Below, in pieces: positions 1-33,660 of a DNA stretch of 33,660 nucleotides. The translations under genes were made by a program, and so were the position numbers. This DNA is from Spirochaetota bacterium (GTDB lineage: Bacteria; Spirochaetota; B62-G9; DRHN01), in contig CP070841.1 of assembly GCA_020342115.1 (NCBI GenBank), forward strand, positions 141,987 through 175,646, given 5' to 3'. Position 1 is the stretch's first letter; each line of letters begins with the position of its first letter. The notes below the pieces were generated by a model. It did no database searches, was not told the DNA's origin, and saw only the letters and a list, made by a program, of their open reading frames with translations.

Positions 1-225
1 GCCTAGCGCATATCCGTAGAATTCTGGTATTATTTCCCTGAAACTTCTTGCAACCTCTTCTGAGGCTGCGTGTGTACCGATTAAGTTCGGGATTGAAAGC
101 TCAAGTACGAGGATAGTCATGGCAATGGCAAAAACACCGTCACAAAGAGCCTCTATACGCGACGGTTTAAGAGCAGGTGCCCAAAGGTCTCCTTTTCTTT
201 TGTTCCCTGTTTTTTCTCGTTCCAT
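1..225 (-). CDS. TMEM175/DUF1211-family membrane channel, N-terminal part (cut by window edge)
   Basis: Reading leftward from an ATG at 225, 75 codons stay open to the window edge, so the C-terminal part lies outside. After a charged N-terminus comes RIEALCDGVFAIAMTILVLE (residues 24-43). This matches the first helix of the TMEM175/DUF1211 family, whose usual motif is RxxxFSDxVFAIAxTLLVL. Bacterial members are small potassium-permeable channels with six helices per subunit (family knowledge). Here the usual FSD reads LCD, but the Arg and Asp are kept. The start is supported by GGAGG at 233-237, eight bases before the ATG. A weak promoter is possible at 247-277 (TTGAAT, 19-base gap, TATACT). 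The gene is divergent from the hydrogenase genes. The family is fairly sure; ion selectivity is not known. Confidence 0.8.
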   Translation of the reverse strand, partial: MEREKTGNKRKGDLWAPALKPSRIEALCDGVFAIAMTILVLELSIPNLIGTHAASEEVARSFREIIPEFYGYALG

Positions 226-359
226 CCAATGGCCTCCTTCAATGCTAGTATATTTAAAATACAATACAGTAATTCAAATTTTGATATTCACTGATAATAC
301 ACCGGTTAATCATGTTTTTTCAATAAAATTGTAACTGTTTTTAATGGTTAAAATGTAGC

Positions 360-387
360 TTGACATAGCGTTAAAGAATAGTATGAT
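360..387 (+). promoter_or_regulatory. sigma70-type promoter for the hydrogenase operon
   Basis: TTGACA at 360-365 is a perfect -35 box. It is followed after 16 bases by TATGAT at 382-387, which matches five of six bases of TATAAT. Transcription would start near 394, giving a leader of about 50 bases before the small-subunit ATG at 446. No other good promoter was seen in the 220-base gap between the divergent genes, and no obvious anaerobic regulator site was recognised. Confidence 0.65.
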
Positions 388-445
388 GGGAACTTACATA
401 AATCGACATTTTCAGAAAAAGCAAATTAGAAAGGATTTATAAATT

Positions 446-1198
446 ATGAGTGCTGTTTCAAATAAACAAAAACCTGCGTTGGGTTTTTTCACCTTCACAT
501 GCTGTGAAGGCTGTTCTTTCACCATGCTTTTCATCGATAAGATTATGACTATTCTAAAGAGGTTCGATATTGTTTATTTCAATCTCCTGAAAGAAAAGAA
601 CGAGGTGTCAGAAATTGATCTCGCGTTTGTTGAGGGGGCAGTAACTACCACAACGGAAATTAAGGAATTGAAAGAAATAAGAGAGAAGTCGAAGTTTGTA
701 GTAGCCCTGGGCACCTGTGCATGTAATGGTGGAATTCCTGCTATGAGAAATTTTGTCGATTCCAAGTCTTTAAGAAAATACGTGTATCACCATAAAAAAC
801 ACCCTGATACTGTACAGGCTGCAGGAATCGGGGAGCATATTAAAGTTGATTACTGGATGAGAGGTTGTCCAATCATTAAGAATGAGTTTGTCGAATTTAC
901 AGAGAGTTATCTCAAGGGAAAGATCATGAGGCCTTTTGAGGGGGCTGTCTGTGAGCAGTGCCCCAGAAGAGGCGTTAACTGTTTTTTGAAAGAAAAAGCA
1001 GATTGTATGGGAGCAGTCACACATGGCGGATGTAGTGCGCTTTGTACTTCAGACAATATTCCCTGCATGCTGTGCAGAGGACCAACAGAAAAGCTAAACG
1101 TTGCTGCAGAGATTAAAATGTTCAAGAAGTTCGGTATTGATGTAAAGGAGATTCACGACAGGCTGAACATGTTTAAAAATATCGAGGAAGTTCGTTAA
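446..1198 (+). CDS. [NiFe] hydrogenase small subunit (group 3-like)
   Basis: This is the electron-transfer subunit of a cytoplasmic [NiFe] hydrogenase. The proximal-cluster ligands are visible as CCEGC (residues 19-23), GTCACNGG (C91) and RGCPI (C141). Eight further Cys (169, 172, 179, 187, 196, 200, 207, 210) follow the spacing seen in F420-non-reducing and sulfhydrogenase-type small subunits, ending in the PCxxCxGP pattern. Two more [4Fe-4S] clusters are therefore expected. There is no twin-arginine signal peptide, so the enzyme should be cytoplasmic. The ATG at 446 has AGAAAGGA at 428-434 upstream. The large subunit follows after about 40 bases. No diaphorase, HdrA or membrane-anchor gene is adjacent, so the electron acceptor is unknown. 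The family is certain; the subgroup is inferred. Confidence 0.9.
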   Translation: MSAVSNKQKPALGFFTFTCCEGCSFTMLFIDKIMTILKRFDIVYFNLLKEKNEVSEIDLAFVEGAVTTTTEIKELKEIREKSKFVVALGTCACNGGIPAMRNFVDSKSLRKYVYHHKKHPDTVQAAGIGEHIKVDYWMRGCPIIKNEFVEFTESYLKGKIMRPFEGAVCEQCPRRGVNCFLKEKADCMGAVTHGGCSALCTSDNIPCMLCRGPTEKLNVAAEIKMFKKFGIDVKEIHDRLNMFKNIEEVR

Positions 1199-1237
1199 AA
1201 AGGGACAGGATTTATTTTTTAATTAGCAGGATGGTTC

Positions 1238-2494
1238 TTGACTATGTCAACAATATCATTAGATCACATTTCAAAAATTGAGGGTCATGCAAGTTTAAAC
1301 ATCAAAATCGAAAAGAATGAGTTGAAAAACCTGGAACTGGAGATGGTTGAAGGGGCAAGGTTTTTTGAGAATATTCTCAAAGGCAAGAAATATGACGAGC
1401 TCCCCTTGATCTCAGCTCGGATCTGCGGTGTGTGCTCGCCTGCCCATACCTTGACTGCGGTTAGAGCTGTTGAAGATGCTTTCGGTATCAATCCGAATAA
1501 GACCGTTAAGCTTCTGAGGGAGCTTCTTGCAATCGGCGGACTGCTTCAGAGCCACATCCTGCATCTTTATTTTTTACTTCTGCCAGGATGCCTTGGGTAT
1601 GGAAGCGCTCTACAGATGATTCCCAAATACCAAAAAGAAATTAATAGAGCGTTAAAGATAAAACGCCTGGGAAACAGGATTATGACAGCAATAGGGGGGA
1701 GAGATATTCATCCCCTGACAGTGGTAGCGGGCGGTTTTTCAAAATATCCATCTTCAGAGGATTTAAAGTCTCTGATGGAAGAACTGAAAGTCGTACAGGA
1801 AGATGCTTTAAAAACATTTGACCTATTTTCCAGGCTCACTTTCCCAAATTTTGAGCACAAATCGACTTACATTGCAGTGCACGGTAAAAATCTTTTAGGA
1901 GATAAAATCAGCCTTCTTGAAAATGCTATCCCCAAGCAGTTTCCTCATGATTATGAGGAGTACATGAAAAAGTACTTTCAGCATGACTCCACAGCAGAAT
2001 TCGTTGTGATTGAAGGAAAGGGATATACAGTCGGTGCCCAGGCAAGGCTAAATGTTAACTGGAATCTGCAAGACAAGGAACTTCGGGATCTCTTAAAGGT
2101 GAAATCTCCCTCTCATTCCCCCTTTTCGAATGTCGTGTTCCAGAGCTTTGAGATCATGAGTGGTGTCAAAAGGGCAATAGAAATCATAAATGAGTTAATT
2201 GAAAATCCAATCAATACAGATCCCCCAAAAGAGGTAAAACCCAAAGCGTCAACAGGGATCGGGGTCATGGAAGCACCACGAGGCTTGCTGTTCCATAAAT
2301 ACACTTTCGATGAGCATGGTTATTGTACGTATGCTAATGTTACTACACCGACATCGCAGAACCTGAAAATGCTGGAAGATTGCCTTGAAGCTTTTGTCAA
2401 AGCACACCTGCATCTGCCGAAAGATACGCTGATTACAGAAGTTGAGAAGCTTATCAGGGCATTCGACCCATGTATCAGCTGCTCATCCCATTAA
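1238..2494 (+). CDS. [NiFe] hydrogenase large subunit, no C-terminal maturation peptide
   Basis: This catalytic subunit carries the NiFe(CN)2CO centre. The L1 motif RICGVCSPAH (residues 61-70) and the L2 motif DPCISCSSH (410-418) supply the four Cys ligands. The typical N-terminal segment SLDHISKIEGHASL is present. The protein ends exactly at the L2 His, with the stop codon directly after it. The C-terminal extension that most large subunits lose to a nickel-dependent endopeptidase is therefore absent. The start is ambiguous. TTG at 1238 lies about seven bases after AGCAGG, while ATG at 1244 (two codons in) lies about 13 bases from it. It follows the small subunit as an operon partner and is followed by a MATE transporter 33 bases later. 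Direction of catalysis cannot be read from sequence. Confidence 0.92.
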   Translation: MTMSTISLDHISKIEGHASLNIKIEKNELKNLELEMVEGARFFENILKGKKYDELPLISARICGVCSPAHTLTAVRAVEDAFGINPNKTVKLLRELLAIGGLLQSHILHLYFLLLPGCLGYGSALQMIPKYQKEINRALKIKRLGNRIMTAIGGRDIHPLTVVAGGFSKYPSSEDLKSLMEELKVVQEDALKTFDLFSRLTFPNFEHKSTYIAVHGKNLLGDKISLLENAIPKQFPHDYEEYMKKYFQHDSTAEFVVIEGKGYTVGAQARLNVNWNLQDKELRDLLKVKSPSHSPFSNVVFQSFEIMSGVKRAIEIINELIENPINTDPPKEVKPKASTGIGVMEAPRGLLFHKYTFDEHGYCTYANVTTPTSQNLKMLEDCLEAFVKAHLHLPKDTLITEVEKLIRAFDPCISCSSH

Positions 2495-2527
2495 TCTGTT
2501 AGCTTAAGATTAGGAGGCTTGTGAAGA

Positions 2528-3955
2528 ATGCACCATAGAGTGATGTGGCATTATCATTTGAAGCAACATCCCTTTCATCCGAAAAAGCATCCAAGAGATC
2601 TGGATGAAGAGGCAAGAAAAGTAATTCTCAGCTCAAGTATCTGGAAGCTTTTTGCCAAATTTGCACTGCCATCGATATTCGGCATGCTGATGTACGCTAT
2701 ATACGTTTTCATAGACGCCGTATTTGTGGGGCAATGGGTAGGCAAGGAGGCATTGGCAGCAATTTCCATTGTACAACCCCTCACACTCATAAACATGGGG
2801 ATTATGGCCTTCATGGGAATGGGATCTGCATCGCTGCTTTCCCGGGCTATAGGAGCGAGGGATGAAAGTACCGTCTCGAAGATCCTGGGCAATAACATAC
2901 TCTTCATATTCATATTCTCTCTGATTTTCATGTTTCTGGGGTACTTCTTTGCAGCACCGCTGGTACATTTCATGGGGGGGAGAGGACAGATACTGGCTTT
3001 CGGAACAAACTATTTCAGGATTGTCGTTCTCGGGTCATTTTTCATCAATTTTATCGGCAGTACTAACATGTTGATCAGGGCAGAGGGACAGATCAAAGCG
3101 GCTATGATTTTAATAACTGTCGGCAGCATTCTCAATATATGCCTTGATCCCATCTTCATTAAAATCCTTGGTATGGGTATAGAGGGAGCAGCAATCGCAA
3201 CCGTGATTTCAATGTTCATTACAAGCATCGTTACTCTTATTTACTTTTTCCGTGGCGACAGTGAATTATCTCTTCGCAAAAAGGGATTCCACTTGGCACC
3301 TCATTTGATAAAGGACATTGCTCCTGTAGGTGTTTCAGCCATCGCAATGCAGCTTATGACTGTAATTCAGCAGATCTTGATATTCAAATCTGTAGGATTT
3401 TACGGGAAGGGGGATGATCTTGCACTTATAGGAGCAACATTGAACATGCTGTCGTTTGCACTAATCCCCATGTGGGGGATTTCCGCAGGGCTGCAGCCCA
3501 TTATAGGGATGAATTTCGGAGCTAAGCAGTATTCCAGGGTAAAGGAGGCTTTCAATAAATTCCTTTTAGCATCAACAATCATTGCCCTGGTGATCTGGGC
3601 AATATTCATGATATTTCCGAGTAAAATCCTGGGTCTCTATATCACCGATCCCGGGCTGGCAAGCTCGGGAGTTTATATGTTCAGAATTGTTATGAGTGCA
3701 TTCTTTCTGCAGGGATTCATACTTATACCAGCCACTCTGTTTCAGTCAATCGGCAAGGGTAAGATGGCGAGTATTGTACTTCTTGTCCGTGAGATACTTC
3801 TGTTCGCACCTGTTGTCATCGTGTTGCCCATTTTTATGGGGCTCAACGGTATATGGATATCGATCCCGGTGGCCGATGCAGTAATTGTTGTGCTCGCATC
3901 AATACTGTTTATTCGTGTATTCAGAGCAATGGTAGCTAATAAGCAGGGAAGCTAG
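2528..3955 (+). CDS. MATE-family efflux transporter with His-rich N-terminus
   Basis: This is a 475-residue multidrug and toxin extrusion transporter of the inner membrane, with about twelve hydrophobic segments in two homologous halves. Typical MATE features are ALPSIFGMLMYAIYVFIDAV near residue 48, GIEGAAIATVIS before the middle, and GLQPIIGMNFGA in the second half. Family members export cationic or drug-like compounds by Na+ or H+ antiport; the substrate here is unknown. The first 21 residues carry seven His (2, 3, 8, 10, 14, 17, 21), which is not a usual MATE feature. The start is well supported by AGGAGG at 2512-2517 ten bases before the ATG, so the His-rich tail is probably translated. 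It lies 33 bases behind the hydrogenase large subunit, probably in one transcript. Confidence 0.9.
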   Translation: MHHRVMWHYHLKQHPFHPKKHPRDLDEEARKVILSSSIWKLFAKFALPSIFGMLMYAIYVFIDAVFVGQWVGKEALAAISIVQPLTLINMGIMAFMGMGSASLLSRAIGARDESTVSKILGNNILFIFIFSLIFMFLGYFFAAPLVHFMGGRGQILAFGTNYFRIVVLGSFFINFIGSTNMLIRAEGQIKAAMILITVGSILNICLDPIFIKILGMGIEGAAIATVISMFITSIVTLIYFFRGDSELSLRKKGFHLAPHLIKDIAPVGVSAIAMQLMTVIQQILIFKSVGFYGKGDDLALIGATLNMLSFALIPMWGISAGLQPIIGMNFGAKQYSRVKEAFNKFLLASTIIALVIWAIFMIFPSKILGLYITDPGLASSGVYMFRIVMSAFFLQGFILIPATLFQSIGKGKMASIVLLVREILLFAPVVIVLPIFMGLNGIWISIPVADAVIVVLASILFIRVFRAMVANKQGS

Positions 3956-3979
3956 TGATTAGAGTGTTATACTATCACT
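3954..3979. terminator. hairpin across the converging stop codons
   Basis: AGTGAT (3954-3959) and ATCACT (3974-3979) pair. AG/CT extends the stem beyond one bulged T, leaving a nine-base loop. The stem covers the end of the MATE stop codon and the whole ferredoxin stop codon, so it could stop transcription from both sides. There is no T-run on either side, so a classical rho-independent terminator is not shown. Confidence 0.3.
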
Positions 3980-4196
3980 CCCATGCACTATGGCTCAGGA
4001 TAGCATCATTAGGGCATTCACCCTGGCATGAACCACATTCTGCACATTCGCCAATAGTATCTGCTTTGACCTTTCCATCAACAACTTCATACACCCCCAC
4101 AGGGCACACATCGGCACACTTGCCGGCGCCGTTGCAGAGATCCAGATCGATTTCAACCCAGAGTTCTCCATCTTCCCACTTTTTTACATTTGCCAT
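3975..4196 (-). CDS. Seven-Cys ferredoxin, likely [3Fe-4S][4Fe-4S]
   Basis: This 73-residue soluble electron carrier has two cluster motifs. The second, CAECGSCQGECP, is a full CxxCxxCxxxCP. The first reads CNGAGKCADVCP: the second Cys is replaced by Ala (codon GCC), leaving CxxxxxCxxxCP. In known seven-iron ferredoxins loss of that Cys gives a [3Fe-4S] cluster, so a 3Fe/4Fe protein is the likely reading. The N-terminus has a short beta-strand segment (KKWEDGELWVEIDLDLC). GGAG lies about ten bases before the ATG. The gene converges on the MATE gene and lies about 1.5 kb from the hydrogenase large subunit. A redox link to the hydrogenase is plausible but only inferred from proximity. Confidence 0.85.
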   Translation of the reverse strand: MANVKKWEDGELWVEIDLDLCNGAGKCADVCPVGVYEVVDGKVKADTIGECAECGSCQGECPNDAILSHSAWE

Positions 4197-4254
4197 TATT
4201 GTTACTCCAATTCTAATTTGAATCGATTATAATGAGCTGGTTAATAGTAGTCTA

Positions 4255-4542
4255 TCAATCTTCCCCTTTCATCTTCTCCATTTCTTTCTGTGTGAGCCGT
4301 TCTTCCAATCTTTTAGCCTTACCGCCATGAAAAACGTAAGTGCGGAGGAAGTGAATTAGGTTAAAGAGACCCAAAAAGCCAGCTGGCCAAAGCCACCACT
4401 GATAGCCTCCAGGATTTGTAACATTGTTTATGACTGCAAGTATGATTATAAGTATGATGTAGCCGATCAAATTACGGATAAAACCGACCTTTTCCTTGGC
4501 GATTTTTTTTGCCTGTTCCTTCTTGGTTTCTTCGTTTTCCAT
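4255..4542 (-). CDS. 2TM-domain small membrane protein
   Basis: This 95-residue protein has a charged, Lys/Glu-rich N-terminus, two membrane helices (about residues 22-42 and 50-66, the second containing WWLWPAGFLGLFNLIHFL) and a charged, helical C-terminus. The pattern of two helices joined by a short loop with an NPGGYQWWLWP segment fits the 2TM domain family found alone or next to histidine kinases; its biochemical role is unknown. GGAGG stands seven bases before the ATG. The ferredoxin gene follows 58 bases downstream on the same strand, so both may share a transcript. No signal peptide is evident. Confidence 0.7.
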   Translation of the reverse strand: MENEETKKEQAKKIAKEKVGFIRNLIGYIILIIILAVINNVTNPGGYQWWLWPAGFLGLFNLIHFLRTYVFHGGKAKRLEERLTQKEMEKMKGED

Positions 4543-4630
4543 TGGACCTCCAACTAAATATTGTTTAAAGCAGTATGAGAATTAGCTGATTTTATATTAA
4601 AACTATCCATACTGCAAGACAATCTGTAGA

Positions 4631-4697
4631 GTATAGGGACACATTTTTTAATTATTGTTAAAACTTTGTAATTGTACTTAAGAAAGATGTCCTATCA
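4631..4697. repeat. intergenic inverted-repeat element A
   Basis: The left arm (4631-4655) matches 19 of 25 positions of the element consensus (core GGGGACATGTTACTTAATT). The right arm (about 4671-4697) is a degenerate reverse complement containing GATGTCCTAT. It lies between the amidohydrolase and the 2TM gene, and its right arm runs into the amidohydrolase stop codon at 4695-4697. As RNA it would fold into an imperfect hairpin and may act as a 3-prime end signal. It is the most diverged copy apart from D. Confidence 0.55.
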
Positions 4698-6185
4698 ATT
4701 CTGCGTTACTTCCTGGTTTATTTCAGCGATTTGATCAAGTATTGTGTCTAAATCATTTCGTGTATACCAGCGGCCCCGCACCATCACACCTTCTATTAGT
4801 CTGGTATTAGTAATATCCTCCAGCGGATTCGCTTCCAGTAAAACAAGGTCAGCTTGCTTACCTATTTCTATTGTGCCAAATTCATTCAGTTTATTAAGAT
4901 ACAAAGCTGGATTGTATGTGCTCGTTTTCAGGGCGTCGAAAGTAGATATACCAAGGTCTACTATGACTTCCAACTCATCATGCAGAGAAAAGCCTGGCAC
5001 CATCAGCGGAACGTTTGAATCAGTTCCAGACATCAGAAGAGCGCCTTCTTCGTTTAATGCAACACACATCTTTTCCATCGCATCAATGTAGTTACTTATA
5101 CCTTCGAGCACTTCTTCTTTTGGCCTTTCAGGATCTGCTACATAATGGTTTTTCCCGGGGATCCAAACTTGATTCAGAAGGCCGGGGTTCACATACTTAA
5201 GATCCTGCATTTCATCCAATTCGTCTTCAAGATTGTATCTTTGCTTGCGTATCGATTGGATGAGAGCAATAGTTGTCGTTACCCATATTTTATCATCAGC
5301 AACATCCTTAGCCGTTTTTTGAATGCTCTCGTCCGTCCAATCCACTATTTTGATTAGTTCCTCAACATGAGCAACAGCCTCCTGACCCAGTTCCCGAAAC
5401 TCATTCCAGCTGCGCGTTTTATCCTCACTGAAGTTAAATAATACTGGTACATGTCCATCAAGAGACAAATCATACTTATGCGCTGATGACATGAGAACCC
5501 GATATGAATCTAGGGATTCAAAAAAACCATTATGCACCTTGATTCCGTCATAACCCTGAGCTTTGAATTCCGCAACCAGTTTCTCCGCCTTTTTAGGGGT
5601 GTTTGCAGTACAGACACCTCCAGAATAAATCCATGATTCCTTAATCCAATCAAACCAATCCATCTCACGAATCCAGGGGCTCCATACCCATAAATTTGGA
5701 CCGGGCCTGGTTCCAGCGTTGATTTCATCACGCCATTGCAGGCGAATGGGAGGCCCGCCCACATCTCGTATTGTAGTAACACCATTTGCAATATATAGCA
5801 TAAGATCGTTCTCACTGTTTAATAGGTGGGCATGCATGTCACTCAGACCAGGTATTAGAAACCTGCCATGCCCATCAACTGTCAACGCTTCTTGAGGAAT
5901 CTCAACTGCTGAAACGGGGCCCATTTCTGAGATACGGCCATCTTCAATAATGACTGTGTGTCCTTTCAGCAAACGTTCACTGTCCATGGGTATGACATTG
6001 ATATTCTCAAAAGCGACCATTTTTTCTGTTCCCGGAGGAATCATTTCAAGCGCTAGAGCTGTCTTGCTATGTGCTTTAACGGTATCCTTTGGACCAAGAA
6101 CAACAACATAAGCCACTACAAATACTATTATCAACCCGACAATGATACCAATCCCTATCCCAACCCATTTCAATGCTTTATTCAT
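4695..6185 (-). CDS. Membrane-anchored amidohydrolase (metal-dependent hydrolase), paralog 1
   Basis: This 496-residue member of the amidohydrolase superfamily has a TIM-barrel metal centre. The ligands are visible: HAH at 118-120, the Lys usually carboxylated at 216 (GIKVHNG), His245 (DGHVP), His273 (VAHVEEL) and Asp389 (SGTDSN). A small beta domain is built from residues 55-115 and the C-terminal segment after 440 (GTIEIGKQADLVLLEANPL). It resembles imidazolonepropionase/prolidase-like enzymes; the substrate is unknown. The N-terminus is one hydrophobic helix (residues 7-30) without a clear cleavage site. The enzyme is probably anchored and faces the periplasm. AAGGAT precedes the ATG. A paralog lies just upstream on the same strand, separated by a repeat element. 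Confidence 0.82.
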   Translation of the reverse strand: MNKALKWVGIGIGIIVGLIIVFVVAYVVVLGPKDTVKAHSKTALALEMIPPGTEKMVAFENINVIPMDSERLLKGHTVIIEDGRISEMGPVSAVEIPQEALTVDGHGRFLIPGLSDMHAHLLNSENDLMLYIANGVTTIRDVGGPPIRLQWRDEINAGTRPGPNLWVWSPWIREMDWFDWIKESWIYSGGVCTANTPKKAEKLVAEFKAQGYDGIKVHNGFFESLDSYRVLMSSAHKYDLSLDGHVPVLFNFSEDKTRSWNEFRELGQEAVAHVEELIKIVDWTDESIQKTAKDVADDKIWVTTTIALIQSIRKQRYNLEDELDEMQDLKYVNPGLLNQVWIPGKNHYVADPERPKEEVLEGISNYIDAMEKMCVALNEEGALLMSGTDSNVPLMVPGFSLHDELEVIVDLGISTFDALKTSTYNPALYLNKLNEFGTIEIGKQADLVLLEANPLEDITNTRLIEGVMVRGRWYTRNDLDTILDQIAEINQEVTQN

Positions 6186-6233
6186 GATTTATCCTTAAAA
6201 GAGATTATTTAATACGGTTACTACATAACAGAT

Positions 6234-6301
6234 TTCCAGGGACTCTTGACTTAATTCTTAATCCAAATATGTTATAATAATTAAGGTATATGTCCCTGTA
6301 A
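6234..6301. repeat. intergenic inverted-repeat element B
   Basis: The left arm at 6234-6258 matches 17 of 25 consensus positions. The right arm at 6277-6301 matches 20 of 25 when reverse-complemented, with about 18 bases between them. It is the only recognisable structure in the 160-base gap between the two amidohydrolase genes. It could act as a stem-loop that separates their expression. Confidence 0.65.
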
Positions 6302-6346
6302 TTATTTCCCATTAGTACTTCAATAAATAATTGACTAACCAGGTGG

Positions 6347-7795
6347 TTACTTTTTTATTGATTCATAGAAAACAGGAAGTTCTTCAAGTCTAATCTGGAT
6401 TTCAAATTTTGAAATCCACCTGCCGCCAATCATCACACCTGCAATCTTGCTGGTATTAGTAATCTCTTCAAGAGGATTTGCCTCTAAAAGAACCAGATTA
6501 GCCCGTTTGCCAACCTCGATAGTCCCTGCCTCATCAGGCTCACCCAGGAATTCGAAGGGATATGTTGTAGATGTTCTCAAAGCTTCATATGGAGTTAATC
6601 CGACATCAACCAGTTCCTTGAGCTCCCTGTGAAGTGAAAATCCGGGTATAGTGGTTGGTACAAGAGCATCGGTACCTGCCAGTAACCTGGCCCCCTTATC
6701 ATGTAACGCCTTTGTGAATGGTTTCTCGAACAAATCAAATCCCTTTTTCAGTGCATCTCGATGTTCCGGGGGCATCTTTAAATATATGTTCGTAGTTAAG
6801 AATGACCATACTCCCAGAGCCATGGGATGAAGGTAGCGGACTTCTGGTCGAGTGAGCTCTTTATCATAGCCGTCCAGGATTGCGAGGAGATTTTTTTTCA
6901 TTATGAGGGTTGGCGTAATCCATATATCGCTTTCGGCTATGATTTCTGCGTAATAATTTATATTTTCCTGATCGTAATTTCCCTTTGTATGTTTCATGAC
7001 CTCTTCCGAATGAGCAATGAGGTTTTGACCAGCCTCCAGAATATACTCCACAGACAGGACCATAGGGATATGGCCTTCTACAGGCATTCCAACCTCTTTT
7101 GCTGTAGCCATGATCGAGTCGTAGGATTCCTGGTTCAGAAAGGAATAGACTTTCATCTTATCATACCCGGCTTCTTTCGCATCCAGTACAGCCTGTCGTG
7201 CTTGATCGGCTGTCTCAACCCAGGTGCTCAAAGGAGGCGGCCAGGCCTGCCCAGGACCATCAATCATCCTGGCTAGAATAAGCCTGGGACCAAGGATCTC
7301 ACCCCGGCTAATCTGGTCTCGAAGAGGTATATGTTCCGGCAGGGCGGACATAACCTGGATTGTGGCTACACCATTAGCCACGTAAAGAAAGAGCAACTTG
7401 CTGAAATCCAGCTCGTCAGCTGAAAATTGTGCTTCTGGAGGGAACATTATATTCCAGCTTTCTCCAAGCATATGGACATGCATGTCAGAAAGGGAAGGGA
7501 TCAGGTACTTGCCAGTTGTATCTTTCATGGTAGCACCAGTAGGTATGTTCGTTGAAGATGCAGGTCCAATCTTGTTAATACGGCCGTTTTGAACGATTAC
7601 AGTCTGATCCAGAAGAACGCGCTCTTTGTCCATGGGTATGACATTGACATGAACAAATGCAAAACTTTCACTTTCCGGAAGTTCTGTGCTTTCTGTTCCA
7701 AACAAAGGTTTTACTACAGTCTGCCCGCTTAACCACAGAATTGTTACGCACAGGCATATTTTGATAATTTTTTTTCTATCAAACAATTTAGACAT
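6347..7795 (-). CDS. Exported amidohydrolase (metal-dependent hydrolase), paralog 2
   Basis: This 482-residue amidohydrolase has the same architecture as its neighbour. Metal ligands are HVH at 106-108, Lys215 (DKMKVYSF), His242 (EGHIP), His262 (IAHSEEV) and Asp375 (AGTDAL). The C-terminal GTIEVGKRANLVLLEANPLE is nearly the same as in paralog 1. By eye the two are clearly homologous across their whole length but far from identical. The N-terminus is a positively charged segment followed by a hydrophobic stretch (residues 10-27), either a signal peptide or an anchor. Paralog 2 has an insertion after the HxH motif (about residues 111-132). AAGGAG precedes the ATG. The substrate is unknown. The DUF4097 gene lies immediately upstream, 49 bases away. 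Confidence 0.82.
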   Translation of the reverse strand: MSKLFDRKKIIKICLCVTILWLSGQTVVKPLFGTESTELPESESFAFVHVNVIPMDKERVLLDQTVIVQNGRINKIGPASSTNIPTGATMKDTTGKYLIPSLSDMHVHMLGESWNIMFPPEAQFSADELDFSKLLFLYVANGVATIQVMSALPEHIPLRDQISRGEILGPRLILARMIDGPGQAWPPPLSTWVETADQARQAVLDAKEAGYDKMKVYSFLNQESYDSIMATAKEVGMPVEGHIPMVLSVEYILEAGQNLIAHSEEVMKHTKGNYDQENINYYAEIIAESDIWITPTLIMKKNLLAILDGYDKELTRPEVRYLHPMALGVWSFLTTNIYLKMPPEHRDALKKGFDLFEKPFTKALHDKGARLLAGTDALVPTTIPGFSLHRELKELVDVGLTPYEALRTSTTYPFEFLGEPDEAGTIEVGKRANLVLLEANPLEEITNTSKIAGVMIGGRWISKFEIQIRLEELPVFYESIKK

Positions 7796-7844
7796 GGTAA
7801 ATGCTCCTTTTTCAGTCTGTTGATCGGTTCAATGAATAAATATC

Positions 7845-8783
7845 CTATCTATATGTCTGAGCGCCGGAAGTGCTTTTACCAGTTATTTTGATTCCACCGC
7901 TTCCGAATACCAGCCTGCCCCTGGCCTTTGATTGGCCCACATTCAGCATACCGGATTTTGAACTCAGATCAAAGGAAAATTCATCAATATCGTTGACAAA
8001 ATCGAAGCTAATCCTGCCTGAAGAGGTGGTGAATGAAGAATCTCCTTTAAGATGCACATCATCTCCTTCAAGCGCACCTGATGTTGCTTCTAAAGTGAGG
8101 GTACCTGTCTGATCATGGATTATGATTTTTCCTGAAGTCGACTGGGCATCGATATTTCCCATGATTCCTTCATACATCTGTCCACCTGAGGTAGAATTTG
8201 CAGAGATATTACCTGTACCCTCTCTGAGCGATATTCTTCCGGAAGTGCTTTTTATACCCATTGCACCTTTACAGTTATTGATTACAATAGCTCCTGAGGT
8301 GCTTTTTGTAATAACGTTAGTAGCGCTTAGATCTTCTGCCTGAATTTTCCCGGAAGTGGATTCGAGCCTAATTTCATCTGTTTGGATCTGCTCTGCTTCT
8401 ATTTTACCGGAAGATGTTTTCAGGTCTACTCTGGTATCCATGGGTACACGAATCTGGATAATAGCTTCATCCGTGAACCTGGGAATAGCGATTTTTTTAT
8501 GCAGGACCTGGACTTCAAGAACACTTCCATTTTTCGAATGCACTACCTCTACAAATTTATCTTTAAAGAGTGTTTGAGGTATGGCGATCTTGCCTTCAAC
8601 AATACTTCCTGAGTAGCCTGTAATATCTACCTTGAAGAATAAACCATCTACCTTCAGTTCTTTGATACCACTATACTCGAATGTTTCTTCCATGGGTGCT
8701 CCTTTCACTTCTTTTATGGTTAAACAAGAGACAGCCAAAAGCGTGCATAATGTGACTGCCATGAATTTAATGGTACTTTTCAT
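7845..8783 (-). CDS. DUF4097-type repeat protein, likely lipoprotein
   Basis: This 312-residue exported protein has a hydrophobic leader ending in LLAVSC (Cys20), a possible lipobox, although Ala at -3 is not the commonest choice. From about residue 105 onward a turn motif S(T/S)SG recurs roughly every 18-25 residues, about nine times, for example TSSGKIEA, STSGKIQA, STSGAIVI and STSGRISL. This is the pattern of DUF4097 (putative adhesin) proteins, which are expected to form a beta-solenoid or beta-prism (family knowledge). The function is unknown. The start has AGGAGG upstream (about 8793-8798). It is in line with the amidohydrolases. Repeat element C lies just upstream and may contain or interrupt its promoter. 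Confidence 0.75.
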   Translation of the reverse strand: MKSTIKFMAVTLCTLLAVSCLTIKEVKGAPMEETFEYSGIKELKVDGLFFKVDITGYSGSIVEGKIAIPQTLFKDKFVEVVHSKNGSVLEVQVLHKKIAIPRFTDEAIIQIRVPMDTRVDLKTSSGKIEAEQIQTDEIRLESTSGKIQAEDLSATNVITKSTSGAIVINNCKGAMGIKSTSGRISLREGTGNISANSTSGGQMYEGIMGNIDAQSTSGKIIIHDQTGTLTLEATSGALEGDDVHLKGDSSFTTSSGRISFDFVNDIDEFSFDLSSKSGMLNVGQSKARGRLVFGSGGIKITGKSTSGAQTYR

Positions 8784-8809
8784 TTTATTGCCTCCTGGAG
8801 TTTTGGGAG

Positions 8810-8877
8810 TTATGGGGACATGTTATTTAATTATTAATACAAAAATGTAATGATAATTAAGTAAGATGCCCCCTTAA
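8810..8877. repeat. intergenic inverted-repeat element C
   Basis: The left arm (8810-8834) differs from the consensus at one base. The right arm (8853-8877) matches 22 of 25 positions when reverse-complemented; the spacer is 18 bases. It fills the 94-base gap between the DUF4097 gene and the membrane-protein gene, ending directly at the stop codon of the latter (8878-8880). A strong hairpin is expected in RNA. Confidence 0.75.
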
Positions 8878-9876
8878 TTATCCAAATAACTGGCTCAGTG
8901 CCGAATCAATCAGCAACCCGACAACCCATGAAACAACTGGAATAAACAGGTAGAGGATTACCCGGAAAAAGGTCGAAGTGCGAAATGGCCACTCTGGAAC
9001 CCGATCAATGAAACGATAATATGTAGTGAGGTCCGCTATCTGACCCTGTGCTGAACCAGTCGATGAATCCTTAAGATGTATCCGGGCTTCACGAAGCTTT
9101 TCAAGGGTCCAGGTTAATTCTTTCTTTTTTACCTCAAGAATTCGTTTATGAACTCCATAAGCTGGAAGGAAAAGACCGAGGAACGCGAGAGACAAAATGA
9201 GACTCGCCAAGCCTGCGACAGTCACTCCCATCTTCTGTTCTATAAGAGTGAAGCTGAAAATAGCAGCGACTCCTGTAATAATCAAAGCGTTTATGAGACC
9301 CTGACGTACGAATGGTTCAAGTGGCTTCAAATCGAGCAAATCAATCGATCGGATTAAGGTTGCAGTGCGGGAAACCTGTATAGATCTTTTCACAACAGCA
9401 TACCCTAGCCAACCTATCCACCAGCCAATCACTGGTCCAAGAATTCTGTGCCACACAATCTCTGGAGTCCATCCGTTTGGGTCCCATGGTGACTGATCAT
9501 ACAAAGATAAATAAGGAGTCAGCACGGAAAAGAGGAAACCCAGGATGCCGAACACCACCAGCCATTTTTTTGCTAACCGGTAATCCGTCATGCTCCCACT
9601 CTCATCGCTTGAGGTAAGCAATGGTGTAAGTTCATGGATGATCGAACGTGCACTTCGCAATATATAGAGATACGCTGCAGGGAGGTATCCGGCAAGAAGG
9701 CAGTGTATTATAGCAATTCTAAAATTCCGAATTTCAATGTATGCTGATTGTCTGAATATTACAGTAAACCGCCCGAGCAACTGCTCACCAATAAAAAACC
9801 CGATAAGAAGCAAGACGCTTATACTAATACCTATCAGCGCGGGAGTAACTCCTGGTTTTACTTTCAATTGAGACAT
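8878..9876 (-). CDS. Polytopic membrane protein of unknown function
   Basis: I do not recognise this 332-residue protein. It has about seven hydrophobic segments, near residues 13-30, 53-73, 104-123, 144-162, 194-212, 219-240 and 304-326. Between segments six and seven is a charged helical stretch (244-270, rich in Lys, Glu and Arg) that could form a coiled coil. A Trp-rich stretch (about residues 131-157, with WTPEIVWHRILGPVIGWWIG) is striking. No catalytic motif is seen. AGGA precedes the ATG. The next upstream gene encodes a CPBP protease, 108 bases away, and no promoter or other feature is evident in that gap. Confidence 0.65.
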   Translation of the reverse strand: MSQLKVKPGVTPALIGISISVLLLIGFFIGEQLLGRFTVIFRQSAYIEIRNFRIAIIHCLLAGYLPAAYLYILRSARSIIHELTPLLTSSDESGSMTDYRLAKKWLVVFGILGFLFSVLTPYLSLYDQSPWDPNGWTPEIVWHRILGPVIGWWIGWLGYAVVKRSIQVSRTATLIRSIDLLDLKPLEPFVRQGLINALIITGVAAIFSFTLIEQKMGVTVAGLASLILSLAFLGLFLPAYGVHKRILEVKKKELTWTLEKLREARIHLKDSSTGSAQGQIADLTTYYRFIDRVPEWPFRTSTFFRVILYLFIPVVSWVVGLLIDSALSQLFG

Positions 9877-9984
9877 CTGTTTTCCTGTTTGCAGAACAGC
9901 TGATTATCATACCTATGAATAAATGTTAAATACACTCATATAAAGTTTAAATTTTTATGATCTCTGCCTGTATCATATTGAATT

Positions 9985-10788
9985 TTACCCAGCGCCAAAC
10001 ACAGCTGGTATCAATTGCACAAATGCAAACAGAAAGTTCCCTACCCAATGGAAGATCATTGCCAGCAGCAGGCTTCCCATCGGTCCGGCAACAAATGCAA
10101 AGCAAATGCTGCCAGCCAATATGCCGGGGTATACCCAACGCTGGTAAATGTGTTTTAGACAGAAACCAATCCCATTAGCTACCCAATCCCACTTACCGAA
10201 CACACCTCGCATTTTCGGGAGAAGCAGACCGCGATAATAAAGCTCCTCACCTATGATGTTGAAGACGAGGCCGATGACAAAGAAAACAGCAAGAAAGAGA
10301 TAGTTTCCTGTAAGAATGATATCTGGAAATACATCCGATACACTTTTAATTTCCGCTATAGGGTTGGACATGGGCGGCCACCATGCTGGCGGGATGAAAC
10401 CCGGCACAGTCGCCAATACCTTATTGAGCCGGCCGATTACCATTGTAAGTGCAAATGCGACGATAAAAACGACAATTGCCAATATCCATTTCTTCCAGCC
10501 TGCTGGCCAGCGAAGCCGCACCCGCTCACGTAATCCGCTGTAGGTAAGTTTAAAACCTTCACGACGCAGAAGAATAAGAGCGACGACCAGTTCAGCGCCC
10601 CCTCCAAGGGTAATCACCGCTAAAAAGATCGATGTAGGTAGAAACTCTCCAGGTGTTGGTGAATAAAACAACGGCACGATAAGATGAATCAGGAGCATAT
10701 ACCATGCCGCTGGCCAGACAAACATCAAAATAATCATAGCCAGGGAATATTGTTGTATTTCCGAAGATCCAGTATCGTTTTGAGCCAT
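9985..10788 (-). CDS. CPBP-family intramembrane glutamic protease
   Basis: This 267-residue membrane protein has all CPBP (CAAX protease and bacteriocin-processing, ABI) motifs. These are GEELYYRGLLLPKM with the Glu pair at 181-182 and Arg186, GFCLKH with His213, and FHWVGNF with His247 and Asn251. Related enzymes cleave or modify membrane-embedded substrates, such as prenylated proteins, anti-sigma factors or bacteriocins; the substrate here is unknown. Segments before motif 1 (about 17-40, 52-75, 101-120 and 162-180) are hydrophobic. The start has GGAGGAT about ten bases upstream. It sits in the same orientation as the unknown polytopic protein behind it and the 48-residue protein ahead of it. 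Confidence 0.85.
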   Translation of the reverse strand: MAQNDTGSSEIQQYSLAMIILMFVWPAAWYMLLIHLIVPLFYSPTPGEFLPTSIFLAVITLGGGAELVVALILLRREGFKLTYSGLRERVRLRWPAGWKKWILAIVVFIVAFALTMVIGRLNKVLATVPGFIPPAWWPPMSNPIAEIKSVSDVFPDIILTGNYLFLAVFFVIGLVFNIIGEELYYRGLLLPKMRGVFGKWDWVANGIGFCLKHIYQRWVYPGILAGSICFAFVAGPMGSLLLAMIFHWVGNFLFAFVQLIPAVFGAG

Positions 10789-10858
10789 AATAATATCCTC
10801 CAGTGCGGTAATAATTCATTTTTCTACATCATCATTATGCTATATTACTTATACTAGA

Positions 10859-11005
10859 TCACTTTTTGGTTTTTTTCTCTTTCAATTCTTTTATGTCTTC
10901 TTTAAGCTCTTCAACTTCTTTTCTTAAGTTCGATACCAGTACTAATGCAACGATTCCCAGCACCAAACCTGCCAAACCAAATGGTAATGGCATAAATGAT
11001 CCCAT
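10859..11005 (-). CDS. 48-residue single-pass membrane/coiled-coil protein
   Basis: From ATG at 11005 to TGA at 10859-10861 an intact 48-residue frame reads MGSFMPLPFGLAGLVLGIVA and continues with LVLVSNLRKEVEELKEDIKE and a Lys-rich end. The first half is one hydrophobic helix (about residues 5-24). The second half is a charged heptad-like helix (Leu/Val at coiled-coil spacing), ending LKEKKTKK. GAGGAG at 11013-11018 sits seven bases before the ATG, which supports translation. It resembles small membrane-anchored coiled-coil proteins found beside stress or envelope genes, but I recognise no named family. It lies between the acyltransferase and the CPBP protease genes on the same strand. Confidence 0.7.
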   Translation of the reverse strand: MGSFMPLPFGLAGLVLGIVALVLVSNLRKEVEELKEDIKELKEKKTKK

Positions 11006-11054
11006 TTTTTCACTCCTCGATTATATTTGTTATATAACCACTCTCATTATATTG

Positions 11055-12203
11055 CTATTTTTGTGAACTTGCTGAAGCCCTCTTCACTTTCATTCCAAAC
11101 AGAAACCTGAGAACACCTACTCGCCTTATCCCTTCAAACAATACAATTATTGCAATAAAGGAAAGTACCACGATGATAATGAATTTCATCACGATTGGAA
11201 TTTTGAGCTGAATGACCCAAAACGCAATGAGCACAATGATGGGCTGATGAAGAACATAAAAAGGCAGGACCCCTTCATTTGCATAACGTATAAACCTGCC
11301 AGCACCGGTAAGATATTTCATTCCGAAACCTAGAATCGCCATGATAAGACACCAGGACGAAAGCACGTAGTGAAACCAGCCCAGCTGGAATGGTGAAGGC
11401 CTGAAGGAGAATCTGAATACACGGAACAGTAAATAGAGAACGATGCCTACAATGAGAGACACCCATCGCTGCCTCATGATTGACTCCTGGATTCTCTTAT
11501 CTGCAAAAAACATGAACCCAAAAAAGAGCACACTTATGTAGTAGATGATATTCCAATCAGCGAATCCCTCTCTCATTCCAAAAAAACTCTCTGGATTAAT
11601 AAAGGCCATGGGGACTGTCAATATGAGCCCCAGTACATAGATCATACCTGGAATCCTCAGGAATGATCCAAATGATTTAGTAACTGGTCTACCTCTCTCG
11701 GAGCGCAGGAATAGAAAAAGAGGAAGCAGTATGAGAGAGAACATGAACAGGAATAACAGATACCACAAGTGATGTCCTGCAATGGCAAAGTTGCCCCCGA
11801 ATCCATATACACCTTCAAAATATTGCGGAAACCATTTTATGAATGACCCGGAGACTTGACCATTGGTTAACCGTTCTATGTAAACCTGGTGAGGGGAAAG
11901 AATGAAGATACCGAAAACTAGGGGAACCAGGAGCCGAAGAACCTTTCCCCTTAGAAATCTGCCTGCTTTCTGAAAACCAAGACTGTACCATATGCTGGCT
12001 CCGGAAATAATGAAGATTGTGGGCAGCATCCAGGCCAACATAAACTGTGCAAAGTATATCATTCCGGAAGAGCCAACCGGATCATTGATATGCCAGGGGA
12101 TCGGTAAGAAGGCCCTGCCGCTGTGAAACAGGAACACAGAAAGTATGAGCAGCACTCTCAGCCAGTCAAGATCGAGCCGTCTCTCAGGTTTTGATTTTTC
12201 CAT
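11055..12203 (-). CDS. Acyltransferase-3 family membrane protein, paralog 1
   Basis: This 382-residue inner-membrane protein has about ten hydrophobic segments. The N-terminal motif LDLDWLRVLLILSVFLFHSG carries the conserved His27 typical of acyltransferase family 3, the group that includes OpgC/MdoC-like and NodX-like enzymes. Such proteins move acyl groups such as acetyl or succinyl across the membrane onto sugars of the cell surface. The acceptor here is unknown. The C-terminal half has the family-typical NEGVLPFYVLHQPIIVLIAF. TAAGGAGG (complement of about 12211-12218) is an essentially perfect SD seven to eight bases from the ATG. It is followed upstream by a paralog after a 45-base gap. 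The two genes are likely co-transcribed. Confidence 0.85.
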   Translation of the reverse strand: MEKSKPERRLDLDWLRVLLILSVFLFHSGRAFLPIPWHINDPVGSSGMIYFAQFMLAWMLPTIFIISGASIWYSLGFQKAGRFLRGKVLRLLVPLVFGIFILSPHQVYIERLTNGQVSGSFIKWFPQYFEGVYGFGGNFAIAGHHLWYLLFLFMFSLILLPLFLFLRSERGRPVTKSFGSFLRIPGMIYVLGLILTVPMAFINPESFFGMREGFADWNIIYYISVLFFGFMFFADKRIQESIMRQRWVSLIVGIVLYLLFRVFRFSFRPSPFQLGWFHYVLSSWCLIMAILGFGMKYLTGAGRFIRYANEGVLPFYVLHQPIIVLIAFWVIQLKIPIVMKFIIIVVLSFIAIIVLFEGIRRVGVLRFLFGMKVKRASASSQK

Positions 12204-12248
12204 TTGTGATTCCTCCTTATATGATTCTCATTGTACCAAGTTAAGAGA

Positions 12249-13442
12249 CTATTCTTTAACCGGTTTCTTCTTTAGCCTCATGCCGAAAAGAAACCGTACC
12301 CAATTGAAATGTCTGACCACTCCTTCATAAAGTCCACCGATCAACACAAAGGAAATCACAGCGATAATCAGGAATTTAGGCAGTATACCCATGTCCCATC
12401 GTATAACGAACCAGCCGACACAGAGTATGACTGTCTGATGAAATATGTAGAAGGGGAGCACAGCCTCATTGCTGTAGGTGAGTACCTTTTTTGGTGATCT
12501 CATATACATTGCTCCCAGGCTTAGTAAGAAGATGACACTGCTCCAGCTCATAATGCTATAGACAATTTGGAAGAGCACATACTTCAGTGAGAAGGGCTCA
12601 TAGTCTGGGAATTTGTACCCTAATACAAGAATGAAGAAGAATATACCACCTGCACCGGCGATCCATAGCGCCAGGCATACCCATCTGTGTTTTTTAAAGC
12701 CTTCTGTAAATTTTGGATTGGCAGCCATGATGTAGCCTATCATAAAAAAGGTCATGTAGTAGAGAAAATCCGCCCACGTCCGTTCACCCCTGAAGAGAAA
12801 TCTGAGACCTATCAGAAAGACTGCCATGGGGATTACAAATATGAATACGCCTCCAGGTCGTTCACACACTCCGGCAAGCTTACCGATCAGACGCTGCCCC
12901 TTTTCCGATTTAAGATAGAGAAGAAGCGGGAGTGTTATGAGAGAGATAAGAAAGAGCCACTGGAGAAACCACAAATGACCGGGGAAGCCAAAGGGTACCA
13001 GAAAGCTGGGATATTGAAGAGCATGAGGGGCAAAGCCTATAATATCTCGAGGCAGTCCGGCAAAGTATTGTGGGAGGAACTGCCAGAAGGTGTCTGATAA
13101 ACCTCGATTGGTAACAAGCTCGAACCAGAGCTGAGGGGCAAGAAGGACGATCATACCCACTCCATAGAGAGGTATCAATAGGCGCTTGACCCTCTCGACG
13201 AGATACTGTCCACCGTTTCTCGACCTCAATGAAAACCAGGAAGCGGCACCACTGAGCAGGAAGAGGAGTTCCATAACCCAAACCCAGATAAAAAAGAATC
13301 TCACTCCAAGCACTGTGAATGACTGCTCGGCATTTTTCAAATGCCAGCTCCCTATATCAAAGAACCTGGAGCTGTGCATAATGAATATTCCCAGTATTGC
13401 CACAACTCTCAGCCAATCTATATCATATCTACGTTCTGTCAT
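12249..13442 (-). CDS. Acyltransferase-3 family membrane protein, paralog 2
   Basis: This 397-residue protein is a paralog of the next gene. It shares the N-terminal signature (YDIDWLRVVAILGIFIMHSS, His23), the LSGAASWFSL segment, the PQYFAG segment, the Trp-rich HLWFLQWLF segment and the C-terminal NEAVLPFYIFHQTVIL with RFLFGMRLKKK. About ten membrane segments are visible. The role is presumably transfer of an acyl group to a surface or periplasmic glycan; the acceptor is unknown. AAGGAGGT precedes the ATG by eight bases, a near-perfect SD. Repeat element D lies just upstream. Two side-by-side acyltransferase-3 genes suggest duplication and then divergence of acceptor specificity, which is inference. 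Confidence 0.85.
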   Translation of the reverse strand: MTERRYDIDWLRVVAILGIFIMHSSRFFDIGSWHLKNAEQSFTVLGVRFFFIWVWVMELLFLLSGAASWFSLRSRNGGQYLVERVKRLLIPLYGVGMIVLLAPQLWFELVTNRGLSDTFWQFLPQYFAGLPRDIIGFAPHALQYPSFLVPFGFPGHLWFLQWLFLISLITLPLLLYLKSEKGQRLIGKLAGVCERPGGVFIFVIPMAVFLIGLRFLFRGERTWADFLYYMTFFMIGYIMAANPKFTEGFKKHRWVCLALWIAGAGGIFFFILVLGYKFPDYEPFSLKYVLFQIVYSIMSWSSVIFLLSLGAMYMRSPKKVLTYSNEAVLPFYIFHQTVILCVGWFVIRWDMGILPKFLIIAVISFVLIGGLYEGVVRHFNWVRFLFGMRLKKKPVKE

Positions 13443-13482
13443 GATTTTACCTCCTTTTTAGCATTTTCTGTTTTCTCGAGAG

Positions 13483-13553
13483 TTCCGGGAAGAGTTTACT
13501 TAATAATTAATCCAAATATATCATTATGAAAAAGTATACTGTAACCTTAATTA
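13483..13553. repeat. intergenic inverted-repeat element D
   Basis: The left arm near 13483-13507 matches about 18 of 25 consensus positions. The right arm (about 13531-13553, containing AGTATACTGTAACCTTAATT) differs from element F's right arm at one base over that stretch and is only loosely complementary to its own left arm. It may be a mosaic of two element variants. It lies in the 207-base gap between the acyltransferase pair and the Gly-rich pair. The rest of that gap (13554-13650) is AT-rich with nothing recognisable. Confidence 0.5.
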
Positions 13554-13650
13554 TTGATGGATCTCCTGGAATTAACTGATAGAAATAAACCGATGAGAAT
13601 ATTTTAAAGAGATACTAAAAAAATACTTTTTTTCAATTAGCTTAGTTTTA

Positions 13651-14208
13651 CTAAAACGATCCGAATTTAAGTACGATTTCTCCAGCAAGTCCGCTTAACG
13701 AGGCATCGCTTACCCCCGAAAGACCTGTTGCTCCAATAACAAATCGATAGCTCACTCCTGCACAGAGACGAAAGAAACTAGTAATATTGAATTCTGCATC
13801 TATCCCTGGTTCAAGGACAAAGAAAGCAGCCCCCGGATCTTCTTTATCAAAAGTAGCATTGCCAGCACCAATTAGTGTGCCTGCTTTGAAGTGTATAATT
13901 TCATCCGAGAAGCCAATATATTCTGCCACAAGGCCGCCATACCCAAAAACGAGTTTGTTTCCTGATACGAAGATATCGGTAGTCAACCCGTAACCTCCAC
14001 CTCCTATAAGGAAGGTGTGGTTAATTATCCAGCCACCATACCCTCCGACCAGAATACCAAAGGTGTTATTGAGATAGGTCAGTTTTACAACAGGGCCTCC
14101 GCCTCCTCCATGCGTCACTTCTTCCCCGATGAGAGTTTTTTGCTGTGCATTCACAGCAGCAGGGACTACTACGAGTAATACCAGGAATAATAGAATAAAC
14201 TTTTTCAT
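13651..14208 (-). CDS. Gly-rich exported protein, paralog 1
   Basis: This 185-residue protein starts with a clear Sec signal peptide (about residues 1-21, ending AAVNA before QQK). The mature part is rich in Gly and aromatic residues. It alternates hydrophobic and polar positions, as in beta-strand proteins, for example VGGYGGWIINHTFLIGGGGYG, followed by IGFSDEIIHFKAGTLIGAG and a C-terminus ending LKFGSF, that is, ending in an aromatic residue. A small outer-membrane beta-barrel or surface protein is a reasonable guess. I do not recognise a named family. The motif EEVTHGGGGGPVVKLTYLN near the mature N-terminus is shared with its neighbour. AGGAGG lies six to seven bases before the ATG. Confidence 0.7.
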   Translation of the reverse strand: MKKFILLFLVLLVVVPAAVNAQQKTLIGEEVTHGGGGGPVVKLTYLNNTFGILVGGYGGWIINHTFLIGGGGYGLTTDIFVSGNKLVFGYGGLVAEYIGFSDEIIHFKAGTLIGAGNATFDKEDPGAAFFVLEPGIDAEFNITSFFRLCAGVSYRFVIGATGLSGVSDASLSGLAGEIVLKFGSF

Positions 14209-14235
14209 AGTAACCTCCTATTTGTATTTATTAGA

Positions 14236-14796
14236 CTAGAACCATCCAAATTTAGCCACGAGTTCTCCGGCCAGGCCGCTTAAAGAGGCATCGCTTACCC
14301 CAGTAATGCCGTTCGCGCCGATAACGAACCTGTAGCTCAAACCTGCACAGACGCGAAAAAAGCTGACTATGTTGATCTCCACGTCAGCTCCGGGTTCAAG
14401 CACAAAAAATCCTCTATTATCAACGTTTGCTGGACCAAGGTACGCATCTCCCCAGCCGATTAGTGTACCGGCTTTGAAATGTATCAATTCATCTGAGAAG
14501 CCAATGTACTCAGCTACAAGGCCGCCGTATCCGAAATTCAGCTTTTCTCCAGAAACAAAAATGTCGGTAGTCAGCCCATAACCTCCACCGCCAAGCAAAA
14601 ACATATGGTTGATGATCCAGCCTCCATACCCGCCTGTGAGGACACAAAAGGTGTTATTTAGATAGGTAAACTTCACAGCAGGACCTCCGGCACCTCCATG
14701 TGTCACATCTTCCCCCACAAGGGTCTTTTGCTGTGCATTTACGGCAACAGGGATCATAACAATCAAAACCATGAGTAAAAAAATGTACTTTTTCAT
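14236..14796 (-). CDS. Gly-rich exported protein, paralog 2
   Basis: This 186-residue protein is a tandem duplicate of the next gene, only 27 bases away, and by eye is mostly identical in sequence. It shares the signal peptide, the DVTHGGAGGPAVKFTYLN segment, GGYGGWIINHMFLLGGGGYG, the EYIGFSDELIHFKAGTLIGWG segment and the C-terminal GVSDASLSGLAGELVAKFGWF region (differing at a few places). Differences concentrate around residues 112-125. Export is clear from the leader; function is unknown. AAGGAG precedes the ATG. The compound repeat element E lies about 20 bases upstream of the start codon, so the promoter must lie within or beyond that repeat. Confidence 0.7.
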   Translation of the reverse strand: MKKYIFLLMVLIVMIPVAVNAQQKTLVGEDVTHGGAGGPAVKFTYLNNTFCVLTGGYGGWIINHMFLLGGGGYGLTTDIFVSGEKLNFGYGGLVAEYIGFSDELIHFKAGTLIGWGDAYLGPANVDNRGFFVLEPGADVEINIVSFFRVCAGLSYRFVIGANGITGVSDASLSGLAGELVAKFGWF

Positions 14797-14815
14797 ATCT
14801 ATTCTCCTTGCAAAG

Positions 14816-14934
14816 TTATGGGGACATGTTACTTAATTATGGTTACAATTTTGCCATTAGCATAGTTATTGGGACACGTTACTTAATTATTGGTTTCATA
14901 TATGTAAACATAATTAAGTAACATGTCCCCATAA
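14816..14934. repeat. compound inverted-repeat element E (two left arms, one right arm)
   Basis: The left arm at 14816-14840 and the right arm at 14910-14934 form a perfect 25-base inverted repeat (TTATGGGGACATGTTACTTA plus ATTAT). A second left arm lies at 14866-14890, 23 of 25 identical and in the same direction, exactly 50 bases after the first. It could pair with the same right arm. Only about 19 bases separate the inner pair. This is the best-preserved copy of the family and sits upstream of the Gly-rich protein gene. Confidence 0.8.
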
Positions 14935-15020
14935 TTTTCAGTACCATTATTCTACTTGAAAGAGAATATATGTCAATAAATCTTTAAGGTTTTTTATATT
15001 TGAAACATTTTTCATCGAGA

Positions 15021-15088
15021 GTTATGGTTGTAGTACCTTAATTATTACAAATATGTAATTATTATTTAGTATACTGCAACCTTAATTT
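15021..15088. repeat. intergenic inverted-repeat element F
   Basis: The left arm (ATGGTTGTAGTACCTTAATT region, 15021-15046) and the right arm (AGTATACTGCAACCTTAATT region, 15068-15088) are imperfect reverse complements. They form a variant of the family in which GGGGACATG is replaced by GGTTGTAGTA. Its right end lies ten bases from the ABC permease stop codon, where a transcript end is expected. Together with E it accounts for most of the 300-base gap between 14797 and 15097. Confidence 0.6.
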
Positions 15089-15097
15089 GACGAATCG

Positions 15098-15931
15098 CTA
15101 CTTCCACCTGATCAGAATCGTCTCTCTTTTGAAAAGTCTTTCTGCGGCCTTGAGCATGATCCAGTTAAGAATAAGCAGAACAACAGAGAGAATGATGAGC
15201 TTTGCAGGAGAGAATACCACAAATCCCAGGATCTGAAGTGCAACGATTGCAAGAATCGGAAGGATAACAACGACCGCTATGTTCTGAGCGGATTTTGCAT
15301 CCTGTGCTCTGGATGAGCCGGACACTCCCAGCATGAAAGATAGAAACGACACGAGAGGTACAAGGACAAAGAGCGATAGCCACCACTGGGGGTTAAGCAC
15401 CCACCTAAGAAGCTCTCTACTGCCCATTACCATAACTCCAACAAGAAAAATAACAGTGCAGATATAACTCATTATTATAGATGGGATCAAACCCGAGAGA
15501 GCTTTTCCAAGAAGGAGCTGCCTGGTTCGTACAGGGGTAGCCAGTAAGGGCTCGAGAGTTCTGGTTTGCTTCTCCTCCACGATGCTGAAGGATGCAAAAC
15601 TCATGGCAATCATGCATGGTATGAGAAGCTGGTAGATAGGGAATTGGCTGAAGAAAAAAACCTGCAATCTTTGTAGAGCCGAAAGTCCCTGCGGGACTGA
15701 GAATTGTACCAGCCATTTTTCGATTGCTCTTCCTATGATCGAATCGAGTATGAGGTCTGCACCGGCAAAACGCAGTACAAGAAAGATGTAAAGAAGTATC
15801 TGGAGTGTAATAAGTACAGGCACAAGCGTGATAAAAAGCGTATTGTTCAGGCTCCTGAATGTAATGAGCCACTCTTTTCTGATGACATGTGCTATAGGGT
15901 GTCTTTTTTTCTGATTAGTCCGATTCATCAA
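15098..15931 (-). CDS. ABC-2 type exporter permease
   Basis: This 277-residue inner-membrane protein has about six hydrophobic segments. The segment SIVEEKQTRTLEPLLATPVR, followed by TRQLLLGKALSGLIPSI, is the hallmark of ABC-2 permeases of the NatB/NosY-like type. It pairs with the ATPase encoded just upstream: the two frames overlap by 17 bases (15915-15931), so translation is probably coupled. The pair would export an unidentified substrate. Two ATGs in a row (MMN) give a start uncertainty of one codon. Repeat element F follows the stop codon directly and may mark the end of the transcript. Confidence 0.85.
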   Translation of the reverse strand: MMNRTNQKKRHPIAHVIRKEWLITFRSLNNTLFITLVPVLITLQILLYIFLVLRFAGADLILDSIIGRAIEKWLVQFSVPQGLSALQRLQVFFFSQFPIYQLLIPCMIAMSFASFSIVEEKQTRTLEPLLATPVRTRQLLLGKALSGLIPSIIMSYICTVIFLVGVMVMGSRELLRWVLNPQWWLSLFVLVPLVSFLSFMLGVSGSSRAQDAKSAQNIAVVVILPILAIVALQILGFVVFSPAKLIILSVVLLILNWIMLKAAERLFKRETILIRWK

Positions 15932-16853
15932 CCTTTTCTTTCTCCTCCCTTATCAGGGAGAGATACACATCCTCGAGTGTGTGATGTTTTTCTGAAACAG
16001 TGCGGATATCGCCACCGGCTTCGACTATTCGCTTCACCAGTATTGGGGATTGGGATTCTGGATCGTCAATATCTATATGCAGTATGTTCTTCTCCTGTTG
16101 AACATTTTTAACAATTTTAAGTCCTTTGACTGCATTCATGATGGTCTTGTTCACAGATTCGAGCTCAACGGTAACCTGCGGCTTGAAGAGTTGGTTTTTC
16201 AGATTCTTCACCGTATCGAGTACAAGCAGCCTGGTTCTGATAAGAGCGATACGGTCGGACAGGGTTTCGGCCTCTTCTAGGTTATGAGTAGTAAGAAATA
16301 CTGTGTGTCCCCTGTTTTTCAGGTCTCTTATGAGGTTTCTGATTTCTATCGAAGCCTCAGGATCAAGACCAGCGGTTGGCTCATCGAGAAAAACAATCTC
16401 CGGTTCATGGATCAGGGCACGGGCGAGCGCAAGTTTCTGGAGCATTCCTCTGGAAAAGCCTGTGACCTTATCCTGCTTTCTATCCGAGAGCCCCATGATG
16501 TTCAGATACTTCTCTGCCTGAGATAACTGGTCTATCTCGTAAAATCCACCGAAGTACAGCAGGTTCTCCAGTGCAGTCATCCTTTCGTAGAACCCCGGTG
16601 TTTCAGTAAGGATTCCCACCTTTTCATGAAGAAGCTCAGGGGTTCTATCGGTCTTCATTCCTGAAACCACTGCATGTCCGGAGGATGGAGCTATGAGCCC
16701 TGAGAGGATTCTTGTGGTTGTTGTTTTTCCGGCGCCGTTTGGACCGAGGAAACCAAGAATCTCGCCACTCTCTACACTTATGGAGAGATCTTTCACAGCC
16801 AGGAGGTCGCCATATAATTTTGTGAGCTTATCGGTTTCGATTACTGATGACAT
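15915..16853 (-). CDS. ABC exporter ATP-binding protein
   Basis: This 312-residue ATPase has Walker A GPNGAGKT (residues 37-44), a signature GFSRGMLQKLALARA (Ser-Arg-Gly-Met variant usual in CcmA/NatA-like exporters), Walker B IVFLDEPTAGLD and switch His in LTTHNLEEAE. After about residue 215 comes a C-terminal domain typical of this group, with SEKHHTLEDVYLSLI near the end. It energises the ABC-2 permease behind it. It lies 12 bases after nadB, so nadB, ATPase and permease look like one transcript. No clear SD precedes the ATG. Instead a three-codon mini-frame (ATG AAC AAA TAA) ends on TAATG over the start, so re-initiation is possible. Confidence 0.9.
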   Translation of the reverse strand: MSSVIETDKLTKLYGDLLAVKDLSISVESGEILGFLGPNGAGKTTTTRILSGLIAPSSGHAVVSGMKTDRTPELLHEKVGILTETPGFYERMTALENLLYFGGFYEIDQLSQAEKYLNIMGLSDRKQDKVTGFSRGMLQKLALARALIHEPEIVFLDEPTAGLDPEASIEIRNLIRDLKNRGHTVFLTTHNLEEAETLSDRIALIRTRLLVLDTVKNLKNQLFKPQVTVELESVNKTIMNAVKGLKIVKNVQQEKNILHIDIDDPESQSPILVKRIVEAGGDIRTVSEKHHTLEDVYLSLIREEKEKVDESD

Positions 16854-16865
16854 TATTTGTTCATA

Positions 16866-18440
16866 TTAATCTTTGATATAGTGACACCCTGTGGTCGTCT
16901 TATTCATTCTCGCGAATTGTGCAATGATGTGAGCCACGATGATTCCGTTACGAAGCTCCACCTTTGCTCTTGTGAGATCCGTATCTCGGTAGTAGTCTGT
17001 GATCCTAGAATAAAGGTTTCGCAGATCAGATACAGCTCTTATCAGCCTCGTCTCTGTTCTGATAATTCCGACATAACTCCACATCGTTGTCTTTAAATTG
17101 TTCCAATCCTGAAGTGTCAGGAATGGGTCGTTGTCTGTCTTCTTCAGATTTTTTGGATAAATCCAGTCGTCAATCTCCTTGAAGTATATCTTGCTGATTT
17201 CAGACCTGACGGCGTGGGATCCTGCTCTCTTGCCAAACACGAGACCTTCCAGTAGTGACACTGAAGCGAGTCGATTTGCTCCGTGAACACCGGAACATGA
17301 TGCTTCTCCGACAGCATATAGTCCATCGAGTGTTGTCAATCCATTGTCATCTATAAGTATTCCGCCACAGAAGTAGTGTTCTCCGGGAACTACAGGGATC
17401 GGCTCTTTTTCAATATCTATCTTGTGACGCTTACACTCCTCATATATGGTAGGAAACCTCTTGGAAATATTGATATGCCTGGTATTGTTGTTTGCGATAT
17501 CCAGATATACATGACTCGACTCGGTTTTTGCCATCTCATTGTATATGGCCCTTGTTACTTCATCTCTTGGAGCGAGGTCTTTCCATTCTGGTGAATAGTG
17601 TTCCATGAAAGCTTCGCCGCAACGGTTGATCAGTTTCCCTCCCTCGCCTCGAACTGCTTCTGATATGAGAAAGCTCGATCCCTCTTCAGTGTAGAGCATT
17701 GTTGGGTGGAACTGGACATACTCCATATTAATCACTTGAGCTCCAGCCCTGTAAGCCATTGAGATTCCATCTCCGGTCGCACATTCAGGGTTTGTGGTAT
17801 ACTGATAGAGCCTGCCAATGCCTCCTGTAGCTACTATGGTTGAGTCTGCAAGCAGGGTGTGTACCTCTTTTGTACTGTTATCAAGGACATACGCACCAAG
17901 ACATTGATTACGCTTATATTTTAAAAGAGGGTTTTTCGAGTTGTGATGGGTAGTTATAAGATCAATTGCAGTCTGGTTACTGAGAAGTGTAATATTGTCA
18001 ATGGACTTGATCTTTTCAAGCAGCTTTTTCTGAATCTCCAGGCCTGTCATATCGTAGTAGTGAAGAATCCTTTGTTTCGAATGGGCAGCTTCTTTTGTCA
18101 GGAGGTAAGCCCCATTATCTTTCTTCGAAAACTCTACACCGATCTTTCCAATAAGAAAATCTTCTACTGCCGGTCTGGCTTCTTTTGAAATTATTTTTAC
18201 AGCTTCTGGGTTGGAGATTCTGTCTCCGGCCTTCATTATATCTTCATACAGGCACTCCTCAGAGTCATCCTCACCTATGGTTACGATTCCACCCTGCGCA
18301 TACCTTGTGTTTGACTCCATTGGATCAGCTGTTTTTGTTAGTAGAACTATATGCTTGTTCGATGAAGCAGCTGTTATTGCAGCAGTACAGCCTGCTATTC
18401 CTGATCCTATGATGAGAACATCGGTTTTATCTCTCAGCAC
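16866..18440 (-). CDS. nadB: L-aspartate oxidase (NAD biosynthesis)
   Basis: NadB oxidises L-aspartate to iminoaspartate, the first step of de novo NAD synthesis. It is FAD-dependent and can use fumarate instead of oxygen. The 524-residue protein shows the dinucleotide fold DVLIIGSGIAGCTAAITAAS near the start, NTRYAQGGI (FAD/substrate), the active-site region VQFHPTMLY with SEAVRGEGGKLIN, PRDEVTRAI, and GLYAVGEASCSGVHGANRLA with SLLEGLVFG. The C-terminal helical domain is present. Start is GTG at 18440 with only a weak SD. An inverted repeat lies just upstream (18456-18484). NadA and NadC are not in the window. The gene follows thrC by 58 bases. Confidence 0.92.
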   Translation of the reverse strand: MLRDKTDVLIIGSGIAGCTAAITAASSNKHIVLLTKTADPMESNTRYAQGGIVTIGEDDSEECLYEDIMKAGDRISNPEAVKIISKEARPAVEDFLIGKIGVEFSKKDNGAYLLTKEAAHSKQRILHYYDMTGLEIQKKLLEKIKSIDNITLLSNQTAIDLITTHHNSKNPLLKYKRNQCLGAYVLDNSTKEVHTLLADSTIVATGGIGRLYQYTTNPECATGDGISMAYRAGAQVINMEYVQFHPTMLYTEEGSSFLISEAVRGEGGKLINRCGEAFMEHYSPEWKDLAPRDEVTRAIYNEMAKTESSHVYLDIANNNTRHINISKRFPTIYEECKRHKIDIEKEPIPVVPGEHYFCGGILIDDNGLTTLDGLYAVGEASCSGVHGANRLASVSLLEGLVFGKRAGSHAVRSEISKIYFKEIDDWIYPKNLKKTDNDPFLTLQDWNNLKTTMWSYVGIIRTETRLIRAVSDLRNLYSRITDYYRDTDLTRAKVELRNGIIVAHIIAQFARMNKTTTGCHYIKD

Positions 18441-18455
18441 TATTTAAACTCGTTC

Positions 18456-18484
18456 TATTACTCAGCTCTCTGGGGTGAGTAATA
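18456..18484. promoter_or_regulatory. 9-bp perfect inverted repeat upstream of nadB
   Basis: TATTACTCA (18456-18464) and TGAGTAATA (18476-18484) are perfect reverse complements around an 11-base loop. They lie in the thrC-nadB gap, 15 bases upstream of the nadB GTG. On the minus strand no T-run follows, so it is not a typical terminator for thrC. It could be an operator for a dimeric regulator or an RNA hairpin affecting nadB translation. I do not recognise it as a known NAD-repressor site. Confidence 0.4.
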
Positions 18485-18498
18485 AATTTTAAGTTTTT

Positions 18499-19956
18499 TT
18501 AATTAAAAATATCAGCTACCTTAGCTTTTGCTTCTTCATACTGAGTTTTGCTCATACACTTGCTCCCCTTTTCATCAATTAAGGGGGGAGAGGATACAGC
18601 ATAAACCCTCTCATCGAGGTTTCGCTGTTCAACAATTCCTTTAGGAATCTCGGGCTGTATACCTATGGCCTTCAAGATATCATCAGGAAACTTTCCCGGA
18701 TCTGCGGTTTCGTAGACAACTGCATTCCCTTTTTGTTTTTTGTTCATGAAACACTCGAGCGATTTCCAGCTGACCGCACCGTGAGGATCTAAAATGATTC
18801 CATATCTTTTGTATACGTCATGAATCGTTTCATAATGTTCATCATTTGTAATGCTAACTGAGAATATGTCTCTGCGCATTGCTTCGAGATCGGGCATTCG
18901 GTCAATCACACCGGATTTCACTACGTTTTTCGATTTCTCGTCTCTCTCATCGAATTGGTGGCCTCTATAAAACTCGATGAGGCGCGCAAAGTTGCTGGGA
19001 TGTGACACGATCATTGCTGTAGAGGGCGACCAGATCGATGGTTTTATAGTATACTTCCCTGAAGCCAGAAAATCGGGGAATTCCCTGTTTTCGTTCACGC
19101 CGCAAATGATCTTTTTGATAGGTAACCCCATCTCCTTTGCTATTACTGTTCCCATCATATCACCGAAATTTCCAGATGGGATGCTTGCGTAGAACCCACC
19201 ATCTTCCATCTTGATTCTTGAATATGCAAAGAAAGGGTAAACAGCCTGGGGTAATAGCCTTCCAAGACTTATCGAGTTAGCTGATGTGAATCTATCAGGA
19301 TCGCCGAAACAGTCTCTGGCAAACTCTCTGTCACTCAAGATGTTTTTTGCAAGTTCCTGACATACATCGAAATCTCCGTTGACTGAGAAAGCGTGTATAT
19401 TTTGCCGCAGTGTTGTCATCTGTCTTCTCTGCTGCTCTGAGATGGAACCTTCAGGGAAAAACACTATATTGGAGACGTTATCGAGCCCGAGGAGGGCATG
19501 AGCAACAGCACCTCCTGTATCCCCTGAGGTTGCAACCACAACAACACGTTCCTGACCGCTCTGACCCAAAAAATGATTCAGGACCCTGCTGAAAAAACGC
19601 GCGGCAAAGTCTTTGAAGGAGTAGGTTGGACCTTTGCTGAGCCACATGATATGGGTCTTTTCTGTAACCTGCTGGAGCTCTACCGGGATAATATCTTCGT
19701 TGTATGCATCTTTCAGAATTGCCATGAAGTCTTTTTTGCTAATGTCCGGTGTGACATAGGGTAGAAGGACACTGAGAGCTATTTCGGCATAGTTATTTCG
19801 TTCCATAGCTCTGATTTCATCTGGTGTGAGCTTAGGTATCGCCTCTCTTTTCATCATATAGAGTCCATAGTTTGATGCTATACCATTGAGAATGGCTTCA
19901 CGGAAGCTTACCTCTTCACGATGATTGTTCGTGCTATGATAAAGAATTGTCATCAT
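18499..19956 (-). CDS. thrC: Threonine synthase
   Basis: ThrC converts O-phospho-L-homoserine to L-threonine with PLP. The 485-residue length fits the longer class of bacterial ThrC. Visible features are the N-terminal domain (YHSTNN through LPYVTP), the PLP lysine in GPTYSFKDFAARF (Lys115), the phosphate-binding SGDTGGA loop, FFPEGSISEQQRRQM, and NSISLGRLLPQAVYPFFAYS. The frame opens with two ATGs (19956 and 19953). GAGGAG lies one base from the first and four from the second, so 19953 is the likelier start. It is probably the first gene of a thrC-nadB-ABC exporter transcript. It is not accompanied by other threonine genes here. Confidence 0.92.
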   Translation of the reverse strand: MMTILYHSTNNHREEVSFREAILNGIASNYGLYMMKREAIPKLTPDEIRAMERNNYAEIALSVLLPYVTPDISKKDFMAILKDAYNEDIIPVELQQVTEKTHIMWLSKGPTYSFKDFAARFFSRVLNHFLGQSGQERVVVVATSGDTGGAVAHALLGLDNVSNIVFFPEGSISEQQRRQMTTLRQNIHAFSVNGDFDVCQELAKNILSDREFARDCFGDPDRFTSANSISLGRLLPQAVYPFFAYSRIKMEDGGFYASIPSGNFGDMMGTVIAKEMGLPIKKIICGVNENREFPDFLASGKYTIKPSIWSPSTAMIVSHPSNFARLIEFYRGHQFDERDEKSKNVVKSGVIDRMPDLEAMRRDIFSVSITNDEHYETIHDVYKRYGIILDPHGAVSWKSLECFMNKKQKGNAVVYETADPGKFPDDILKAIGIQPEIPKGIVEQRNLDERVYAVSSPPLIDEKGSKCMSKTQYEEAKAKVADIFN

Positions 19957-19994
19957 GCTCCTCGTTGAACTGCACTAAAAGCAGGTTTATCATA

Positions 19995-20022
19995 AATATA
20001 TTATTTTTTAATGTATTGTAAA
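19995..20022 (-). promoter_or_regulatory. candidate promoter for thrC
   Basis: On the minus strand TTTACA (complement of 20017-20022) is followed after 16 bases by TATATT (complement of 19995-20000). Transcription would start about 30 bases before the thrC start. Both boxes match the sigma70 consensus in five of six positions. The rest of the 146-base gap up to rluD holds nothing else that I recognise. Confidence 0.45.
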
Positions 20023-20102
20023 ACCAGAAATATATTAGCATTTGTGAAGTTATAATTCACTTTAGCAATTAGTAGCACCCTCTCGACCATTAGGTTAAGG
20101 GG

Positions 20103-21038
20103 CTAGGAGATATTGTATCCCAGAGTTTTCCCGAGCTCTATGAAGTGTTTGGGGTAGGGGGCTTTGAACTTCATTCTCTCTTGAGTTGATGGATGAGTGA
20201 TCTCCAGTTCTTTTGCAAAGAGAGCCATGAACTCAACAGGATGGGATTTCCTGGCATATAATGGATCGCCGATAATAGGATGTCCCATTGAGGCGGCATG
20301 CACACGCAACTGGTGGGTTCTCCCGGTTTTAGGGAAAAACTGAACCCATGTCGTATCGCTTTTTGAGTCGATTACGTGATAGTGAGTTACAGCAGATTTA
20401 CCGTTTTCTCCTGTCCTGAACTTCTTTCTGTTTCTTTCGCTTCTTTTAATGGACCGTTCGATTGTGCCCTCCTTTGGAATAATGACACCTTTTACAATGG
20501 CATCGTAGATTTTCTCTACTTCTTTTTTTGCGAATGCGTCTGAGATTTGGGTGTGTGTAATATTATTCTTCGCTATCAGGAGTACACCAGCCGTATCCTT
20601 ATCGAGCCTGTGAACTATACCGGGACGAAGCTCTCCACCAATATTCGAGAGGTTTTGAGTATTGCCGAAGTAATGAATAAGTGCATTGACAAGTGTGTCG
20701 TTCTTATGGCCTGCTGAGGGGTGTGTCGGGATTCCTGGAGGTTTGTTGATTACAAGGATGTCGTCATCCTCAAAGAGGATGTCCAGCTGGATAGCCAATG
20801 GTGTAAGATCGGTTTTGCTGGGCTCAGGGATCTGAACTTCAATTAAATCTCCTTCTTTAATACGGTAATGAGCCTTCTTTTTCTGAGAGTTTACAAGAAT
20901 AAGGTTCGCGTCCCCTTCTATATATTTCTGGATTACTGATCGAGAAAGCCCTTCCCGACCAAGTTTTTTGGTGAGAAACAGATCGAGCCTCTTCCCTTCA
21001 TCTTTTCCTATGATACTGAAGGAGAATTTATTATGCAC
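20103..21038 (-). CDS. rluD: RluD-family 23S rRNA pseudouridine synthase
   Basis: This 311-residue RluA-family pseudouridine synthase has an N-terminal S4 RNA-binding domain (about residues 15-70). The catalytic motif GIVHRLDKDTAGVLLIAKN places the nucleophilic Asp at 146. The substrate region FPKTGRTHQLRVHAASMGHP is also present. An S4 domain together with this motif fits RluD (large-subunit rRNA helix 69), but RluC-type assignment cannot be excluded. Start is GTG at 21038, lying inside the lspA coding end (8-base overlap), so translation is likely coupled. The lspA-rluD order is common in bacteria. It is the last gene of a long minus-strand run. Confidence 0.87.
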   Translation of the reverse strand: MHNKFSFSIIGKDEGKRLDLFLTKKLGREGLSRSVIQKYIEGDANLILVNSQKKKAHYRIKEGDLIEVQIPEPSKTDLTPLAIQLDILFEDDDILVINKPPGIPTHPSAGHKNDTLVNALIHYFGNTQNLSNIGGELRPGIVHRLDKDTAGVLLIAKNNITHTQISDAFAKKEVEKIYDAIVKGVIIPKEGTIERSIKRSERNRKKFRTGENGKSAVTHYHVIDSKSDTTWVQFFPKTGRTHQLRVHAASMGHPIIGDPLYARKSHPVEFMALFAKELEITHPSTQERMKFKAPYPKHFIELGKTLGYNIS

Positions 21039-21564
21039 TCTCGGTGCTTTCAGCTATTCCCCCTATTTTGATGATGATTATGAGAAGCATAACAATCCCT
21101 ACGAATACACTCGCATCGGCGATATTGAAGGTAGGCCATCTGGACATGCGGATGTTGAGGAATAGAATAGAAATATCCGGAAAGTCGAGGTCAATGAAGT
21201 CAACGACCTCTCCTCGTAATATCCGGTCGATTATATTTCCAATAGCTCCACCAAAGATAAGACCCATAGAGACAGGGGCGAGCTTGACATCCCTTGGGAT
21301 TGTGAAGAATATGTACAGGATTACCCCTAGAGCAATGAACTGGATGATTAAAAGAAGCGGTGTTTTTAAAGGGGAAGGGTTGGGGTCGAAAAGTCCGAAG
21401 GCTATTCCTGAGTTAAGTATATAACTGATTTTCAATAGGTCGCCTAGTACATCTATTGAATGGTTCAAATCCAAATTGGTTCTTACAATCCATTTGACCA
21501 CTCTATCAGCAGCAATAATACATACGCTGATTATAGCGAATATATAAAACCGTTTCTTGAACAT
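21031..21564 (-). CDS. lspA: Lipoprotein signal peptidase (signal peptidase II)
   Basis: LspA removes signal peptides from diacylglyceryl-prolipoproteins in the inner membrane. The 177-residue protein has four hydrophobic segments and the conserved motifs NSGIAFGLF, GGAIGNIIDRILRGEVVDFID and WPTFNIADASVFVG. The invariant aspartates lie at GNxxDR (Asp113), VVDF (Asp122) and FNxAD (Asp150), which include the aspartic-protease pair. The length is slightly above the usual 160-170 residues, with a longer segment between VVDF and FNIAD. AGAGAGG precedes the ATG by nine bases. The previous gene ends three bases upstream. Confidence 0.95.
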   Translation of the reverse strand: MFKKRFYIFAIISVCIIAADRVVKWIVRTNLDLNHSIDVLGDLLKISYILNSGIAFGLFDPNPSPLKTPLLLIIQFIALGVILYIFFTIPRDVKLAPVSMGLIFGGAIGNIIDRILRGEVVDFIDLDFPDISILFLNIRMSRWPTFNIADASVFVGIVMLLIIIIKIGGIAESTESA

Positions 21565-21567
21565 TTT

Positions 21568-21939
21568 TTAAAACCTCTCTTTTAAAAATACTACCTCGTT
21601 ATCTCTCAGGGCAACAGTGAAGGAAATTCCAAGGGTTGAAAGAATAAGATACTGATATTCTACCTGCGTGAAAGGACCAACCGTTCCGCTCACTACCCTG
21701 TAACCTTCGATACCAAGAAAAGTGATGAGGAGACTCACAGGTAAGGAGATAAAAAAAACTATCTCAAACCTCCTGAGCGGAGTCTCTTCGTAATCTGCAT
21801 CCTTATCGGTAAAATCATAACTTATATATTGATTGTTTGCTTCCATATCTGCCTGTTGCCCGTCAGCCCAGAGCAAACCCCTCTGAAGGTTAATTGAAAA
21901 AACCATCAGGACCATCAACAGCATGCAAATCGATTTCAT
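21568..21939 (-). CDS. Small exported/membrane protein of unknown function (mtnP-lspA linker)
   Basis: I do not recognise this 123-residue protein. It starts with a hydrophobic leader (about residues 4-25, possibly cleaved before ADGQQ). It then has an acidic, polar stretch (residues 28-55, many Asp, Glu and Tyr), one good membrane helix (about 58-80) and a second weaker hydrophobic segment (about 95-112, ILSTLGISFTVAL). Its ATG overlaps the mtnP stop (ATGA), and its own stop lies three bases before lspA, so it is translated as part of the run. Such tight coupling with lspA suggests an envelope role, but that is inference only. Confidence 0.65.
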   Translation of the reverse strand: MKSICMLLMVLMVFSINLQRGLLWADGQQADMEANNQYISYDFTDKDADYEETPLRRFEIVFFISLPVSLLITFLGIEGYRVVSGTVGPFTQVEYQYLILSTLGISFTVALRDNEVVFLKERF

Positions 21940-22799
21940 TGCCAGTATTTCCCGTACAAGATATCAAGTTTTTTCTTTATCGATGCAGGGATCATGTGTT
22001 TGGCTGTTATTATTGCATATTGTGCAGCATCACTGCACTGGCATTTTCGTTCTTCCGGGATCTTTTCAACAGCTTTTTTAATAATGGCATGAGCAGTTTT
22101 AGTGCTTGCCTTCAGGTTTCCAACTACAATATCGATCGTCACATCATCCTCATCCTCTTTCCAGCAGTCATAGTCTGTAGTAAGCGCCATGAGTGCATAA
22201 CAGATCTCGGCTTCACGTGCAAGCTTTGCTTCGGGTATGGCAGTCATACCTATAATGCCTCCACCCCATGATTGGTAGAGATTGCTTTCAGCTCTTGTAG
22301 AGAATAACGGTCCTTCCATGCACACATAAGTCTCGTTATTATGCACTTTTTTACTAATTGACATGGCTGTGTCATGGAGGATGGTTTTGAGGTGTGAGCA
22401 GACCGGATCTGCAAAGGAGACATGACCTACAATCCCGTTTCCGAAAAAGGAATTATCTCTTGAGCGAGTCCTGTCAATAATTTGATCAGGGATTACAATA
22501 TCACGCGGTTTTATCTTCTCTTTCAGGCTTCCAACAGCGCTGACTGCGATTATACGCTCTACTCCCAGTTTTTTTAGGGCCCATATATTTGCCTTTACAG
22601 GTATCTCTGTTGGCAGGAAATGATGTCCAGTACCGTGACGTGGTAAGAATGCTACTTCTCTGTCATTGTAGCGAATTACCTTTATGCTGTCCGATGGTTT
22701 TCCAAACGGTGTATCTATATCAACGGTGTCGATAATGGATTTCTCATCCATCTGGTAAAGCCCGGTCCCTCCGATTACAGCAATCCGTACCTGTCTCAT
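21936..22799 (-). CDS. mtnP: S-methyl-5-thioadenosine phosphorylase
   Basis: MtnP splits methylthioadenosine, the by-product of polyamine and quorum-signal synthesis, into adenine and methylthioribose-1-phosphate. Visible features are the N-terminal phosphate loop IGGTGLY, the RHGTGHH segment, VGSLKEKIKPRDIVIPDQIIDRT-type residues near 110-130 (conserved in the family), EGPLFSTRAES and GMTAIPEAKLAREAEICYA followed by TDYD. That combination is typical of MTA phosphorylase rather than guanosine/inosine phosphorylases. I place the start at 22799, because GGAGG lies six bases upstream. The frame is open further (to 22853), but the extra 18 residues look non-native. The protein is then 287 residues long. 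Confidence 0.9.
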   Translation of the reverse strand: MRQVRIAVIGGTGLYQMDEKSIIDTVDIDTPFGKPSDSIKVIRYNDREVAFLPRHGTGHHFLPTEIPVKANIWALKKLGVERIIAVSAVGSLKEKIKPRDIVIPDQIIDRTRSRDNSFFGNGIVGHVSFADPVCSHLKTILHDTAMSISKKVHNNETYVCMEGPLFSTRAESNLYQSWGGGIIGMTAIPEAKLAREAEICYALMALTTDYDCWKEDEDDVTIDIVVGNLKASTKTAHAIIKKAVEKIPEERKCQCSDAAQYAIITAKHMIPASIKKKLDILYGKYWQ

Positions 22800-22886
22800 A
22801 TTTTCCTCCGCAGTCTTACAGGAATAATAATGCGAAATGTAGGTATAAAGCAAATAGAAAACTGAAAGGGAAAATAACCTTAGAGC

Positions 22887-23117
22887 TTATGTGTCACTAT
22901 TTATTTTAAATGCTTTGTTTTTAGATTTTACGCCTCTTATGATGGAAACGGCACTTTTTGCCACACCGAGGTAATCAGCAACGAGTTCTATTGCATCTTT
23001 ATTGGCCTTTCCCTGTACTGGATTGGCATGTGTATAAATATGATAGGTACCATTTTTAATCTCTATTTTCCTTTTAGAGCTTCCTGTATGAACTTTTACT
23101 TCGATTATTTTTCGCAC
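22887..23117 (-). CDS. yggU: DUF167 / YggU-family protein
   Basis: This 76-residue protein matches the small alpha/beta DUF167 family, known in E. coli as YggU, whose function is not established. Family-typical segments are VKVHTGSSKRKIEI, HANPVQGKANKDAIELVADY and LGVAKSAVSIIRG, ending in KSKNKAFKI. The start is GTG at 23117; GGAG is only one base away, so initiation may depend on coupling with yggS, whose stop lies 23 bases upstream. The yggS-yggU neighbourhood is a common one in bacteria. Confidence 0.8.
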   Translation of the reverse strand: MRKIIEVKVHTGSSKRKIEIKNGTYHIYTHANPVQGKANKDAIELVADYLGVAKSAVSIIRGVKSKNKAFKINSDT

Positions 23118-23140
23118 TCCGGTATTCCTGAAGAAGGCTA

Positions 23141-23821
23141 TTAGCCATACACCCGCTCGCCAAATATTGCTGTGCCTATGCGAATCATATTCGACCCTTC
23201 GTCTATGGCAATCTCATAATCCATGCTCATGCCCATTGAAAGGCAGCAGATATCGAGGTCTTTTTCCCTTGTTTGGAGCTCATCGTACTTTTTTTTCATA
23301 AGAGAAAAACAGTTCCTTATCAGCTTCTCATCACTGGTGAACGGACCAATTGTCATGAGGCCTTTGATCTTCACCATTGAAAGAGAACGGAGCTCATCGA
23401 TGAGAAAGAATAGTTTATCAGGTGGTATTCCTGATTTTGTCACCTCGCCGCTCGAGTTTATCTCAATAAGAATATCAACTGGAGAAGATGCCCTTTTTTC
23501 GATCTCAATCGCGGTATCGAGCTTGTCTATACTTTGTATCATGCTGAATAATGGGAGTGCTTTTTTGACCTTGTTTCTCTGGAGATGGCCTACAAGATGC
23601 CAAGTTGGCCCTTTCTTAACCTTTCCGAACTTTTGCTCAGCCTCTTGAACCCTGTTTTCCCCTAAATCTGTTATACCAGCCTCAACAGCTTCATTAATTT
23701 TCTCTACAGGTATGGTTTTTGATACAGCAACGAGTGTAACATGGTCTTTTCTTCCGTTTCTATTGAGTGCATTATTTATCTTATTGTTAACAGAATCCAG
23801 ATTATCCTTTATCGAGGCCAT
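23141..23821 (-). CDS. yggS: YggS-family PLP-binding protein
   Basis: This 226-residue single-domain PLP protein belongs to the YggS/PLPBP family, which has no known reaction and acts in vitamin B6 and amino-acid homeostasis. The PLP-binding Lys35 sits in TLVAVSKTIP. Also typical are GENRVQEAEQKF, WHLVGHLQRNK and the C-terminal LSMGMSMDYEIAIDEGSNMIRIGTAIFGER region (SMGMS and RIGTAIFG). AGAGAG precedes the ATG. Upstream lies the small 76-residue gene after 61 bases. Downstream is the DUF167 gene. Confidence 0.92.
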   Translation of the reverse strand: MASIKDNLDSVNNKINNALNRNGRKDHVTLVAVSKTIPVEKINEAVEAGITDLGENRVQEAEQKFGKVKKGPTWHLVGHLQRNKVKKALPLFSMIQSIDKLDTAIEIEKRASSPVDILIEINSSGEVTKSGIPPDKLFFLIDELRSLSMVKIKGLMTIGPFTSDEKLIRNCFSLMKKKYDELQTREKDLDICCLSMGMSMDYEIAIDEGSNMIRIGTAIFGERVYG

Positions 23822-23882
23822 ACGATCTCTCTTTCATCTAATGAAATGCAGGAAAAAATTTACTCACATTAAAGGAAATAGA

Positions 23883-24113
23883 TTACATTAGCCGTTTATT
23901 TTTTGATTTCGACTTATCGATCATGTCTCCAAACTTATTCCATACATCACCTTTTGCATAGGTATCGGTAGCCTTGATGCTCAAGTTTGGACATGGATTG
24001 AACTTATCTGGATGCTCCTTACTATTCTGGGTTGTGCACTTTCGAATCTCCATCTCCTGCGAGTCATCGATGATACATTGGTCTACTCGACACCTTAATT
24101 CGAGCCAGTTCAT
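23883..24113 (-). CDS. 76-residue Cys-containing protein of unknown function
   Basis: I do not recognise this protein. It has no leader and no membrane segment, and is charged, with a Lys-rich C-terminus. Four Cys are spread at residues 8, 13, 26 and 41 (CRVDQC, KCTT, NPCPN), which might bind a metal. Evidence that it is a gene comes from its position. Its ATG overlaps the stop of the ABC ATPase (ATGA), a GGTGA sits four to six bases upstream, and it lies on the strand of the whole operon. Composition alone would not prove coding. Confidence 0.5.
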   Translation of the reverse strand: MNWLELRCRVDQCIIDDSQEMEIRKCTTQNSKEHPDKFNPCPNLSIKATDTYAKGDVWNKFGDMIDKSKSKNKRLM

Positions 24114-24805
24114 TTTTCACCCCCTGTTGTGTATTCTTGAAATTGGCCGCTCTCCATCGTGTAAAGATCGGTTTTGTATCTCCGTGTTATTGGTTTATGA
24201 GATGCAATGACTACGGCTGATCCCTCTTTATGTAATTCTGTAAAAAGATTTAGAACGCTTCTGGCAGTATCGTCATCGAGCTCGGATACGGGCTCGTCGG
24301 CAAATAGATACTTCGGTTTTTTTAAGAGAGCCCTTGCTATCATAACCTTCTTATTCTCTCCCCCAGAGAGCTCTCCCGGCTTAAAATCCTCTTTTCCGAG
24401 TAAATTTAACTGCTCGAGAAGCATAAGTGCATATTCTTTTAGCTGTTTAATACTCTTTTTTAGGAAAACATTTGGAGAGAGTATGTTCTCCAGTACAGTA
24501 AGGTCTTTCATGAGTAGTGTATTCTGTGGTATGTACCCTATACTTTGCTCTCTGAAAAGCGAAACAGCATTATCGCTAACCTCAGAGAGGTGCAGGTTAT
24601 GGAAGATGATTTCTCCATTGGTTGGTTTGATTATACCTGCCAGTAGTCCAAGAAGGGTAGTCTTGCCGCTTCCTGTAGACCCGAATATTATAGTATAACT
24701 GCCCTCGTTGATATCGACTGAAATCTCCTTCACAGCAACAACTGGTGTTGTACCGCTCATGGGATGATGATATACTTTTGTTACTGACTGCGCCCTAATG
24801 CTCAT
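24110..24805 (-). CDS. LolD/FtsE-like ABC transporter ATP-binding protein
   Basis: This 231-residue ATPase has Walker A GSTGSGKTT, Q-loop in SIGYIPQNTLL, signature LSGGENKKVMIARALLKKP, Walker B YLFADEPVSELD and switch His in VIASHKP. The order and size are those of the LolD/MacB/FtsE group, which works with FtsX-like permeases in mechanotransmission or lipoprotein release. The start is ATG at 24805, which overlaps the permease stop as TGATG. The frame is open for 77 more codons upstream, but these lie over the permease coding sequence and do not look like an ABC protein. Its partner is the permease directly upstream. Confidence 0.85.
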   Translation of the reverse strand: MSIRAQSVTKVYHHPMSGTTPVVAVKEISVDINEGSYTIIFGSTGSGKTTLLGLLAGIIKPTNGEIIFHNLHLSEVSDNAVSLFREQSIGYIPQNTLLMKDLTVLENILSPNVFLKKSIKQLKEYALMLLEQLNLLGKEDFKPGELSGGENKKVMIARALLKKPKYLFADEPVSELDDDTARSVLNLFTELHKEGSAVVIASHKPITRRYKTDLYTMESGQFQEYTTGGEK

Positions 24806-25365
24806 CAAGCACCTCTCTCCAGATCCGGTATATCTTTTCGTAGAAGAAATGATAGCAGTACGACAGAAATGCAAACTGCTAAGATTACCACAGCGAATAT
24901 AGTTTGTCCGCCAATTCCAATGAGTTTCTCCAATCCGAACCTCTTCGCCCCCTCGAAGAAGTAAGGGAGATATATCAGTTTGAGAGAAATGAGTATGAAG
25001 ATAAAAATAACTCCTCCAAGTGCGCCGAAAAAGCACAGTATAAAGCTCTCGAGAACAGATATAGAAAGGAGATCTGCTCTTCGGGCTCCAAAGATCCTTA
25101 AAATTGTATATTCTGTTCTTCTCAGTAGAGCTAAAACTGTAGAGATTGCAGCAATTATCAGTATGCTTAAAACCAGAACTGAATAGATGATAATGTAGAA
25201 GAACTGCCTCATCTCTTCAATGTCAGGAAACCTGAGAAGGCGCTGGGATATATTGATAAGAAAAAGAGAACAGGCAACAAGAAAGGCCATAATGAAGAGA
25301 ATAGTGGAAAAGAATTTTCTTCTTTTTATACTAACGAGTGCAAGCCATAATAGATTACCAATCAT
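24805..25365 (-). CDS. Short FtsX-like ABC permease
   Basis: This 186-residue membrane protein has four hydrophobic segments (about residues 14-38, 54-84, 104-132 and 152-178). The segment RRTEYTILRIFGARRADLLS between the second and third is the FtsX/MacB-type coupling region that contacts the ATPase. Between the first and second helices there is only a short loop of about 15 residues, whereas FtsX carries a domain of about 100 residues there and MacB/LolC a large periplasmic domain. The gene is thus a minimal member of the family. It overlaps the ATPase start by one base. It starts the nine-gene run. The substrate is unknown. Confidence 0.75.
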   Translation of the reverse strand: MIGNLLWLALVSIKRRKFFSTILFIMAFLVACSLFLINISQRLLRFPDIEEMRQFFYIIIYSVLVLSILIIAAISTVLALLRRTEYTILRIFGARRADLLSISVLESFILCFFGALGGVIFIFILISLKLIYLPYFFEGAKRFGLEKLIGIGGQTIFAVVILAVCISVVLLSFLLRKDIPDLERGA

Positions 25366-25384
25366 AATTATGATTACTGTACAT

Positions 25385-25412
25385 AATTAAACCCCGACCA
25401 TCGAGTCGGGGT
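25385..25412 (-). terminator. Terminator hairpin behind tRNA-Val
   Basis: ACCCCGAC (25391-25398) and GTCGGGGT (25405-25412) form a perfect eight-base-pair stem with a six-base loop. On the minus strand it is followed by TTTAATT, a short T-rich tail. It lies three bases beyond the tRNA 3-prime end, so it probably ends that transcript. The tail is weaker than in a model rho-independent terminator. Confidence 0.6.
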
Positions 25413-25415
25413 GTT

Positions 25416-25487
25416 TGGGCGATACTGGATTTGAACCAGTGACTTCTACCATGTGAGGGTAGCACTCTACCGCTGAGTTAATCGCCC
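25416..25487 (-). tRNA. tRNA-Val (anticodon CAC)
   Basis: The minus strand folds into a full cloverleaf: acceptor GGGCGAT/ATCGCCC, D-arm ACTC/GAGT, anticodon stem CTACC/GGTAG with loop CTCACAT, T-arm ACTGG/CCAGT with TTCAAAT loop, discriminator A. The anticodon is CAC, which reads GUG (valine). The 3-prime CCA is not encoded. It lies 52 bases downstream of pgi on the same strand and may be co-transcribed with it. No integrase or partial tRNA repeat is nearby. Confidence 0.92.
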
Positions 25488-25539
25488 TTCCACCACACTA
25501 TAATACAATAACGCATTTGGTAAAGCAACAGTTTTATAT

Positions 25540-26961
25540 TCAAGGAATAATATACTGTGTATCCCTCTTAGCAGTTCCAGCCTCGTCTTTCCACAGTTTT
25601 TCGAATCCTTTTCTCCCGAGCATACTGTATGTATACTGTTTTCCAGCCTCGACTCCTGGCTGGTCGAGAGAGTTAACATTGTAGAGATAACCGGCAAATA
25701 CTGTTTGAACTTCGTAAAAATAAAAAAGCTGGCCTATTGTGTGCGGGTTTATCTCAGGGAGTGTGATCTCTATAACCGGGCGCCCGGACTTTACAAGTGC
25801 ATGGACAGTAGCCTTTTCTTCAGCTTCGATGAGCTCATTCAGTGTGTGACCTCCCAGATAGCTCACACCCTCATGCTTTTTATAGAGGGGAGGTATAGTA
25901 AGCGAATTGTTGAATTTTTTCACCCTCAAAACTGTAATAACCTTGTCAAAAGGGCCTTCTCTATATAGCTGGATCTGTGAGTGTTGGTCGATAGCTCCCA
26001 CTGCTTTGATCGGGGTTTGGCCAGCATACACGACTTCACCACTCAATGCGTATGTTTTGCCGAGACTCTCTGCAAGGAGCTGGCGGTACCATACTGAAAT
26101 TTCTGCCAATGCAGTGGAGTAAGGCATAAGTACAGCCATATTCACAGCTTTTTTTGTATGCAGGTGGTAATGGATAACAGCATTGAGGTAGGCAGGATTC
26201 TTTAAAAGTTCGTTTTGGGTGCATACCTTATCCATGAGTGCTGCCCCTTCGAGAAGGGTGTCGATATCGATTCCGACCATATAAGCAGGGAAGAGACCGA
26301 CATGAGAGAGGACAGAAAACCTTCCTCCAACTCCCATCGGCACTTTGAGTGTCTTAATGCCGAGCTCGTTTGCAATCTCTCGCATTGTTCCCTTGGCAGG
26401 GTCTGTAGTTGCAACAACCTGTTGCTTGAATCTATCGCTGCCGATCCTGTCAATCATGTAATTCTGGAATATGAGGAAATTGGCCATTGGTTCAGCAGTG
26501 CTGCCGGATTTTGAAATGATATTGATGAGGGTTTTTTCCGGATCCAGGACATCAAATAGCCCTTTGATCTCATCTGGATCTATATTCTCAGCAAAGAACA
26601 GCCTGGGACCCTTTCTCATAGATCCTGGTAGGAGGTTATAAAATGGATGACAAAGTGCTTGCGTAAGAGCAATACCTCCAAGAGAAGAGCCTCCGATGCC
26701 TATGACAAGGAGGTTCTGTAGATCTTCACCCATGGCGGCTTTTATCGATGTTCCCAATTTCTTGACTTCCTGCGCATCCTTACTGTACGGAAGGTCATAA
26801 AACGGGAGCTTTTTTTCTCTTCTCAATGAAGTAAGAATATTGTGTACCTGTTTTGTCTTTTCGGTATAGGATTGTACCTCCTCATGTTCCATGCAGATTT
26901 GGCTTTTCAGATTCTTATCGAGAACATTATTGTAATCATAGGCGATTTGCTTCTTTATCAT
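25540..26961 (-). CDS. pgi: Glucose-6-phosphate isomerase
   Basis: Pgi interconverts glucose-6-phosphate and fructose-6-phosphate. The 473-residue protein matches the shorter bacterial form (about 450 residues) rather than the roughly 550-residue E. coli form. Visible are LVIGIGGSSLGGIALTQALC, ISKSGSTAEPMANFL (phosphate site), GVGGRFSVLSHVGLFPAYM with the SIS domain fold, DQHSQIQLYREG and VNSLDQPGVEAGKQYTYSML near the end, where the catalytic Gln/Lys of the family lie. AGGAG precedes the ATG by eight bases. It is transcribed away from the M15 carboxypeptidase gene. Downstream is tRNA-Val. Confidence 0.95.
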   Translation of the reverse strand: MIKKQIAYDYNNVLDKNLKSQICMEHEEVQSYTEKTKQVHNILTSLRREKKLPFYDLPYSKDAQEVKKLGTSIKAAMGEDLQNLLVIGIGGSSLGGIALTQALCHPFYNLLPGSMRKGPRLFFAENIDPDEIKGLFDVLDPEKTLINIISKSGSTAEPMANFLIFQNYMIDRIGSDRFKQQVVATTDPAKGTMREIANELGIKTLKVPMGVGGRFSVLSHVGLFPAYMVGIDIDTLLEGAALMDKVCTQNELLKNPAYLNAVIHYHLHTKKAVNMAVLMPYSTALAEISVWYRQLLAESLGKTYALSGEVVYAGQTPIKAVGAIDQHSQIQLYREGPFDKVITVLRVKKFNNSLTIPPLYKKHEGVSYLGGHTLNELIEAEEKATVHALVKSGRPVIEITLPEINPHTIGQLFYFYEVQTVFAGYLYNVNSLDQPGVEAGKQYTYSMLGRKGFEKLWKDEAGTAKRDTQYIIP

Positions 26962-27049
26962 TCATCCGCTCCTTTTATCGATACATCCAAATTAACAGAT
27001 ACATACGTGGTTTTCAAGGCTATTTGTATCGATCTATATTCAGACAACT

Positions 27050-27085
27050 AACCTCAAAGGTAAATTTAATATTTCCTTTGAGGTT
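27050..27085. promoter_or_regulatory. 11-bp perfect inverted repeat between pgi and the M15 gene
   Basis: AACCTCAAAGG (27050-27060) and CCTTTGAGGTT (27075-27085) are perfect reverse complements around a 14-base AT-only spacer. No T-run follows on either strand, so it is not a terminator. It lies 35 bases upstream of the M15 ATG and about 90 bases upstream of the pgi ATG. That is a fitting place for an operator or for a structured leader. The site is not one I recognise. Confidence 0.45.
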
Positions 27086-27119
27086 GAAACTGGCCTTCTT
27101 TCTTAGTACTCTTATTTAA

Positions 27120-27971
27120 ATGAAAAAATACTTCTACTATCTTTTCTTTTGCTTAATTTTCTCTTTACCATTTTTAACTTACGGGGATGAATATTACTTT
27201 GCACTGACAACCGGACATCCTTTCAATGAAGCATCTCTTGATGCAGAGAGAGCGGGAGGGGTTGAGCTGAAGTTTGGCGATAAGGTCGAGATAGTATATA
27301 CGCTGATCAGAGATGATACTGTCTGGTTCAAAATCAGGCAGGATGAAGCTGAGGTTTATCTTCCAGATCCTTATCTTGTAAAAGTCAGTGAGAGCGCGTA
27401 TTTAAATAATAGCGGCAACCTGCTCATTGGGTATGAAACAGTTGACAAGGAGAATGCCATATCTCTTTTCTATACACCAAACGACCTTGTCGAGATATCC
27501 GAGCCCTACAAGGCCAATGGATACGAGGATAGAGAACTATTGCTCAGGAAAGAAGCGGCAAAAGCTTTTACTATTATGATTGATGAAGCCGAGAATGATG
27601 ACGTCAACATTCGTATAATATCTGCATTCCGCGATTCACGCTATCAATCACATTTGTATAAGAGAGCATTAGACAGATATGGTCTGGACCAGGCTTCGGT
27701 TGCAAAGCCTGGTCATTCAGAGCATCAGCTAGGCACCACATGTGATCTTACAACAGATGAAATAGGGTATGACCTCTCCCGGGGTTTCGAAGAAACAGTT
27801 GCATTCAGGTGGATAAGGGATCATGCACATCGTTATGGGATCTCTTATTCATTTCCGAAATACAAAGAGAAAATTACAGGTTATATCTATGAACCATGGC
27901 ACTTCAGGTACTGGGGCAAGGAGAGGTGGAGGAATTATATCGACAGAATGGGGATGTTTTTTACAAGGTAA
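27120..27971 (+). CDS. Exported M15 (VanY-like) D,D-carboxypeptidase
   Basis: This 283-residue protein has a Sec signal peptide (about residues 1-22, ending TYG). A linker domain (23-125), with an SH3-like beta pattern, precedes the M15B peptidase domain. Zinc ligands are His202 and Asp209 in SEHQLGTTCD and His261 in EPWHF; Glu258 is the catalytic base. Earlier RIISAFRDSRYQSHLY is the family-typical arginine segment. The enzyme would trim the terminal D-alanine of peptidoglycan stem peptides in the periplasm. L,D-type specificity cannot be excluded. No clear SD precedes the ATG. The yejA gene starts 80 bases downstream on the same strand. Confidence 0.85.
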   Translation: MKKYFYYLFFCLIFSLPFLTYGDEYYFALTTGHPFNEASLDAERAGGVELKFGDKVEIVYTLIRDDTVWFKIRQDEAEVYLPDPYLVKVSESAYLNNSGNLLIGYETVDKENAISLFYTPNDLVEISEPYKANGYEDRELLLRKEAAKAFTIMIDEAENDDVNIRIISAFRDSRYQSHLYKRALDRYGLDQASVAKPGHSEHQLGTTCDLTTDEIGYDLSRGFEETVAFRWIRDHAHRYGISYSFPKYKEKITGYIYEPWHFRYWGKERWRNYIDRMGMFFTR

Positions 27972-28051
27972 TAATCTGATTTCAACTTGACTGTCATAAT
28001 TCCAATATTATCGTAATATCATTGATACCCTGAATAAAGGTTGGTGAAATC

Positions 28052-29872
28052 ATGAAAAAAATATTATTAATAATGATGATTATTTGTCTTATGCCTGCTG
28101 CTGCAGTTTTTGCACAGGAAAAGGTAACGGTCAGTCATGCCCTTGCCCTGCACGGGGATATAAAGTACGGCCCTGACTTCAAGCACTTCGATTATGTCAA
28201 CCCACGTGCTCCAAAAGGAGGTACTGTAAAGCTTGCCGGGATTGGCTCGTTTGACTCACTTAATCCCTTTATACTGAAGGGGGTATCTGCATCAGGAGTG
28301 GGGCTTTTATTCGATACACTCACAGAGCAATCAGCAGATGAACCTTTCAGTGAATATGGATTGCTTGCAGAGACCATTGAGCTGCCTAAGGACCGTTCGT
28401 GGGTAGCGTACAATCTAAGGAAAGAGGCACGCTGGCATGACGGTACATCCATTACAGCAGACGATGTTGTGTTTACCTTTAATACGCTCAAGGAGAAGGG
28501 GGCGCCGTTCTATCGCTATTACTATCAGGACGTGGTCAAAGCAGAGAGACTCTCTAAACACAAGGTGAGATTTGTATTCAAGGATGGCCTTAATCCCGAG
28601 CTTCCTCTGATCATGGGACAGCTTCCGGTCATCTCCAAGAAGTATTATTCAGAGCATCCCTTTGATAAAACAAGCCTCGAACCTCCAGTAGGATCGGGTC
28701 CCTACAGGGTCGTTGATGTGAAACCTGGACGCTCGATTACCTATCAGAGGGATCCAAACTATTGGGGAAGGAATGTTCCTGTCATGGCAGGTAGGTATAA
28801 TTTTGACATAATCCGCTATGAATACTATCGTGATGAGACGGTCGTTGTTGAGGCGTTCAAAGCAGGGGAGTACGATTTCCGGTCTGAAAATGTCGCCAAG
28901 ATATGGGCGACTGCATACAAGGGATCAAACTTCGACAACGGTTATATAATTGCCGAGGAGCTCTCTGATGAAAATCCCACGGGCATGCAGGCCTGGGTTT
29001 TTAATACCAGAAGGCCGATTTTTCAGGATAGTAGAGTCAGGTTTGCGCTTGCACACTTGTTCGATTTCGAGTGGACCAACCGCACACTCTTCTACGGACA
29101 GTATTCAAGAATTGCGAGTTATTTCGAAAATTCTGAACTCGCAGCAAAGGGGCTCCCAAGCCCCAAAGAATTGAAACTGCTTGAGCCTTATAGAAATAAG
29201 CTTCCGCGAGAGGTTTTCACCGCGGTATATAATCCACCTGCGCCAGAGAAAGCCGGAAACCTCAGGCCAAATATTAGAAAGGCATTGGAGCTCCTGCGTG
29301 AAGCTGGATGGCAGCTTGAGGGTGGAAAACTCGTAAACAATAGAGGCGAGCAATTCGCATTCGAATTTCTCATCTTCCAGCCTGCTACAGAGCGTATAGC
29401 AATCCCCTACAAGAAGAACCTCGAGCTCATCGGTATCGATATGACTATCCGTACTGTTGATACCTCCCAATACGTCAACAGGCTGGATAACTATGATTTC
29501 GATATGACATCTGTATGGTGGCGCCAGAGCCTCTCACCCGGAAACGAGCAGCGTGATTTCTGGTCTTCTGAGGCAGCTGACAGACCTGGAACGAGGAATC
29601 TTGCAGGGATCAAGGACCCTGTTGTAGATGCGCTAATCAATGAAATTATTACTGCGCCTGACAGGCAATCTCTCGTTGCTGCTTGCAGGGCTTTGGACAG
29701 GGTGCTTCTATGGGGACATTATGTGGTTCCCAATTGGTATTCACGCAAGTATAGAATAGCCTACTGGAACAAGTTCTCGAAACCTAATATAAAACCCAAA
29801 TATGCACTCGGCTTCTTTGATACATGGTGGGTTGATCCTGATAAGGATAAAGCACTTGCTGGGAAACAGTAA
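28052..29872 (+). CDS. yejA: YejA-type extracellular solute-binding protein
   Basis: This 606-residue periplasmic binding protein (family 5, peptide-type) has a signal peptide of about 21 residues ending AVFA. YejA hallmarks are SHALALHGDIKYGPDFKHFD and YVNPRAPKGGTVKLAG at the N-terminus; then ARWHDGTSITADDVVFTFNT, SGPYRVVDVKPGRSITYQRD and PNYWGRN. The C-terminus has FFDTWWVDPDKD. YejABEF importers take up peptides, including microcin C and defensin-like peptides in enterobacteria and rhizobia, and cell-wall peptides in some bacteria (family knowledge). GGTTGGTG precedes the ATG as a weak SD. A TTGACT lies at 27987-27992, but no well-spaced -10 box follows it. Confidence 0.9.
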   Translation: MKKILLIMMIICLMPAAAVFAQEKVTVSHALALHGDIKYGPDFKHFDYVNPRAPKGGTVKLAGIGSFDSLNPFILKGVSASGVGLLFDTLTEQSADEPFSEYGLLAETIELPKDRSWVAYNLRKEARWHDGTSITADDVVFTFNTLKEKGAPFYRYYYQDVVKAERLSKHKVRFVFKDGLNPELPLIMGQLPVISKKYYSEHPFDKTSLEPPVGSGPYRVVDVKPGRSITYQRDPNYWGRNVPVMAGRYNFDIIRYEYYRDETVVVEAFKAGEYDFRSENVAKIWATAYKGSNFDNGYIIAEELSDENPTGMQAWVFNTRRPIFQDSRVRFALAHLFDFEWTNRTLFYGQYSRIASYFENSELAAKGLPSPKELKLLEPYRNKLPREVFTAVYNPPAPEKAGNLRPNIRKALELLREAGWQLEGGKLVNNRGEQFAFEFLIFQPATERIAIPYKKNLELIGIDMTIRTVDTSQYVNRLDNYDFDMTSVWWRQSLSPGNEQRDFWSSEAADRPGTRNLAGIKDPVVDALINEIITAPDRQSLVAACRALDRVLLWGHYVVPNWYSRKYRIAYWNKFSKPNIKPKYALGFFDTWWVDPDKDKALAGKQ

Positions 29873-29991
29873 TCTACAGTATCATCAATAAAACTCACCT
29901 CCGAATTGCTATTTTAAACTACACCTTACTCATAAAGTGGACTATTTTAATGAGCAAAAGATTTAGATAACGGAAATCGGAGTCTAGTTTT

Positions 29992-31101
29992 ATGATTAGC
30001 TACATTATTCGCCGTATTCTCCTAATAATCCCCACTCTAATCGGTATCATGATTATCAATTTTTTTATAATTCAATCGGCTCCGGGGGGCCCGGTTGAGA
30101 GGCTCATTGCACAGGTGAGGGGAACTGAAGTGAGGGCGACACAGCGTATCAGCGGAACAGGCGGGGAAGGCGAAAGCCAGACGCCTTCTGTTGCTGAAAG
30201 TGATACCGGTGCGGTGTCCAAATACAGGGGTGCTCAGGGACTCGATCCGGAGTTTATAAAGGAAATCGAGCAATTGTACGGATTCGACAAGCCTATGTAC
30301 AAACGCTTTCTGGTTATGATGGGCAACTACTTAAGATTTGATTTTGGCGATAGCTTTTTCAGAGACAGGAAAGTCATGGAGTTAGTGGCTGAAAAGCTGC
30401 CGGTCTCGATTACTCTCGGGCTGTGGACTACGATGATCGTATATCTCATATCAATTCCACTTGGAGTCAGGAAGGCGGTTCGTGATGGCGAGCCGTTCGA
30501 TGTATGGACGAGCTTTGTGGTGACTGTTACATACGCTATACCCGGTTTCCTTTTCGCAATCTTGCTTATAATTCTTTTTGCAGGTGGTAGTTTTATCAGA
30601 ATATTTCCGCTGCGGGGGCTTGTTTCCGAGGATTGGCAGACTTTCACATGGTATATGAAGATCGTTGATTACCTCTGGCATATAGTGCTACCAATAACCG
30701 CATCAGTTATAGGGGGTTTTGCAGGGCTTACCATGTTCACAAAGAATTCCTTCCTCGAGGAGATAAACAAGCAGTATGTGGTAACTGCGCGGGCCAAGGG
30801 CCTTACCGAGCGGAAGGTTCTCGTTAGTCATGTTTTCAGAAACGCTATGCTCATTGTTATTGCCGGTTTCCCATCAGCTTTCATTAGTGCCCTATTTACA
30901 GGGACCCTCCTCATAGAGGTTATTTTCTCTCTTGATGGACTCGGGCTTCTGGGTTTCGAATCTGCCATAAACCGTGATTATCCTGTTGTATTTGCTACTC
31001 TCTTTGTATTCAGCCTTCTCGGACTGATCCTGAACCTTCTTGGAGACCTCATGTATATGTTCATCGACCCGAGAATCGATTTCGAGAGCAGGGAGGTTTA
31101 A
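29992..31101 (+). CDS. yejB: YejB-type peptide ABC permease
   Basis: This is the first permease of the importer, 369 residues, with the usual N-terminal helix [20 protein letters not shown] and about six membrane segments. A polar insertion between residues 43 and 90 (Gly/Ser/Glu-rich, ending [20 protein letters not shown]) is a normal YejB feature. The ATPase-coupling EAA loop is visible as [20 protein letters not shown]. The C-terminus is [19 protein letters not shown]. The SD-like GGAG lies about 15 bases before the ATG, a long spacing. It follows yejA by 119 bases, where no further gene or clear structure is seen. The yejE gene begins directly at its stop codon. Confidence 0.93.
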
Positions 31102-32145
31102 TTGGGTGGATTACTAGGTAAGGTAAAGAGCCCCTTAGCAAGACGACGAATACAGAACTTTATCGGTAACCGGCGCGCTCATATCTCTCTGTATATATTC
31201 ATCGCTCTCTTCATAATCACTGTATTTGCGGAGTTTGTCGCAAACGATAAACCTCTGCTGGTCAGATATGAAAGCAAGTTTTATTTTCCCATCTTCAAAG
31301 ACTACCTTGAAACGGAGTTTGGAGGAGATATTGAGATAGAGGCTGAGTATCGAGATCCTTATATACAGGAGCTTATCTATGAAAAGGGCTGGATAGTATG
31401 GCCAGTGATTCGTTTTAAGTACGACACTATCGATTATGAGCTGGAAGTTCCTGCACCATCATCGCCTTCTCGCTCCCACTGGCTTGGAACAGATGACGGT
31501 GGTCATGACGTGGTGGCACTTATAATCTACGGATTCAGGATTTCTGTTCTCTTTGGTATAGTACTGACCATATTCAGCACAATAATCGGAATAATAGCAG
31601 GTGCAGTGCAGGGTTATTTCGGAGGGCTGGTTGACCTCATATTTCAGCGATTTATAGAGATGTGGGCTTCTCTCCCATCACTCTACCTCATCATTATAAT
31701 TACCTCTATCATCGAGCCGACATTCGGATTGCTGCTCGTGATCCTCCTGTTATTCAGATGGCTGTCTCTGGTCGGAGTTGTTCGTGCAGAATTCCTGCGG
31801 GTACGTAACTTCGAGTTTGTCAAAGCGGCTCGTGCGCTTGGTGTGAGCAATGTAACTATAATATTTCGGCACATTTTGCCGAATGCCATGGTATCGACCT
31901 TCACTTTTTTACCCTTCATTCTCAATGGTTCGATTATTGCTCTTACTTCACTGGATTTTCTGGGATTAGGGCTGCCGCCGGGATCTCCATCCCTTGGGAG
32001 GCTACTCGCACAGGGTAAGGCAAATCTTCAGGCACCATGGCTCGGGGTTACCTCGTTTGTGGTGCTTTCTGTGATGTTATCTCTACTCATTTTCATTGGC
32101 GAGGGTATTCGTGATGCCTTCGATCCCAGGAGGCAGCTTGCATGA
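31102..32145 (+). CDS. yejE: YejE-type peptide ABC permease
   Basis: This second permease is 347 residues, close to E. coli YejE. The N-terminal helix is followed by a periplasmic segment with YESKFYFPIFKDYLETEFGG, IEAEYRDPYIQELI and WPVIRFKYDTI, a YejE signature. Next comes the LGTDDGGHDVVALIIYGFRI motif that opens the transport domain. The EAA loop reads FVKAARALGVSNVTIIFRHI. I read the start as TTG at 31102, immediately after the yejB stop. The SD AGGGAGG lies inside the yejB end, five bases before it. It overlaps yejF by four bases (ATGA). Confidence 0.93.
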   Translation: MGGLLGKVKSPLARRRIQNFIGNRRAHISLYIFIALFIITVFAEFVANDKPLLVRYESKFYFPIFKDYLETEFGGDIEIEAEYRDPYIQELIYEKGWIVWPVIRFKYDTIDYELEVPAPSSPSRSHWLGTDDGGHDVVALIIYGFRISVLFGIVLTIFSTIIGIIAGAVQGYFGGLVDLIFQRFIEMWASLPSLYLIIIITSIIEPTFGLLLVILLLFRWLSLVGVVRAEFLRVRNFEFVKAARALGVSNVTIIFRHILPNAMVSTFTFLPFILNGSIIALTSLDFLGLGLPPGSPSLGRLLAQGKANLQAPWLGVTSFVVLSVMLSLLIFIGEGIRDAFDPRRQLA

Positions 32146-33660
32146 GCCTATTAGAAGTAAGAGACCTCTCTGTGACGTTCCGAACGGGGGAAGCGCAGGT
32201 CAATGCGGTGAGAGAGGTATCTTTTGATATTGAAAAAGGTGAGGCTTTTTCACTGGTTGGTGAGAGCGGTGCCGGTAAGTCGGTAACAGCACTCTCAATC
32301 ATGAACCTTCTTCCGCCAAAGAAGGCTCATATCCCATCAGGGAGTATTTTCTTCCAGGGCCAGAAACTTCTGGGAGCATCCGATGAGTTCATAAGAGAGG
32401 TACGTGGTGATAGCATCAGCATGATATTTCAGGAACCTATGACTTCACTCAATCCTCTACATACAGTTGAGAAGCAGATTTCAGAATCTCTCATACTCCA
32501 CCAGGGTTATCGGCGGGATGGTGCTCGTGAAAGGGTGTTGGAACTTTTAAGACTCGTTCAGCTTCCAGATGCTGAAGAACGGCTCACTTCGTATCCCCAT
32601 CAGCTTTCCGGAGGTCAGCGGCAGAGGGTGATGATCGCTATGGCACTTGCAAATAATCCGAAGCTACTCATTGCAGATGAGCCTACAACAGCACTCGATG
32701 TTACGATTCAGGCAGAGATACTTGCGCTTATAAAGGATTTGCAAAAGAAGCTTACTATGTCACTGCTTCTGATTACACACGATCTTTATATCGTACGGAG
32801 GATGGCAGACAGGGTAGGGGTAATGAAAGATGGGCAGATTGTTGAGATAGGAGATGTCGAACAGATATTCAATAATCCGAGTCATGAGTATACACGCTAT
32901 CTTTTGGAATCCGAACCTAAAGGACATCCCCAAACCACAGATACTGCTGATGAAGTTGTGGTCAAATCGGGAGATTTAAAGGTCTATTTTCCTATTTACA
33001 AAGGTGTATTCAGGAGGGTTCAAGGACATATAAAGGCTGTTGACGGACTTACAATTACAATACGCGAGGGGAGGACAGTGGGTCTCGTTGGTGAATCCGG
33101 ATCTGGAAAAACAACCTTCGGACTTGCCCTGCTCAGGCTCGTGTCCAGCAAGGGGTCTATTCAGTTTACAGGGGAAGAGTTGCAGGGATTAAAAAGTAAG
33201 CGCGTAAGACCACTGAGGCGTGAAATGCAGGTTGTTTTTCAGGATCCGTACGAGAGTCTCAATCCAAGGTTCACGATTGGGCAGATTATTGAAGAGGGAA
33301 TCAAGGTACACCGGCTTGGAAACACTCCCATAGAGCGAGAAAAGCTCATCTCAGAGGTGCTAGAAGAGGTGGAGCTCGATCCTTCGTACATAAACCGCTA
33401 TCCTCATGAGCTGAGCGGAGGTGAGCGCCAGAGAGTGTCTATAGCCCGGGCTCTTGTACTGAAACCCCGGTTTCTCGTGCTTGACGAGCCTACATCTGCA
33501 CTGGATCGATCGATTCAGACTCAGATTATAGAACTACTCCTGGAGCTCCAGCGCCGTTACAATCTTGCCTATCTCTTCATAAGCCATGACCTGCGTGTTG
33601 TTCGCGCTCTGAGCCATGAGATCATTGTAATCAAGGATGGTGTTGTGGTTGAACAGGGGC
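32142..33660 (+). CDS. yejF: YejF-type fused double ATP-binding protein (3-prime end cut by window)
   Basis: The frame from ATG at 32142 stays open to the window edge (506 codons; E. coli YejF is about 530). It contains two complete ABC ATPase domains in one chain. The first has Walker A GESGAGKS, signature LSGGQRQRVMIAMAL and Walker B LLIADEPTTALD with ITHDL. The second has GESGSGKTT, MQVVFQDPYESLNPRFTIGQ, LSGGERQRVSIARAL and FLVLDEPTSALD with ISHDL. That tandem fusion is the YejF arrangement; it powers the YejB/YejE channel. AGGAGG at 32128-32133 sits eight bases before the ATG. Only the last few tens of residues appear to be missing. Confidence 0.93.
   Translation, partial: MSLLEVRDLSVTFRTGEAQVNAVREVSFDIEKGEAFSLVGESGAGKSVTALSIMNLLPPKKAHIPSGSIFFQGQKLLGASDEFIREVRGDSISMIFQEPMTSLNPLHTVEKQISESLILHQGYRRDGARERVLELLRLVQLPDAEERLTSYPHQLSGGQRQRVMIAMALANNPKLLIADEPTTALDVTIQAEILALIKDLQKKLTMSLLLITHDLYIVRRMADRVGVMKDGQIVEIGDVEQIFNNPSHEYTRYLLESEPKGHPQTTDTADEVVVKSGDLKVYFPIYKGVFRRVQGHIKAVDGLTITIREGRTVGLVGESGSGKTTFGLALLRLVSSKGSIQFTGEELQGLKSKRVRPLRREMQVVFQDPYESLNPRFTIGQIIEEGIKVHRLGNTPIEREKLISEVLEEVELDPSYINRYPHELSGGERQRVSIARALVLKPRFLVLDEPTSALDRSIQTQIIELLLELQRRYNLAYLFISHDLRVVRALSHEIIVIKDGVVVEQG

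Follow-up and report, generated by a model that had tools for sequence, protein, structure and literature searches.

Clustered intergenic palindromes in a Spirochaetota genome as probable orphan dimers of TIRYT-type terminal repeats

What are the short inverted repeats that occupy one region of a Spirochaetota genome, and what could have moved them there? The window analysed here, a stretch of 33,660 nucleotides (G000:C1:141987-175646), belongs to a single-contig genome of 3.53 Mb whose assembly is ~90% complete. A first-pass annotation of the window had described a REP-like family, linked it to a Tyr-type transposase and proposed that some copies may serve as terminators. The evidence gathered below indicates that the window copies are probably non-autonomous, MITE/REPIN-like dimers of TIRYT terminal-repeat arms, which are orphan in this genome.

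The six palindromes and their surroundings

Six palindromes of 64-76 nt each (~70 bases) lie between genes at 4.63-15.09 kb of the window. A repeat search of the window retrieved them as a direct-repeat family, D1, with copies at 4628, 6231, 8807, 13480, 14813 and 14864, and as a related family, D4, which adds 15039 (copy F), whereas the 18-base arm, allowing up to 3 mismatches, gave 6 matches versus 0.01 expected from shuffles. A covariance model recovered six window sites and no more, scoring 61-83 bits; this model was built from the window copies and one distant copy, so that their own scores are not independent, and the informative part of the search is the absence of other matches, with the next-best one at 11 bits and nothing further above 12 bits. 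These results bear out the six copies of one family that had been placed at 4631-15088, as well as their absence from the rest of the window. The alignment of both strands yielded the consensus TTAnGGGGACAnTTTACTTAATTATTATTACAAATTTGTAATAATAATTAAGTAAAnTGTCCCCnTAA, which implies that the whole element is one long imperfect palindrome.

The arms share the frame GGGGACA-N4-ACTTAATT and fall into two types, the type I arm GGGGACATGTTACTTAATT and the type II arm GG(GGAC/TTGC)AGTATACTTAATT, the second type being carried by copies D and F with the ending GTATACTG(C/T)AACC. An arm start similar to GGGGWSAS is present, with a full fit of type II (GGGGACAG) and 7/8 bases in type I (GGGGACAT), and several copies end in GGTTGCAG in place of this start. 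On the other hand, the aligned copies have TTATGGGGAC or TTAAGGTTGC at the 5′ hairpin foot and no GT[AG]G tetranucleotide, and neither a target-site signature nor a target-site duplication was identified for the palindromes.

The copies, given here without strand, range from near-perfect to decayed, as had been noted at first sight. Copy A (4628-4702; 62-63 bits; fold z -3.1) is decayed, with arms AGGGACACATTTTTTAATT / AGGACATCTTTCTTAA, and lies 3′ of an amidohydrolase gene, 4695-6185(-), whose final codons are overlapped by its outer flank, and copy B (6231-6305; 68 bits; fold z -2.8) is located 46 nt past the stop of a second amidohydrolase gene, 6347-7795(-). Copy C (8807-8881; 83 bits; -29.7 kcal/mol, z -7.7), the best-preserved single dimer, has type I arms and is found between a DUF4097 gene, 7845-8783(-), and an ORF, 8878-9876(-), whose stop codon it touches. 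Copy D (13480-13554; 63 bits), between an acyltransferase gene, 12249-13442(-), and an ORF, 13651-14208(-), is decayed and mixed, with one type II arm (GTATACTGTAACC) and a fold not above shuffles (z 0.14). Copy E (14813-14938; 76 bits; -51.1 kcal/mol, z -8.9) is a composite of three near-perfect type I arms, left 14820-14838(+), second left 14870-14888(+) and right 14912-14930(-); a similar three-arm composite occurs in the sister genome G003 (L111:1501-1580). For copy E, a promoter-like consensus match at 14976-14949(-), with 11/12 bases, would make the hairpin part of the leader belonging to the gene 14236-14796(-). Finally, copy F (15019-15089; 61-64 bits; fold z -4.7), with type II arms (GGTTGTAG / CTGCAACC), lies 11 nt past the stop of an ABC-2 permease gene, 15098-15931(-). 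At 446-2494 of the window, adjacent genes encode small and large NiFe-hydrogenase-like subunits (Oxidored_q6, NiFeSe_Hases).

The position of all six elements between co-directional genes, four of which (A, B, C and F) have a stop codon no more than 50 nt away, would suit functional 3′-end elements, either terminator-like or mRNA-stabilising hairpins selected at the gene ends of a co-directional run. Single-strand folding, which had been proposed as a check for each copy, gave strong structures for C, E and F and moderate ones for A and B, whereas that of D is lost, and TIR dimers are also expected to form strong hairpins. The stems lack the following T-run of an intrinsic terminator (a G+C-rich stem plus a T-run), and the ten terminator-like sites in the window equal the shuffled mean of 10.0, with only one weak stem, 13471-13493, overlapping an element (copy D), so that the earlier suggestion of terminators finds no backing here. 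The same arms are also seen next to transposase genes and in other phyla. A selected role at 3′ ends is considered unlikely.

Copies across the genome and its own Y1 transposases

At E <=0.01, the covariance model detected 18 places in the whole genome. The family had been called confined to this region, which holds inside the window and fails genome-wide, where ~12 further copies occur elsewhere; nevertheless, the genome-wide map reveals clustering far beyond chance, since six of the 18 within 10.5 kb would be expected with a probability of ~2.5e-8 under random placement. Copies outside the window are mostly of type II, such as TAATTAAGGTTGCAGTATACTTAATTATC...GTATACTGTCCCC, and in two of them, L003 and L008, the element is short, its arms lying 3-4 nt apart. 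All but one of the ten non-window copies examined lie outside ORFs of at least 110 aa, and most non-window copies adjoin unrelated genes. Two type II copies found 17 kb apart (L042 and L044) are 88% identical, and their similarity covers only 105 nt between unrelated neighbour genes, as expected for the insertion of a discrete unit; their co-duplication together with adjacent genes was rejected, because the similarity stops at the element.

Six palindromic, intergenic elements in 10.5 kb could also be regarded as operators, that is, as sites for a regulator of this gene region. However, palindromes of 68 nt are long for operators, most copies elsewhere are next to unrelated genes, the arms form arrays and pairs in other phyla, and copies D and A are badly decayed, which together make a regulatory origin scarcely credible. 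A third possibility is that tandem duplication of genes carried the copies along and was the only source of their increase, without transposition. The same 10 kb that hold the cluster do contain three adjacent paralogue pairs, namely amidohydrolases (4695-7795; 36% amino-acid identity), acyltransferases (11055-13442; 34%) and putative secreted proteins without a Pfam match (13651-14796; 75%), but the elements do not occupy equivalent positions in the paralogues, none separates the two genes of the recent pair 13651-14208 / 14236-14796, and the distant copies have unrelated neighbours, so that duplication as the sole source is very improbable. With respect to the cluster itself, a recent local amplification is not supported, as the window copies are on average 68% identical to each other versus 67% to distant copies, and this lack of closer kinship leaves the 10.5-kb cluster unexplained and counts against dispersal of terminal-repeat dimers, the reading preferred here. 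A foreign island is not supported by composition either, with a flat G+C of 0.40-0.46 over the whole window. As for empty sites, a counterpart of the anchor amidohydrolase is absent from 20 relatives.

The search for a RAYT/Y1 gene that had been proposed for this genome was partly successful. Three Y1 transposase genes (L025, L033 and L037) were found, all matching the REP-associated tyrosine transposase model NF047646, with one of them exceeding its cut-off, but they are only 25-34% identical to the clade described below, and the assembly (~90% complete) contains no member of this cognate clade, a point against the preferred reading. L033 and L037 have inverted repeats of their own at their boundaries, 33-36 nt long and starting with GGGGAC or GGGGGAC, and L025 is bounded by AGGGGTCAGCCCTTGACA-type repeats. 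These terminal repeats differ from the window arms, and the three enzymes were therefore rejected as movers of the window copies. A matching arm flanking the Y1 gene was likewise not seen for any of the three.

The Y1 genes of this genome show further features of their own. The terminal repeat of L033, GGGGACAGGCGTGTACTTTT, is scattered as single arms at 21 places of the genome (L119-L139; for example, G000:C1:601208, 722287 and 3025303), 12 of them exact, which indicates that TIR dispersal does occur in this genome. In nine of these copies the GGGGAC end abuts a perfect DnaA box, TTATCCACA, giving AAAGTTATCCACAGGGGACAGG, and at the right end of the L033 transposase gene the position of the box is taken by TTATCCAAA; judging from these sequences, the L033 repeat seems to be mobile and to disperse DnaA boxes. 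In addition, L025:1384-2439, at 920 kb, encodes a Y1 transposase with a C-terminal Bac_DnaA_C helix-turn-helix domain, an arrangement described for subclass 2.1.2 in PMC6006769.

A transposase clade bounded by similar arms

The sister genome G003 harbours 11 palindromes by the covariance model, 24 arm places and a transposase gene, L027 (protein P0001), whose upstream arm, GGGGACAGCATACTTAATT, is one base off the type II arm. Six relatives of L027 with 49-63% identity were collected (L036, L081, L084, L105, L106 and L107). Arms flank the gene on both sides as inverted repeats in L081 (GGGGACACTTTACTTAACT and GGGGACACGTTACTTATCT), L106 (GCGGACACCATACTTAATT and GGGGACACCATACTGATTT) and L107, the latter with the GGGGACAGTATA-type arms also present in L105, while L036 has GGGGACACAATACTTCAGG and L084 shows arrays of GGGGACACGACACTTAATT. 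In L027 the arm is found on one side only, because the contig ends there. When every fetched transposase was scored against the two window arms, 7/7 of those at least 49% identical to P0001 proved to have window-like arms no more than 400 bp from the gene, all within 1-4 mismatches of the window arms, versus 0/35 of the other Y1 transposases. The probability of this split is 3.7e-8, or ~1.5e-6 leaving out two of the seven clade loci, which come from genomes chosen for carrying the arm, and both values overstate the certainty, as related sequences are not independent draws. A branch with 89/86 support sets the seven transposases apart from the rest, and a search by sequence found no solved structure for the transposase. 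In any case, one clade bounded by the same arms supports the Tyr-type (Y1/RAYT-like) link of the first-pass annotation, whereas the REP form that it had proposed has to be replaced, the arms being GGGGAC terminal inverted repeats of the TIRYT class and not GTAG-tagged REPs.

The distribution among genomes is patchy. Palindromes are absent from four genomes of the same family (G001, G002, G004 and G005), of which G002 has a clade transposase with an in-frame TAG and yet no palindromes, a further point against the preferred reading. Among 296 genomes of the phylum, the type I arm with up to 1 mismatch appeared only in the genome under study, and exact matches to this arm came from five stretches, spread over four genomes with the labels Brocadiia, Alpha-, Gamma- and Deltaproteobacteria. 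No transposase lies directly beside the arm at these five loci of other phyla, and Y1 genes occur elsewhere in those genomes. In the Gamma genome G298, the GGGGACA-N4-ACTTAATT frame (up to 1 mismatch) occurs at 68 places, which repeatedly form head-to-head pairs with starts 57-58 nt apart, while reversed-pattern controls in the 24 genomes scanned gave 0-2 matches per genome. G358 and G360 have arms, and a search for clade members at the cut-off applied found none in them, suggesting that orphan copies may be common. An arm scan of viral contigs gave no match. In the Alphaproteobacterium OFTM101 (L075:178-277 and L076:2999-3143), 3-4 copies of the arm follow one another in direct tandem orientation at distances of 32-56 nt; these arrays share a GAAGAAAC leader and are unlike the head-to-head dimers of the window.

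Relation to known systems and proposed mobilization

The palindromes fit a known but little-studied class: the names TIRYT and TIRtron were introduced in 2013 by Di Nocera et al. (PMC3733652), with the motif GGGGWSAS and arms in dimers or clusters, and were further discussed by Quentin et al. 2018 (PMC6006769). As far as the portions of these two sources on which we draw describe TIRYT TIR families, the likeness comprises the arm start GGGG(A/T)(C/G)A without a GTAG tag, the arms as inverted repeats around a RAYT-like Y1 gene (here in other genomes) and a moderate copy number in dispersed dimers and clusters, as in the 18 places and six-copy cluster of this genome. The type I arms differ in the final base of GGGGWSAS (T for C/G), the cognate gene is missing from their own genome, and those portions do not mention a shared inner ACTTAATT block that goes with a single transposase clade. 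A literature search found neither a functional test of TIRYTs nor a match to the arm sequences. Like the REPINs/BIMEs of GTAG-tagged REPs with RAYTs (PMC3116915, PMC2817692), the elements are intergenic head-to-head dimers of a short repeat that form one long hairpin and are tied to a Y1 transposase family; unlike them, they lack the GT[AG]G tag at the hairpin foot and a local cognate transposase, pair through their two halves, a single arm not being clearly its own hairpin, and number ~18 instead of hundreds. They could also be compared with the MITEs of DDE-type insertion sequences, which are short, non-coding and intergenic with terminal inverted repeats, but the matching transposase is a Y1/HUH enzyme, and no duplicated target was seen.

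Each element would consist of two TIRYT-type Y1 (HUH single-tyrosine) terminal inverted repeats placed head to head, with a short stretch between them. The arms, folded as single strands, would be recognised by the transposase of an active system and cut near their GGGGAC end, and the hairpin-forming dimer would then be moved into intergenic DNA, as proposed for REPINs. Single-strand cleavage has been reported for IS608 and E. coli TnpA-REP, according to PMC6006769, and by analogy with such systems we infer the chemistry of cleavage and rejoining, the excision and the insertion of the palindromes, as well as the past loss of a local cognate transposase. The local copies are regarded as orphans in view of their decay and of an assembly that contains no member of the cognate clade; they are now probably immobile, and if they affect mRNA ends or stability, this would be a by-product.

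A more speculative proposal, offered tentatively, is that GGGGACA-N4-ACTTAATT arms are a recognition code of one TIRYT clade, with a fixed outer and inner frame and an N4 that, in a pattern seen in seven loci, drifts with each transposase lineage, and that the dimers would reach different phyla and, once the transposase is lost, survive there as orphans in clusters. In any case, the clean pairing of one transposase clade with one arm frame in several unrelated genomes offers a defined substrate for in-vitro cleavage tests, and the orphan, clustered state of the copies described here bears on the fate of such repeats once their transposase is lost.
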